Of a stretch of DNA of 48,852 nucleotides, positions 1 through 48,852 are shown in pieces. Each line of letters opens with the position of its first letter. The first letter of the stretch is position 1. Under the pieces are notes generated by a model that made no database searches, was not told where the DNA came from, and saw nothing but the letters and a program-made list of their open reading frames with translations. The translations under genes were made by a program, and so were the position numbers. Source of the DNA: an uncultured Alphaproteobacteria bacterium (GTDB lineage: Bacteria; Pseudomonadota; Alphaproteobacteria; Bin95); contig CALLKY010000073.1 in assembly GCA_938083135.1 (NCBI GenBank), positions 1-48,852 of the forward strand, given 5' to 3'.

Positions 1-2
1 TT

Positions 3-125
3 CTCAGAAAAGCCTCCGCCCGCACTGTCCATCGCCTCTGGAACGCCATTCGAGACGCTATCGACGCTATAACGACAAAGGATGCCCGAAGCTTCTTCAC
101 TGCATGCGGCTATGAACCGGAATGA
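3..125 (+). pseudogene. IS630-family transposase, C-terminal fragment
   Basis: The frame starting at base 3 is open from the window edge and encodes 40 residues up to a TGA. It contains TVHRLWNAIRDAID and ends in FFTACGYEPE. This matches the way IS630/Tc1-type DDE transposases end: a final helix with a Trp, then an F-x-x-x-G-Y tail. Only the end is visible, so the catalytic DDE residues cannot be checked, and it cannot be said whether the element is intact upstream. It points toward ftsY, which is read from the other strand. The call rests on resemblance of a short tail. Confidence 0.55.
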
Positions 126-137
126 TCCAAATCCGCT

Positions 138-267
138 CTAGCTTCCCCCCTCACCCTGATCCCTCTCCCTCGCTGGGGGCGAGGAGACCCTCACAGAGGC
201 CGCGTTGTTTCTGGTTGAACCCTCGCCCCCCAGCGGGGGGAGAGGGCAGGGTGAGGGGGGAAGCTAG
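138..267. repeat. long imperfect inverted repeat (47-bp arms)
   Basis: Arms at 138-184 and 221-267 are near-perfect reverse complements, differing by a few single-base changes and small indels, around a 36-base spacer. The arms are C-rich on the left (cccctcaccctgatccctct) and G-rich on the right, and both outer ends read ctagctt / aagctag. Repeats of the type CCCTCACCC-CCCTCTCCC are widespread between genes in proteobacteria. It lies between the transposase end (+) and the ftsY stop (-), so the transcript of either strand would fold into a strong hairpin that could stop transcription or protect 3' ends. A MITE-like origin is possible. Confidence 0.85.
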
Positions 268-301
268 CGGCTCGATATCCCAAGCCGCCGAACTGCAATC
301 C

Positions 302-1213
302 CTAAAGCCCCATCAGCCCCCGGGCGAAGTCTTTCGGGTCGAAAGACCGCATGTCGTCTGCCTGCTCGCCAACGCCAACCAGGCGAAGCGGTACGTCGTA
401 ATCCCGTGCCAATGCGACGATGACACCGCCTTTGGCAGTGCCGTCTAGCTTGGTCAACGCAAGGCCAGTGACGTTCGCCATTTCCTTGAATGTCTTGACT
501 TGAGCGTGGGCATTCTGGCCTGTCGTTGCATCCAGGATCAGTAGAGTTTCGTGGGGTGCTGTGGGGTCCAATTTCTGAATAACCCGCACGATTTTACGCA
601 ATTCATCCATGAGGTTGGATTTATTGTGAAGGCGCCCAGCCGTATCGATCAGCAGCACGTCAATGTTCTCTGCCTGCGCCCGCTGCACGGCTTCAAATGC
701 AAGGCCAGCCGCATCACCGCCGCTTTCGGAAGCAACCACCGGCACATTTGCGCGCTTGCCCCATTCCTGCAGCTGCTCAATTGCGGCTGCGCGGAATGTA
801 TCGCCCGCTGCGATCATCACACTCTTGCCATCAGCTTTAAGGCTATGGGCCAGTTTGCCGATGGTCGTGGTCTTGCCCGCACCGTTCACGCCTATGGTGA
901 GGATGATGAAAGGACGCTTGGTCGTGTCGATTTCAAGTGGGACAGCGACCGGTGCTAGCATCCCGGCGATATCCTCCGCCAGCGCTTCACGCACCTCTTC
1001 AGCTGTGACGTTTTTACCAAATTTGGACTTGCCCAAATTACCGGCAAGCTCTGCCGCCGCACCCGGGCCAAGATCCGCCATGATCAGCAGGTCTTCAAGT
1101 TCCTCAAGTGCCGCTTCATCCAGCCGCCTGTCTGTGAAAACGCTGGCAACGCCAGTCGTTAGCTTGTCGGACGTGCGCGAGAGACCCAGCTTGAGTTTAG
1201 CAAACCAGCTCAT
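302..1213 (-). CDS. ftsY: signal recognition particle receptor FtsY
   Basis: SRP GTPase that docks ribosome-SRP complexes at the inner membrane through a GTP-dependent complex with Ffh. The 303 residues hold the N domain (about 1-85) and the G domain: P-loop GVNGAGKTTT near 108-117, DTFRAAA near 138-144, DTAGR near 190-194 and TKLDGTAKGG near 254-263. The long acidic A domain of the E. coli protein is absent, as in many alphaproteobacteria; an amphipathic N-terminus (SWFAKLKLGL) could serve membrane binding. The ATG overlaps the mtaB stop by 4 bases, so it is probably co-translated in the order dapF-mtaB-ftsY. Downstream is a long inverted repeat. Confidence 0.97.
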   Translation of the reverse strand: MSWFAKLKLGLSRTSDKLTTGVASVFTDRRLDEAALEELEDLLIMADLGPGAAAELAGNLGKSKFGKNVTAEEVREALAEDIAGMLAPVAVPLEIDTTKRPFIILTIGVNGAGKTTTIGKLAHSLKADGKSVMIAAGDTFRAAAIEQLQEWGKRANVPVVASESGGDAAGLAFEAVQRAQAENIDVLLIDTAGRLHNKSNLMDELRKIVRVIQKLDPTAPHETLLILDATTGQNAHAQVKTFKEMANVTGLALTKLDGTAKGGVIVALARDYDVPLRLVGVGEQADDMRSFDPKDFARGLMGL

Positions 1214-2496
1214 GCGGCTGCACTCCTGGCGACAGCGCCCTGAAGGCGGCCATCTTTGACGTTGGTCACCCGCACAAGCGGCATCGCGCCAATGGACTGC
1301 GGTTCAGCCACATCAATTTCCGCGAACTGCGCCGTGCGACCGCGTGTTTCAGTTTCCATGATGGGCTGCAGCACTTGCCCGACCTGCCCTGCCAGAAAGG
1401 CAGACGCATGCTCGCCCCCAAGCGCACGCAGCGCCGCCGCACGGGCCTTGATCACAGGCTTCGCCACTTGCGGCATCCGGGCCGCTGGCGTGCCAGGGCG
1501 GGGCGAATACGGGAATATATGCAACCAGGTAAGGCCGAGCGCACGCACATGCTCCATTGTGTCCTGGAACATGGCGTCCGTTTCTGTCGGGAACCCAGCG
1601 ATTAGGTCCGCGCCAAATACAACATTCGGATTGATCGCCCGCACCCGCTCCACAAGGCTCAATGCATCAGCCGTCAGATGGCGGCGCTTCATGCGCTTTA
1701 GGATCATATCCGACCCGGCCTGGAGGGATAGATGCAGGTGTGGCGCGATCCGTGGGTCATCCGCAATCAACGCCAGTAGGTCTTCATCTACCTCCGCCGG
1801 GTCAATTGATGATAAGCGCAGGCGCTGCAGGCCCGGCACGGCGGCCAGCACTCTACGGGTCATCTGGCCAAGCGTAGGCGTTCCCGGCAGATCACTGCCG
1901 TAGGATGTGATATCGACCCCTGTGAACGCGACTTCTGCAACGCCTGCATCCACCAGCGCCTGCACCTGCCGAGCAATGACTCCGATGGGCGCGCTCCGGC
2001 TGTTTCCACGGCCATAAGGGATGATGCAGAAGGTGCAACGATGGTCGCAGCCCTGCTGAATTTCAACGAACGCCCGCGCCTTGCCGCCGAAGCCAGAAAT
2101 TAGATGTTCCGCCGTCTCCCGCGCGCGCATGACATCACCAACAACGATGCGGTCCGCGTCCAATCCAACAGGAGTCCAGCGATCGGCCTCCAGCTTTTCC
2201 AGATTGCCAACGACTTGATCGACTTCAGGCATCCCTGCCCAAGGTGCGGGGTCAATTTGCGCGGCACAGCCCGTTACAACAACGCGCGCATCGGGCCGTT
2301 GGCGCTTCGCCCGGCGGATCGCCTGGCGGGCTTGCCGCTCGGCCTCTGCCGTTACAGCACAGGTATTCACGATGATAACGTTTTCGAGCCCGCCAGATGC
2401 GGCATGCTCACGGATCGCCTCGGATTCATAGGCGTTCAGGCGGCAGCCAAAGGTTAGAACCTCCGTTGCGGGCGTTTCTGCCGATGTATCGGTCAT
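1210..2496 (-). CDS. mtaB: tRNA t6A methylthiotransferase MtaB
   Basis: Radical-SAM methylthiotransferase that converts N6-threonylcarbamoyladenosine-37 of ANN-decoding tRNAs to the 2-methylthio form. The N-terminal MTTase domain carries Cys18, Cys46 and Cys77, the expected ligands of the auxiliary 4Fe-4S cluster. The radical-SAM domain has C150-x3-C154-x2-C157 in QGCDHRCTFC. The C-terminal part fits a TRAM-like region (GQVGQVLQPIMETE onward). At 428 residues it has the usual family length. MiaB is the main alternative, but the pairing with dapF and ftsY favours MtaB. It overlaps dapF and ftsY by 4 bases on each side. Confidence 0.93.
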   Translation of the reverse strand: MTDTSAETPATEVLTFGCRLNAYESEAIREHAASGGLENVIIVNTCAVTAEAERQARQAIRRAKRQRPDARVVVTGCAAQIDPAPWAGMPEVDQVVGNLEKLEADRWTPVGLDADRIVVGDVMRARETAEHLISGFGGKARAFVEIQQGCDHRCTFCIIPYGRGNSRSAPIGVIARQVQALVDAGVAEVAFTGVDITSYGSDLPGTPTLGQMTRRVLAAVPGLQRLRLSSIDPAEVDEDLLALIADDPRIAPHLHLSLQAGSDMILKRMKRRHLTADALSLVERVRAINPNVVFGADLIAGFPTETDAMFQDTMEHVRALGLTWLHIFPYSPRPGTPAARMPQVAKPVIKARAAALRALGGEHASAFLAGQVGQVLQPIMETETRGRTAQFAEIDVAEPQSIGAMPLVRVTNVKDGRLQGAVARSAAA

Positions 2497-3350
2497 CGCC
2501 GCATCAATTCAGCAGCATCGAACGCGCCAACATAAGAACTGGTCGCAGGACCGGTCATGATGATGTGACCGTCAGGGTGCCACGTCATTTCCAGCGGTCC
2601 ACCGAGCAGTTCAATCGTGACGTCACGGTCCGTCAGCTCGCGCCGGATACAAGCGACAGCCGCTGCGCAAGCCCCAGTACCGCAAGCCCGCGTTTCGCCA
2701 GCGCCGCGTTCCCATACGCGCAGTCGCGCATGGCTGCTGCTCATCACCTGTGCCACACCAATATTGGCGCGCTCAGGGAAGAATGCGTGGGTCTCAAGTG
2801 CGGGTCCGAGTGTCGCCAGATCAACCGCGTCCAAATCATCCACAAAGAATGTCGCGTGTGGATTGCCGACATTGCCGCCGACAGGATCGCTGAGCGGCCC
2901 AAGTTCCAGTGGCATGTGCAACGTATCGCAGGCTTCAGCGACAGGAATATCTTGCCATTCAGTTTTCACCTTGCCCATATCAACAGCGACGAGACCATCC
3001 GGTGCGGCATGGGCATCCAGCAGGCCAACGATGGTTTCAATGATTGCACGGTCATTGCCAGTTTCTGCCATAACGCGCTTAGCGATACAGCGCGTGCCGT
3101 TACCGCATGCTTCCACCTCACCGCCATCGGCGTTGTAGATGGACATGAACGCGTCGGCGCGCGGGTCTTCTGGTGGGCGGATGACGAGCATTTGATCAAA
3201 GCCGATGCCGCGCTTCCGGTCCGCAATCGCTGCCGCCAACGCTTCATCGGGACGGAAGGCGCGCGTCCGCGCATCAATAACGACAAAGTCATTGCCTAGG
3301 CCGTGCATTTTCACAAACGGCGTCATCATGGGGTCACGCGTATCCTGCAT
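2493..3350 (-). CDS. dapF: diaminopimelate epimerase
   Basis: Converts LL- to meso-diaminopimelate for lysine and peptidoglycan synthesis in the cytoplasm. The two catalytic cysteines are visible: Cys82 in EACGNGTRC and Cys223 in ACGTGACA, each in one half of the pseudo-symmetric fold. The substrate-loop motif HGLGNDF is near residues 16-22. The start is uncertain: ATGs at 3329 and 3326 give MMTPFVKMHGLGNDF and MTPFVKMHGLGNDF, the latter closer to most family members. No clear ribosome site separates the choices. It is first in the dapF-mtaB-ftsY chain, 64 bases after abrB. Confidence 0.96.
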   Translation of the reverse strand: MQDTRDPMMTPFVKMHGLGNDFVVIDARTRAFRPDEALAAAIADRKRGIGFDQMLVIRPPEDPRADAFMSIYNADGGEVEACGNGTRCIAKRVMAETGNDRAIIETIVGLLDAHAAPDGLVAVDMGKVKTEWQDIPVAEACDTLHMPLELGPLSDPVGGNVGNPHATFFVDDLDAVDLATLGPALETHAFFPERANIGVAQVMSSSHARLRVWERGAGETRACGTGACAAAVACIRRELTDRDVTIELLGGPLEMTWHPDGHIIMTGPATSSYVGAFDAAELMRR

Positions 3351-3414
3351 GGCGCGGGATATAGGGTGATCGGGGGCCGTTGTCCATGCGGCGGGGCGCG
3401 CTTAAGCCATAGAA

Positions 3415-4515
3415 TCAGTCCTCAGGCACACCAGATTTACGCTTGAGATACCGGCCAACCACGCCCGCCATCATCACCACCATGAAGATACGGCCCATGT
3501 GATGCACGGCAACGAACGGCGCTTCGATCCCCAATGTGAGGGCAATCAGGCTCATCTCCGCGAAACCGCCGGGCGAATATGAGAGGTGAACGGCGCGGAA
3601 ATCCAGGTCTAACGCCACAGCAACGACATAGGCTGCGCCCGCCGCCAGCACCAAAAGGCCGACCGTCGCAATTGCACCCAGGACCATCGGTTTCAGCAGC
3701 TCGCGTGGTTTCACACCTGCAAACCTAGCCCCTGCCCCGCTGCCGATTACAGCTTGCGCAAAAGCGACCAGTTCAATCGGTGGCTTTGCGTCTGTCATGC
3801 CACCGGCATGGATGAGCGCACTGGCCGTCATAGAGCCGAACATCTGCCAAGCTGGAAGGCGCAGTAGTTTGGCGATAAATGCGCCAATGAACCCAGTGAC
3901 GATCAGCAGTGCCAGATCGCCCATATCGGCACCCAGGATAGAGCGACCAGCGCCTAAATCTGGCGGCGGGATATAGCCTTCAATCAGTGCATATGCTGGC
4001 GGGATGAGCGCCATTACCATGACGATGCGGGTCGCATGGCACAGCACAATCGTCCGCTCATCACCGCCCAGCGCTGGCCCCAGGATCATCATCTCGCCAA
4101 GGCCGCCCGGTGACGCACAGAAGAGCGCCGTGTGTTTATCGAAGCGGCCTACCTGCCGATAGAACCAAGCCGCCAGCATTGTCCCAACCGTGACCACCAG
4201 GATCATGCCAAGAAAGCTGCCACCCCAGTGTAGGAGGTGGTCAAAGGTTTCAGCGGTAAAGGCGCTGCCCAGCATGATGCCAAGCACGATGATCCATAAT
4301 CGCCGGAATAGCTGCGGGACCTGCAGCGGTAGGCCCGCCATTGAGCAGATCATGGTCGCTGCAAGGGCACCAAGCATCCATGGCAAAGGGGTTCCAAGGC
4401 GCGTGAACAGCCAACCGCCTGCAAGACCTATGGCGATTGTAAGGGCCAGGCGGACCCAGCGGTTCTCAAGGCTACGAGTCATGAGGCTGCGGGTCGCCAG
4501 GCCGCCATCCGCCAT
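3415..4515 (-). CDS. AbrB-family integral membrane protein
   Basis: A 366-residue, strongly hydrophobic protein with about ten predicted membrane segments in two similar halves. Each half has a P-W-M-L-G or P-x-W-x-M-F type element (TPLPWMLGALAA near 43-54; LPAWQMFGSM in the second half) and a glycine-rich SPGG stretch (CASPGGLGEMM; SYSPGGFAEMS). This is the duplicated AbrB / putative ammonia monooxygenase regulator family (PF05145). Despite the name these are membrane proteins, and the function is not established; transport is an inference. It shares one base with the nadK stop (TAATG), so it is translated with nadK. Confidence 0.85.
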   Translation of the reverse strand: MADGGLATRSLMTRSLENRWVRLALTIAIGLAGGWLFTRLGTPLPWMLGALAATMICSMAGLPLQVPQLFRRLWIIVLGIMLGSAFTAETFDHLLHWGGSFLGMILVVTVGTMLAAWFYRQVGRFDKHTALFCASPGGLGEMMILGPALGGDERTIVLCHATRIVMVMALIPPAYALIEGYIPPPDLGAGRSILGADMGDLALLIVTGFIGAFIAKLLRLPAWQMFGSMTASALIHAGGMTDAKPPIELVAFAQAVIGSGAGARFAGVKPRELLKPMVLGAIATVGLLVLAAGAAYVVAVALDLDFRAVHLSYSPGGFAEMSLIALTLGIEAPFVAVHHMGRIFMVVMMAGVVGRYLKRKSGVPED

Positions 4516-5288
4516 TAGCTTTGGAACTGCTCTTTCAGCACCCGTTCTTCCAGATCATGGTCTGGATCAAACATCAGTGTGAAGGTCTGGCTCAAATCTT
4601 CGCGAATTTCGACGCGGGTGACATCGCGCGCTTCTGTGTAGTCCGCGACGGCAAGGACCGGGCGCTTTTCAGCTTCCAATACTTCGAACACCACATGTGA
4701 TCCGTGCGGCAACAAGGCACCACGCCAGCGACGCGGGCGGAAGGCGCTGATTGGTGTCAGGCAAAGGGCGCCAGCGCCCAGCGGTACGACCGGGCCATGA
4801 GCGGAGAGATTATAGGCTGTACTGCCCGCAGGCGTCGCCACCAGGACCCCATCACAGATCAGCTCAGAAAGCCGCTCTACGCCGTCTACAAGGATCCTGA
4901 TTTTCGCACTCTGGCGGGTCTCGCGTAGCAGCGACACTTCGTTGATCGCCAAGGCTTCAACCGTCGTGCCGTCATAGATCGTTGCTGTCATTTTCAGCGG
5001 ATTTAGATCGACCGCTTTTGATGCCGCAATTCGATCAGGCAGATCATCAACGCTAAAGGCATTCATCAAGAAGCCGACGGTGCCGCGATGCATGCCGAAA
5101 ATCGGCTTGCTGTTTACATGGTGCTCATGCAGCGTTTCCAGCATGAAGCCATCGCCGCCAAGGGCCACGATCACATCAGCCTCGGCTGGCGGCACGCTGT
5201 CATAGCGGCTTTTAATCTCTGACAAGCTGCGTTGCGCGGATGGCGCAGACGAGGCCACAAACGCGAGCTTTTGATCCCCCCCAGGCAT
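4515..5288 (-). CDS. nadK: NAD kinase
   Basis: ATP- or polyphosphate-dependent phosphorylation of NAD to NADP. The diagnostic ALGGDGFML motif is at about residues 42-50, with the catalytic Asp in GGDG. The second conserved block, [20 protein letters not shown], follows in the middle of the protein, then [10 protein letters not shown]. At 257 residues it has the short bacterial form. The ATG at 5288 lies 5 bases after the moaA stop and the gene ends in a TAATG junction with the AbrB-family gene, so the three genes look co-transcribed. Confidence 0.95.
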
Positions 5289-5293
5289 GCTCG

Positions 5294-6349
5294 TTATCCG
5301 CCAGTCACGCTCATATGGCGCCCAACTGATTGAGCCCCCTGCCGTCGGTCAATCACGAAATCATGGCCTTTTGGTTTGTGCGCAATCGCATCACGGATCG
5401 CCTGCTCAACGACTGCATTGTCGGGAGAGATACGGAGCGGCTCACGCAGGTCCGCTGCATCTTCCTGGCCAAGGCACATATACAGCGTGCCAGTGCAGGT
5501 CAGGCGCACACGATTGCAAGACTCGCAGAAATTATGGGTCAGTGGCGTGATGAAGCCGATACGCTGGCCAGTTTCTTTCACATCGAAATAGCGCGCCGGG
5601 CCACCGGTCGAATGATTGCTCTCTTCTAGTGTCCAGTTTTTGGCGAGGCGCGAGCGGACGAGGGTGAGCGGGAGGTATTGATCCAATCGCTCTTCACCGC
5701 CGATATCCCCCATCGGCATGACTTCGATCAGCGTGAGGTCAAAGCCCTCTGCCCCGCACCAAGCCAGCATCTGGTCGATTTCTTCATCGTTGACACCCTT
5801 AAGCGCTACAGCGTTGATCTTAACCTTAAGGCCAGCCTTCTTCGCCGCTTCAACGCCAGCAAGCACCTGCTCCAACCGACCCCAGCGGGTGATTTCCTTG
5901 AACTTGACGCTATCTAGCGTGTCGATGGATACATTCACGCGCCGGACGCCAGCAGCATAGAGCTGGTCCGCAAACCGACCCAACTGGCTGCCATTCGTGG
6001 TCAGCGTGAGTTCATCCAGATGGCCGCTATCGATCAGGCCACCCAGATTGTTGATGAGCTGCATGACATTGCGGCGCACCAGCGGCTCACCACCGGTTAG
6101 GCGCAGCTTGCGCACGCCCATCTTCACGAAGGCCCGGCAGAGGCGCTCAAGTTCCTCAAGCGTCAACAGATCTTTCTTTGGCAGAAAGCTCATGTTTTCG
6201 GACATGCAATAAACGCAGCGGAAGTCGCACCGGTCTGTCACGGACACACGCAGATATGTGATCGCGCGGCCGAATGGATCAATCACCGGATCCGTCTGCG
6301 CCAGCATATTCGCCGGGCTGGATTGTGCAGGGCTAGTTTCTATCGTCAT
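5294..6349 (-). CDS. moaA: GTP 3',8-cyclase MoaA
   Basis: Radical-SAM enzyme for the first step of molybdenum cofactor synthesis: GTP to 3',8-cyclo-dihydro-GTP. The N-terminal SAM cluster motif is C41-x3-C45-x2-C48 ([11 protein letters not shown]). The second 4Fe-4S cluster, which binds GTP, uses C275-x2-C278-x13-C292 (NFCESCNR and YMCLGQ). The protein ends in Gly-Gly, the conserved C-terminal tail needed for activity in MoaA. At 351 residues it is slightly longer than usual, with about 20 extra N-terminal residues. It is divergent from mobA, another Moco gene, across an 83-base gap (6350-6432) that must hold both promoters; no moaB, moaC, moaD, moaE or moeA lies in the window. Confidence 0.97.
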
Positions 6350-6432
6350 GGCGTTTACATCTGCCTTTCAGAACACGTCTATAAGATATCAGGCAGCGAG
6401 CCTTCAGAAGCAAGGGCGCATAGGATGAAACA

Positions 6433-7065
6433 ATGAGCGATAATGGGCAAATACAATGCGCTGGACTCGTTCTTGCGGGCGGTGGAGCCGTCCGGTTGGG
6501 CGGTGTGGATAAGGCGCAAATCCAGATCGGCGACCAAACGCTGCTTCTGCGCGCCACCGGCATTTTGGGCCAGTTCGCAGACGCCATAGCGATTTCCGGC
6601 GGGCCTGATCCAACAGGCCCTGAAATGCATGGCTATCCAGTTTTGAAGGACGTTTCCCCAGGCGGAGGGCCGCTTGCCGGGATCGCTGCTGGCTTGAGTT
6701 GGGCCGCCGGGGAAGCGTTTGAGTGGCTTGCGGTCATGCCAGTTGACACACCGTTCCTGGATGAAGCGCCGTATCTGCGACTCATCGAAAAGGCACCGGG
6801 AAGCCCGCTCCTGATCGCCGAGACTGCGCGCCCACAGTGGCTGGCATCATTCTGGGCAACACGCTTGGCAGCTGACGCCCGACAGGCTGCGGCTGGCGAA
6901 GATAAGTCCATTGCGCATTTCGCAAAGATGATTGGTGGCACAAAAATCGCCATGCCAGAGCTTGCGCCGATGTTCGACAACATTAATACACCAGAGGACC
7001 TCGCAAAGGCGCGCGCCCGCGCGGTCCGCAATTCCAACCAGGAGCCACGAAGCGACAATGTCTGA
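6433..7065 (+). CDS. mobA: molybdenum cofactor guanylyltransferase MobA
   Basis: Attaches GMP to molybdopterin to make the bis-MGD cofactor. The nucleotidyltransferase signature LAGGGAVRLGGVDKA lies near residues 14-28, with the Lys that contacts phosphate. MPVDTPFL near residue 100 carries the metal-binding Asp of the family. It has 210 residues, the normal length. Its start is opposite moaA; the end overlaps chpT by 8 bases. MoaA and MobA together suggest that molybdoenzymes of the bis-MGD type are made by this cell. Confidence 0.93.
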   Translation: MSDNGQIQCAGLVLAGGGAVRLGGVDKAQIQIGDQTLLLRATGILGQFADAIAISGGPDPTGPEMHGYPVLKDVSPGGGPLAGIAAGLSWAAGEAFEWLAVMPVDTPFLDEAPYLRLIEKAPGSPLLIAETARPQWLASFWATRLAADARQAAAGEDKSIAHFAKMIGGTKIAMPELAPMFDNINTPEDLAKARARAVRNSNQEPRSDNV

Positions 7066-7690
7066 ATACAGCGAAACAGCGTTGAGCGAAGCCATTACCG
7101 CCCGCCTCTGCCATGACCTAATTGGCCCGATGGGCGCAGTCCATAATGGCGTGGAATTGGCGGAAGAAAGCGAAACCGCAACCGAGTCCGAGGACATCAT
7201 GTCCATGGTCAAAGAAAGCGCCAAGCAGGCCTGGGGACGGCTCGCATTTTTCCGCGCAGCGTTCGGTTCCGGCGGCGGGCAAGACAATTGGTCCGGCAAA
7301 GATATGGAAGCGCTGCTGGAAGGCGCACTCGCGACGAAGCGCCTGAGTTTCGCGCGGTCCGGCAGTTTGGCACAGGCAGACTATGCGCTCAGCCTGGACA
7401 ATGCCCGCCTGCTATTTGGGATCGCTATGGCAGCGGCCGAATGCCTGCCGCGCGGTGGTGTTGTCACAATATTGGCTGGCGGCGCACCAGATGCACCAAC
7501 CCTGGCCGCAATGGGCGAAGGCGACCGTGCGGAATTGAAGGATGAGGTCAACCAAGCGCTTTCCGGCGCTGCACCTGACGCCCGCACGGCGCATCTGTCC
7601 CTTCTGGCTGTCCGGGCGAAAGCCATGGGCCGCGCAGTCAAAGCAGAAGCTGAGGGCCGCAAGACCACATGGCAGATCGTGGCGGGGTAA
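7058..7690 (+). CDS. chpT: histidine phosphotransferase ChpT
   Basis: ChpT passes phosphate from the CckA hybrid kinase to CtrA and CpdR in alphaproteobacteria. The 210-residue product has the phosphoacceptor helix RLCHDLIGPMGAVHNGVEL, with His19 as the likely phosphorylated residue, followed by a degenerate ATPase-like domain as expected for DUF2328/HPTransfase. I chose the ATG at 7058 because family members start just before this helix; a longer frame from 6932 only reads through mobA. It starts inside the last codons of mobA (8-base overlap), which ties its translation to mobA. It is convergent with the MR/MLE gene, 24 bases away. Confidence 0.9.
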   Translation: MSEYSETALSEAITARLCHDLIGPMGAVHNGVELAEESETATESEDIMSMVKESAKQAWGRLAFFRAAFGSGGGQDNWSGKDMEALLEGALATKRLSFARSGSLAQADYALSLDNARLLFGIAMAAAECLPRGGVVTILAGGAPDAPTLAAMGEGDRAELKDEVNQALSGAAPDARTAHLSLLAVRAKAMGRAVKAEAEGRKTTWQIVAG

Positions 7691-7714
7691 AGCCAGCTTC
7701 CAACCCGTCCAAGA

Positions 7715-8917
7715 CTAGACCTTCGAAATCCGTGTATGCGCATCGGCACGCTTTTTCACGTCCGGCAGCAACTTCAGCCCTAGCCCGGCACCTTCGGGTG
7801 CCCGGATGCGGCCGTTTTCGAGCGGCGGCAGCGCGGTGACGATTTCGTCATACCAACCGTAATAGAACGCCCTTACGACTTCCTGCACCAACGTATTCGT
7901 GGCGTTCTGCGCGAGATGTACAGAGGCTGTTAGCAGGACTGGCCCCGTGCAGTCATGGGGTGCCACGGGCAGGCTATAAGCCTCTGCCATCGTGCAAATC
8001 TTCTTGGCCTCCGTGATGCCGCCGCACCAGGACAAGTCGAACATACAAATGCCAACGGCTTCCCGCTCGAACAGGTCACGGAACGGGCCGCGATAGCCCA
8101 AGGTCTCACTTGCTGTAACAGGAATACGTGTGGAGCGGGCGAAATCAGCGACGGCCTTTAGATTGTCCATTTTAATCGGGTCTTCAAACCAGAATGGCTC
8201 ATAGTCTTCCAACGCGCGGGCGATGCGCTTGGCTGCTGTCAGGCCCCACATCGAGTGCAGCTCGACCATAATATCCATCTTATCGCCGACGGCTTTACGG
8301 ATTTTCTCAAAGGGCTGCAGCGCCGTTTTAAGGTCTCCCGGCGAAATATACTGGCCACCCGTTTTCTCTGCCGCATAGTCAAACGGCCAGATTTTCATGC
8401 CGTCGATGCCCATTTCCAGCAGTGATTCAGCCACCTCATCCGCACGATTTAGAAATCCGTCCAAGTCCTCGTATGGCCCTTCCGCCCCGCCACCCGGCAG
8501 GCCAAAGCTCTTGGTGCTTTGTTGTTTGGCTGATCGCACATATTGGTACCCGGCGCATGTGTTGTAGGCACGGACCGAATCCCATGTGGCACCGCCAAGC
8601 AGGGCGTGGATCGGTTGATTCGTCGCTTGCCCCCAAATATCCCAAAGCGCGATATCAGCCGCAGATGCCGCCCGTGTTTCAGCACCCGATGAGGCAAAGC
8701 CGATATAACCCACCATGGCCTTGGAGTGCTTATCGACGAGCCTAGGGTCCTTCCCCAGAAGATAGGGTGCGACGATCTCATGCAGATGCGCTTCGGCTGC
8801 TTCCGGACCGTAAAAAGCCTCACCAAGGCCAGTCAGGCCTTCGTCCGTGTGGATTTCGACCCACAGGAGGTTTGGGAATTCTTCCAGGCGAATGGATTCA
8901 ACAGCGGTTATTTTCAT
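7715..8917 (-). CDS. mandelate racemase / muconate lactonizing enzyme family protein
   Basis: Enolase-superfamily enzyme of about 400 residues: a capping domain (1-125) and a barrel. Metal-ligand candidates are E219 (VELHSMW), E245 (WFEDPI) and E271 (ASETLG); K175 (GMKIWPFD), H221 and H321 (VAPHDCTG) are candidate acid/base residues. This pattern is nearer to sugar-acid dehydratases than to mandelate racemase itself, but the substrate cannot be read from the sequence. A GTG three codons upstream (8926) is an alternative start; I prefer the ATG at 8917, which gives MKITAVES as in relatives. It stands alone, convergent with chpT. Confidence 0.88.
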   Translation of the reverse strand: MKITAVESIRLEEFPNLLWVEIHTDEGLTGLGEAFYGPEAAEAHLHEIVAPYLLGKDPRLVDKHSKAMVGYIGFASSGAETRAASAADIALWDIWGQATNQPIHALLGGATWDSVRAYNTCAGYQYVRSAKQQSTKSFGLPGGGAEGPYEDLDGFLNRADEVAESLLEMGIDGMKIWPFDYAAEKTGGQYISPGDLKTALQPFEKIRKAVGDKMDIMVELHSMWGLTAAKRIARALEDYEPFWFEDPIKMDNLKAVADFARSTRIPVTASETLGYRGPFRDLFEREAVGICMFDLSWCGGITEAKKICTMAEAYSLPVAPHDCTGPVLLTASVHLAQNATNTLVQEVVRAFYYGWYDEIVTALPPLENGRIRAPEGAGLGLKLLPDVKKRADAHTRISKV

Positions 8918-9099
8918 GATCTGCACGTCTCACACCAAAAATAGGTCCAACAGCCTATGCCATGCCCATCCGCTGCGCGACCAATTCTTCTTGGCCCGAC
9001 GTTAAGACACTAGACGCGGTGCCGCACCGACGCGTAAAAGAGGGGGTCTGTTTTTCATGCCGCAAAATGGGGCGGCTGCGCGAGCGTGGCCTAATGCCT

Positions 9100-9354
9100 A
9101 TGTCCGATATTAAAGACCGAGTGAAAGATATCCTCGCAGAGGAATGCGCCGTTGACCGGGCCGCGCTAACGAACGAGGCCCGCCTGGATGATGTCGGTAT
9201 TTCCTCTGTTGATATGGTGCAGGTCATTTTCGCCATTGAAGAAGAATTTGGCATTTCAATCGGCGACGGAGATATTGGGCTTGAGATTGAGACTGTGGGC
9301 GAAGTGACCGACGCTGTAGCGAAGGTTATCGCCGACGCCAAAGCTGGCGCGTAA
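9100..9354 (+). CDS. acyl carrier protein (specialised)
   Basis: An 84-residue acidic ACP. The phosphopantetheine site is GISSVDMV with Ser36 as the acceptor; the usual DSL is here SSV. The following helix is QVIFAIEEEFGISI, typical of ACPs. I start at the ATG at 9100 (MSDIKDRV), the classical ACP beginning; an in-frame ATG at 9094 adds only two residues, and earlier starts add 46 residues unlike any ACP. The ketoacyl synthase starts 17 bases downstream, so the pair is one unit. It is probably not the housekeeping AcpP, which normally has DSLD and sits with fabG and fabF; no other fab gene is present here. Confidence 0.88.
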   Translation: MSDIKDRVKDILAEECAVDRAALTNEARLDDVGISSVDMVQVIFAIEEEFGISIGDGDIGLEIETVGEVTDAVAKVIADAKAGA

Positions 9355-9371
9355 ACGGACCTTTTCGGATC

Positions 9372-10571
9372 ATGCGACGTGTCGCCATCACAGGTCTTGG
9401 CCTGGTTTCATCCCTCGGCCACGATGTAGAAAGCTTCTGGAACGCCACACGCGATGGCGAGACCGGCGTTGCCCCAACCACAATTCCCGAAGGCGACAAG
9501 CTAACAGCACGCATGGTAGCGGAAGTTAAAGGCTGGGATGGCGCAAAGGCGCTGGATCGCAAGCTTCTGGGCCTGTCTGACCGATTCTCACAATTCGCCG
9601 TTTATGCTGCCAAGCAAGCAGTGGACGATTCAGGCGATATGCCCCGGGACAATGCTGCGATTATCATTGGCACCGGCGTTGGCGGCGCTGTCACCCTCGA
9701 TGAAAGCTATGTGCGGCTTTACCGCGAAAACCAGCAACGCATTCACCCCTTCTCCATTCCGCGCCTGATGGCCAATGGCCCTGCCAGCTTGGTCAGTTTA
9801 GCAATGGGCATTACTGGCCCGTCATTTGCCGTTTCCAGCGCATGCTCCTCATCGAACCACGCCATTGGTTTGGCAGCAGGCATGGTACAGCGCGGCGAGG
9901 TTGATGCCGCGCTTGCCGGTGGGGCTGAAGCGGCGATCACCTATGGCGGCATTCGAGCCTGGGAGGCATTGCGCGTCATCTCGCCAGACGTATGTCGCCC
10001 ATTCAGCGCTGACCGCAAAGGCATGATCCTAGGCGAAGGCTCCGGCATGGTCGTGCTGGAGGACATGGAGCGCGCAAAGGCGCGCGGTGCCCATATTTAC
10101 GCTGAACTTGCAGGCTTCGGCATGTCCGCAGACGCCGTGGACATGGTGCAGCCGTCCATGGAAGGTGCCGCGCGAACGATCAAAACCGCGCTGAACGCTG
10201 CTGGTATGAACCCGGATGAGGTGGACTATATCAACGCCCACGGCACTGGGACGCCGGCTAATGATCCAACAGAAACCAAAGCCATCCGCACCGTGTTTGG
10301 CGATGCCGCGGACAAACTGCTTGTATCCTCCACCAAGGCCATGCACGGCCATGCCCTGGGTGCCGCCGGCGCGCTGGAACTAATTGCCACGCTTGGCGCG
10401 ATGAACAGTGGGATTGTGCCGCCGACCATCAATTTCACCGAAGCAGACCCTGAATGTGACCTGGACTATGTGCCCAACAAAGCGCGTGAACGGCAGGTCA
10501 AATCTGCTGTGTCGAATAGCTTTGCGTTCGGTGGACTGAATGCGGTTCTGGCGTTACGCGCTGCCCCCTAA
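9372..10571 (+). CDS. beta-ketoacyl-ACP synthase II family protein
   Basis: Condensing enzyme (decarboxylative Claisen condensation of malonyl-ACP with an acyl chain). The Cys-His-His triad is present: Cys158 in VSSACSSSNHA, His290 in NAHGTGTPANDPTE and His327 in STKAMHGHALGAAG. Its 399 residues match single-domain FabF/NodE proteins. The partner is the ACP just upstream (17-base gap). Because the pair stands apart from the fatty-acid cluster and its ACP is atypical, it may serve a special acyl chain, as NodF-NodE do in rhizobia; that role is inference. The housekeeping fabF cannot be fully excluded. Confidence 0.9.
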   Translation: MRRVAITGLGLVSSLGHDVESFWNATRDGETGVAPTTIPEGDKLTARMVAEVKGWDGAKALDRKLLGLSDRFSQFAVYAAKQAVDDSGDMPRDNAAIIIGTGVGGAVTLDESYVRLYRENQQRIHPFSIPRLMANGPASLVSLAMGITGPSFAVSSACSSSNHAIGLAAGMVQRGEVDAALAGGAEAAITYGGIRAWEALRVISPDVCRPFSADRKGMILGEGSGMVVLEDMERAKARGAHIYAELAGFGMSADAVDMVQPSMEGAARTIKTALNAAGMNPDEVDYINAHGTGTPANDPTETKAIRTVFGDAADKLLVSSTKAMHGHALGAAGALELIATLGAMNSGIVPPTINFTEADPECDLDYVPNKARERQVKSAVSNSFAFGGLNAVLALRAAP

Positions 10572-10645
10572 TTCCAGTCGCTCGGATTTCAGGCTAGACT
10601 ATCTGCTTCACCCGCAAGACGCGCTTCGAACTGGAGAATTCAGCT

Positions 10646-11341
10646 GTGATTGACCTGTATACGTGGCCAACGCCGAACGGCCACAAGGTGCACATCATGC
10701 TGGAGGAAACCGGCACGCCTTATAATGTGATCCCGGTCAATATTGGTGAGGGCGAACAGTTCGCACCAGATTTTCTGAAGATCGGCCCGAACAACAAAAT
10801 GCCCGCGATCGTTGACCATGATGGTCCAGGCGGTACATCACTGGCCTTAGCTGAATCTGGTGCCATTTTGATGTATCTCGGCGAAAAAACCGGTCAGTTT
10901 CTACCTGCAGATGGCCCGGGCCGTTACGCCTGCATGCAGTGGGTGATGACGCAGATGGGGCATATCGGGCCAACACTTGGCCAGGTGCATCACTTCCGGA
11001 ATTACGCGGTCGAGAAGCTTCCCTATGCGATCGACCGGTTCGTCAATGAAGCGACCCGCCTTTACAATGTCCTCGACAAGAAGCTGGGCGAGACTGAGTA
11101 CCTTGCGGGAAATGACTACACCATCGCCGATATGGCGACTTATCCATGGATCAGACCGTGGAAAGCCCAAGGCCAGGATATGGATGCGCACCCGAACCTG
11201 AAGCGCTGGTTTGATGCGATCTACGCCCGGCCCGCCGTCGCGCGCGGATGCACGCTGCTATCAGACCGTCGCCGCAAGGGTCCAATGGATGCTAAGCAAC
11301 GCGAGATTATGTTCGGCAAGACCCAATACGAAAAGCGATAA
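10646..11341 (+). CDS. glutathione S-transferase, YfcG/YghU-like
   Basis: The N-terminal thioredoxin-fold domain begins IDLYTWPTPNGHKVHIMLEE. The T-P-N-G-x-K element is typical of nu-class GSTs such as YfcG, which act as glutathione-dependent disulfide reductases more than as conjugating enzymes. The all-helical C-terminal domain has the usual ADMATYPWI stretch (N-capping motif). 231 residues. It starts at GTG 10646 with a GGAG ribosome site at 10633-10636. The gamma-glutamyltransferase gene starts 9 bases after its stop, so the two glutathione genes are probably one operon. Confidence 0.88.
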   Translation: MIDLYTWPTPNGHKVHIMLEETGTPYNVIPVNIGEGEQFAPDFLKIGPNNKMPAIVDHDGPGGTSLALAESGAILMYLGEKTGQFLPADGPGRYACMQWVMTQMGHIGPTLGQVHHFRNYAVEKLPYAIDRFVNEATRLYNVLDKKLGETEYLAGNDYTIADMATYPWIRPWKAQGQDMDAHPNLKRWFDAIYARPAVARGCTLLSDRRRKGPMDAKQREIMFGKTQYEKR

Positions 11342-11350
11342 GGAAAGCCC

Positions 11351-13159
11351 ATGAGCTTTACCACACGGCCAGAAATTCACGGCGTCTTCGGCGTTGTCGG
11401 CTCGACCCATTGGCTCGCCAGCCAACATGCGATGGCGGTGCTGGAGAAAGGCGGCAATGCCTTTGACGCCGCCGTCACGGGCGGCTTTGTGTTGCAGGTC
11501 GTCGAACCGCACCTAAATGGCCCACTAGGCGACATGCCGGCGCTTACTTGGTCGGCTAAAGAACAGAAAGTTCGTGTCGTGTGTGGCCAAGGCCCTGCCC
11601 CGGAAGCCGCTACGATTGAGGCCTATACCTCCCGCGGCCTTGATGTCATTCCGGGATCCGGCCTGCTCGCCCCGTGCGTTCCAGGTGCGACTGACGCTTG
11701 GCTGCTGATGCTCCAGGATCACGGCACAATCACATTAGAGGAAGCGCTCCGCCCCGCGATTGATCTCGCAGGCGGTGGTTTCCCCGTGGTCGAGCATATG
11801 ACGCGTACAATTGATTCAGTCGCCGAGCTCTTCCGTGACGAATGGACAACATCTGCCGCCATCTGGCTGGATCATGGTGAAGCGCCAAAGCCCGGTCGGT
11901 TGTGGCGGAACCCGGACCAAGCGGCATTCTACGAAGGCCTTGTGGCGGAAGGTGCCGCTGCATCTGGCGGCCGTGACGCCGCAATCAACGCTGCACGCCG
12001 GGCTTTGCGCGAAGGATTCGTTGCCGAGGCTATCGATAATTTTTCCCGCAACACAGAAGCCATGGACGTATCTGGCAAGCGCCATAGCGGCCTGCTGACG
12101 GGCAGCGACCTAGCTGCGTGGCAGGCCCATTATGAAGACGCGCTGACCTATAACTTCGGCGACTACACCATCGCGAAGCCCGGCCCATGGAGCCAAGGCC
12201 CAGTATTCCTTCAACAGCTCGCCCTGCTGAATGGCACAGATATCGGCGCAATGGATCCGATGGGTCCAGACTTCATTCACATCGTTGTTGAAGCCGCCAA
12301 GCTCGCCTATGCCGACCGGGAAGCATTCTATGGCGACCCGAACTTTGTAGACGTGCCGATGGGCGAATTGCTCTCGCGCGGTTACAACAACCGCCGTCGT
12401 GCGCTCATTGATCCGAATGTGGCGTCTATGGAGCTTAGACCGGGCGAAATCGCCGGATTCTCCTCAGAAATTGGCGTAGGGTCGGCCCAACGAATTTTTG
12501 GCCCCGGCGTTGGCGAGCCAACGATGGATAAGTTGGAAGGGGATCAAGCCACAACCGGCATGACCTCTGGCCCCGTCGATGGCGACACCTGCCATATCGA
12601 CGTGATCGACAAAGACGGCAACATGGTCTCCGCGACACCATCAGGCGGGTGGCTGCAATCCTCGCCTGCGATCCCGGCGCTTGGCTGCTGCCTTGGCACG
12701 CGCGCGCAGATGTTCTGGCTGAAAGAAGGCCTGCCCGGCAGCTTGGCACCCGGCAAGCGGCCCCGCACAACACTGTCACCTTCATTCGCACTCCGCGAGG
12801 GTGAGGCCTATATGCCGTTTGGCACACCCGGCGGCGATGGCCAGGACCAATGGACGGTCATCTTCTTCCTGCGCCACATCCTGCATGGAATGAACTTGCA
12901 GGAAGCGATTGATGCGCCGACATTCCAGAGCCACCATTTCCCATCATCCTTCTTCCCACGGCAGGCTGAGCCCGGTCGATTGGTGCTGGAAGGCCGCTAT
13001 CCGCAAGCAACCGTTAACGCGCTGGCTGATAAAGGCCACAAGGTCGAAGTCGGCGGGCCGTGGACCCAGGGCCGCATCAGTGCCTGCGCAAAGGATGGCG
13101 ACCTTCTGAAAGCCGCCGCCAATCCACGCCTGATGCAGGGTTACGCCGTCGGGCGTTGA
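11351..13159 (+). CDS. gamma-glutamyltransferase family protein
   Basis: N-terminal-nucleophile hydrolase that normally self-cleaves to expose a Thr and then removes or transfers the gamma-glutamyl group of glutathione or related compounds. The candidate nucleophile is Thr413 in PVDGDTCHIDVIDKDGN, followed by SATPSGGWLQSSP, where classical GGTs have the S-x-T-x-S-I-N lid region. 602 residues. The N-terminus (FTTRPEIHGVFGVVGSTHWLA) lacks a signal peptide, so it is probably cytoplasmic, unlike E. coli Ggt. Some relatives act as cephalosporin or other amide acylases; the true substrate is open. It follows the GST gene by 9 bases. Confidence 0.88.
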   Translation: MSFTTRPEIHGVFGVVGSTHWLASQHAMAVLEKGGNAFDAAVTGGFVLQVVEPHLNGPLGDMPALTWSAKEQKVRVVCGQGPAPEAATIEAYTSRGLDVIPGSGLLAPCVPGATDAWLLMLQDHGTITLEEALRPAIDLAGGGFPVVEHMTRTIDSVAELFRDEWTTSAAIWLDHGEAPKPGRLWRNPDQAAFYEGLVAEGAAASGGRDAAINAARRALREGFVAEAIDNFSRNTEAMDVSGKRHSGLLTGSDLAAWQAHYEDALTYNFGDYTIAKPGPWSQGPVFLQQLALLNGTDIGAMDPMGPDFIHIVVEAAKLAYADREAFYGDPNFVDVPMGELLSRGYNNRRRALIDPNVASMELRPGEIAGFSSEIGVGSAQRIFGPGVGEPTMDKLEGDQATTGMTSGPVDGDTCHIDVIDKDGNMVSATPSGGWLQSSPAIPALGCCLGTRAQMFWLKEGLPGSLAPGKRPRTTLSPSFALREGEAYMPFGTPGGDGQDQWTVIFFLRHILHGMNLQEAIDAPTFQSHHFPSSFFPRQAEPGRLVLEGRYPQATVNALADKGHKVEVGGPWTQGRISACAKDGDLLKAAANPRLMQGYAVGR

Positions 13160-13183
13160 CCGAAACAAAGGCGTGGTCTGACA

Positions 13184-15376
13184 ATGCTTATTCGGGGAAT
13201 TCAAGGGTTGGTCTGTGCAGCGGCTTTCGCCGTAGCGCCTGCCTATGCCCAATCCCCATTTCAGTTCTCAGACGCTCCTGATCAGTCCGCCCCAGCGCTG
13301 ATCGCAGCCGAACAGATGACCTATGCCAGCGATGGTGAAACCATTACCGCCATTGGCGATGTCACAATCGTCCAGGGCGCACGGGCTTTGTCGGCAGATC
13401 AGATCACCTATGAGGTCGCGGCGGATAGAATTGTCGCGACCGGATCCGTCACACTGATTGAGCCAGGCGGCGAGACACTGCACGCGGACCGTGTTGAGCT
13501 AACTGACCAGCTAAAACGGGCAATCGCCAATCAGCTACGCATTCGTCTATCGGATGGCTCAAGGCTGGTTGGATCAACGGCGGATCGTATTTCTGGCGAC
13601 CGGACGGTTCTGAGAGACGCAGCCTTCACGCCCTGCAAGGCCTGTGCGGAAGACCCGGACCGCGCACCGCTATGGCGTCTCCGCGCACGCAAGGTCGAGC
13701 ATGACGAAAAAGCAAAAGACCTGATTTACGAGGATGTGACGCTTGATATCGCTGGCCTCCCCGTTTTCTACACCCCGTATTTCAGCCACCCTGACCCCAC
13801 CGTAAAGCGCCGAACTGGCTTCCTGGCACCTGATCTTTTCTTTGGTGGCGAGTTCGATGCGGTGGCGCAGGTTCCTTACTATTGGTCCATCGCGCCCAAC
13901 AAAGACCTAACCTTCAAGCCGCTGATCACACCAAAAACAGCGCCAGTAGCTGCAGCAGAATACCGGCAGCTTTTCCGCAATGGTGTCATCAACGTGGACG
14001 CCAGCTTTGGTGTGCTGGAGCGCACCACGAACTCTGGCACTAAAAAGAACGACGCGATCCGCGGTCATGGCTTTTTGGATGGACAGTTTGCGCTTGATGA
14101 CAATTGGCGGCTAACGCTCGCAGGGGCGATTGCGAGCGATGACAGCTATCTCGAGACCTTCAATATTGATGATTCTGATACCTTGCGCTCCACGATCAAT
14201 ATGGAAGGCTTTTACGGAGCCTCATATGTCGTGGTCGGCGGATTTGCGGCTCAGGATCTGCGCGAAAACGCCGCCCAGAATACAACACCGACTGCGCTGC
14301 CAACAGTGCGCGGCTCTTATATTGGCGAACAAGGGCGCCTTGGATATGCCTATGCAGAGGGCGACGCCCGCGCCCTGACCCGGAACACAGGCACGGACAG
14401 CCAAAGTGCCTCTGCCAATGTCGGCTGGCGCGCGCCCTTTACGACGCCGGGCGGGCAACAGATTGAGGTTACGGCCAATCTTCGCGGCGATGTCTATAAT
14501 GTCGCCGATGTAAATGGTGTTACGGGCCGAGACGAGTTCATTGCCCGGGCACATCCGACAGCAACCGCAGACTGGCGGTTCCCGCTGATCCAACAGCATA
14601 ATTGGGGCTCAGTCGTGGTTGAGCCTCGCGTTCAGGCTGTTGCAGGGCCGGACAACGCCCGCACACGCAACATTCCTAATGAGGACGCCCAAACCGTCGA
14701 ATTCGACGAAAGCAATTTCTACGCACGGGACCGGTTTCCAGGCCGCGATCTAATCGACGACGGCCAACGGGTGGACTATGGCGTCCGCGTTACGGGCTTG
14801 TTGTTTAGCGGCGGACGGGCGGAAGCCTTTGTCGGCCAAAGCCTTGCACGTGAGCCGGGTACATTTGCCGCCGCAACGGATATGACAGGCCGCTCGTCCG
14901 ATGTTGTGGCCGCAGCAACCGTGTCACCAGCGGAGTATCTGGACCTCAATTGGCGCGCACGGTTTGCGAAAGACAATTTCGATATTCGCCGCCAGGAAGT
15001 TTCCATCGGCGCGGGGCCGGACTGGCTGCGCGTTAATGCCGAGTACATCCGGATTGACGACGTCAACCAAGGCCCGCAGTTCATAGCCGCCCGGGAACAG
15101 ATCAAAGGTGGGTTCAAGCTGAAGTTCGCCGATAATTGGAGTGTTTCAGGCAGCCATCATCGTGACCTGGACAGCAATGAACCACTGCTCTGGTCCGCCA
15201 GCGTCGCTTATGAGGATGAATGTTTCGCCGTAGACCTCGCCTTTACCAGCGATTTCGCCAGCCAGGCAGATGGCGGCGGACGCGACGACAGCGTCTTCCT
15301 GCGTGTTCGCTTCAAACATCTAGGCGGCATCCAGACGGCCCAAGGCGTTGGCGGCCGGAATGGTGAACGGAACTGA
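13184..15376 (+). CDS. lptD: LPS-assembly protein LptD
   Basis: Outer-membrane barrel that inserts lipopolysaccharide into the outer leaflet. A signal peptide of about 22 residues (LVCAAAFAVAPAYA) leads into an OstA/LptA-like jellyroll with repeats such as EQMTYASDGETITAIGDV (about 45-130). Next comes the conserved stretch CKAC and LPVFYTPYFSHPDP with RRTGFLAPDLFFG, and then the long beta-rich barrel domain to residue 730. The gene follows ggt by 24 bases instead of the common surA-pdxA-ksgA setting, so its context is unusual. Confidence 0.92.
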   Translation: MLIRGIQGLVCAAAFAVAPAYAQSPFQFSDAPDQSAPALIAAEQMTYASDGETITAIGDVTIVQGARALSADQITYEVAADRIVATGSVTLIEPGGETLHADRVELTDQLKRAIANQLRIRLSDGSRLVGSTADRISGDRTVLRDAAFTPCKACAEDPDRAPLWRLRARKVEHDEKAKDLIYEDVTLDIAGLPVFYTPYFSHPDPTVKRRTGFLAPDLFFGGEFDAVAQVPYYWSIAPNKDLTFKPLITPKTAPVAAAEYRQLFRNGVINVDASFGVLERTTNSGTKKNDAIRGHGFLDGQFALDDNWRLTLAGAIASDDSYLETFNIDDSDTLRSTINMEGFYGASYVVVGGFAAQDLRENAAQNTTPTALPTVRGSYIGEQGRLGYAYAEGDARALTRNTGTDSQSASANVGWRAPFTTPGGQQIEVTANLRGDVYNVADVNGVTGRDEFIARAHPTATADWRFPLIQQHNWGSVVVEPRVQAVAGPDNARTRNIPNEDAQTVEFDESNFYARDRFPGRDLIDDGQRVDYGVRVTGLLFSGGRAEAFVGQSLAREPGTFAAATDMTGRSSDVVAAATVSPAEYLDLNWRARFAKDNFDIRRQEVSIGAGPDWLRVNAEYIRIDDVNQGPQFIAAREQIKGGFKLKFADNWSVSGSHHRDLDSNEPLLWSASVAYEDECFAVDLAFTSDFASQADGGGRDDSVFLRVRFKHLGGIQTAQGVGGRNGERN

Positions 15377-15428
15377 TTGCAGGCACCTTGAGTGATTTTT
15401 CAGGCCCGTCAGGCTAACGGTGACGCGA

Positions 15429-15773
15429 TTACTTGCTCAGCGTACCTGCCAAGGTATCAAGCTTCTTAAAAAAGCCCTTCAAATGATCCATGCTTCCACA
15501 TAGTTCAAAATGATTATCGTATCTATCGTAGTTCATACCGTCTGAAATCGCCCCTCTCATATTACCCAGTTCTGACGGGGAACATTCCCATTTTAATGCG
15601 TTAGCCATGACTGAAATCGAAGAACGCAATTGGTCTTCGGACGCTTTGAGCATGCCGCAGCTCTTAGCGAGGCCAATTGCCGTGCCAAGTTCCCAATTTG
15701 GGCACTCAGCAGCTTGAGCGTTTGTAACACCAAGTGAAAAAGTGAGGGCTAAAGCACATCCGACTATCCGCAT
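15429..15773 (-). CDS. small secreted protein of unknown function
   Basis: 114 residues beginning with a clear signal peptide (IVGCALALTFSLGVTNAQA, cut probably before or after AAE). The mature part, about 93 residues, has four cysteines (Cys24, Cys39, Cys64, Cys92) that could form two disulfides in the periplasm. The rest is mostly helical and mildly acidic. I do not recognise the family. It lies 15 bases after the uvrB stop on the same strand, preceded by an AAGAAGAGAT purine-rich ribosome site, so it may be the last gene of the nhaA-uvrB transcript. It is convergent with lptD. Confidence 0.7.
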   Translation of the reverse strand: MRIVGCALALTFSLGVTNAQAAECPNWELGTAIGLAKSCGMLKASEDQLRSSISVMANALKWECSPSELGNMRGAISDGMNYDRYDNHFELCGSMDHLKGFFKKLDTLAGTLSK

Positions 15774-15788
15774 ATTCCATCTCTTCTT

Positions 15789-18026
15789 CTACCGCCGCCG
15801 AGGCCGCTTGTTCCCGCCTTTGGCAGCTTTCTTGCGAGCGCCAGCGGCACCCGTTGCGTTGTCCATGGCGGCGTCCGCGCCTTTGGGGCGTCGGTCTGGG
15901 CGCTTCGCAGGCTTGGCACCACCGATGGCGGAGCGGGAGCGAAGGCTGCCGCCGTCGCCGCCTTCTAGGCCGAGATCCAAGGCTTGGAGGCGTTTGATTT
16001 CATCCCGCAAGCGCCCGGCTTCCTCGAATTCCAGGTCAGCAGCGGCAGCGCGCATCTGCTTCTCAAGGTCATCGATGGTCATTTTCAGGTTATTGCCGGT
16101 AAGCGGACCGTCTTCATGCAGGCCCGTCGAGACCGTCAACGAATCCCGTGCATAGACCGAGTGCAGGATGTCCGCGATGTCTTTCTTGACGCTCTCCGGC
16201 GTGATGCCATGGGCTTCGTTATAGGCAATCTGCCGTTCACGACGGCGGTCGGTTTCGTCGAGCGCGCGCTTCATGCTGTCCGTAATGCGATCTGCATAAA
16301 GAATGACCCGGCCTTCCAAGTTCCGCGCCGCCCGCCCAATCGTCTGGATCAATGACGTTGTGGACCGCAGATAGCCTTCCTTATCCGCATCCAGAATGCA
16401 GACCAGCGCGCATTCCGGGATATCCAACCCTTCACGCAGCAGGTTAATGCCGATCAACACATCGAACACACCAAGCCGCAGATCACGGATAATTTCAATC
16501 CGCTCCAGCGTCTCCACGTCAGAATGCATGTAGCGCACCCGCAAGCCCGCCTCATGCATGTATTCCGTCAGGTCTTCGGCCATGCGCTTCGTCAGCGTCG
16601 TGACCAGGACACGCTGGCCTTTGGCGGCGCACTGATGGCACTCGTCCATCAGGTCATCGACCTGATTTCCGGTTGGGCGAATGATCGTCGGCGGATCAAT
16701 CAGCCCCGTTGGCCGGACAACCTGCTCAACCACGACACCCTGCGTCTTCTCAAGCTCCCATGGCCCTGGCGTGGCGGAGACATGGACCGTTTGCGGCCGC
16801 ATCGCCTCCCATTCCTCAAACTTCAGGGGGCGATTATCAACGCAGCTAGGCAGGCGGAATCCGAACCCAGATAGCGTCGATTTCCGCGCGAAGTCCCCTT
16901 TGTACATGCCGCCGACCTGCGGCACCGTGACGTGACTTTCGTCCACGAACAGCATCGCATCTTCTGGCAGGTACTCGAACAGCGTTGGCGGGGGTGAGCC
17001 AGGTGGGCGGCCTGTCAGGTAGCGGGAATAGTTCTCAATCCCGGCACAGGAGCCGGTGGAGGTCATCATCTCCATGTCAAAGGTCGTCCGCTGCTCCAGG
17101 CGTTGGGCTTCCAGCAACTTGCCTTCGCGCGTCAACTCCTCCAGCCGTTCCGCCAGTTCCTTGCGAATGCCTTTGACGGCCTGATCCAGCGTTGGTTTTG
17201 GCGTCACATAGTGACTGTTCGGATACACGCGAACCTTTTGGAACTCGCCAGTGCGTTCGCCAGTCAGCGGATCAAATTCGTGGATCGCTTCAAGCTCATC
17301 GCCGAAGAAGGAGAATCGCCAGGCGCGGTCTTCTTGGTGCGCCGGGAATAATTCAACCGTGTCACCCCGCGCCCGGAACGCGCCTCGGAAAAAGGCAGCC
17401 TCATTGCGGCGGTATTGCAGTTCCACGAACTTGCGTAACAGCACCTGCCGATCAAACGATTGACCAACCTTAATCTCCGCCGCCATGCCGGAATAGGTCT
17501 CAACCGCGCCAATGCCGTAAATGCACGACACGCTGGCGACGATAATGACGTCCCGTCGTTCCAGTAATGCGCGCGTGGCTGCATGGCGCATCCGGTCAAT
17601 TTCTTCGTTTACGGATGCTTCCTTTTCCACATAGGTGTCTGTGCGTGGAACATAGGCTTCCGGCTGGTAATAGTCGTAGTAGGAGACAAAATACTCGACC
17701 GCATTATCCGGAAAGAAACTGCTCATTTCCGCATAAAGCTGCGCCGCTAACGTCTTGTTCGGCGCGAGCACAAGCGACGGCCGCTGTAGCTCCTGAATGC
17801 AGTGTGCGACCGTAAATGTCTTGCCCGACCCGGTAACGCCCAGCAGCACCTGATCCTGCTCCTTCCCGGCCAATCCATCCACCAATTCGCGGATGGCCGC
17901 AGGTTGATCTCCAGCAGGCGCAAAGCCACTGGAGATTTTGAACGGCACCGCATCGTCAATCGAAAGCGGTGGCCGCTCGAAACGCGGGATATTGGCGAGG
18001 AGTGGAGATGTGTGTCCTTCAGGCAT
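15789..18026 (-). CDS. uvrB: excinuclease ABC subunit UvrB
   Basis: Damage-verification helicase of nucleotide excision repair. The Walker A motif [10 protein letters not shown] is near residues 61-70. The beta-hairpin region that clamps DNA ([16 protein letters not shown]) follows near 110-125; the DESH Walker B box ([11 protein letters not shown]) and helicase motifs [16 protein letters not shown] and QTIGRAARN are intact. A UVR domain ([22 protein letters not shown]) sits near 650-690 and contacts UvrA/UvrC. The tail of about 50 residues is very basic ([14 protein letters not shown]). 745 residues. It begins 9 bases after the nhaA stop, so it probably shares its transcript. Confidence 0.98.
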
Positions 18027-18035
18027 ACAAGGAAA

Positions 18036-19259
18036 CTAGCGCGAAGCCCCCTCCTCGCCAATGCCCTCTGCACTGATTTTGCCTGTGGATGCCCGCCCAG
18101 CAAAAGCAAGGATCATCGCGCCTAACACACCGGATAGGATTGAGCCAGAGATGACGCCGATCCGCACCAATGTCTGGTGTTCTGGGTCGACATAGGCAAG
18201 CGCGCCGATGAACAAGGACATGGTGAAGCCGATGCCCGCAAGCAGGCTGACGCCATAGAGCTGCATCGTCGTAGCACCCAACGGCGGGTCCGCCATCTTC
18301 AGCTTGATCGCAGCGTAGGCGAAGCCGAACACACCGATCTGCTTACCGATAAACAGACCCAGCATGATCGCCAGCGAGAGTGGCTGCATCAGCAATTCTA
18401 TGCTCAAACCTTCTAGCGGCACACCTGCGTTTGCAAAGGCGAATAATGGCATGACGAGCCAGGCGACCCAGCCATGCAGGCCATGCTCCGCCGATTTCGC
18501 AAGTGACTTTCCGTCCGGGCCGGCCTGAAGCGGCATCGCAAAACCGATCGCCACACCAGCGAGCGTCGCATGCACGCCGGACTTCAGCACGCATATCCAT
18601 AAGATGATCCCAAGCAAGACATAGGGCGTCGCCTTGCGCACCCCTTTGAAGTTAAGTGCCAGAAGGCCAGCACCTGTCAGAAACGCCATCGACAGGGCCG
18701 CGATTGACAGATTGCTGGTGTAAAACAGTGCGATAATCACGATGGCGCCAAGGTCATCGACCACAGCAAGCGCCAAAAGGAATGTCTTCAGCGCCACGGG
18801 GACGCGCCGTCCGAATAAGCTGAGCACGCCGAGCGCGAACGCGATGTCCGTCGCTGCCGGGATAGCCCAGCCCTTGGCTTCCTCAGTATCGTAGCCAACG
18901 ATGCCAACAAAGATCAGCGCCGGGATCGCCATACCGCCAACGGCCGCATAGACCGGCAATGCTGCCTGACGCCAACTTGAAAGCGCGCCTTCGACTGCCT
19001 CACGCTTAATTTCGAGCGCAACTAGCAAGAAGAAGATCGCCATCAGGCCGTCATTGATCCAAAGCAGCAGCGGCTTTGAAATGCCGTTTTCACCGACAGC
19101 GACTGTCAGTGGCGCGCCTAGGAACAGGTCATAATAGGGCCGCAGCACCTCGATATTCTCGAATAATACACCGAGCGCGGCCGCTAGCGCTAACGCCAGC
19201 CCCGCCTTTGCTTCCGGACTCAACCCACCGCAGTCTGCCGTCGCTGCACCTGCCGCCAT
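18036..19259 (-). CDS. nhaA: Na+/H+ antiporter NhaA
   Basis: Electrogenic 2H+/Na+ exchanger of the inner membrane. The ion-binding pair is Asp168-Asp169 in LALAVVDDLGAIVIIALFY, and the upstream block WAIPAATDIAFALGVL has Asp138, equivalent to Asp133 of the E. coli protein. About 12 hydrophobic segments lie in 407 residues, the normal length. The gene is upstream of uvrB by 9 bases, an uncommon neighbour. I see no LexA-type repeat before it. Together with the CPA1 protein further on, it suggests a habitat with sodium. Confidence 0.97.
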   Translation of the reverse strand: MAAGAATADCGGLSPEAKAGLALALAAALGVLFENIEVLRPYYDLFLGAPLTVAVGENGISKPLLLWINDGLMAIFFLLVALEIKREAVEGALSSWRQAALPVYAAVGGMAIPALIFVGIVGYDTEEAKGWAIPAATDIAFALGVLSLFGRRVPVALKTFLLALAVVDDLGAIVIIALFYTSNLSIAALSMAFLTGAGLLALNFKGVRKATPYVLLGIILWICVLKSGVHATLAGVAIGFAMPLQAGPDGKSLAKSAEHGLHGWVAWLVMPLFAFANAGVPLEGLSIELLMQPLSLAIMLGLFIGKQIGVFGFAYAAIKLKMADPPLGATTMQLYGVSLLAGIGFTMSLFIGALAYVDPEHQTLVRIGVISGSILSGVLGAMILAFAGRASTGKISAEGIGEEGASR

Positions 19260-19400
19260 GTCTAACCCCCTGAATGCGTTTGTTAGAGGGCAATTGGTAT
19301 CAGTTCACTACTAATTCAAGTTAAAGATCTTTGGCGTCAGGCGGTCGAATTGTCGCTATGATATCTGGGCACACCGCCTAATCTGCCGCCGCACCGCGTA

Positions 19401-19952
19401 ATGGAAAAGCCAATGCCTGCAGACATCAGAAAAATCATCGTCTCCGTGGAGGAAGTTCTGCGCGAGGAAGGCCAGTCGATTGAACCACCCACGCGAACCG
19501 CGCTCGCCATCGCCGTGATCGCCAATCCGTTCGCCAGTCAGTATAGCGCTGACTTAGAACCATTGATGGAGATTGGCGCAGAACTTGGCGGATTGCTCGG
19601 TAGGCGCTGCGTTGAGGCCCTAGGTATCACGCCCAGTGCTGCGGAAAGTTATGGCAAAGGTGCTATCGTGGGTGAGAACGGTGGATTGGAGCATGCTGCT
19701 GCAATCCTCCATCCCCGGCTCGGAAAACCGCTTCGGGTTGAGGTTGAGAAAGGCGATGCGCTGATCCCTTCCGCCAAGAAGCGTGGCGGCCCCGGCGCAA
19801 CCCTAGACGTCCCACTCGGCCACAAAGATGACGCATGGAGCCGCAATCACTTCAGCGCCATCGAAGCCCGCGTCGCCGATGCGCCCCGCGCCAATGAAAT
19901 TTTAGTCGCTGTCGCCGTCACAGATTCCGGTCGACCACTGCCGCGCGTGTGA
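19401..19952 (+). CDS. DUF1185 / 'amino acid synthesis' family protein
   Basis: 183 residues resembling PF06684: DIRKIIVSVEEVLREEGQ near the start, AIAVIANPFASQY, then LEPLMEIGAELGGLLG and YGKGAIVGENGGLEHAAAI. These conserved blocks make the family assignment fairly firm. The family's biochemical role is not settled; members are often near enzymes for organic acids or amides. An in-frame ATG at 19413 gives MPADIRKI and may be the real start. It is single, divergent from nhaA across 141 bases, and followed by the histidine kinase gene 82 bases later. Confidence 0.78.
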   Translation: MEKPMPADIRKIIVSVEEVLREEGQSIEPPTRTALAIAVIANPFASQYSADLEPLMEIGAELGGLLGRRCVEALGITPSAAESYGKGAIVGENGGLEHAAAILHPRLGKPLRVEVEKGDALIPSAKKRGGPGATLDVPLGHKDDAWSRNHFSAIEARVADAPRANEILVAVAVTDSGRPLPRV

Positions 19953-19988
19953 TCCGCGAACCCACTAGCTGAAACGATATGACCGACG

Positions 19989-20022
19989 GACCTTAATCGC
20001 CCTAAACTAGCAGACCTTAATC
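19989..20022 (+). promoter_or_regulatory. 10-bp direct repeat upstream of the histidine kinase gene
   Basis: The decamer gaccttaatc occurs at 19989-19998, and with a one-base difference in the flank (agaccttaatc) at 20013-20022. The starts are 24 bases apart, just over two helical turns. The second copy ends 12 bases before the ATG at 20035. This could be a binding site for a response regulator acting on its own kinase gene; that is inference from position only. Confidence 0.35.
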
Positions 20023-20034
20023 ATAGGCAGGACC

Positions 20035-21075
20035 ATGCCGAAGCGAGACATAAGCAGAGAGACCCGGTCTGCTTTGTTGGCCACAGCCTCGGCTATTGTC
20101 GTGTGCATTTGCGATATGCTCGTACCGTTGGGCGTTGCGGTTGGCGCGTTATACGTAACCTCTGTTGTTGTGGCGGCGAACGCTCACGTGCGGCACATCA
20201 TTTTGCTGGGAATCGTTGCCTCCGCATTGACGGTCTTCGGTTTCGCAATCCACGCCAACAGCGAAACAACCTGGATGGTTGTGGCTAACCGAGTGATCTC
20301 AGTGGCCGCAATTGCGCTCACAACCCTGCTCACTGTCCGCCAGAAAAGGCTCACAACGTTGCTGGCCGAACAAATCACGCAACTAGACGCTAAAACCCGT
20401 GAACTTCAGCGCTATACCTCAATCGCTGCCCATGACCTGCGCGAGCCCGTAAGAAATATCCAAAGCCTGATCGACGTTCTTCGAGAGAAATACCAAACAG
20501 CGTTGGATAAGCCTGGCACTCAAATGCTGGACCTCATCCATGAAGGGTCGCAACGGATGGCACACCTGATCGGCGACCTGCTGGATTATTCAAGATTGGG
20601 GGTCGCTGTTGAGTTCAAGCGGATTGACCTGAACACTCTCGTCTCAGATGTCCTGAAGGATTTAGACAGTACGATCAAAGCCAGCGGTGCCACGGTTAAC
20701 TTCACAGATTTGCCCATTGTTCATGGCTATGAAATCGGCCTCCGCCAATTGTTTCAGAATCTATTGAGCAACGGTCTGAAGTTCTCTCCCCCAGGCAGAA
20801 GCCCCATCATCTCCATATGGCACGAAGATGCCAGAGATCACTGGCGTCTGCACATTCGCGACAACGGCATCGGGTTCGATCCAGCCCATGCGGAAAAAGC
20901 GTTCGCATTGTTTGGGCGGCTGAACCTGCGGGACGAATACCCGGGCACCGGGCTTGGGCTATCAATCTGCCAACGGGTGGCTGATATCCACGGCGGCACC
21001 ATCACCGTTCAAACGGCTTTGGACGCGGGTGCTACTTTTACCCTGACCTTACCAAAAACCCCGCCTGCCCAATGA
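20035..21075 (+). CDS. membrane sensor histidine kinase
   Basis: 346 residues. Residues about 10-100 hold three or four hydrophobic segments with short loops and no clear periplasmic sensor domain. A coiled linker ([22 protein letters not shown]) leads to the HisKA dimerisation helix with the phosphoacceptor His133 in [13 protein letters not shown]. The ATPase domain has the N box [14 protein letters not shown] near 241-254, G1 DNGIGFDP near 276-283 and G2 [18 protein letters not shown] from about 304. This is the AHDLREP type seen in phytochrome-like kinases. No response regulator lies beside it, so it is an orphan here; its signal is unknown. Confidence 0.92.
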
Positions 21076-21145
21076 CGATCCTGCCCGCTATACTGGATGT
21101 TTCCAGCGCGCTGCGCCAATTCCATTTCGGATCAATCATACCGCC

Positions 21146-21607
21146 ATGCCGAACGATCCTCTCGCGCCGACGATGCTCGGTGCCGACGTTCCCATTCCGC
21201 AATCGCCTGAAGAAGCGCGGCTGGAGCGTGTGCCAAATCCACACCAGGACTCGCTCTATCTAGCGCGGTTTGTCTGCCCAGAATTTACATCGCTATGCCC
21301 GATGACAGGCCAGCCGGACTTCGCGCATCTGGTATTGGATTACGCGCCGGATGAATGGCTAATCGAAAGCAAATCCTGGAAGCTCTACCTCACCAGCTTC
21401 CGCAATCACGGCGCCTATCACGAGGACTGCACCATCGCCATCGCCAAACGCGTGGTCGATGTCGCCGCCCCCAAATATCTCCGCATAGCGGGATTTTGGT
21501 ATCCCAGAGGCGGCATCCCCATCGAAGTCTTCTGGCAAACAGGAACACCACCCGAAGGCCTATGGCTCCCAGATCCTGGCGTCGCGCCGTATCGAGGACG
21601 GGGCTAG
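21146..21607 (+). CDS. queF: 7-cyano-7-deazaguanine reductase QueF
   Basis: NADPH-dependent reduction of preQ0 to preQ1, the last free-base step of queuosine synthesis. The short 153-residue form (type I, single domain) has the nucleophile Cys51 in [13 protein letters not shown], Asp58 as proton donor, and the QueF motif [16 protein letters not shown] with Glu74. HEDC follows. The start at 21146 is an ATG 70 bases after the kinase stop. No queC, queD or queE is seen nearby. The EamA gene begins 4 bases after its stop. Confidence 0.96.
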
Positions 21608-21611
21608 AACC

Positions 21612-22535
21612 ATGCCCATCCGCGCCGCTTGGTCGGCCTTACCTGATGGCGCTAAGGGCATGTTGCTGATGTCTGCGGGCATTGGCGTCATCACGGTCAA
21701 TGATGCGCTGATGAAATTGGCGAATGAAGGGCTGCCGTTGGGGGAGACCCTGTTCATTCGCTCGCTGTTTGTCTGGGTGATGATCATCATCTTTGCTTGG
21801 CGGGCGGGCGGTGTGCGATCGCTTGCGGTGCATGACTGGCCACGCCAAGGGCTGCGCGGCGGCTTTTTGATTGTCTCTAGCTGGTGCTTTTTCTTTGGGC
21901 TGGCCGCCTTGCCCTTAGCGGAAGCAATTGCGATTGCATCTGTCGGGCCATTGTTTTTGACCATGCTGGCGGGGCCGCTACTGGGCGAAACTGTGGGCTG
22001 GCGACGCTGGTGTGCGGTCGGCGTTGGGTTTGTGGGGGCCATGATCATCATCAACCCCGGTGGGGCTGGGTTTCAGTGGGCCGCACTTTTCCCGCTGACG
22101 GCGGCACTGCTGGGCGCAGGGCGGGATATCGTGCAGCGGCAAATGTCTTTGGGCCGCGAGGGCACGGTCGCGATCCTGGCGGTTTCCACTACCATGGTTG
22201 GCCTTTCTGGCTTGGTGACGCTGCCTTTCGTATGGGTCACGCCAAGTTGGATGCAGGTCCTGCCAATCGCCGCCGCTGGACTGCTAATGGGAACAGCACA
22301 CTATCTGATGATTGAGGCGCTGCGCATGGCTGAGGCCGCATCTATCGCACCGCTCCGTTATTCCAACTTCCTATGGGGCTCCCTTTGGGGTTTTTTGATT
22401 TGGGGCGTCCTGCCGGAGCCAAATATCTGGCTTGGGGTTGCGATTATCGCGGCGTCAGGCCTGTATATCTTGCATCGAGAAACCATCCGACGCCGCGCGC
22501 CCATCGCCCCCGTCGCGCCTAAGGAAACGCCATGA
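21612..22535 (+). CDS. EamA/DMT-family transporter
   Basis: 307 residues with about ten hydrophobic segments in two EamA repeats (about 15-150 and 160-290). Family features include ETLFIRSLFVW near 36-46, the P-L-A-E-A-I-A-I-A-S-V-G-P-L-F element ending the first half, and EAASIAPLRYSNFLWG in the second half. Such proteins move amino acids, nucleobases or drugs; the substrate cannot be told. Its stop overlaps the start of the gentisate dioxygenase gene by 4 bases (ATGA), which hints at a role linked to aromatic-acid use. Confidence 0.88.
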   Translation: MPIRAAWSALPDGAKGMLLMSAGIGVITVNDALMKLANEGLPLGETLFIRSLFVWVMIIIFAWRAGGVRSLAVHDWPRQGLRGGFLIVSSWCFFFGLAALPLAEAIAIASVGPLFLTMLAGPLLGETVGWRRWCAVGVGFVGAMIIINPGGAGFQWAALFPLTAALLGAGRDIVQRQMSLGREGTVAILAVSTTMVGLSGLVTLPFVWVTPSWMQVLPIAAAGLLMGTAHYLMIEALRMAEAASIAPLRYSNFLWGSLWGFLIWGVLPEPNIWLGVAIIAASGLYILHRETIRRRAPIAPVAPKETP

Positions 22536-23566
22536 CAGGAATTCCAAACAGCCGTGAAGCCTTCTATGCGGATATCAAAACCCGCAACCTGGCCCCCCTA
22601 TGGGAAAGCCTGCACAGCCTGATCACGCCAACGCCAAAAAGCAGGTGTGAGCCTGCATTCTGGCGTTACGACGATATCAGGGACGATGTGCTGAAGTCCG
22701 GCGAGCTTATCACCGCCAAGGAAGCTGAGCGCCGCGTGCTCATCATGGAAAACCCTGGCATGCCGGGGGAGGCGCGGATCACCACCTCCCTTTATGCCGG
22801 GCTGCAGTTGATCCTGCCGGGCGAAGTCGCCCCCGCCCATCGTCATACCCAATCAGCACTCCGGTTCGTGGTGGAGGGCCAAGGTGCGTATACGGCCGTC
22901 AATGGCGAACGGACGACCATGCATGAGGGTGATTTCATCATCACCCCCTCCTGGACATGGCACGACCACGGCAATGACGGTGACGCGCCGATGGTCTGGC
23001 TCGACGGCTTGGATATCCCGGTGCTGCAGTTTCTCGACGCCTCATTCGTTGAGCAATGGCCTGATGACTCGCAACCCGTCACCCGGCCTGAAGGTGATAG
23101 CCTCGCGCGCTATGGTCAGGGCCTGCTGCCGGTGGATCATGACCAGCGCGGCCATACCAGCCCCGTGTTCAACTACCCTTTCGCCCGCACTCGCGAGGCC
23201 CTGGCGACGCTTGGCCGGATCCAGGATTGGGATGCCTGCCATGGTGCCAAGCTCCGTTACGTGAACCCGGAAACTGGCGATCACGCCATGAATACCATCG
23301 CCGCCTTCATGCAATTGCTGCCCAAAGGCTTTAGCGGCGAGACCTATCGCGCCACGGATGCGACGGTGTTCTGCGCTGTCGAAGGTGCGGGCGAGACCAA
23401 GATTGGCGATCAGACCTTCAAATGGGGCCCGCGCGATACTTTCGTTGCTCCATCCTGGGCACCGATCAGCCATAAAAGCCTGGATGGCGAAGCCGTGCTG
23501 TTCAGCTTCTCCGACAGGTCCATGCAACAAAAGCTTGGCCTATGGCGGGAGAAGCGTGGGTCGTAG
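22532..23566 (+). CDS. gentisate 1,2-dioxygenase-like cupin
   Basis: Fe(II)-dependent ring-cleaving dioxygenase, gentisate to maleylpyruvate. The first cupin holds the metal site: His103 and His105 in VAPAHRHTQSALRFVVEG and His144/His146 in PSWTWHDHGN. A second, degenerate cupin starts near residue 255 (SGETYRATDATVFCAVEG). 344 residues, normal for the family, with the conserved region CEPAFWRYDDIR near 39-50. Salicylate or 1-hydroxy-2-naphthoate dioxygenases are close relatives, so the exact substrate is not proven. Maleylpyruvate isomerase and fumarylpyruvate hydrolase are not in the window. It overlaps the EamA gene by 4 bases. Confidence 0.9.
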   Translation: MTGIPNSREAFYADIKTRNLAPLWESLHSLITPTPKSRCEPAFWRYDDIRDDVLKSGELITAKEAERRVLIMENPGMPGEARITTSLYAGLQLILPGEVAPAHRHTQSALRFVVEGQGAYTAVNGERTTMHEGDFIITPSWTWHDHGNDGDAPMVWLDGLDIPVLQFLDASFVEQWPDDSQPVTRPEGDSLARYGQGLLPVDHDQRGHTSPVFNYPFARTREALATLGRIQDWDACHGAKLRYVNPETGDHAMNTIAAFMQLLPKGFSGETYRATDATVFCAVEGAGETKIGDQTFKWGPRDTFVAPSWAPISHKSLDGEAVLFSFSDRSMQQKLGLWREKRGS

Positions 23567-23618
23567 ATTGTTTGCGCCCGCGAACGCCCCATATCCAGAT
23601 CACATGACGGAGTAGACG

Positions 23619-24791
23619 ATGCTCGACGACCTTGCCTTCACTGGCCTTAAAGTTCTGGACATGGCGCAAGGCGTCGCGGGTCCTCATTGCGGAATGCTGT
23701 TGGCGCAGCACGGCGCTGAGGTCATCAAGGTTGAACCGCTTGGCGGCGATTGGGGCCGCCAGCTGGGCAAACGCTATGGCGACTTTTCCGCGTTCGGCGC
23801 TGTGTATAATCGTGGCAAGAAATCCGTGGCTTTGGACTTAAAGGCAGAAGCCGGACTTGCTGCCGCCAAGCAGCTTGCAGCGGAAGCCGATGTGGTCCTG
23901 GAGAGCTTTCGCCCAGGCGTGATGGCCCGTTTTGGCCTGGATTATGAAACTGTCGCGAAGACCAATTCGAGCGTGGTGTATCTGTCAGTCAGTGGGTACG
24001 GACAAGACGGCCCCTATTCAAAGCAGCCGGTCACCGATTCTGTAATGCAGGCATTTTCTGGGTTGATGAGCGTCAACCAGGACCATCGGGGCGTCCCCCA
24101 GCGGATCCAGGTGATCGCGATTGATATTCTGACCGGGCTCTATGGCTTCCAGGCGGTGGCACCTGCGTTGTATCGCCGTCTCCGCACGGGGCTTGGCGCG
24201 CATTTGGATGTCAGCCTGATGCAATCCACGCTGGCTTTCCTCTCCGCCAAAATGATTGAGAACCATCTGGAGGGCGAGAACGCCACCAATTTCGGCGCGC
24301 CCGTAGGTACTTTCGAAACAGCAGACGGCTTCCTGAACTTGAACGCCCGCCGGGATACGCATTTTCGGGCACTCTGCAAGCTGCTTGGCCGGGATGAATT
24401 GGCAGACGATCCACGCTTCATCGATAGCGATGCCCGCACCGCCAACGCAGCCGAAGTCGAAGCCTTTGTTCGCCCCGCAATCAAACTTCGCAGCACCGCA
24501 GAATGGCTGGCGGATTTTGAAGCGCATGACATTCTGGCAGGCCGCGTCAACGCCTTCCCAGACATCCTGACCGATCCCCATGTCGAGGCACGCGAAGCTG
24601 TGCGCTGGTTGGAGCATACCGCCATGGGGCCAATCCCAATGCCGGTAATCCCTGGTGCGCCGCTGTTTGAGCAGGCGGACCCGCACGCCCATGCGCCGGA
24701 GCTTGGTGCCCACACGCGCGAAGTATTAACCAGCCTTGGCTTATCGCCAGACGCAATTGAAGACATGATCAAAGCCGGCGCTGCCGGATAA
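23619..24791 (+). CDS. class III CoA transferase (CaiB/BaiF family)
   Basis: Transfers CoA between carboxylic acids through an enzyme-bound anhydride. The start TGLKVLDMAQGVAGPHCGMLLAQHGAEVIKVEP is characteristic in arrangement: LDM, GP, then the D/E-V-I-K-V-E-P stretch. The catalytic Asp169 is in QVIAIDILTGLYG, the position known for formyl-CoA transferase. 390 residues. It lies 52 bases after the gentisate dioxygenase gene and 27 bases before pepF. The acid used cannot be read from the sequence; a link to the dioxygenase pathway is possible but unproven. Confidence 0.92.
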   Translation: MLDDLAFTGLKVLDMAQGVAGPHCGMLLAQHGAEVIKVEPLGGDWGRQLGKRYGDFSAFGAVYNRGKKSVALDLKAEAGLAAAKQLAAEADVVLESFRPGVMARFGLDYETVAKTNSSVVYLSVSGYGQDGPYSKQPVTDSVMQAFSGLMSVNQDHRGVPQRIQVIAIDILTGLYGFQAVAPALYRRLRTGLGAHLDVSLMQSTLAFLSAKMIENHLEGENATNFGAPVGTFETADGFLNLNARRDTHFRALCKLLGRDELADDPRFIDSDARTANAAEVEAFVRPAIKLRSTAEWLADFEAHDILAGRVNAFPDILTDPHVEAREAVRWLEHTAMGPIPMPVIPGAPLFEQADPHAHAPELGAHTREVLTSLGLSPDAIEDMIKAGAAG

Positions 24792-24818
24792 TCCACCGCC
24801 TGCCTGATGGAGCCCCAA

Positions 24819-26618
24819 ATGAGCGCCCCCGATTTCACCGAAAACGACCCTAAACTTGGCCCCCTCCCGGTTTGGGACCTGAGCGCCCTTTACGCCAGCC
24901 CTGATGATCCCAAGATCACGCAGGATTTCGAATGGAGCACAAGCGAGGCCGAGGCATTCGGCGCCCGTTGGAAAGGCCGGCTTGAGACGATTACCGCGAC
25001 CGAACTGCATGGCGCGATTGAGGTCTATGAGGCGATTGATGAGCGGCTATCTCGCATCATGAGCTATGCGGGCCTCCGCCATGCTGGCGATCTGACCGAT
25101 GCTGATCGTGGTCGCTTCATGCAGGACAGCCAGGAAAAGGCGATCGGGATCACTGCAAACCTGGTGTTCTTTGAGCTTGAGCTGAATAGTCTGGCCGAGG
25201 ACAAGATTGCGGCCCTTCAAGCTGATCCGGCACTTGGAACCTACAGTGTGTGGTTGGGCCAACTGGCACGCTGGCGGCCCTATCAGCTTTCCGAGGATAT
25301 GGAGACGCTGCTGCAGGAGAAATCCTCTACCGGCAGCGGCGCATGGAACCGGTTGTTTGATGAAACCATGGCGGAAATGCGCTTCCCCATGGACGGCAAG
25401 GAACTAACCAGCGCCGAAGTGTTGAACATGCTATCCTCAACAGACCGCGCGAAACGCAAGGCGGCGGGCGAATCTATTGGCACAACCTTGGGCGCGAACA
25501 AGCGATTGTTCGCACAAATCACCAATACGCTCGCCAAAGACAAAGCCATTGAGGACAAGTGGCGAGGCTACGCAAAACCTATCTCATCCCGCAATCTCGC
25601 CAATGAGGTTGAGGATGAAGTCGTAGAGGCGCTGATCACCGCCGTCCGTGACGCCTATCCCGATTTATCCCACCGCTATTACGCCTTGAAGGCCAAATGG
25701 TTCGGCAGTGACAAGCTAGACTACTATGACCGCAACGCCCCCCTGCCCGACAGCGACAACCGCATGATCCCTTGGCCCCAGGCCGAATCAACGGTGTTGG
25801 AAGCCTACGGCGAATTCAGCCCGAAATTGGCAGAAGTCGCCCGCCCATTCTTCAGCAATGGCTGGATTGATGCGCCCGCCCGAGCCGGTAAAAGCCCGGG
25901 TGCCTTCGCCCATCCAACAGTGCCATCGGCCCATCCCTATCTGCTGCTGAACTACCAGGGCAAAACGCGGGATGTGATGACGCTCGCCCATGAACTTGGC
26001 CATGGGGTCCACCAACGGCTAGCGGCTGAACAGGGTCATTTTCTGGCGCAAACGCCACTAACGCTCGCTGAAACAGCCTCCGTCTTTGGCGAAATGCTGA
26101 CCTTCCAGAAGCTACTTCGAGAGACCACAGACGCCAAAACCCGGCGCGCGCTGCTCGCGAGCAAGACTGAGGACATGCTGAACACGGTCGTCCGCCAAAT
26201 CTCCATGCTGGAGTTTGAGCGCGCCGTTCACAACGAACGCCGCGAGGGTGAAATCGCTGTTGAACGGCTTGGCGAAATCTGGATGGAGACACAGCGCGAG
26301 AGCCTTGGCCCCGCATTGAACTTTGATGAGGGCTATCAGTGGTTCTGGTCCTACGTACCTCACTTCATTCACTCGCCCTTCTATGTGTATGCGTACGCGT
26401 TCGGTGATTGCTTGGTGAACGCGCTCTATGCGGTTTACCAGGAAGGTGAGGAAGGCTTTGCAGACCGCTATCTGGAGATGCTGTCCGCAGGTGGCTCCAA
26501 GCATCACAGCGAATTGCTGGCACCCTTTGGCCTGAACGCAACAGACCCAGGCTTCTGGAAGCGCGGGCTGGATATGATTGCTGGGTTCGTGACCGAACTG
26601 GATGACATGGATGGCTGA
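24819..26618 (+). CDS. pepF: M3-family oligoendopeptidase PepF-like
   Basis: Zinc metallopeptidase cutting short peptides in the cytoplasm. The zinc motif is HELGH (His391, Glu392, His395 in TLAHELGHGVHQRL), with the third ligand Glu expected in LAETASVFGE about 30 residues on. 599 residues from the ATG at 24819. I choose this start because GGAG at 24809-24812 is 6 bases upstream; an ATG at 24807 adds MEPQ. The helical N-terminal domain (about 70-200) matches the PepF/M3B group. The 3' end overlaps the ABC1 kinase gene by 8 or 17 bases. Confidence 0.94.
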   Translation: MSAPDFTENDPKLGPLPVWDLSALYASPDDPKITQDFEWSTSEAEAFGARWKGRLETITATELHGAIEVYEAIDERLSRIMSYAGLRHAGDLTDADRGRFMQDSQEKAIGITANLVFFELELNSLAEDKIAALQADPALGTYSVWLGQLARWRPYQLSEDMETLLQEKSSTGSGAWNRLFDETMAEMRFPMDGKELTSAEVLNMLSSTDRAKRKAAGESIGTTLGANKRLFAQITNTLAKDKAIEDKWRGYAKPISSRNLANEVEDEVVEALITAVRDAYPDLSHRYYALKAKWFGSDKLDYYDRNAPLPDSDNRMIPWPQAESTVLEAYGEFSPKLAEVARPFFSNGWIDAPARAGKSPGAFAHPTVPSAHPYLLLNYQGKTRDVMTLAHELGHGVHQRLAAEQGHFLAQTPLTLAETASVFGEMLTFQKLLRETTDAKTRRALLASKTEDMLNTVVRQISMLEFERAVHNERREGEIAVERLGEIWMETQRESLGPALNFDEGYQWFWSYVPHFIHSPFYVYAYAFGDCLVNALYAVYQEGEEGFADRYLEMLSAGGSKHHSELLAPFGLNATDPGFWKRGLDMIAGFVTELDDMDG

Positions 26619-27948
26619 CGAAGACGGATTTGGCAGCCGCGCCCGCCGCTTTGCGCGCACAACACGAGCAGTTGGCGGGCTTGCGGCCAAGGTCGCGGGA
26701 GAGCGCTATCTTGGCGTCAATATTAACCGGGATAAGCATGCCGGCGATTTGCGGGCAGCGCTGGGCGGCCTGAAAGGTCCGCTGATGAAGGTCGCGCAAA
26801 TCCTGGCGACGATCCCGGATGCACTACCGAAAGAATATGCCGAAGAACTCCGCCAATTACAGGCAGACGCCCCCTCCATGGGGCCTCCATTCGTGCGCAG
26901 GCGGATGGCGGGGGAGCTTGGGCCAGAATGGCGGCAGTCCTTCGCAGAATTTGACCTGAAGGCCGCCCATGCCGCATCGCTTGGCCAAGTGCACCGGGCC
27001 AAGACCCTTGATGGCCAGGACGTTGCTGTCAAATTGCAATATCCAGATATGAAGGCGGCAGTTGAAGCCGATTTGAAGCAGCTTCAGCTGATCATCGCCG
27101 TTTACCGCCGCTACGATTCAGCCATCAACCCTGACAACATTCAGCTTGAGATCGCTGAACGGCTGCGTGAGGAATTGGATTACCGCCTCGAAGCACAAAA
27201 CATGGCGCTCTACCGCCATATGCTCAGAAATGAGCCCGGCGTTCAGGTGCCGGATTCCTTGCCTGACCTTTCGACAAATCGCTTGATCACCATGAATTGG
27301 TTGACTGGCCGTAATTTGACGGACCTGGATGACGCGCCGGTAGACGTCCGCAATCAGGTCGCCGCCAACATGTTCCGCGCATGGTATGTGCCATTCTATG
27401 AATATGGCGTGATCCATGGTGATCCGCATTTCGGCAATTATTCCGTCGCCGATGACAATTCCATGAACCTGCTCGACTTCGGCTGCATCCGCATTTTCCC
27501 GCCGACCTTCGTTCTCGGCGTGATCGAGCTTTACGAAGCGCTTAGGACTGAGGACAGGGACCGCGCTGCTGCCGCATACGCGATCTGGGGCTTCACGGAC
27601 CTGACCAACGAGGCATTGGATATCCTGAACATCTGGGCAAACTTCATCTACGCGCCATTGCTTGAAGATAAAGTGCGCCGCATCCAAGATGCTGAAACAG
27701 GCCACTACGGTGCGGAGGTCGCAAATAAAGTGCATCAGGAATTGAAGCGGATCGGCGGCGTCACCCCTCCGCGCGAATTCGTGCTCATGGACCGCGCCGC
27801 TATTGGCCTCGGCTCCGTCTTTATGCGCCTCAAAGCTGAGCTCAACTGGGCCGAAATGTTCCGGGACCTGACAAAAGACTTCGACGTTGACGCGCTCACC
27901 AAGCGCCAGGCCGCAGCCCTTAAAGAAGCCGGGCTGCAACAGCCATGA
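26611..27948 (+). CDS. ABC1/UbiB-type atypical kinase
   Basis: Protein-kinase-like fold of the ABC1/ADCK/UbiB family, in which members support ubiquinone synthesis or lipid handling. The family element KxGQ appears as KVAQ (Lys60-Gln63 in GPLMKVAQILATIPDALP). The Ala-rich nucleotide loop is AAHAASLGQVHRA, the ATP-site Lys is in DVAVKLQYPD, and the catalytic loop is HGDPHFGNY (His269) followed by LLDFG. There are no C-terminal membrane helices as in E. coli UbiB, so it may be a soluble paralogue. 445 residues from the ATG at 26611; an ATG at 26602 adds three. It overlaps pepF and shares 4 bases with azoR. Confidence 0.9.
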   Translation: MADEDGFGSRARRFARTTRAVGGLAAKVAGERYLGVNINRDKHAGDLRAALGGLKGPLMKVAQILATIPDALPKEYAEELRQLQADAPSMGPPFVRRRMAGELGPEWRQSFAEFDLKAAHAASLGQVHRAKTLDGQDVAVKLQYPDMKAAVEADLKQLQLIIAVYRRYDSAINPDNIQLEIAERLREELDYRLEAQNMALYRHMLRNEPGVQVPDSLPDLSTNRLITMNWLTGRNLTDLDDAPVDVRNQVAANMFRAWYVPFYEYGVIHGDPHFGNYSVADDNSMNLLDFGCIRIFPPTFVLGVIELYEALRTEDRDRAAAAYAIWGFTDLTNEALDILNIWANFIYAPLLEDKVRRIQDAETGHYGAEVANKVHQELKRIGGVTPPREFVLMDRAAIGLGSVFMRLKAELNWAEMFRDLTKDFDVDALTKRQAAALKEAGLQQP

Positions 27949-28559
27949 CAAACGTCCTCCATATCGCCTGCAGCCCAAAGGGCGACGCCGCCCATAGCTG
28001 GCGAATGGCGGAAATACTGCTGGCGGGTTTATCTGACCAAAATCCGGGGATGGTTATTTCAACGCGCCGTCTTGATCAATCACCGCCGACGCTGGCGAAT
28101 GCTGCTTTTTCCGCTGAAATGATGGCGCATACCACGGCTGAAAGCGCCCGCGATGCAGGCGCGTTACAAGAGTCGGAACAACTGATTGAGGAACTAGATA
28201 CCGCTGACATCCTGGTTATCAGCGCGCCCATGCACAACTTTACAGTTCCAGCAGCACTTAAGGCCTGGATCGATCAGGTCGTCCGCTTTGGCCGCACATT
28301 TCAGAGCACACCAACAGGCAAAGTCGGCCTGCTGCGTGACAGACCGGTTTATGTCGTCATCGCATCCGGTGGGTTTTTCACAGGCGAGAATCCGACACAG
28401 CCGGATTTCCTAACACCCTATCTCCGCGCCATTCTCGCCACGATTGGCCTCAAAGATATTCACTTTGTAACCGCCGAAGCGATGTCCCGTGGGCCGGAGG
28501 CTCTTGCGGCAGGCGAGGCGTCTGCCCGCAGTCAGATAGCGGCGCTGCTAGTAAGGTAG
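27945..28559 (+). CDS. azoR: FMN-dependent NADH:quinone/azo reductase AzoR-like
   Basis: Flavodoxin-fold reductase that moves two electrons from NADH to quinones or azo compounds. N-terminal LHIACSPKGDAAHSWRMAE is the phosphate-binding loop for FMN; SAPMHNFTVPAALKAWIDQV is the conserved P-M-x-N-F-x-x-P-x-x-L-K-x-W-I-D block, and SGGFF supplies the second flavin contact. 204 residues, normal length. It overlaps the ABC1 kinase by 4 bases. With a UbiB-type partner, a function in quinone balance is a reasonable inference. Confidence 0.93.
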   Translation: MTNVLHIACSPKGDAAHSWRMAEILLAGLSDQNPGMVISTRRLDQSPPTLANAAFSAEMMAHTTAESARDAGALQESEQLIEELDTADILVISAPMHNFTVPAALKAWIDQVVRFGRTFQSTPTGKVGLLRDRPVYVVIASGGFFTGENPTQPDFLTPYLRAILATIGLKDIHFVTAEAMSRGPEALAAGEASARSQIAALLVR

Positions 28560-28564
28560 GCGCT

Positions 28565-28590
28565 ACCCCGCAAACTGATTTTTGCGGGGT
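28565..28590. terminator. hairpin between convergent azoR and DUF1476 genes
   Basis: A perfect 10-bp inverted repeat, accccgcaaa / tttgcggggt, with a 6-base loop lies 5 bases after the azoR stop and 9 bases before the DUF1476 stop. There is no run of T after the stem on either strand, so it is not a classical intrinsic terminator. The position between convergent genes suggests a shared transcript end or a 3'-end protector. Confidence 0.6.
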
Positions 28591-28599
28591 AAACGGCTT

Positions 28600-28920
28600 C
28601 TACTCAGCCATGACCTGCTTTTTGGCTTCACCCATCAGCTCGTCCATCTGCTTACGCAGGCGTTCGTTTGTCAGGTCCGTGCCAGCGGCTTTCATGTCGC
28701 CCTGAACTTTTTCGAGCACGTCTTCATCGCCGGGCTTTTCAAAGTCGGACATGACGACATCTTTGGCATAAGCGGTCAGCGCTTCGCCAGACAAGCCCAT
28801 TTGCCCACCAGCCCATTCGCCGAACAGACGATTGCGTCGCGCCGTGACCTTGAACTGAAGTTCCTGGTCATGCTTGAACTTGTTCTCGAAATCCTTCTCG
28901 CGATTATCGAAGCTCGACAT
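28600..28920 (-). CDS. DUF1476 protein, F1Fo-ATPase inhibitor (zeta-type)
   Basis: 106-residue, highly charged helical protein: SSFDNREKDFENKFKHDQEL, then ARRNRLFGEWAGGQMGLSG and SDFEKPGDEDVLEKV. These are the conserved blocks of DUF1476, an alphaproteobacterial family. The Paracoccus denitrificans member is the zeta subunit that inhibits ATP hydrolysis by the F1 ATPase through its N-terminal segment. I start at the ATG at 28920 because it gives the family N-terminus and has GGAGAG upstream; the same frame stays open for 119 more codons without similarity. Single gene. Confidence 0.88.
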   Translation of the reverse strand: MSSFDNREKDFENKFKHDQELQFKVTARRNRLFGEWAGGQMGLSGEALTAYAKDVVMSDFEKPGDEDVLEKVQGDMKAAGTDLTNERLRKQMDELMGEAKKQVMAE

Positions 28921-29038
28921 ATGCTCTATCTCTCCTTGGGAGCGGTGTGGTTGTTTCGTATATAGGGCACCGGGTGCCAGTTCGCGATAGGGCGCGATGC
29001 GGTGCCGGTGAAATTTTTCTGAAAGATGAGCATTTTCT

Positions 29039-29794
29039 ATGTGCACCGTCGTTCTTCTGCGCCGACCCGGCCACCGCTGGCCACTTTTGCTGGCCGCCAA
29101 CCGGGATGAACGGATTGACCGCCCCTGGGACCCGCCGGCCCGCCACTGGCCGGACCGGGAGGACGTCACGGCTGGACGCGACCAAGAAGCAGGCGGCACC
29201 TGGCTTGGGATGAACGACCATGGCGTCGTCGCAGCCATCCTCAACCGCTCCGGCTCACTTGGGCCAGCCGACGGCAAGCGGAGCCGTGGCGAGCTGGTGC
29301 TAGACGCCCTGGACTTTGCAGACGCCCGCGAAGCCGCTGAAGCAATTGGCGATCTGGATGCCGGTGCCTACCGTAGCTTCAACCTCGTGATCGCAGACAA
29401 CGAAGATGCCTTCTGGATTAAAGGCCTTGGCCGGGGTGCGCCCATCGTTGCGCCCGCACCTACCGGCGTATCCGTGCTCACGGCCCATGACCTGAATGAC
29501 ACGGCCGCCTCGCCCCGCGCCCGCCATTATCTGCCACTGTTCGAGGCCAGGCCTATCCCAGACCCAGAAACCAGTGACTGGGCAGCATGGGAAGCTCTGC
29601 TCGCATCGAAAGACATGGCACCCGGCGAATTTGAGCCCAATGCTGCAATCCATGTTGAGACGGACTACGGCTTTGGCACCGTCTCTAGTTCCGTGATGGC
29701 GCTGCCGAATCGTAATGCGGAGAACTTGAAGCCCCATTGGCGCTTTGCCCGCGTTTGGCCCGAACGTGAGGCCTTTACGACCGTAATGCCTTGA
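29039..29794 (+). CDS. NRDE / TANGO2-family protein
   Basis: 251 residues starting MCTVV, with [13 protein letters not shown] near 18-30, the N-R-D-E signature of PF05742. Cys2 follows the initiator Met and the fold is thought to be Ntn-hydrolase-like, so an exposed N-terminal Cys could be a nucleophile; that is inference. Further blocks are [18 protein letters not shown] and the Asn/Asp-rich [16 protein letters not shown]. Eukaryotic TANGO2 has been linked to haem or lipid handling; the bacterial role is not settled. It is divergent from the DUF1476 gene across 118 bases and upstream of purC by 133 bases. Confidence 0.88.
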
Positions 29795-29927
29795 ATCCGC
29801 GACACCCGGTCGCCAGTTTTGCACAGGCGCTCTGTGGGACTCTTGTCACCCGCTCCGCTATAAAACAGTTCCAGGCGATCAGAGCCACGCGCGGCTCCGA
29901 TTGCGCTCAATATTTCCGGATACCGAC

Positions 29928-30722
29928 ATGCCCCGCCGCAGACGGATTTACGAAGGTAAGGCCAAGGTCCTTTTTGAAGGCCCGGAGCCCGGCACCCTCG
30001 TTCAGTACTTCAAAGACGACGCGACTGCATTCAACGCGCAAAAGCATGCGCTCATTGAAGGCAAAGGCGTTCTGAACAACCGCATTTCAGAATACCTCAT
30101 GCTGCGTTTGGCTGAAGTTGGCGTGCCGACACACTTCGTCAAACGCCTTAACATGCGTGAGCAACTCATTCGCCAGGTTGAAATTATTCCGATTGAAGTG
30201 GTCGTCCGCAACGTTGCCGCCGGCTCAATCTCAAAGCGCTTAGGCATTGCAGAAGGCACGCCGCTACCACGGTCCATCGTTGAATATTATTACAAAGACG
30301 ATGCCTTGGGCGACCCGTTAGTGACCGAAGAACACATCACAGCTTTTGGCTGGGCAAGCCCGCCTGATCTAGATGACATGTTCAACATGGCACTTCGGAT
30401 CAACGATTATATGACGGGCCTGTTCATGGGCGGCGGCATGAAATTGATTGATTTCAAGATCGAGTTTGGCCGTCTGGTTACCGATGATGTCGAACAGATC
30501 GTGCTGGCTGATGAAATCAGCCCCGATTCTTGCCGTTTATGGGATATCAAAACCAACGAAATCTTCGACAAGGACCGTTTCCGCAAGGACCTTGGCGGTG
30601 TTGTCGAAGGCTACCGTGAAGTTGCACGGCGCCTTGGCATTCTGCAGGAAGCCAACGTCACCGACCTGAAAACGGGCGGCCCTCACGCTACCGAAGTTGA
30701 AGAAAGCACGTCTGACAAATGA
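29928..30722 (+). CDS. purC: SAICAR synthase
   Basis: Joins CAIR and aspartate with ATP in purine synthesis. N-terminal [21 protein letters not shown] carries the G-K-A-K nucleotide loop. [15 protein letters not shown] near 93-107 and [10 protein letters not shown] near 180-189 are the substrate and metal motifs. 264 residues from the ATG at 29928, the start used by alphaproteobacterial homologues; a TTG at 29901 would add nine residues. A TATAAA at 29859-29864 may be the -10 box of the operon, though no good -35 precedes it. It overlaps purS by 4 bases. Confidence 0.97.
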
Positions 30723-30961
30723 AAGCGCGCGTCGCCATCCGCCTCCGTCCAGATGTTCTGGACCCCCAAGGTAAGGCCATCGGCCAAGCACTTGGAACAT
30801 TAGGCTTTTCTGGCGTGGATAATGTCCGCCAAGGCAAGCTGATCGAATTGGACGTTGAAGCTTCAGACGCTGCGGGAGCCAAAGCACAGGTCAAGGCGAT
30901 GTGTGAGCGCCTGCTCGCCAATCCCGTGATCGAAGATTACGAGATCGAGATTGAAGGCTGA
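30719..30961 (+). CDS. purS: FGAM synthase subunit PurS
   Basis: Small subunit of the three-part phosphoribosylformylglycinamidine synthase; it bridges PurL and PurQ. 80 residues, beginning [20 protein letters not shown], the conserved PurS start, and ending with an [13 protein letters not shown]-like strand (here [14 protein letters not shown]). It is joined to purC by a 4-base overlap and to purQ by a 1-base overlap, so all are translated from one message. Confidence 0.96.
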
Positions 30962-31629
30962 TGCGCGCCGCTATCGTCGTCTTCCCCGGCTCTAATCGTG
31001 AGCGCGATATGGCGCTGGCATGCCGTCGCGCATTTGGCAAAGAACCGGAGCTCGTCTGGCACCGGGACACGACTTTGCCAGATGTTGATTTCGTAGCGCT
31101 GCCTGGCGGCTTCAGCTATGGCGACTATCTTCGCCCTGGTGCCATCGCCGCCCGCGCACCGATTATGCGGGCTGTGATCGACCATGCAGCGCGCGGTGCC
31201 CCCGTCCTGGGGGTATGCAACGGCTTCCAGATCATGATTGAAGCTGGGATGCTGCCCGGCGCTCTGCTGCGCAACGCAACACTGAACTTTGTCTGCAAAA
31301 ACACAACGCTGGTCTGCGCATCCAGTGATTCTGCATTTACGCATGGCATGCAGGCTGGCGAGACTGCCCTCACCGTGCCTGTAGCGCACCATGACGGCGG
31401 GTATTTCGTAACCCCTGATATGCTGCAGGTGCTGGAGGCAGAGGACCGCATAGCCTTCCGATATGCGCCCGGTCAGAACCCCAACGGCTCCACAGCGGAT
31501 ATTGCGGGCGTCATCAATGATGGTCGCAACGTGGTGGGCTTGATGCCCCACCCAGAAAACGCGACAGACCCGCTTGCAGGCGGCACTGACGGATTGGCGC
31601 TCTTCCAGAGCCTGCTGGAGGCTGCTTAA
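30961..31629 (+). CDS. purQ: FGAM synthase glutaminase subunit PurQ
   Basis: Class I glutamine amidotransferase that supplies ammonia to PurL. Catalytic Cys86 is in [11 protein letters not shown] and the His-Glu pair is His197/Glu199 in [10 protein letters not shown]. The N-terminal [14 protein letters not shown] and [16 protein letters not shown] are standard for PurQ. 222 residues. It starts on the last base of the purS stop and ends 1 base before the purL start. Confidence 0.97.
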
Positions 31630-31630
31630 T

Positions 31631-33826
<2,196 letters not shown>

Positions 33827-33851
33827 CCGCGCCGCTAAGGAGCTTAAATCC

Positions 33852-34091
33852 ATGGCGATGAACGCCCACGAAATCGAAGCGCTGATCAAAGAAGCGATGC
33901 CAGACGCGACGGTCGAAATCCGCGACCTCGCTGGCGATGGCGATCACTATGCTGCCCACGTCACCTCTGTTGCGTTCAAGGGTAAATCCCGGGTGGCGCA
34001 GCATCAGCTTGTATATGCGGCACTCAAGGGCCGGATGGGCGGCGAACTGCACGCCCTTGCCCTTCAAACCGCCGTACCAGATAACGCCTAA
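33852..34091 (+). CDS. BolA-family protein
   Basis: 79 residues: NAHEIEALIKEAMPDATVEIRDLAGDGDHYAAHVTS, then FKGKSRVAQHQLVYAALKGRMG. This is the short BolA type with the conserved H-Q-x-V-Y-A-A-L block; the His of the RVAQHQ segment is the usual ligand when BolA and a CGFS glutaredoxin share a 2Fe-2S cluster. The start ATG at 33852 has AAGGAGC upstream with 8-base spacing. The partner grxD starts 22 bases downstream, so both proteins are likely made together. Confidence 0.93.
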   Translation: MAMNAHEIEALIKEAMPDATVEIRDLAGDGDHYAAHVTSVAFKGKSRVAQHQLVYAALKGRMGGELHALALQTAVPDNA

Positions 34092-34113
34092 TTCAATTCA
34101 GGAGACAGATTAA

Positions 34114-34440
34114 ATGTCCGATACAAACGCCCGTATCCAAAGCGAAATTGATGAAACACCAGTCGTACTTTTTATGAAAGGCACGCCCGTGTTTCCGCAA
34201 TGCGGTTTCTCCTCCACGGTTGTCCAGGTGCTGACGCACATGGGCGTTCCGTTTAAAGGCGTGAACGTTCTGGAAGACGCTGACATCCGTGAAGGCGTCA
34301 AGCAGTTCTCGAACTGGCCAACGATCCCACAGCTTTACGTCAAAGGGGAATTCGTTGGCGGCTGTGACATCATTCGTGAGATGTATGAGTCTGGCGAGCT
34401 TGAGAACCTGATGGCCGAAAAAGGCGTCGAAGCCGCATAA
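34114..34440 (+). CDS. grxD: monothiol glutaredoxin (Grx4/GrxD type)
   Basis: 108 residues with the CGFS active site: Cys30 in [13 protein letters not shown]. It binds and transfers 2Fe-2S clusters with glutathione. [22 protein letters not shown] is the conserved T-I-P cis-Pro and GG-D glutathione-binding block. A GGAGA ribosome site precedes the ATG. It is the last gene of the purC-purS-purQ-purL-bolA-grxD string, an order common in alphaproteobacteria. Confidence 0.96.
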
Positions 34441-34441
34441 T

Positions 34442-34466
34442 CTGGCCTGATTTGGGAGGCGGCCAG
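34442..34466 (+). promoter_or_regulatory. small hairpin with the ribosome site in its loop
   Basis: ctggcc (34442-34447) and ggccag (34461-34466) can pair around a 13-base loop that contains GGGAGG (34454-34459), the likely ribosome site of the antiporter gene starting at 34468. The stem ends 1 base before the ATG. It may tune translation, or be chance in GC-rich DNA. Confidence 0.3.
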
Positions 34467-34467
34467 C

Positions 34468-35757
34468 ATGGGCGTGTTCGAAGCCATCGCGCTGCTGCTT
34501 GTCGCCACCGCTACTGCGGCCTACGTGAATCACCGCTTTTTCCGCCTACCCCACACCATTGGCGTGGCGTTGGCGGCTTTAGCGGGGTCAATCATTGTTC
34601 TGCTTGTTGATGTGGCAGTCCCGCATCTGAAGCTTGCTGAACAGGCCGTAACCTTCGTGAACGAATTTGAGTTCGCGGACACACTGCTGGACGGCATGTT
34701 GAGCTTCCTTTTGTTCGCAGGCGCGCTCCATGTTGATATGGACCGGCTCGCCAAGCAGAAGTGGCCCATCGCCCTTCTCGCCACAGGCGGCGTCGTCTTA
34801 TCGACCTTCGTTGTCGGCACGATTGTCTACTTTGGCTTTGATCTGATCGGCCAGCCTATTCCCTACATTTGGGCGCTGGCATTTGGCGCATTGATTTCGC
34901 CGACGGATCCAGTCGCGACGCTTGGTATCCTCAAATCAATCGCCGTACCGCCTTCCGTGGCGGCAAAGATCGCTGGCGAATCCTTGTTCAATGATGGCGT
35001 CGGCGTCGTGGTGTTCATCGTCATTGTCGGCATCATTACCAATAGCGCAGGCGGCGACGCAGAGGCGACTGCGGTATTCGCTGCTGAAACCTTCGCGCTG
35101 GAGGCTGTTGGCGGCGCTGCGCTTGGCTTTGCTGCGGGTTGGATCGTCTATCGTGCGCTCCGCAGCGCGGATGATCACGTCGTCGAAATCCTTATGACCC
35201 TTGCCCTGGCAACTGGTGTTTACGCCCTTGCTTCATCCCTGCATCTCTCCGGGCCAATCGCCGTTGTTGTTGCAGGATTGCTGATCGGCAATCAGGGCGT
35301 CAACAAAGCGATGAGTGACCATACGCGGGATAATCTGCTGCGGTTTTGGGAACTGACAGACGAGATGCTGAACTCAGTCCTGTTCCTGTTGATCGGCATG
35401 GAGGCCGTATTAATCGGCTTCAACGTGACGACAGCGACCGCCGGCGCGATCGCCATCGTCGCCATGTTGATTGGCCGCTCCACCGCCGTACTGACGGTGG
35501 TGACATTGCTGCGACGGCAGACCGCATTCACACCCGGTGCCGCCCCAGCATTGATCTGGGGCGGTCTCAAGGGCGGTATTTCTGTAGCACTCGCGTTATC
35601 CCTGCCGGAGTCTGAGGTTAAACCTCTCCTGCTTGCCGCCACCTACATCGCTGTCGTGTTCTCAATCGTGGTTCAGGGATTGACGCTACAAGGCGTCTTG
35701 AAGCGGGCCTTCCGGGGACAAGACATCGAAGAAGAAGGCCCGCTTCCAAGGCACTAA
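34468..35757 (+). CDS. CPA1-family Na+(K+)/H+ antiporter
   Basis: 429 residues and about 12 membrane segments. The ion site of CPA1 exchangers is visible: SPTDPVAT (Asp147) and the Asn-Asp pair Asn175-Asp176 in AGESLFNDGVGVVVF. GGLKGGISVALALSLP near residues 365-380 is the conserved R/K-G-G-hydrophobic helix. Sodium is likely, but potassium cannot be excluded. No cytoplasmic nucleotide-binding domain follows. It is 27 bases after grxD and convergent with the cyclase-family gene, 7 bases away. Confidence 0.93.
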   Translation: MGVFEAIALLLVATATAAYVNHRFFRLPHTIGVALAALAGSIIVLLVDVAVPHLKLAEQAVTFVNEFEFADTLLDGMLSFLLFAGALHVDMDRLAKQKWPIALLATGGVVLSTFVVGTIVYFGFDLIGQPIPYIWALAFGALISPTDPVATLGILKSIAVPPSVAAKIAGESLFNDGVGVVVFIVIVGIITNSAGGDAEATAVFAAETFALEAVGGAALGFAAGWIVYRALRSADDHVVEILMTLALATGVYALASSLHLSGPIAVVVAGLLIGNQGVNKAMSDHTRDNLLRFWELTDEMLNSVLFLLIGMEAVLIGFNVTTATAGAIAIVAMLIGRSTAVLTVVTLLRRQTAFTPGAAPALIWGGLKGGISVALALSLPESEVKPLLLAATYIAVVFSIVVQGLTLQGVLKRAFRGQDIEEEGPLPRH

Positions 35758-35764
35758 GCGCCCG

Positions 35765-36829
35765 CTAGACCATCGCCACCGCATTGGCCGGACTACCGAC
35801 TGCGCCTGGCAGGCGGAGCGGCTGGCAGGTCGCGAAGAAGCGCGTGCGGTTATTGGCTTTCAGCCAGTGCGCCAGCTCGGTGAGGTACCACATCTCCCCC
35901 AATGGCACGCCGAGTTTAAACAGGCAGTGCTGATGCAGTGGGCTGTTCGCGTAAGTCTTGCCAGGTGCCGGACGGGCGGGTGACTGCTCGACCGCATAAT
36001 TATCCGCGATCATGGCGACGACGCCTGAATCCGTGATCCAGTTCAGCAGCTTGTCGTCACGCCCGTCCAGTGTGGCGCAGGTTTGGTGCATTTTCTCATG
36101 GGTCGGGTTCTTGCCACACTCCAAGATGACGTCCGCGAACCCGGTATAGAGGAACATCAGGTCACCCTCTTCCGGCGCAACCTTCTGATCTTCCATCGCC
36201 TGCATGAACACATCATATCCGACGACCTTACGCTCGCGCCCGATCACATCGAACAGGTTCAGCAGATTGCCGCGCCCAACAACGCCATGCTCTGCCATGG
36301 TTTCGATGCCAAGTTTGCGGGCACCGATGCCCTCTTCACGCGGTTCTTGGCTGCCATCTTTGGCGTAATCAACGGTACCGATAATGTCTTTGCCGCCTTC
36401 AAAGCCGTTGTAGTAGCGAATTTCTGGCACGCCATCGCCATCTGCATCAAACAGCTGGCCCATATGGCAGAACGCATCCCACTGGGAAGAATACTGCAAC
36501 GTCATCGTCACGCGGTCATCGCAGCCGACATCAATATGCGCCGGGTTATCCATACGGAGCGGATAATTGTAGCGGGGCGTACCGCTTGTTGCATCTATCG
36601 TCGGCTCAAGCTTTGGCGGCAGGCGGCGCGGGTTCAGCACATTTCCGCCCGGATAATCCAGCGGCAAGGAAAGGCAGAAGCGTTCACCCGTTTGAATTTC
36701 TTTTGCGGCACGGAGAACCCGTTCCGGTGTCAAAAGGTTCATCCGGCCAAGTTGATCATCCGGCCCCCAATCGCCCCAAGTTGAGCCTTCGGGGCGATGT
36801 TTCCAGCGCGGGTTTGCGGGTGCGTTCAT
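35765..36829 (-). CDS. cyclase-family (kynurenine formamidase-like) hydrolase
   Basis: 354 residues from the ATG at 36829, chosen because GAGGAAA lies just upstream and relatives begin near this point; an upstream ATG at 36889 adds 20 residues. QYSSQWDAFCHMGQLFD near 112-128 holds the Q-W-D-x-x-x-H metal motif of the PF04199 cyclase family, and HGVVGRGNLLNL is the second block. Members include formamidases and isatin hydrolases, which cut C-N bonds with a bound metal; the substrate is not known. It is divergent from the nitronate monooxygenase gene across 77 bases. Confidence 0.87.
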   Translation of the reverse strand: MNAPANPRWKHRPEGSTWGDWGPDDQLGRMNLLTPERVLRAAKEIQTGERFCLSLPLDYPGGNVLNPRRLPPKLEPTIDATSGTPRYNYPLRMDNPAHIDVGCDDRVTMTLQYSSQWDAFCHMGQLFDADGDGVPEIRYYNGFEGGKDIIGTVDYAKDGSQEPREEGIGARKLGIETMAEHGVVGRGNLLNLFDVIGRERKVVGYDVFMQAMEDQKVAPEEGDLMFLYTGFADVILECGKNPTHEKMHQTCATLDGRDDKLLNWITDSGVVAMIADNYAVEQSPARPAPGKTYANSPLHQHCLFKLGVPLGEMWYLTELAHWLKANNRTRFFATCQPLRLPGAVGSPANAVAMV

Positions 36830-36906
36830 CACTGTTTCCTCTTGCGTTTTTAGGTATGCAGGACCAAGCATGGCCCAACAAACGCTCACCTGAAAGGCCC
36901 AATGCC

Positions 36907-37869
36907 ATGCCGTTCGATACCGCCCTTACCCGCATGCTTGGAATTGACATTCCAGTTATCTCCGCGCCCATGGCTGGCGTCGCTGGCGGCAAACTGGCCG
37001 CGGCAGTTACGGGCGGCGGCGGCCTTGGCTTGATCGGCGGCGGCTATCCGGACCCGGCTGTGATCGAGCATGAATTTGGTGAGGCAGGCAACGCCGTGGT
37101 CGGTATTGGCTTCATCACTTGGGCCCTGGCCAAAAACCCAGCTGCATTGGATGTCGCCCTGGCCCATAGCCCAAAGGCGATATTTCTATCATTCGCTGAT
37201 ATTGCGCCCTTCGTCGCCCAAGCAAAGTCATCTGGTGCCACGTTGATTGCCCAGGTCCAGACCGTTGGCCAAGCGCGCGCCGTGGCGGACGCAGGCGCGG
37301 ATATGATCGTGGCCCAGGGGACTGAAGCCGGCGGACATGGTGCGGCCAGAGCAACGCTTCCGCTGGTGCCAGCCGTGGTCGATGCCGTTGGGTCCATACC
37401 CGTGCTGGCTGGCGGTGGGATTGCAGACGGGCGCGGATTGGCGGCAGCCTTGGCGCTCGGTGCTGCCGGTGCCTTAGTGGGCTCCGCCTTTGTCGCCGCA
37501 GAGGAATCGCTTGCAAGTGCCAATGGCAAACAGCGGCTCGCGACCGGGTCCGGTGATGATACGGCTAAGGGGTCAGAATTTGATCTACTGCGCGGAATTG
37601 ATTGGCCAGATGGCTATCAGATTCGCACCATGGATACGCCATTCTTCAAGAGCCTCCGTGATGCACCGCCAAGCACAGATGCTGAGGTTCAGGCAGCAAA
37701 AGCTGCATTCGATGCAGCCCGTGAAAAAGATGATATGTCCGTTGCGACCGTCATCGCGGGCGAGGCAGCTGACATGATCAACGCCATTGAGCCGGCATCG
37801 GCTATTTTGCAGAGAATGGCGAACGAGGCGGAAGCGATTCTCCGCTCCCGCCCCGGCTTATCCGATTAG
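36907..37869 (+). CDS. nitronate monooxygenase family protein
   Basis: FMN-dependent TIM-barrel enzyme (NMO/2-nitropropane dioxygenase family). N-terminal LGIDIPVISAPMAGVAGG, then GGGGLGLIGGGY and the FMN phosphate region AQGTEAGGHGAARATLPLVPAVVDA and VLAGGGIADGRGLAAALALGA. 320 residues. I start at the ATG at 36907, after GAAAGG, which gives the family N-terminus; the frame is open from 36586 on the cyclase strand region without similarity. A related activity is enoyl reduction (FabK), but the G-T-E-A-G-G-H motif is shared, so the substrate remains open. Confidence 0.9.
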   Translation: MPFDTALTRMLGIDIPVISAPMAGVAGGKLAAAVTGGGGLGLIGGGYPDPAVIEHEFGEAGNAVVGIGFITWALAKNPAALDVALAHSPKAIFLSFADIAPFVAQAKSSGATLIAQVQTVGQARAVADAGADMIVAQGTEAGGHGAARATLPLVPAVVDAVGSIPVLAGGGIADGRGLAAALALGAAGALVGSAFVAAEESLASANGKQRLATGSGDDTAKGSEFDLLRGIDWPDGYQIRTMDTPFFKSLRDAPPSTDAEVQAAKAAFDAAREKDDMSVATVIAGEAADMINAIEPASAILQRMANEAEAILRSRPGLSD

Positions 37870-37881
37870 GCTTTCAGCCTA
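37867..37881. terminator. hairpin carrying both stop codons of a convergent gene pair
   Basis: taggct-ttc-agccta is a perfect 6-bp inverted repeat with a 3-base loop. Its left TAG is the stop of the nitronate monooxygenase gene, and its right CTA is the complement of the TAG of the His-rich protein gene. It is short and lacks a T run, so any termination role is weak. Confidence 0.3.
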
Positions 37882-38520
37882 GTTCCGCCAGGCAGTGTAA
37901 CCATCGCCACGCTGACGACGTGGGCGTTCAGCCACAGTATTCCGCCGGTTATCAACGCGATTATATCGGCGGTCAGTCTGCGCACGCGCGCGGCGGCGGT
38001 CTAATTCATTTTTGGCGCGGGCGCGGCGGCGATCCAGTTCGTCTTGAGCGCGTTCACGACGGCGATCAAGGTCATCCTGGGCCCGCGCACGACGGCGGTC
38101 CAGTTCATCCTGCGCCCGTGCACGGCGACGATCCAATTGATCTTGAGCCCGCGCACGACGGCGGTCATTGCTGGAATAGCCACTCCGGTGATGAGAGCCT
38201 GGGTTTATATAATCCCGGCGCACTGTATGGCCCCGGTAGGCATGGTTTCTGCCACCCCGATGGCCGCGATTGTAGTGACCATGCTTGTGAGATTTCCGCT
38301 TGTAGTAGCCATTATGGCCATGGTGGCGGCGTTTCGGTGCGCGATGGGCGTGATGACCATCGTCATGGGTGGCGGCGATAATCAGGCCGCCGATGGCCGC
38401 ACCAATAATGATTGGCCCGATCAAGTCTTTGCCGTCAGCTTTAGCGCTGCCAGCCCCAACGACGCTTGATGCGCCCAGCACGAGCGCCGCGATTGCGGTG
38501 GTGAAGGTTCGTTTCAGCAA
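37879..38520 (-). CDS. secreted His/Arg-rich protein with 11-residue repeats
   Basis: 213 residues, family not recognised. Signal peptide 1-29 (TAIAALVLGASSVVGAGSAKA), then a Gly/Ile-rich hydrophobic stretch (LIGPIIIGAAIGGLIIAA, about 33-50) that may hold it in a membrane. A His-rich basic region follows (about 52-112, over a dozen His; possible metal binding). Next come six tandem 11-mers, DRRRARAQDEL with small changes (119-184), and an Arg-rich tail. Eleven-residue periodicity fits a long, salt-bridged helix or coiled coil. Start codon is TTG at 38520 after GGGAGAG. Single gene with its own leader hairpin and candidate promoter. Confidence 0.75.
   Translation of the reverse strand: MLKRTFTTAIAALVLGASSVVGAGSAKADGKDLIGPIIIGAAIGGLIIAATHDDGHHAHRAPKRRHHGHNGYYKRKSHKHGHYNRGHRGGRNHAYRGHTVRRDYINPGSHHRSGYSSNDRRRARAQDQLDRRRARAQDELDRRRARAQDDLDRRRERAQDELDRRRARAKNELDRRRARAQTDRRYNRVDNRRNTVAERPRRQRGDGYTAWRN
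37969..38166 (-). repeat. 33-bp tandem repeat, six units, in frame
   Basis: Six back-to-back 33-base units encode the 11-mer DRRR(A/E)RAQD(E/Q/D)L; the fifth has KNEL and the last ends in TDR. The DNA copies differ at synonymous and a few coding positions, so this is an aged array and not an assembly echo. Loss or gain of units would keep the reading frame. Confidence 0.92.
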
Positions 38521-38530
38521 GAGTTCTCTC

Positions 38531-38562
38531 CCGTTTGCGTTTCCCCCCTAGGACACAAACGG
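38531..38562 (-). promoter_or_regulatory. leader hairpin overlapping a ribosome site
   Basis: CCGTTTGcGT (38531-38540) and ACaCAAACGG (38553-38562) form a 10-bp stem with one mismatch around a 12-base loop. On the minus-strand message the stem ends within the GGGAGAG ribosome site of the His-rich protein gene (TTG at 38520). It may restrict ribosome access, perhaps by temperature; that is inference. Confidence 0.4.
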
Positions 38563-38586
38563 CAGTCCATCACTGATCCGTCGCAA

Positions 38587-38595
38587 AATATACCA
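38587..38595 (-). promoter_or_regulatory. candidate extended -10 promoter of the His-rich protein gene
   Basis: Read on the minus strand the sequence is TGgTATATT, a good extended -10 element, about 70 bases upstream of the TTG start and just before the leader hairpin. No convincing -35 box lies 16-18 bases further up, which extended -10 promoters can lack. Confidence 0.4.
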
Positions 38596-38628
38596 CTTGA
38601 TTGAACACAGGTTCGTGAACGTCTCGTT

Positions 38629-39897
38629 TTAAGGCGCGGAGGCCAGCGCGTTCTCAAAGAAATCTGGGCCGCCAAAGTTGCCAGACTTCAGCGCGACCGC
38701 CATTTCTTTCCCGCCAATGCTAACGCACCACGGCACACCTGGATCAATCTCTGGCCCGATCCTGAGCGCGCCGATCTTCAGTTTCTGCACAACCGCACCT
38801 GATGTCTCTCCACCCGCGACGACCATACGCGAGACGCCCATGTCTCTCAGGCCCGCAGCGACGGTCGCCAGTGCGTCTTCCACAAGCGCGCCTGCCTTCT
38901 CCCGGCCAACAGCTTCCTGCGCGGCCTTGACGGCGTCTGGGCTGTCTGTGGCGTAGATCAACACCGGGCCGTCCTCAATCCGGCCCTTGGCCCATTCCAA
39001 TGCCTCCGCCGCTAGGTCCTTGCCTTCTGCAAGCTGCAGTGGGTTGACCTGAAACACAGGATGGTTCCGCGCAAACCGCGCCACCTGTTCATTCGTTGCG
39101 CGGGAGCAACTCCCGGAGATTATAGCCCCTTTGCCGCCAATTTTTGGCAAGTCTGCCGCCGCACCTTGCTGCTTGAACAAGCCCGCAGCCGCAAACGCCG
39201 CTGGCATACCGACCGCAAGACCGGACCCGCCCGTGCTAAGCACTTGGTGAGATGTCGCCGAAGCAAGCGTGCGGAGGTCATCCTCATCCGTCGCATCAGC
39301 AATAACGAGCCTTCGGCCATCGCCTGCCAATGCTGCGAGATGGGCACGCGCTGCATCGGCACCTTTGCGGATCGTCTTGTAATCCAGCAGGCCAACCGGC
39401 GTAGTTGATTGGCGGGCGAGGACACGCACCAAGTTCGGGTCCGTCATTGGGGTTAGTGGATGTTCCTGCATGCCGCTTTCATTCAGCAGCACGTCGCCAG
39501 CATAGAGATAGCCCTTAAAAACGGTCCGGCCGTTCTCTGGAAATGCTGGGCAGGCAATGGCTTGATCGGCGCCGAGTGCATCCAGCAGTGCCTCTGCGAC
39601 CGGGCCGATATTGCCTGTGTCCGTCGAATCAAATGTCGAGCAATATTTGAAATAGAACCGCTGGCACCCGCCCGCCTGCAGCCATTCCAGCGCTTCTAGT
39701 GATTGGGCAATGGCTTCATCCGCTGGGATCGTTCGGGATTTCAGTGCAACAATCACGGCGTCAGCATCAATCTCGCTGGCTGGAATATCAGGAACGCCGA
39801 TGGTCTGCACGGCCCGCATGCCATGGCGGACGAGCATGCCTGCTAAATCTGTGGCACCGGTGAAGTCGTCTGCGATGCAGCCAAGAACGGGGCTCAT
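38629..39897 (-). CDS. otnK: 3-oxo-tetronate kinase OtnK
   Basis: Four-carbon acid sugar kinase (DUF1537 type) that phosphorylates 3-oxo-tetronate at C4 in L-threonate/D-erythronate catabolism. N-terminal GCIADDFTGATDLAG has the D-D-F-T-G-A-T-D substrate motif; the C-terminal half holds the nucleotide site with AGGETSGAVVQKL and SGSCSRATNEQ in between. 422 residues, normal length. It overlaps ltnD by 4 bases, the expected partner. Neither the OtnC aldolase nor the OtnI isomerase follows. Confidence 0.92.
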   Translation of the reverse strand: MSPVLGCIADDFTGATDLAGMLVRHGMRAVQTIGVPDIPASEIDADAVIVALKSRTIPADEAIAQSLEALEWLQAGGCQRFYFKYCSTFDSTDTGNIGPVAEALLDALGADQAIACPAFPENGRTVFKGYLYAGDVLLNESGMQEHPLTPMTDPNLVRVLARQSTTPVGLLDYKTIRKGADAARAHLAALAGDGRRLVIADATDEDDLRTLASATSHQVLSTGGSGLAVGMPAAFAAAGLFKQQGAAADLPKIGGKGAIISGSCSRATNEQVARFARNHPVFQVNPLQLAEGKDLAAEALEWAKGRIEDGPVLIYATDSPDAVKAAQEAVGREKAGALVEDALATVAAGLRDMGVSRMVVAGGETSGAVVQKLKIGALRIGPEIDPGVPWCVSIGGKEMAVALKSGNFGGPDFFENALASAP

Positions 39898-40793
39898 TCG
39901 GAAGTCTCCGTAGTCGGTAGGTCAATGCCGGTTAGCTTCTGGAATACTTTCACAACCGCACTGTCATTCTCACGACCGAGCCCGCCAGCACTGGCAGCTA
40001 GAAACTGCTGATGGGCGGCCGCAGAAAGCGGTAGTGGGAAAGTCATGGATCGGCCTGCATCCAGCACAATGCCAAGGTCTTTGACGAAAATATCAACAGC
40101 ACTTTTCGGCGCATAATCGCCGTCAACAATGCTTTGCCCCCGGTTCTGGAACATCCAGGAGCCGCCTGCAGAGTTGGAAATGACTTCGTATACCGTTTCC
40201 AAATCCGCCCCGGCGCGGGACGCCAATGCGAAGGCTTCCGCCATGGCAGCGATATGCACGCCGGCCAGGAGCTGGTTGATCATTTTGATGGTCGCACCCT
40301 GCCCCGGGGTATCGCCGATCTTGTAGACTTTCTCCGCAATCGCATCGAGTAACGCGCCGCCTTTTTGGAACGCAGCGCCAGAACCCGCAGCCATAATCGT
40401 CATAGACCCAGCCATGGCCTTGGCCGCACCGCCGGATACGGGCGCATCAATGAACTGCAGCCCAAGCGCTTCGAGCCGAGCCGCAACAGTGGGCGGATAT
40501 TCAGGCGCTGTTGTGGCACCCGCCAGCACGACGGCACCTTTGGGCAGTTTCTCCGCTAAGCCATTCTCACCGAATAGCACGGCTTCAGTTTGGGCCGCGT
40601 TGACGACCAGGATCATCACGGCGTCCAGGTGGCCCATCTCCGCGACGGAGCTGACAGCCGTACCGCCAGCAGCCTCAAACGCGGCCCTGGCATCTGCCGA
40701 CAGATCACAGCCGACCGTTTCCAGCCCAGCCCGCACACAGGATTGCGCGGCCCCCATTCCCATAGCCCCAAGCCCGACAATACCAACCCGCAT
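39894..40793 (-). CDS. ltnD: L-threonate dehydrogenase-like oxidoreductase
   Basis: Beta-hydroxyacid dehydrogenase family, NAD-dependent oxidation of L-threonate at C2. Rossmann start VGIVGLGAMGMG, substrate motif DAPVSGGAAKAM near 117-126, and catalytic Lys170 in GATIKMINQLLAGVH. 299 residues. The direct overlap with otnK favours LtnD over 3-hydroxyisobutyrate or tartronate semialdehyde dehydrogenases, which share these motifs. The DUF1028 gene ends 3 bases before its start, so all three genes form one operon. Confidence 0.88.
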   Translation of the reverse strand: MRVGIVGLGAMGMGAAQSCVRAGLETVGCDLSADARAAFEAAGGTAVSSVAEMGHLDAVMILVVNAAQTEAVLFGENGLAEKLPKGAVVLAGATTAPEYPPTVAARLEALGLQFIDAPVSGGAAKAMAGSMTIMAAGSGAAFQKGGALLDAIAEKVYKIGDTPGQGATIKMINQLLAGVHIAAMAEAFALASRAGADLETVYEVISNSAGGSWMFQNRGQSIVDGDYAPKSAVDIFVKDLGIVLDAGRSMTFPLPLSAAAHQQFLAASAGGLGRENDSAVVKVFQKLTGIDLPTTETSE

Positions 40794-40796
40794 AAA

Positions 40797-41516
40797 CTAT
40801 CGCTCCTCACCCAATGCTTTTCTGTATCCAGCCTGATAGGCCTCACGTTCGGCAAGGTCATACACCCCTGCCGGATTATTCCGTGTCGCCAATGTTACGT
40901 AGTATGGTGCCCGCTCCGCTAGGAATGTGTCCAACATGCGGGAAAGCTCCCGGACGGGCTCTGCCGCATCATCAATGCGGAGATCAATCCACGGCCATTG
41001 TTCAGCCTTCACAATTTTGATCGCCGCCGATTGCTTACCGCGCTTATCACCGCCTGCAGTTTCGCCAGCGGCCAGGGCATCCATTAATCGCCGTGCGAAC
41101 GGTTTTTCCCAGCCATCAATCCAGGCCTTCATTGTTTCGGAAACGACGGCTCGCCCGACCAGCATGTTTCCAGCAACAGATACGCCTTCACCCAGCACAT
41201 GGCCATTCCAATCGACGCAGGATGCGCCGGTATAGGCGAATGCATTGCCCTGCGCATCGACACCATGGACTTGGCGGAAGGCGCGGCCTTCATCGGCGGA
41301 TGTCACGGCTCCAATGGCTGCTTCGATGCTGTCGCCAGCAGCCAATCTCGCTAATACATCTGGCCCATAAAGTGGGTTCGTATAGGACTGCGTTGAAAGA
41401 GCGCCGGTGTCAGCTTCAAGCCACGGACAGATAGCACCGACCGCCAGCACCTTCGATGCGACGGCGACCCCGAATGCGCCGCTGGCGGCGTCCTTAGCAA
41501 CAATGGACCATGTCAT
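40797..41516 (-). CDS. DUF1028 protein (putative Ntn-hydrolase fold)
   Basis: 239 residues beginning MTWSIVAKDAASGAFGVAVASKVLAVG, which is the DUF1028 N-terminus. Further family blocks are STQSYTNPLYGPDVLARL and GNMLVG. Thr2 directly after the initiator Met could be an N-terminal nucleophile, as in Ntn hydrolases; this is inference from fold arguments. I start at the ATG at 41516 because family members begin there; an ATG at 41588 would add 24 residues and run into the divergent SDR gene. It is first of the operon with ltnD and otnK, which suggests a link to four-carbon acid sugars, for example hydrolysis of a precursor. Confidence 0.85.
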   Translation of the reverse strand: MTWSIVAKDAASGAFGVAVASKVLAVGAICPWLEADTGALSTQSYTNPLYGPDVLARLAAGDSIEAAIGAVTSADEGRAFRQVHGVDAQGNAFAYTGASCVDWNGHVLGEGVSVAGNMLVGRAVVSETMKAWIDGWEKPFARRLMDALAAGETAGGDKRGKQSAAIKIVKAEQWPWIDLRIDDAAEPVRELSRMLDTFLAERAPYYVTLATRNNPAGVYDLAEREAYQAGYRKALGEER

Positions 41517-41566
41517 TGCCACGGCATACGATGGCGCATCATTCGCTGCAAGCTGGAGCCCGCCCC

Positions 41567-42442
41567 ATGCCACAGAATTTTGGCGCATCTGACGATGATC
41601 TCTTCGAACGCCCCACCATTTATCGGGATGATCTTTTCAAAGGGCAGGTCGTTGTCGTTAGCGGCGGCGGCAGCGGGTTGGGCAAAGCCATGGCCGCGCT
41701 GTTTGGACGCCTGGGCGCGCGGATCGTTATCTGCGGCCGTGATCAAGCGAAGCTAGACGCGGTCAAAACCTTATTCGACGCGCGCGGCATCTCTTGTTCA
41801 ATCCATTCCATGTCCATCAGGGAACCCGAAGCTGTTGATGCCTTCTTCGACCAAGTTTTCGCTGATGAGGGCAAAATCGACATTCTGATCAACAATGCGG
41901 GTGGACAGTTCCCGCAAGATGCCCTGGATTTATCGCCAAATGGCTGGCGCGCCGTTATCGACACGAACCTGAATGGCTCGTGGAACATGATGCAGGCGGC
42001 CGCAAAGCGTTGGCGGGACCGCAGCGCGCCGGGCAATATGATCAATATCGTTGCTGATATCTGGCGTGGCCTGCCGCAAATGGCGCACACAACGGCTGCC
42101 CGTGCTGGCGTGATCTACGCCAGCCGCACAGTTGCGGTTGAATGGGCGCAATATGATATTCGTGTGAATTGCCTGGCACCGGGCTGCTGCGAATCCAGCG
42201 CCTTTGGCCGTTACCCAGCGGAGGGTGCAGAAAGCTTCAAGCAATCGAACCCCATGTTGCGCGCTGGCGATGAATGGGACATCGCGGAAGGTGCCGTTTA
42301 TCTGGCATCGCCGGCAGGAAAATTCATTACCGGCGAAACGCTAACCATTGATGGTGGCCAACAACTTTGGGGCGACCCGTGGCCGGGCGGCAGACCCGCC
42401 TGGGCAGAGCTAGATTATAGCAAAGGCCGCGGCCAGCGCTGA
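41567..42442 (+). CDS. short-chain dehydrogenase lacking the usual Tyr/Lys
   Basis: 291 residues. The Rossmann motif VVSGGGSGLGKA near 30-41 and INNAGG near 108-113 are typical of SDRs. Where the catalytic Y-x-x-x-K normally stands the protein reads AHTTAARAGV (about 173-182): Tyr is replaced by Thr and Lys by Arg. The same H-[TS]-x-A-A-R pattern occurs in 2,4-dienoyl-CoA reductase and AtuG-like SDRs, so it may act on an enoyl- or dienoyl-CoA. The start ATG at 41567 follows CTGGAG with 8-base spacing. It is divergent from the DUF1028 operon, 50 bases apart. Confidence 0.9.
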   Translation: MPQNFGASDDDLFERPTIYRDDLFKGQVVVVSGGGSGLGKAMAALFGRLGARIVICGRDQAKLDAVKTLFDARGISCSIHSMSIREPEAVDAFFDQVFADEGKIDILINNAGGQFPQDALDLSPNGWRAVIDTNLNGSWNMMQAAAKRWRDRSAPGNMINIVADIWRGLPQMAHTTAARAGVIYASRTVAVEWAQYDIRVNCLAPGCCESSAFGRYPAEGAESFKQSNPMLRAGDEWDIAEGAVYLASPAGKFITGETLTIDGGQQLWGDPWPGGRPAWAELDYSKGRGQR

Positions 42443-42447
42443 AACAG

Positions 42448-43050
42448 TTAGTTCGTTTCAGGTGCCTCAAACAGCGTCCAGGAGAGTTCGCCACCATGGC
42501 GGACGTTCTGTAGGATGGTTTTGGTGTAGCGACCTTCAGGATCAATGAAGCCCCAACCGTGCAGCGTCCAGGTTGGGCTGGTCTGTAAGAAGTGCAGGAT
42601 GACTTTGCCCTGCTTCGGCTTGCTGCGCTGGCCAACGGCAATATAAGCATTCTGGCCCTTTGCCGCGATCTCAAGCACCTTCACATCACCGCTGAGCCTT
42701 GCAGTGCGGCCAAAAATCAGCCCAAGCGGTGTGGATTGCGTCGCTGTATTCACCACGGTGCCATTGCCGCCGATGAAATCAACGCGCGCACCATTCGCGA
42801 TAATCAGGTGGTTCAGCGGCGAATCGAATTCCATGCGCATCTTGCCGCCAAGCCGGTCTACGTAAATGCGGCCCGTATTGAATTGCGCCACGTTCTGAAA
42901 CGTGAAATCTGCCTGCATGACATTGATCTGCTGTAGCGCCTGCTCCGCTTTCGGAAGCATTGAAGCATCACCCTGGCGGAACTTCTGCGCACTTGCAGGT
43001 CCTGTCATCATCATCAAGGCAGCAAGCGCTAGACCTAGAAAGCGAACCAT
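42448..43050 (-). CDS. LolA-like outer-membrane lipoprotein carrier
   Basis: 200 residues with a signal peptide (VRFLGLALAALMMMTGPASA). The mature part has QADFTFQNVAQFNTGRIYVDRLGGKMRMEF, the LolA-type open barrel strand region, then LIIANGARVDFI and a WTLHGWGFIDPEG strand toward the end. It would carry lipoproteins across the periplasm. The E. coli name is not certain, because lolA in alphaproteobacteria usually follows ftsK and this one does not; DUF-type LolA relatives exist. I start at the ATG at 43050, after GGAG at 43058-43061. Confidence 0.85.
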   Translation of the reverse strand: MVRFLGLALAALMMMTGPASAQKFRQGDASMLPKAEQALQQINVMQADFTFQNVAQFNTGRIYVDRLGGKMRMEFDSPLNHLIIANGARVDFIGGNGTVVNTATQSTPLGLIFGRTARLSGDVKVLEIAAKGQNAYIAVGQRSKPKQGKVILHFLQTSPTWTLHGWGFIDPEGRYTKTILQNVRHGGELSWTLFEAPETN

Positions 43051-43153
43051 TCTCAAACTCCAAAACACAAAAATTCAGACCGCCCCCGCCGCACTTGTCG
43101 CAATACACGACAGAACGGCGAAAAGCGACTCGTGGACGACCTCTCTATGCGAA

Positions 43154-45007
43154 TTAGGTGCCAGTGCGTGGCAAAACCGGCAATAACAATGCCGACGGCG
43201 TATCCCCACCATGCAGAACGGTATTGATCGCGACCCGCGCCTGCCGTGATTGACCTTCCGCCTCCCCCGTATTCGGATTGACGTCGAATTTCGGGAAATT
43301 GGAGGACGAAACATCCAACCGGATCCGATGGCCTTTCAGGAAGCGGTTGGCCGTCGGGAAAGCCTCTATCTCAACGGCATAACGATCGCCGGGCGTCATC
43401 AATTTTGGTACCGACATAGACTCCCGGTAGCGCATGCGCAGAATGCCGTCAGTGACGATCATGGCATATCCCTGGGCATAGTCAGCGCTGGGCGGATGCA
43501 CATCGATCAGCTTCATCGTGAAATCCGTATCCAGCGCGTCGGAGGATACCCAAAGGCGGAGGATAACCGGGCCGCAGACTGTGATGTCTTGCTCTAACAC
43601 AGGCATTTCGAATGTTAGCACATCTGGACGGCTGGAGAGCGGCAAATATGGTGCTGCGCAGCCAAAAATCTCCGCACTTTCGCGCTGATCGAATGCCCCA
43701 CCCCGCATCACTGGCTCACCGGATGACACTGCACCGCCAATGGTCGGGACAGGCTTTAGCGGATCAAAGCGATAGTCGATCCGGGAGGCGCTTGGCGCTA
43801 CGTCTGTCGCAAGCTGCCCATCGCTTGCCAGATAGAATGGACGCACTTCGGCTTCAGGCGGCGGCCAATCAGCGAATCCTTGCCATGCACCGCCATGAAC
43901 CAAGCGTCCCGCCTTGTTTCGCTGGCCGGAACCACCACCCATGATGAAAACCTTCACGGGCGCGCTGTCCGCCTGCCCTGCTTTCCCATGGAAAACGCGA
44001 TCGAAGAAGTCCGCACGAAAATCAATGAAATCGGGTGCCAGTTGACCATCCAATGTCGCCGCCTCGCCAAAATCAACATCACCCGCATAGGTCAGTGATC
44101 GGTCGCCATGGGTCCAGGGGCCAAGGACCAGACCAAGGTCCTTGGCACCCTCTGCCTTCAAGCCAAGATAATTGTCGGTCGCGGTTAGCGGGTAAGGGTC
44201 ATACCAACTCGACATATGGATCTGCGCCATACGTGCGAATTGATCATAGTATCCCGCAGCATAGAGGCCGGGTTGCTTCCAAGCATCATCCAGCGCACCA
44301 GCCTGCCATTGATCCAGCAGGTATTTTTCGTAGGCCGGATGCTCCCGCACAGGCGATACGCCGGGCCGCCATGGCATGCGGGTAAACCAAGCCCGCACAT
44401 CCTCCGCCTCCAAAGCCGCTTTCAGTAGGGGATCAGCGGCAGCCTCTGGGCTGAGGCGTGCTTGCTTCAGCGCCCAAGTTGCCTGCTTCAGTTCAAACGC
44501 GCCACCTTGACGAACGCCAGAGCGATGGGCGCTTGAAAATCCACCGGAATCAGCAACGAGCGCCTGCAGTGCAGGCGGCCCCATACTGGCTGCCGCGACT
44601 TGCGTGTGGGCGGAATATGAGAGCCCAAACATGCCAACACGGCCATCGATTCCGGGCATCGCTGAGAGCGCCTGAACAGCGTCAAAGCCGTCTGCTCCAT
44701 CTGCCAGGTATTTTGCGAACACACCTTCAGATTTGTATCGACCGCGCGTGTCTTGATAAGCCACCGCGAATCCACGGGCGACGAACCGCGCGGCCACATC
44801 TGCCCGCGACAAAGCCTTTAGGGGATCAGCCGCCGTGATCTCACTCCGGCTCGGCAGATGCTTGCCGTATGGCGTCCGCTCTAGCAGCAAGGGCGCTGTG
44901 CCTGCGTTATCTGGGCGGTAGATGTCGGTCGCCATCAGCGAGCCATCCCGCATCGGGATCATCACGTCATGTTCGATCTGCATGCCTACTTGCACTTGCC
45001 GCTCCAT
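43154..45007 (-). CDS. CocE/NonD-type alpha/beta hydrolase (S15 family)
   Basis: 617 residues. N-terminal VMIPMRDGSLMATDIYRP, then QDTRGRYKSEG near 85-95 and the nucleophile elbow FGLSYSA with Ser130. The C-terminal jelly-roll domain (ITVCGPVILRLWVSSDALDTDF onward) is typical of X-Pro dipeptidyl-peptidase / cocaine esterase relatives. No signal peptide, so it is probably cytoplasmic. These enzymes cleave esters, amides or beta-lactam side chains; the substrate cannot be read. It is divergent from the RidA gene across 44 bases and precedes the LolA-like gene by 103 bases. Confidence 0.9.
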   Translation of the reverse strand: MERQVQVGMQIEHDVMIPMRDGSLMATDIYRPDNAGTAPLLLERTPYGKHLPSRSEITAADPLKALSRADVAARFVARGFAVAYQDTRGRYKSEGVFAKYLADGADGFDAVQALSAMPGIDGRVGMFGLSYSAHTQVAAASMGPPALQALVADSGGFSSAHRSGVRQGGAFELKQATWALKQARLSPEAAADPLLKAALEAEDVRAWFTRMPWRPGVSPVREHPAYEKYLLDQWQAGALDDAWKQPGLYAAGYYDQFARMAQIHMSSWYDPYPLTATDNYLGLKAEGAKDLGLVLGPWTHGDRSLTYAGDVDFGEAATLDGQLAPDFIDFRADFFDRVFHGKAGQADSAPVKVFIMGGGSGQRNKAGRLVHGGAWQGFADWPPPEAEVRPFYLASDGQLATDVAPSASRIDYRFDPLKPVPTIGGAVSSGEPVMRGGAFDQRESAEIFGCAAPYLPLSSRPDVLTFEMPVLEQDITVCGPVILRLWVSSDALDTDFTMKLIDVHPPSADYAQGYAMIVTDGILRMRYRESMSVPKLMTPGDRYAVEIEAFPTANRFLKGHRIRLDVSSSNFPKFDVNPNTGEAEGQSRQARVAINTVLHGGDTPSALLLPVLPRTGT

Positions 45008-45051
45008 TCGTGGCCTGCTTGAGGTCTCAATTCAATCAGGAGAAAACAATT

Positions 45052-45411
45052 ATGGCTATCCAACGCATCGACGTCACCGAAGGCCCCGGCCCCCGCATGA
45101 GCCGCTGTGTCGTGAATGGCGACATGGTTTACGTGTGCGGTCTCGTCGCCAAAGATTTCACAGCCGACATCACTGGCCAGACACAGAGCATCGTGGACAC
45201 GATCGACAGCTATCTGGCCAAAGCCGGCACAGATAAATCGAAGCTACTGACGGCCCAGCTCTGGATCACCGACATGGCCAACTTCAAAGCTATGAATGCC
45301 GTATGGAACAATTGGGTTGATCCCAAGAATCCACCCGTCCGCGCCTGCATCCAAGCCGGCCTCGCCCGCCCAGAGATTCTTGTTGAGATCATGGTTACAG
45401 CGGCGAAATAG
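45052..45411 (+). CDS. RidA-family protein
   Basis: 119 residues of the YjgF/YER057c/RidA fold. It begins with AIQRIDVTEGPGPRMSRCV. VNGDMVYVCGLVA is the second strand, TGQTQSIVDTIDSYLAKAGTDKS the central helix, and NPPVRACIQAG carries Arg97, which in active RidA binds the carboxylate of the enamine/imine substrate. Deaminase activity on reactive enamines is plausible. The start ATG at 45052 has AGGAG at 45038-45042. It is divergent from the hydrolase gene. Confidence 0.9.
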   Translation: MAIQRIDVTEGPGPRMSRCVVNGDMVYVCGLVAKDFTADITGQTQSIVDTIDSYLAKAGTDKSKLLTAQLWITDMANFKAMNAVWNNWVDPKNPPVRACIQAGLARPEILVEIMVTAAK

Positions 45412-45420
45412 CAACCAGCC

Positions 45421-45449
45421 TTGATCAATCGCAGCGTACAGAATATCTT
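45421..45449 (+). promoter_or_regulatory. candidate promoter of the toxin-antitoxin operon
   Basis: TTGATC (45421-45426) and TATCTT (45444-45449) are separated by exactly 17 bases; each matches four of six positions of the sigma-70 boxes. The left arm of the inverted repeat fills the spacer, so a repressor bound there would block RNA polymerase. The antitoxin gene starts 45 bases downstream of the -10. Confidence 0.45.
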
Positions 45450-45480
45450 TAATTATCTTTGCAATTCTGTACGCTGCGAT
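45428..45480. repeat. perfect 17-bp inverted repeat, likely TA operator
   Basis: Arms 45428-45444 (atcgcagcgtacagaat) and 45464-45480 are exact reverse complements around a 19-base AT-rich spacer. It lies between ridA and the antitoxin gene, whose ATG is 14 bases from the right arm. No T run follows, so a terminator is less likely. Antitoxins of the ribbon-helix-helix type bind symmetrical repeats in their own promoters, so an autoregulatory operator is the best reading. Confidence 0.85.
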
Positions 45481-45493
45481 CTGGAGCTCGGTT

Positions 45494-45754
45494 ATGAATA
45501 AACCCATGAACCTGAATGTTCGCGTTGGCGGCGCTCTAAAAGATCATGTGACGGCTAAAATTAGCGACACTGGTGATTATGATAACGCCAGCGAATATGT
45601 TCGCGACCTCATCCGCCGAGACAAAGAGCGGACAGAATATTCGACATATGAAGCGAAACGCGCGGCACTACAAAAAGCATTTGCGCTACCTGATGCAGAT
45701 TATAGCCAGGTAGCAATGGCGGATATCATTCGGCAGGCGACACTTCCTGAGTAA
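45494..45754 (+). CDS. ParD-like ribbon-helix-helix antitoxin
   Basis: 86 residues. The N-terminal part, NLNVRVGGALKDHVTAKI followed by ASEYVRDLIRRD, is the ribbon-helix-helix DNA-binding fold of the ParD/CopG type. The C-terminal part (KRAALQKAFALPDADYSQVAM) would wrap the toxin. GGAG at 45483-45486 precedes the ATG at 45494. The toxin gene starts on the last base of its stop (TAATG). It would repress its operon through the inverted repeat upstream. Confidence 0.88.
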   Translation: MNKPMNLNVRVGGALKDHVTAKISDTGDYDNASEYVRDLIRRDKERTEYSTYEAKRAALQKAFALPDADYSQVAMADIIRQATLPE

Positions 45755-46086
45755 TGCCGCCAACCTATTTGCTTTCATCCTCGGCCCAGCAGCGGCTAAT
45801 CGAGATATATCAGTACAGCGTTGGCCAATGGGGCGAAATGCAAGCGGAATCCTATTTAGCGGACCTGTATAAAGCCTTCGAAAAAATCACAAAAGGCACG
45901 CTCCAAGGTAGACCAATTGAATCGGGTTATGGCGTAATTGGACGTTGCGCCCCTTGCGGCAAGCACAAAATTTACTGGAGAACGCCAGGCGATGGGACTG
46001 TCCACATCGCTGAGATCCTGCATGAACAGATGGATATCGGCGACAGATTAGCGAAATCCTCGCCGCTTCGGCATCTGAGCGACTAA
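45754..46086 (+). CDS. ParE/RelE-superfamily toxin
   Basis: 110 residues: YLLSSSAQQRLIEIYQYSVGQWGEMQAESYL is the helical hairpin start of ParE toxins, followed by KITKGTLQGRP and a strand KIYWRTPGDGTVHIAEILHE. ParE proteins inhibit gyrase; RelE relatives cut mRNA. The ParD-type partner favours ParE, but the target is not proven. It has an unusual CAPC pair (about residues 65-68) where relatives have an Arg-rich strand. Its coding sequence is translationally coupled to the antitoxin. Confidence 0.87.
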   Translation: MPPTYLLSSSAQQRLIEIYQYSVGQWGEMQAESYLADLYKAFEKITKGTLQGRPIESGYGVIGRCAPCGKHKIYWRTPGDGTVHIAEILHEQMDIGDRLAKSSPLRHLSD

Positions 46087-46097
46087 AATACTCCCGT

Positions 46098-47636
46098 CTA
46101 CCCAGCTTTCTCTGCCGCCAGCATCTCACGAAGGTCTGTTTTGAGGACTTTGCCGTAGTTGTTTTTGGGCAGACCATCCACGAAACGATAACCTTTTGGG
46201 CGTTTGAAGCGGGCGATGAGATCGCGGCAGTGAGCATCGAGTGCTGCATCATCGACCCCATGACCATCCCTGGAAACGACATAGGCGATAACGTTTTCGC
46301 CCCACTCTTCATCTGGCTCACCGATGACCGAAACCTCTGCGACGCCTGGGTGGGTTAGCAGCGCCTCCTCTACCTCACGCGGATAGATGTTCGTGCCGCC
46401 AGAGATAATCATATCTTTGGAGCGGTCCTTTAGCGTCAGGTAGCCGAATTCATCCATAGCACCGACATCGCCCGTATGCAGCCAACCATTGCGGAGAGCA
46501 TCCGCAGTAGCTTCAGGATTGCGCCAGTAACCCGCCATCACTGTATCGCCGCGCACAAGCACTTCGCCGATCTCACCGGGCGGGAGCGGATTATCATCTG
46601 CATCCGCCGTAATGACCTCAACATTCGTGAAGGCCCGCCCGGTTGAGGCAATCATGGCCTCGTAGCGAGGATTACTGGTGTCAGCGACATCCTGCCGTGG
46701 CAGGCATGTGATCGTCATCGGGCTTTCGCCTTGGCCATAGATCTGCGCCAGCACGTCGCCGAACGCCGCTTTTGCCGCCTTACAATCCTCCACATACATC
46801 GGCCCGCCGCCATAAATGATGGTCTTCAGATTGCTGGTATCGGCAGCCTTCTGGCTTGGGTGCTCCACCATGCGCTTAACCATGGTTGGCGCTGCGAAGA
46901 AGGACATTCCAGTGAAATGCGGCAGGAGCTCAAAAATCTCTGGCGGGTCAAATTTACCGCTCACTGGCACGACTTGCGCCGCACATGCAGCAACGAATGG
47001 AATGTTGTAGCACCCACCACCATGGGACATCGGGGCGGCATGCAGGCAATGATCACTTTCCTGGGCGGCATCCACATCTGTGAAATAGGCCATCGTGCAA
47101 GCCATGAGATTCCGATGCGTCAGGGTTGCACCTTTGGGGCGACCTGTGGTGCCGGAGGTATAAAACAGCCATGCCGGATCATCCGGTTGGCGATGGGTCA
47201 TAGGTATAGTGGGACCCGTAACAATCTGCTTGTACGCATCAGAACCTGCCGTCAGCAATTGCTCACAGTCCGGCAAATCATCGAACACGCTTTCCAATGC
47301 GTCCTGCAGGTCTTCTGTAACGAAGCACAGCCGTGAGCCTGAGTTTTCCAGGATAAAGGCGAATTCTTTCGGGTGAAGCTTGGCGTTGATCGGCACCGCA
47401 ATCAGGCCAGCCATCCAGCTGCCATAAAGAATTTCCAAGAATTCCGTGCAGTTGGTCATAGCGAAGCCGACACAATCGCCGGTGTTCAGGCCCGCATCCC
47501 CACGTAGCCACCCAGCGACAGCAGAAGCACGCCTATGAAATTCGCGGTAGTCCGCAACCAGCGTTTTGCCCTGATACAGGGCTGGGTTATCCGGACGGGA
47601 CCTGGCAGCGCGAACCAATAGCGAAGCGACATTCAT
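46098..47636 (-). CDS. AMP-dependent acyl-CoA synthetase/ligase
   Basis: ANL-superfamily ligase: acid + ATP + CoA to acyl-CoA via an acyl-AMP. Phosphate loop YTSGTTGRPKGA near 159-170, IYGQGESPMTI as the A5 region, GWLHTGDVGAMDEFGYLTLKDRSKDMIISGG as motifs A7-A8 and the A10 Lys in KNNYGKVLK near the end. 512 residues from the ATG at 47636, chosen because AAAGGAT lies upstream and homologues start MNVA-like; an ATG at 47681 adds 15. The acid is not predictable (fatty or aromatic). Single gene, convergent with the ParE gene. Confidence 0.93.
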   Translation of the reverse strand: MNVASLLVRAARSRPDNPALYQGKTLVADYREFHRRASAVAGWLRGDAGLNTGDCVGFAMTNCTEFLEILYGSWMAGLIAVPINAKLHPKEFAFILENSGSRLCFVTEDLQDALESVFDDLPDCEQLLTAGSDAYKQIVTGPTIPMTHRQPDDPAWLFYTSGTTGRPKGATLTHRNLMACTMAYFTDVDAAQESDHCLHAAPMSHGGGCYNIPFVAACAAQVVPVSGKFDPPEIFELLPHFTGMSFFAAPTMVKRMVEHPSQKAADTSNLKTIIYGGGPMYVEDCKAAKAAFGDVLAQIYGQGESPMTITCLPRQDVADTSNPRYEAMIASTGRAFTNVEVITADADDNPLPPGEIGEVLVRGDTVMAGYWRNPEATADALRNGWLHTGDVGAMDEFGYLTLKDRSKDMIISGGTNIYPREVEEALLTHPGVAEVSVIGEPDEEWGENVIAYVVSRDGHGVDDAALDAHCRDLIARFKRPKGYRFVDGLPKNNYGKVLKTDLREMLAAEKAG

Positions 47637-47711
47637 GATCGGCGTATCCTTTAAGCGCAGTCTGTCGCCCAAGTATGGCAAAGGATGCAGGCGAATGTCA
47701 GTAGCGTCTCG

Positions 47712-48461
47712 CTAATAGGGTCGTCTGGCGGTTTGAAATTCCTTCAGGATCGATGCCGACGTCACCGCGATGCCGGCAACACGGCTCGATGCGACGTGCA
47801 AACCGTATGTGGCCCGCGCACCCCCTTCCCAGCCCAAGATGGGTGCCCCTGATACGCCCTTTGCGGTGGCGCAGCTGTGCTGAAACGCGCGCTGGCCTAT
47901 CCGCTGCAGCTTGCAGTTCACATGGCGCGTCAACCGATGCAGCCTGGAACTGGCGAATCCGGCAATAATGAAAGACGCGTTGAGGCGCGGCGGCTTCACG
48001 GCTAACGGTGCAGGTGCCCCAGAAAATGCCTGATCAAGCACCAACACTGCCCAATCCGCTGCACGATCAGGGTTGCCAAGCTTTGGCGCATATCCAGCCG
48101 GAACCCGATACTCAACTACCCGCAAATGCTGTCGGTACTGCCCCTGGTCATACCCGGCTAGAACATGCAATGAGGTGGGGCGTATCCAGTTCCTTGGACG
48201 TTCGAGCCACAGGCAATGAGCAGCTGTTAGAATCGTGCGCGCGTCAATGGCGAATCCAGTGCAATGCCCGCCAATTTCCCGATTCACCCGAACAACAGCA
48301 GAAAATGGGTCTTTTGCCTCCGCATAGGCCTTTACGGGCAGCAGAAGAATCCCCAGAATTAGGATCAACGGACACAACTGTGCTAAGATTATTTTGGCTT
48401 TAACTGTGCGTTTGGAATGATCTGCGGGCGGGTGGATGATCCATGGAATACGGGCAGGCAT
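47712..48461 (-). CDS. trypsin-like serine protease, exported
   Basis: 249 residues from the ATG at 48461. A basic start and hydrophobic segment (AQLCPLILILGILLLPVKAYA, about 28-47) form a signal peptide or anchor. The chymotrypsin-fold triad is His82 in ILTAAHC, Asp137 in RAADWAVLVL and Ser204 in AKGVSGAPIL; the usual GDSGGP is changed to GVSGAP. Cysteines near His82 and in HVNCKL/HSCATA may form disulfides. An upstream ATG at 48572 would overlap the divergent gene, so I reject it. The start remains uncertain. Confidence 0.78.
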   Translation of the reverse strand: MPARIPWIIHPPADHSKRTVKAKIILAQLCPLILILGILLLPVKAYAEAKDPFSAVVRVNREIGGHCTGFAIDARTILTAAHCLWLERPRNWIRPTSLHVLAGYDQGQYRQHLRVVEYRVPAGYAPKLGNPDRAADWAVLVLDQAFSGAPAPLAVKPPRLNASFIIAGFASSRLHRLTRHVNCKLQRIGQRAFQHSCATAKGVSGAPILGWEGGARATYGLHVASSRVAGIAVTSASILKEFQTARRPY

Positions 48462-48531
48462 GAGGGCTTGATCTAATGATTGCCAGCGCGCGCGACCCCG
48501 TGTGCGCCTAGGTGGGGGCTGATAGCAGTTT

Positions 48532-48852
48532 ATGGGCAGACTGGACGGCATAACACTCCTTGAATCGCTCACCGAAGATGAGCGCGCTGACCTTGAAAAG
48601 CGCTGCCAATGGCGGCGTTATGCCAAGGGCGATGAAGTCGTCACGCGCAATAGTGATAACCGGGACATGTTCCTGATCACTGAAGGCGCGGTCGACATCA
48701 TAAACTATTCACCGGGATTTCCCATGTGGGATCGTCCCAACCAGGAAAGCATGGTTGGGAAAGGCTTGATCTGCAAGGCTTTTGCTTTTGATGGCTGCCG
48801 AAGGGCTAATCTGGTTGGCAGAGGACTGATTGGCGGCCGTGCCGGGTTGAAA
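48532..48852 (+). CDS. cyclic-nucleotide-binding (Crp-like) protein, N-terminal part
   Basis: Partial gene running off the window, 107 codons. GRLDGITLLESLTEDERADLEKRCQWRRYAKGDEVV and DMFLITEGAVDIINYS match the start of a cNMP-binding barrel of the CRP/FNR type. After about base 48710 the match fades: where a GREVSF...GEL...DGxxRSA pattern is expected, the frame stays open but reads only weakly alike (FDGCRRANLVG). Poor sequence at a contig end is one explanation. It is divergent from the protease gene; no DNA-binding domain is visible yet. Confidence 0.65.
   Translation, partial: MGRLDGITLLESLTEDERADLEKRCQWRRYAKGDEVVTRNSDNRDMFLITEGAVDIINYSPGFPMWDRPNQESMVGKGLICKAFAFDGCRRANLVGRGLIGGRAGLK

Follow-up and report, generated by a model that had tools for sequence, protein, structure and literature searches.

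What kind of protein is encoded by a small gene with six short charged repeats, and where in the cell would such a protein act? The gene lies on a contig of an uncultured alphaproteobacterium, the 48,852 nucleotides of which are here called the window. The initial annotation had described an open reading frame with a signal peptide, a Gly/Ile segment, a His-rich basic region and six 11-residue units, a combination which it did not recognise. These elements are real (the signal peptide as judged by eye), and the encoded protein, P0001, reached the cut-off of no Pfam or NCBIfam model; it appears to be a small charged-repeat protein with a signal peptide that fits no named family. The features of the locus are given below; P0003 is the product of the corresponding locus in another genome of the genus, and L006 is a contig carrying a close relative of the gene.

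35765..36889, minus strand: putative cyclase gene (PF04199), syntenic marker
36901..37869, plus strand: nitronate monooxygenase-like (NMO-like) gene (PF03060), convergent
37879..38520, minus strand: gene for the 213-aa protein P0001, TTG start, stop at 37879–37881
37882..37968, minus strand: Arg-rich C-terminal tail, residues 185–213, from the translation
37969..38166, minus strand: six 11-residue units, residues 119–184
38167..38367, minus strand: His-rich basic stretch, residues 52–118, from composition count and AlphaFold2
38368..38424, minus strand: Gly/Ile hydrophobic helix, residues 33–51 (LIGPIIIGAAIGGLIIAAT), glycine-zipper-like
38437..38520, minus strand: putative signal peptide, residues 1–28, AKA/D site, by eye; SAKADG also in P0003
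38526..38532, minus strand: Shine-Dalgarno-like GGGAGAG, 5 bases before the TTG; identical in L006
38528..38565, minus strand: inverted repeat, possible mRNA hairpin, overlapping the Shine-Dalgarno-like stretch
38629..39897, minus strand: acid-sugar kinase (PF07005/PF17042), which we take to be OtnK-like; upstream gene, syntenic marker

The gene and its coding evidence

The coordinates of the ORF, 37879–38520, were confirmed exactly, as a minus-strand frame of 213 aa with a TTG start. The genus sample comprised five genomes, namely G000, which contains the window, and G001 to G004. The ortholog in G003, P0002, is 93% identical to P0001, and the two genes differ at 14 first, 2 second and 44 third codon positions (dN 0.034, dS 0.375, dN/dS about 0.09). 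The P0001 gene is under purifying selection. A chance ORF on the wrong strand was rejected, because substitutions in this reading frame fall predominantly at third positions; the longest stretches free of stop codons in the other frames, 154 and 166 codons, are antisense. The parts of the two genes outside the array differ by 23 synonymous and 12 non-synonymous changes (summed over the region rows), none of the latter in residues 29–51. Within the array, pS is 0.54 and pN is 0.025, values which depend on the alignment choosing which unit drops out and which would both shift with another choice.

L006 (CAJXVF010000042.1, assigned to an uncultured Alphaproteobacteria bin) and the contig of the G003 ortholog appear to be one and the same, the protein having been matched by eye. 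One end of this contig (L006:1–48), at the end of a kinase gene fragment, is an assembly leftover, presumably Illumina Nextera adapter sequence. A pattern scan of 37700–38800 found a single promoter-like site, which lies on the plus strand, and no terminator. Short stretches around the possible hairpin before the start were more stable than shuffled sequences in the window (z –3.0) and in L006 (z –4.0), where the candidate at 540–595 has a 13-pair stem; a longer stretch of the window reached only z –1.7. The candidate, which could serve in translation control, had no Rfam match at E ≤ 1.

The array of repeats and its predicted fold

The array consists, in order, of DRRRARAQDQL, DRRRARAQDEL, DRRRARAQDDL, DRRRERAQDEL, DRRRARAKNEL and the degenerate DRRRARAQTDR. 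The six DRRRARAQDEL units described at first are thus six in number, but the exact letters occur in unit 2 only. Tandem Repeats Finder reported the array as three rows with periods of 33, 66 and 99 bases (scores 162, 182 and 233, respectively), and the identity autocorrelation at 11 residues was 0.56 (residues 111–205), a value that no maximum among 2000 residue shuffles matched. Across all pairwise comparisons of the units, the synonymous difference was 0.74 and the non-synonymous difference 0.125 per site; since the units differ mostly at silent sites, the array is old and constrained. Unit number was compared in the single close relative, G003, whose ortholog has five units versus six in P0001. 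By eye, the first 20 bases are identical in units 1 and 3, and unit 2 of G003 resembles a hybrid of units 2 and 3 of the window; shared unit starts and a hybrid-like unit form the pattern which unequal recombination would leave.

These differences between units, together with the tails of G001 and G002 and the absence of the gene from the slot in G004 (see below), would also fit a tail that is a weakly constrained low-complexity spacer, resized by unequal recombination and with little specific binding. The purifying selection on the repeats and the retention of every aligned Arg argue against such a spacer, which we consider unlikely.

AlphaFold2 predicted helices for residues 2–22, 34–52 (low confidence) and 117–197, with block mean pLDDT values of 62 (residues 111–120), 86–95 (121–180), 77 (181–190) and 59 (191–200). 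The model as a whole, built from a two-sequence alignment, had a pLDDT of 64.3 and a pTM of 0.31. The long straight helix proposed for the repeats is reproduced by this model, in which the predicted helix 117–197 would extend over about 12 nm (81 residues at 1.5 Å each). Charged repeats are often drawn as helices by AlphaFold2. Single alpha-helix domains are lone helices stabilised by ion pairs. The pairs of P0001 are at the level of permuted units: 29 attractive i to i+3 or i+4 pairs were counted versus a permuted mean of 26.1, and the layout was reached by 0.38 of 5000 permutations (0.66 for P0002).

The hydrophobic segment, residues 33–51, has a mean Kyte-Doolittle hydropathy of 2.23 over 19 residues and includes GAAIG (GxxxG) at residues 40–44. 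It is followed by a stretch (residues 52–118) with 15 His, 15 Arg/Lys and 3 Asp/Glu, mostly without predicted structure. The high positive charge seen by the initial annotation is confirmed for residues 52–213, with a net charge of +28 and a pI of 11.7. The mature protein contains no Cys.

Variation within the genus and relation to known families

In the window, the OtnK-like kinase gene is followed by the P0001 gene, the convergent NMO-like gene and the cyclase gene. The cluster at 35765–41588, with DUF1028, dehydrogenase, OtnK-like kinase, NMO-like and cyclase-like genes, is perhaps involved in sugar-acid breakdown. Across the five genomes, the slot occupied by P0001 holds a protein with 11-residue repeats in two cases, one with 7-residue repeats in one and one with neither in another; in the fifth genome the gene is absent. 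The order in G002 is kinase gene, P0003, P0004, NMO and cyclase, the latter two identified by eye. P0003 has 153 residues, counted from an ATG picked by ribosome site and signal peptide within a longer frame, and comprises a putative signal peptide, SAKADG, GPVIVGAAIG and a His/Gly/Tyr/Arg tail that lacks 11-residue repeats (highest autocorrelation 0.23, a value attained in 68 of 2000 shuffles). The adjoining P0004 (L040:3244–3687) is a second small exported-looking protein with a Gly-rich segment; the window's slot contains no second gene of this kind. In G001, the contig starts inside the gene for P0005, in which GAAIG is followed by seven-residue Arg/Glu/Tyr repeats (autocorrelation highest at period 7, with a value attained in 3 of 2000 shuffles) and which lies directly before the cyclase gene. 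In G004, the kinase and cyclase genes are adjacent, 133 bases apart, with no P0001-like gene in the slot, and the N-terminal query had no match in this genome at E ≤ 10. The NMO-like gene is missing from the slot in G001 and G004.

As a single pair, P0003 and P0001 align at 44% over 86 columns (E 2e-9). Genome searches did not return the G001 and G002 relatives at significant E-values: the P0003 query matched G000 only in another place (C110, E 0.10) and not at the window gene; the N-terminal query found P0005 at E 0.114 only, and in G002 it gave a match inside P0004 (E 0.62) and another at C136 (E 0.34) and did not return P0003. Homology of P0003 and P0005 to P0001 is proposed from gene position and a short N-terminal match, P0005 being cut by the contig end. 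The hydrophobic segment is retained in P0001, P0002, P0003 and P0005, and the net charges of their tails are +28, +27, +11 and +6, respectively.

The His-rich stretch had been taken to suggest metal binding. A periplasmic buffer or sensor for Zn, Cu or Ni would be in keeping with 15 His in 67 residues and with the 13, 12 and 8 His in the tails of P0002, P0003 and P0005, but the mature part of the nearest ortholog has lost 3 of these 15 His (12 kept) and gained one (Y72H), as compared to 41 of 41 aligned Arg kept. Moreover, the mature protein lacks Cys, no known transition-metal gene was found among the six neighbours scanned, and Pfam listed just two models for P0001, neither of them a metal family. 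The better retention of Arg than of His would favour charge over a metal site, but in a comparison with 15 substitutions in all it is no more than suggestive. A metal chaperone was rejected, given the less conserved His and the lack of a transition-metal neighbour, and we regard a metal buffer or sensor as very improbable.

Within the searches made, the P0001 type seems to occur in this genus only. The full-length query gave four matches at E ≤ 0.01 among 95 relatives, including G000 and G003; the other two were weak and partial (E 0.0023 and 0.0098), and one of these lay within a frame of 728 codons. Of 305 stretches that matched the pattern in a scan of genome contigs, which may leave out records of the window's own genome, one encodes a relative (L006). 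The plasmid collection contained no relative at E 1e-3. The repeat query, run on 398 genomes of the phylum, returned the window gene and two matches (E 5e-4 and 9e-4) at loci which, by eye, carry long repeat ORFs on the other strand or in another frame. The N-terminal profile A2 matched 62 of 385 genomes of the class at E ≤ 0.1, those of G000 and G002 by construction, as their sequences are in A2. Inspection covered 28 loci (L058–L085) with frames under 400 aa only; by eye, the plan recurs in L059, L061 and L069, and L076 resembles an exported, Gly-rich protein with a different tail. The remaining loci were judged to be chance matches or other proteins. Eight weak matches of the P0005 query in 385 genomes (E 0.003–0.008) were judged noise, from frames under 420 aa. 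Against PHROGs, P0001 had four weak matches with E-values of 0.022 to 0.37 (tape measure, tail, head, unknown), and P0003 and P0005 had none; the best match in the PDB sequence search was at E 0.29. The literature search retrieved no direct account of P0001, and the letters of the repeat occurred in no paper found.

YjdP of E. coli (NF041443, DDRRRQL repeat protein) is the nearest named look-alike, with a similar plan and no detectable homology. Like P0001, it is small, begins with a putative signal peptide and ends in an Arg/Asp-rich tandem repeat in which DRRR occurs; unlike P0001, it has seven-residue repeats and, by eye, neither a Gly/Ile helix nor a His stretch. Membership by repeat type was rejected, since the units of P0001 have 11 residues and not seven, and the alignments with YjdP were not significant (E 33 for P0001, 8.2 for P0005). 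The NF041443 cut-off is 90 bits; P0005 scored 11.1 bits and P0001 was not listed at E ≤ 10, in searches where HMMER filters drop most matches above about E 0.1. Among 14 genomes from the GTDB family, the model exceeded the cut-off in none; among 14 control genomes it gave some signal in six, including E. coli, and exceeded the cut-off in one. A table of a LolCDE-inhibition study gives values for yjdP of 9.52 and 10.62, taken here as fold increases, and the study lists YjdP with function unknown and a putative signal peptide (PMC5105897). The gene also appears among the top 20 repressed genes of an acid-resistance study (PMC5217608), and it has been used as a map landmark (PMC10128022).

Glycine-zipper families (PF13488, PF13441, PF13436, PF05433) have, as does P0001, a Gly-rich GxxxG (GAAIG) helix after the signal peptide. 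Membership was rejected, as the four models were not listed at E ≤ 10 for P0001, P0002, P0003 and P0004. The best weak Pfam match of P0001 is the stalk of ATP synthase subunit b (PF00430), a long charged helix (E 0.14), which also occurs among its PDB matches (E 1.6 and worse); with 12.7 bits versus a cut-off of 28 and only a helical charged composition in common, it was rejected as well. L059, L061 and L069, from alphaproteobacteria of other families, resemble P0001 by eye in a signal peptide, a Gly-rich segment and a charged low-complexity tail, but no 11-residue repeats were seen in them, and their profile E-values per genome were 4.7e-4, 2.6e-3 and 0.012, respectively. L061 matches PF13488 with 30.2 bits (cut-off 25) and is a glycine-zipper protein by Pfam.

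Location and possible role

Tentatively, we favour a reading of P0001 as a cationic helical rod which is exported, anchored to a membrane and bound to an anionic surface of the envelope, a possibility which we hold to be a real one, somewhat short of even. The protein would be exported by Sec and cut after AKA, and the Gly/Ile helix would hold it to the membrane and may pack copies together in the manner of a glycine zipper. The His/Gly/Tyr/Arg stretch would act as a flexible cationic linker, and the 11-residue units would form a single helix with its Arg-rich faces against LPS, peptidoglycan or membrane lipid. The positive charge and the helix as such would count, and the exact sequence less; such a constraint would explain the 11-residue, 7-residue or missing repeats in sister species. 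Export is supported, as far as sequence comparison goes, by the AKA/D site and by the SAKADG shared with the syntenic P0003. By analogy, the partly similar plan of YjdP would count for an envelope protein, as would the 4 and 2 Cys in the C-terminal stretches of L059 and L069, which follow a similar hydrophobic segment. Cys is common in extracytoplasmic domains.

Secretion, as assumed initially, is in keeping with the AKA/D signal peptide seen by eye, but the borderline Gly/Ile segment could leave the tail in the cytoplasm. The signal peptide, cut or not, and residues 33–51 as a stop-transfer helix would then form a membrane hairpin, with a cytoplasmic His/Arg tail that binds nucleic acid or ribosomes or acts as a scaffold near the membrane. 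The insertion energy of residues 33–51 was estimated at +0.11. This is better than the value for the signal peptide (+0.61) and comparable to those of the weaker among the 13 best segments (–0.9 to 2.45) of an antiporter encoded by a neighbouring gene; the same script gave –0.11, a value lower than that of residues 33–51, for a stretch of the NMO-like enzyme, and thus cannot decide the location. The net charge of +28 behind the segment would, by the positive-inside rule, place the tail inside. Against a hairpin stand the Gly-rich, borderline segment with its early Pro, the conservation of AKA/D, and the similar segments of L059 and L069 (–0.17 and +0.76), which precede the Cys-containing stretches. 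A cytoplasmic tail appears rather doubtful to us, and the exported rod is preferred.

A further proposal, that the slot in the genus holds an anchored exported protein which swaps whole repeat tails (11-residue, 7-residue or none) from species to species and keeps its anchor and charge, acting as a cationic rod of adjustable length with unit number tuned to bridge a fixed gap or to cover an anionic surface, is quite improbable. With no named family to fit and a tail that varies between sister species, P0001 gives the impression of a rapidly evolving envelope protein, not of a new kind of machine. If the exported-rod reading is true, it would be a lineage-specific envelope protein with a helical tail rebuilt from different units, and with the constraint on charge, not on sequence. 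P0001 would also offer a sequence-unrelated comparison for YjdP, which the LolCDE-inhibition study lists as function unknown among the responsive genes (PMC5105897).
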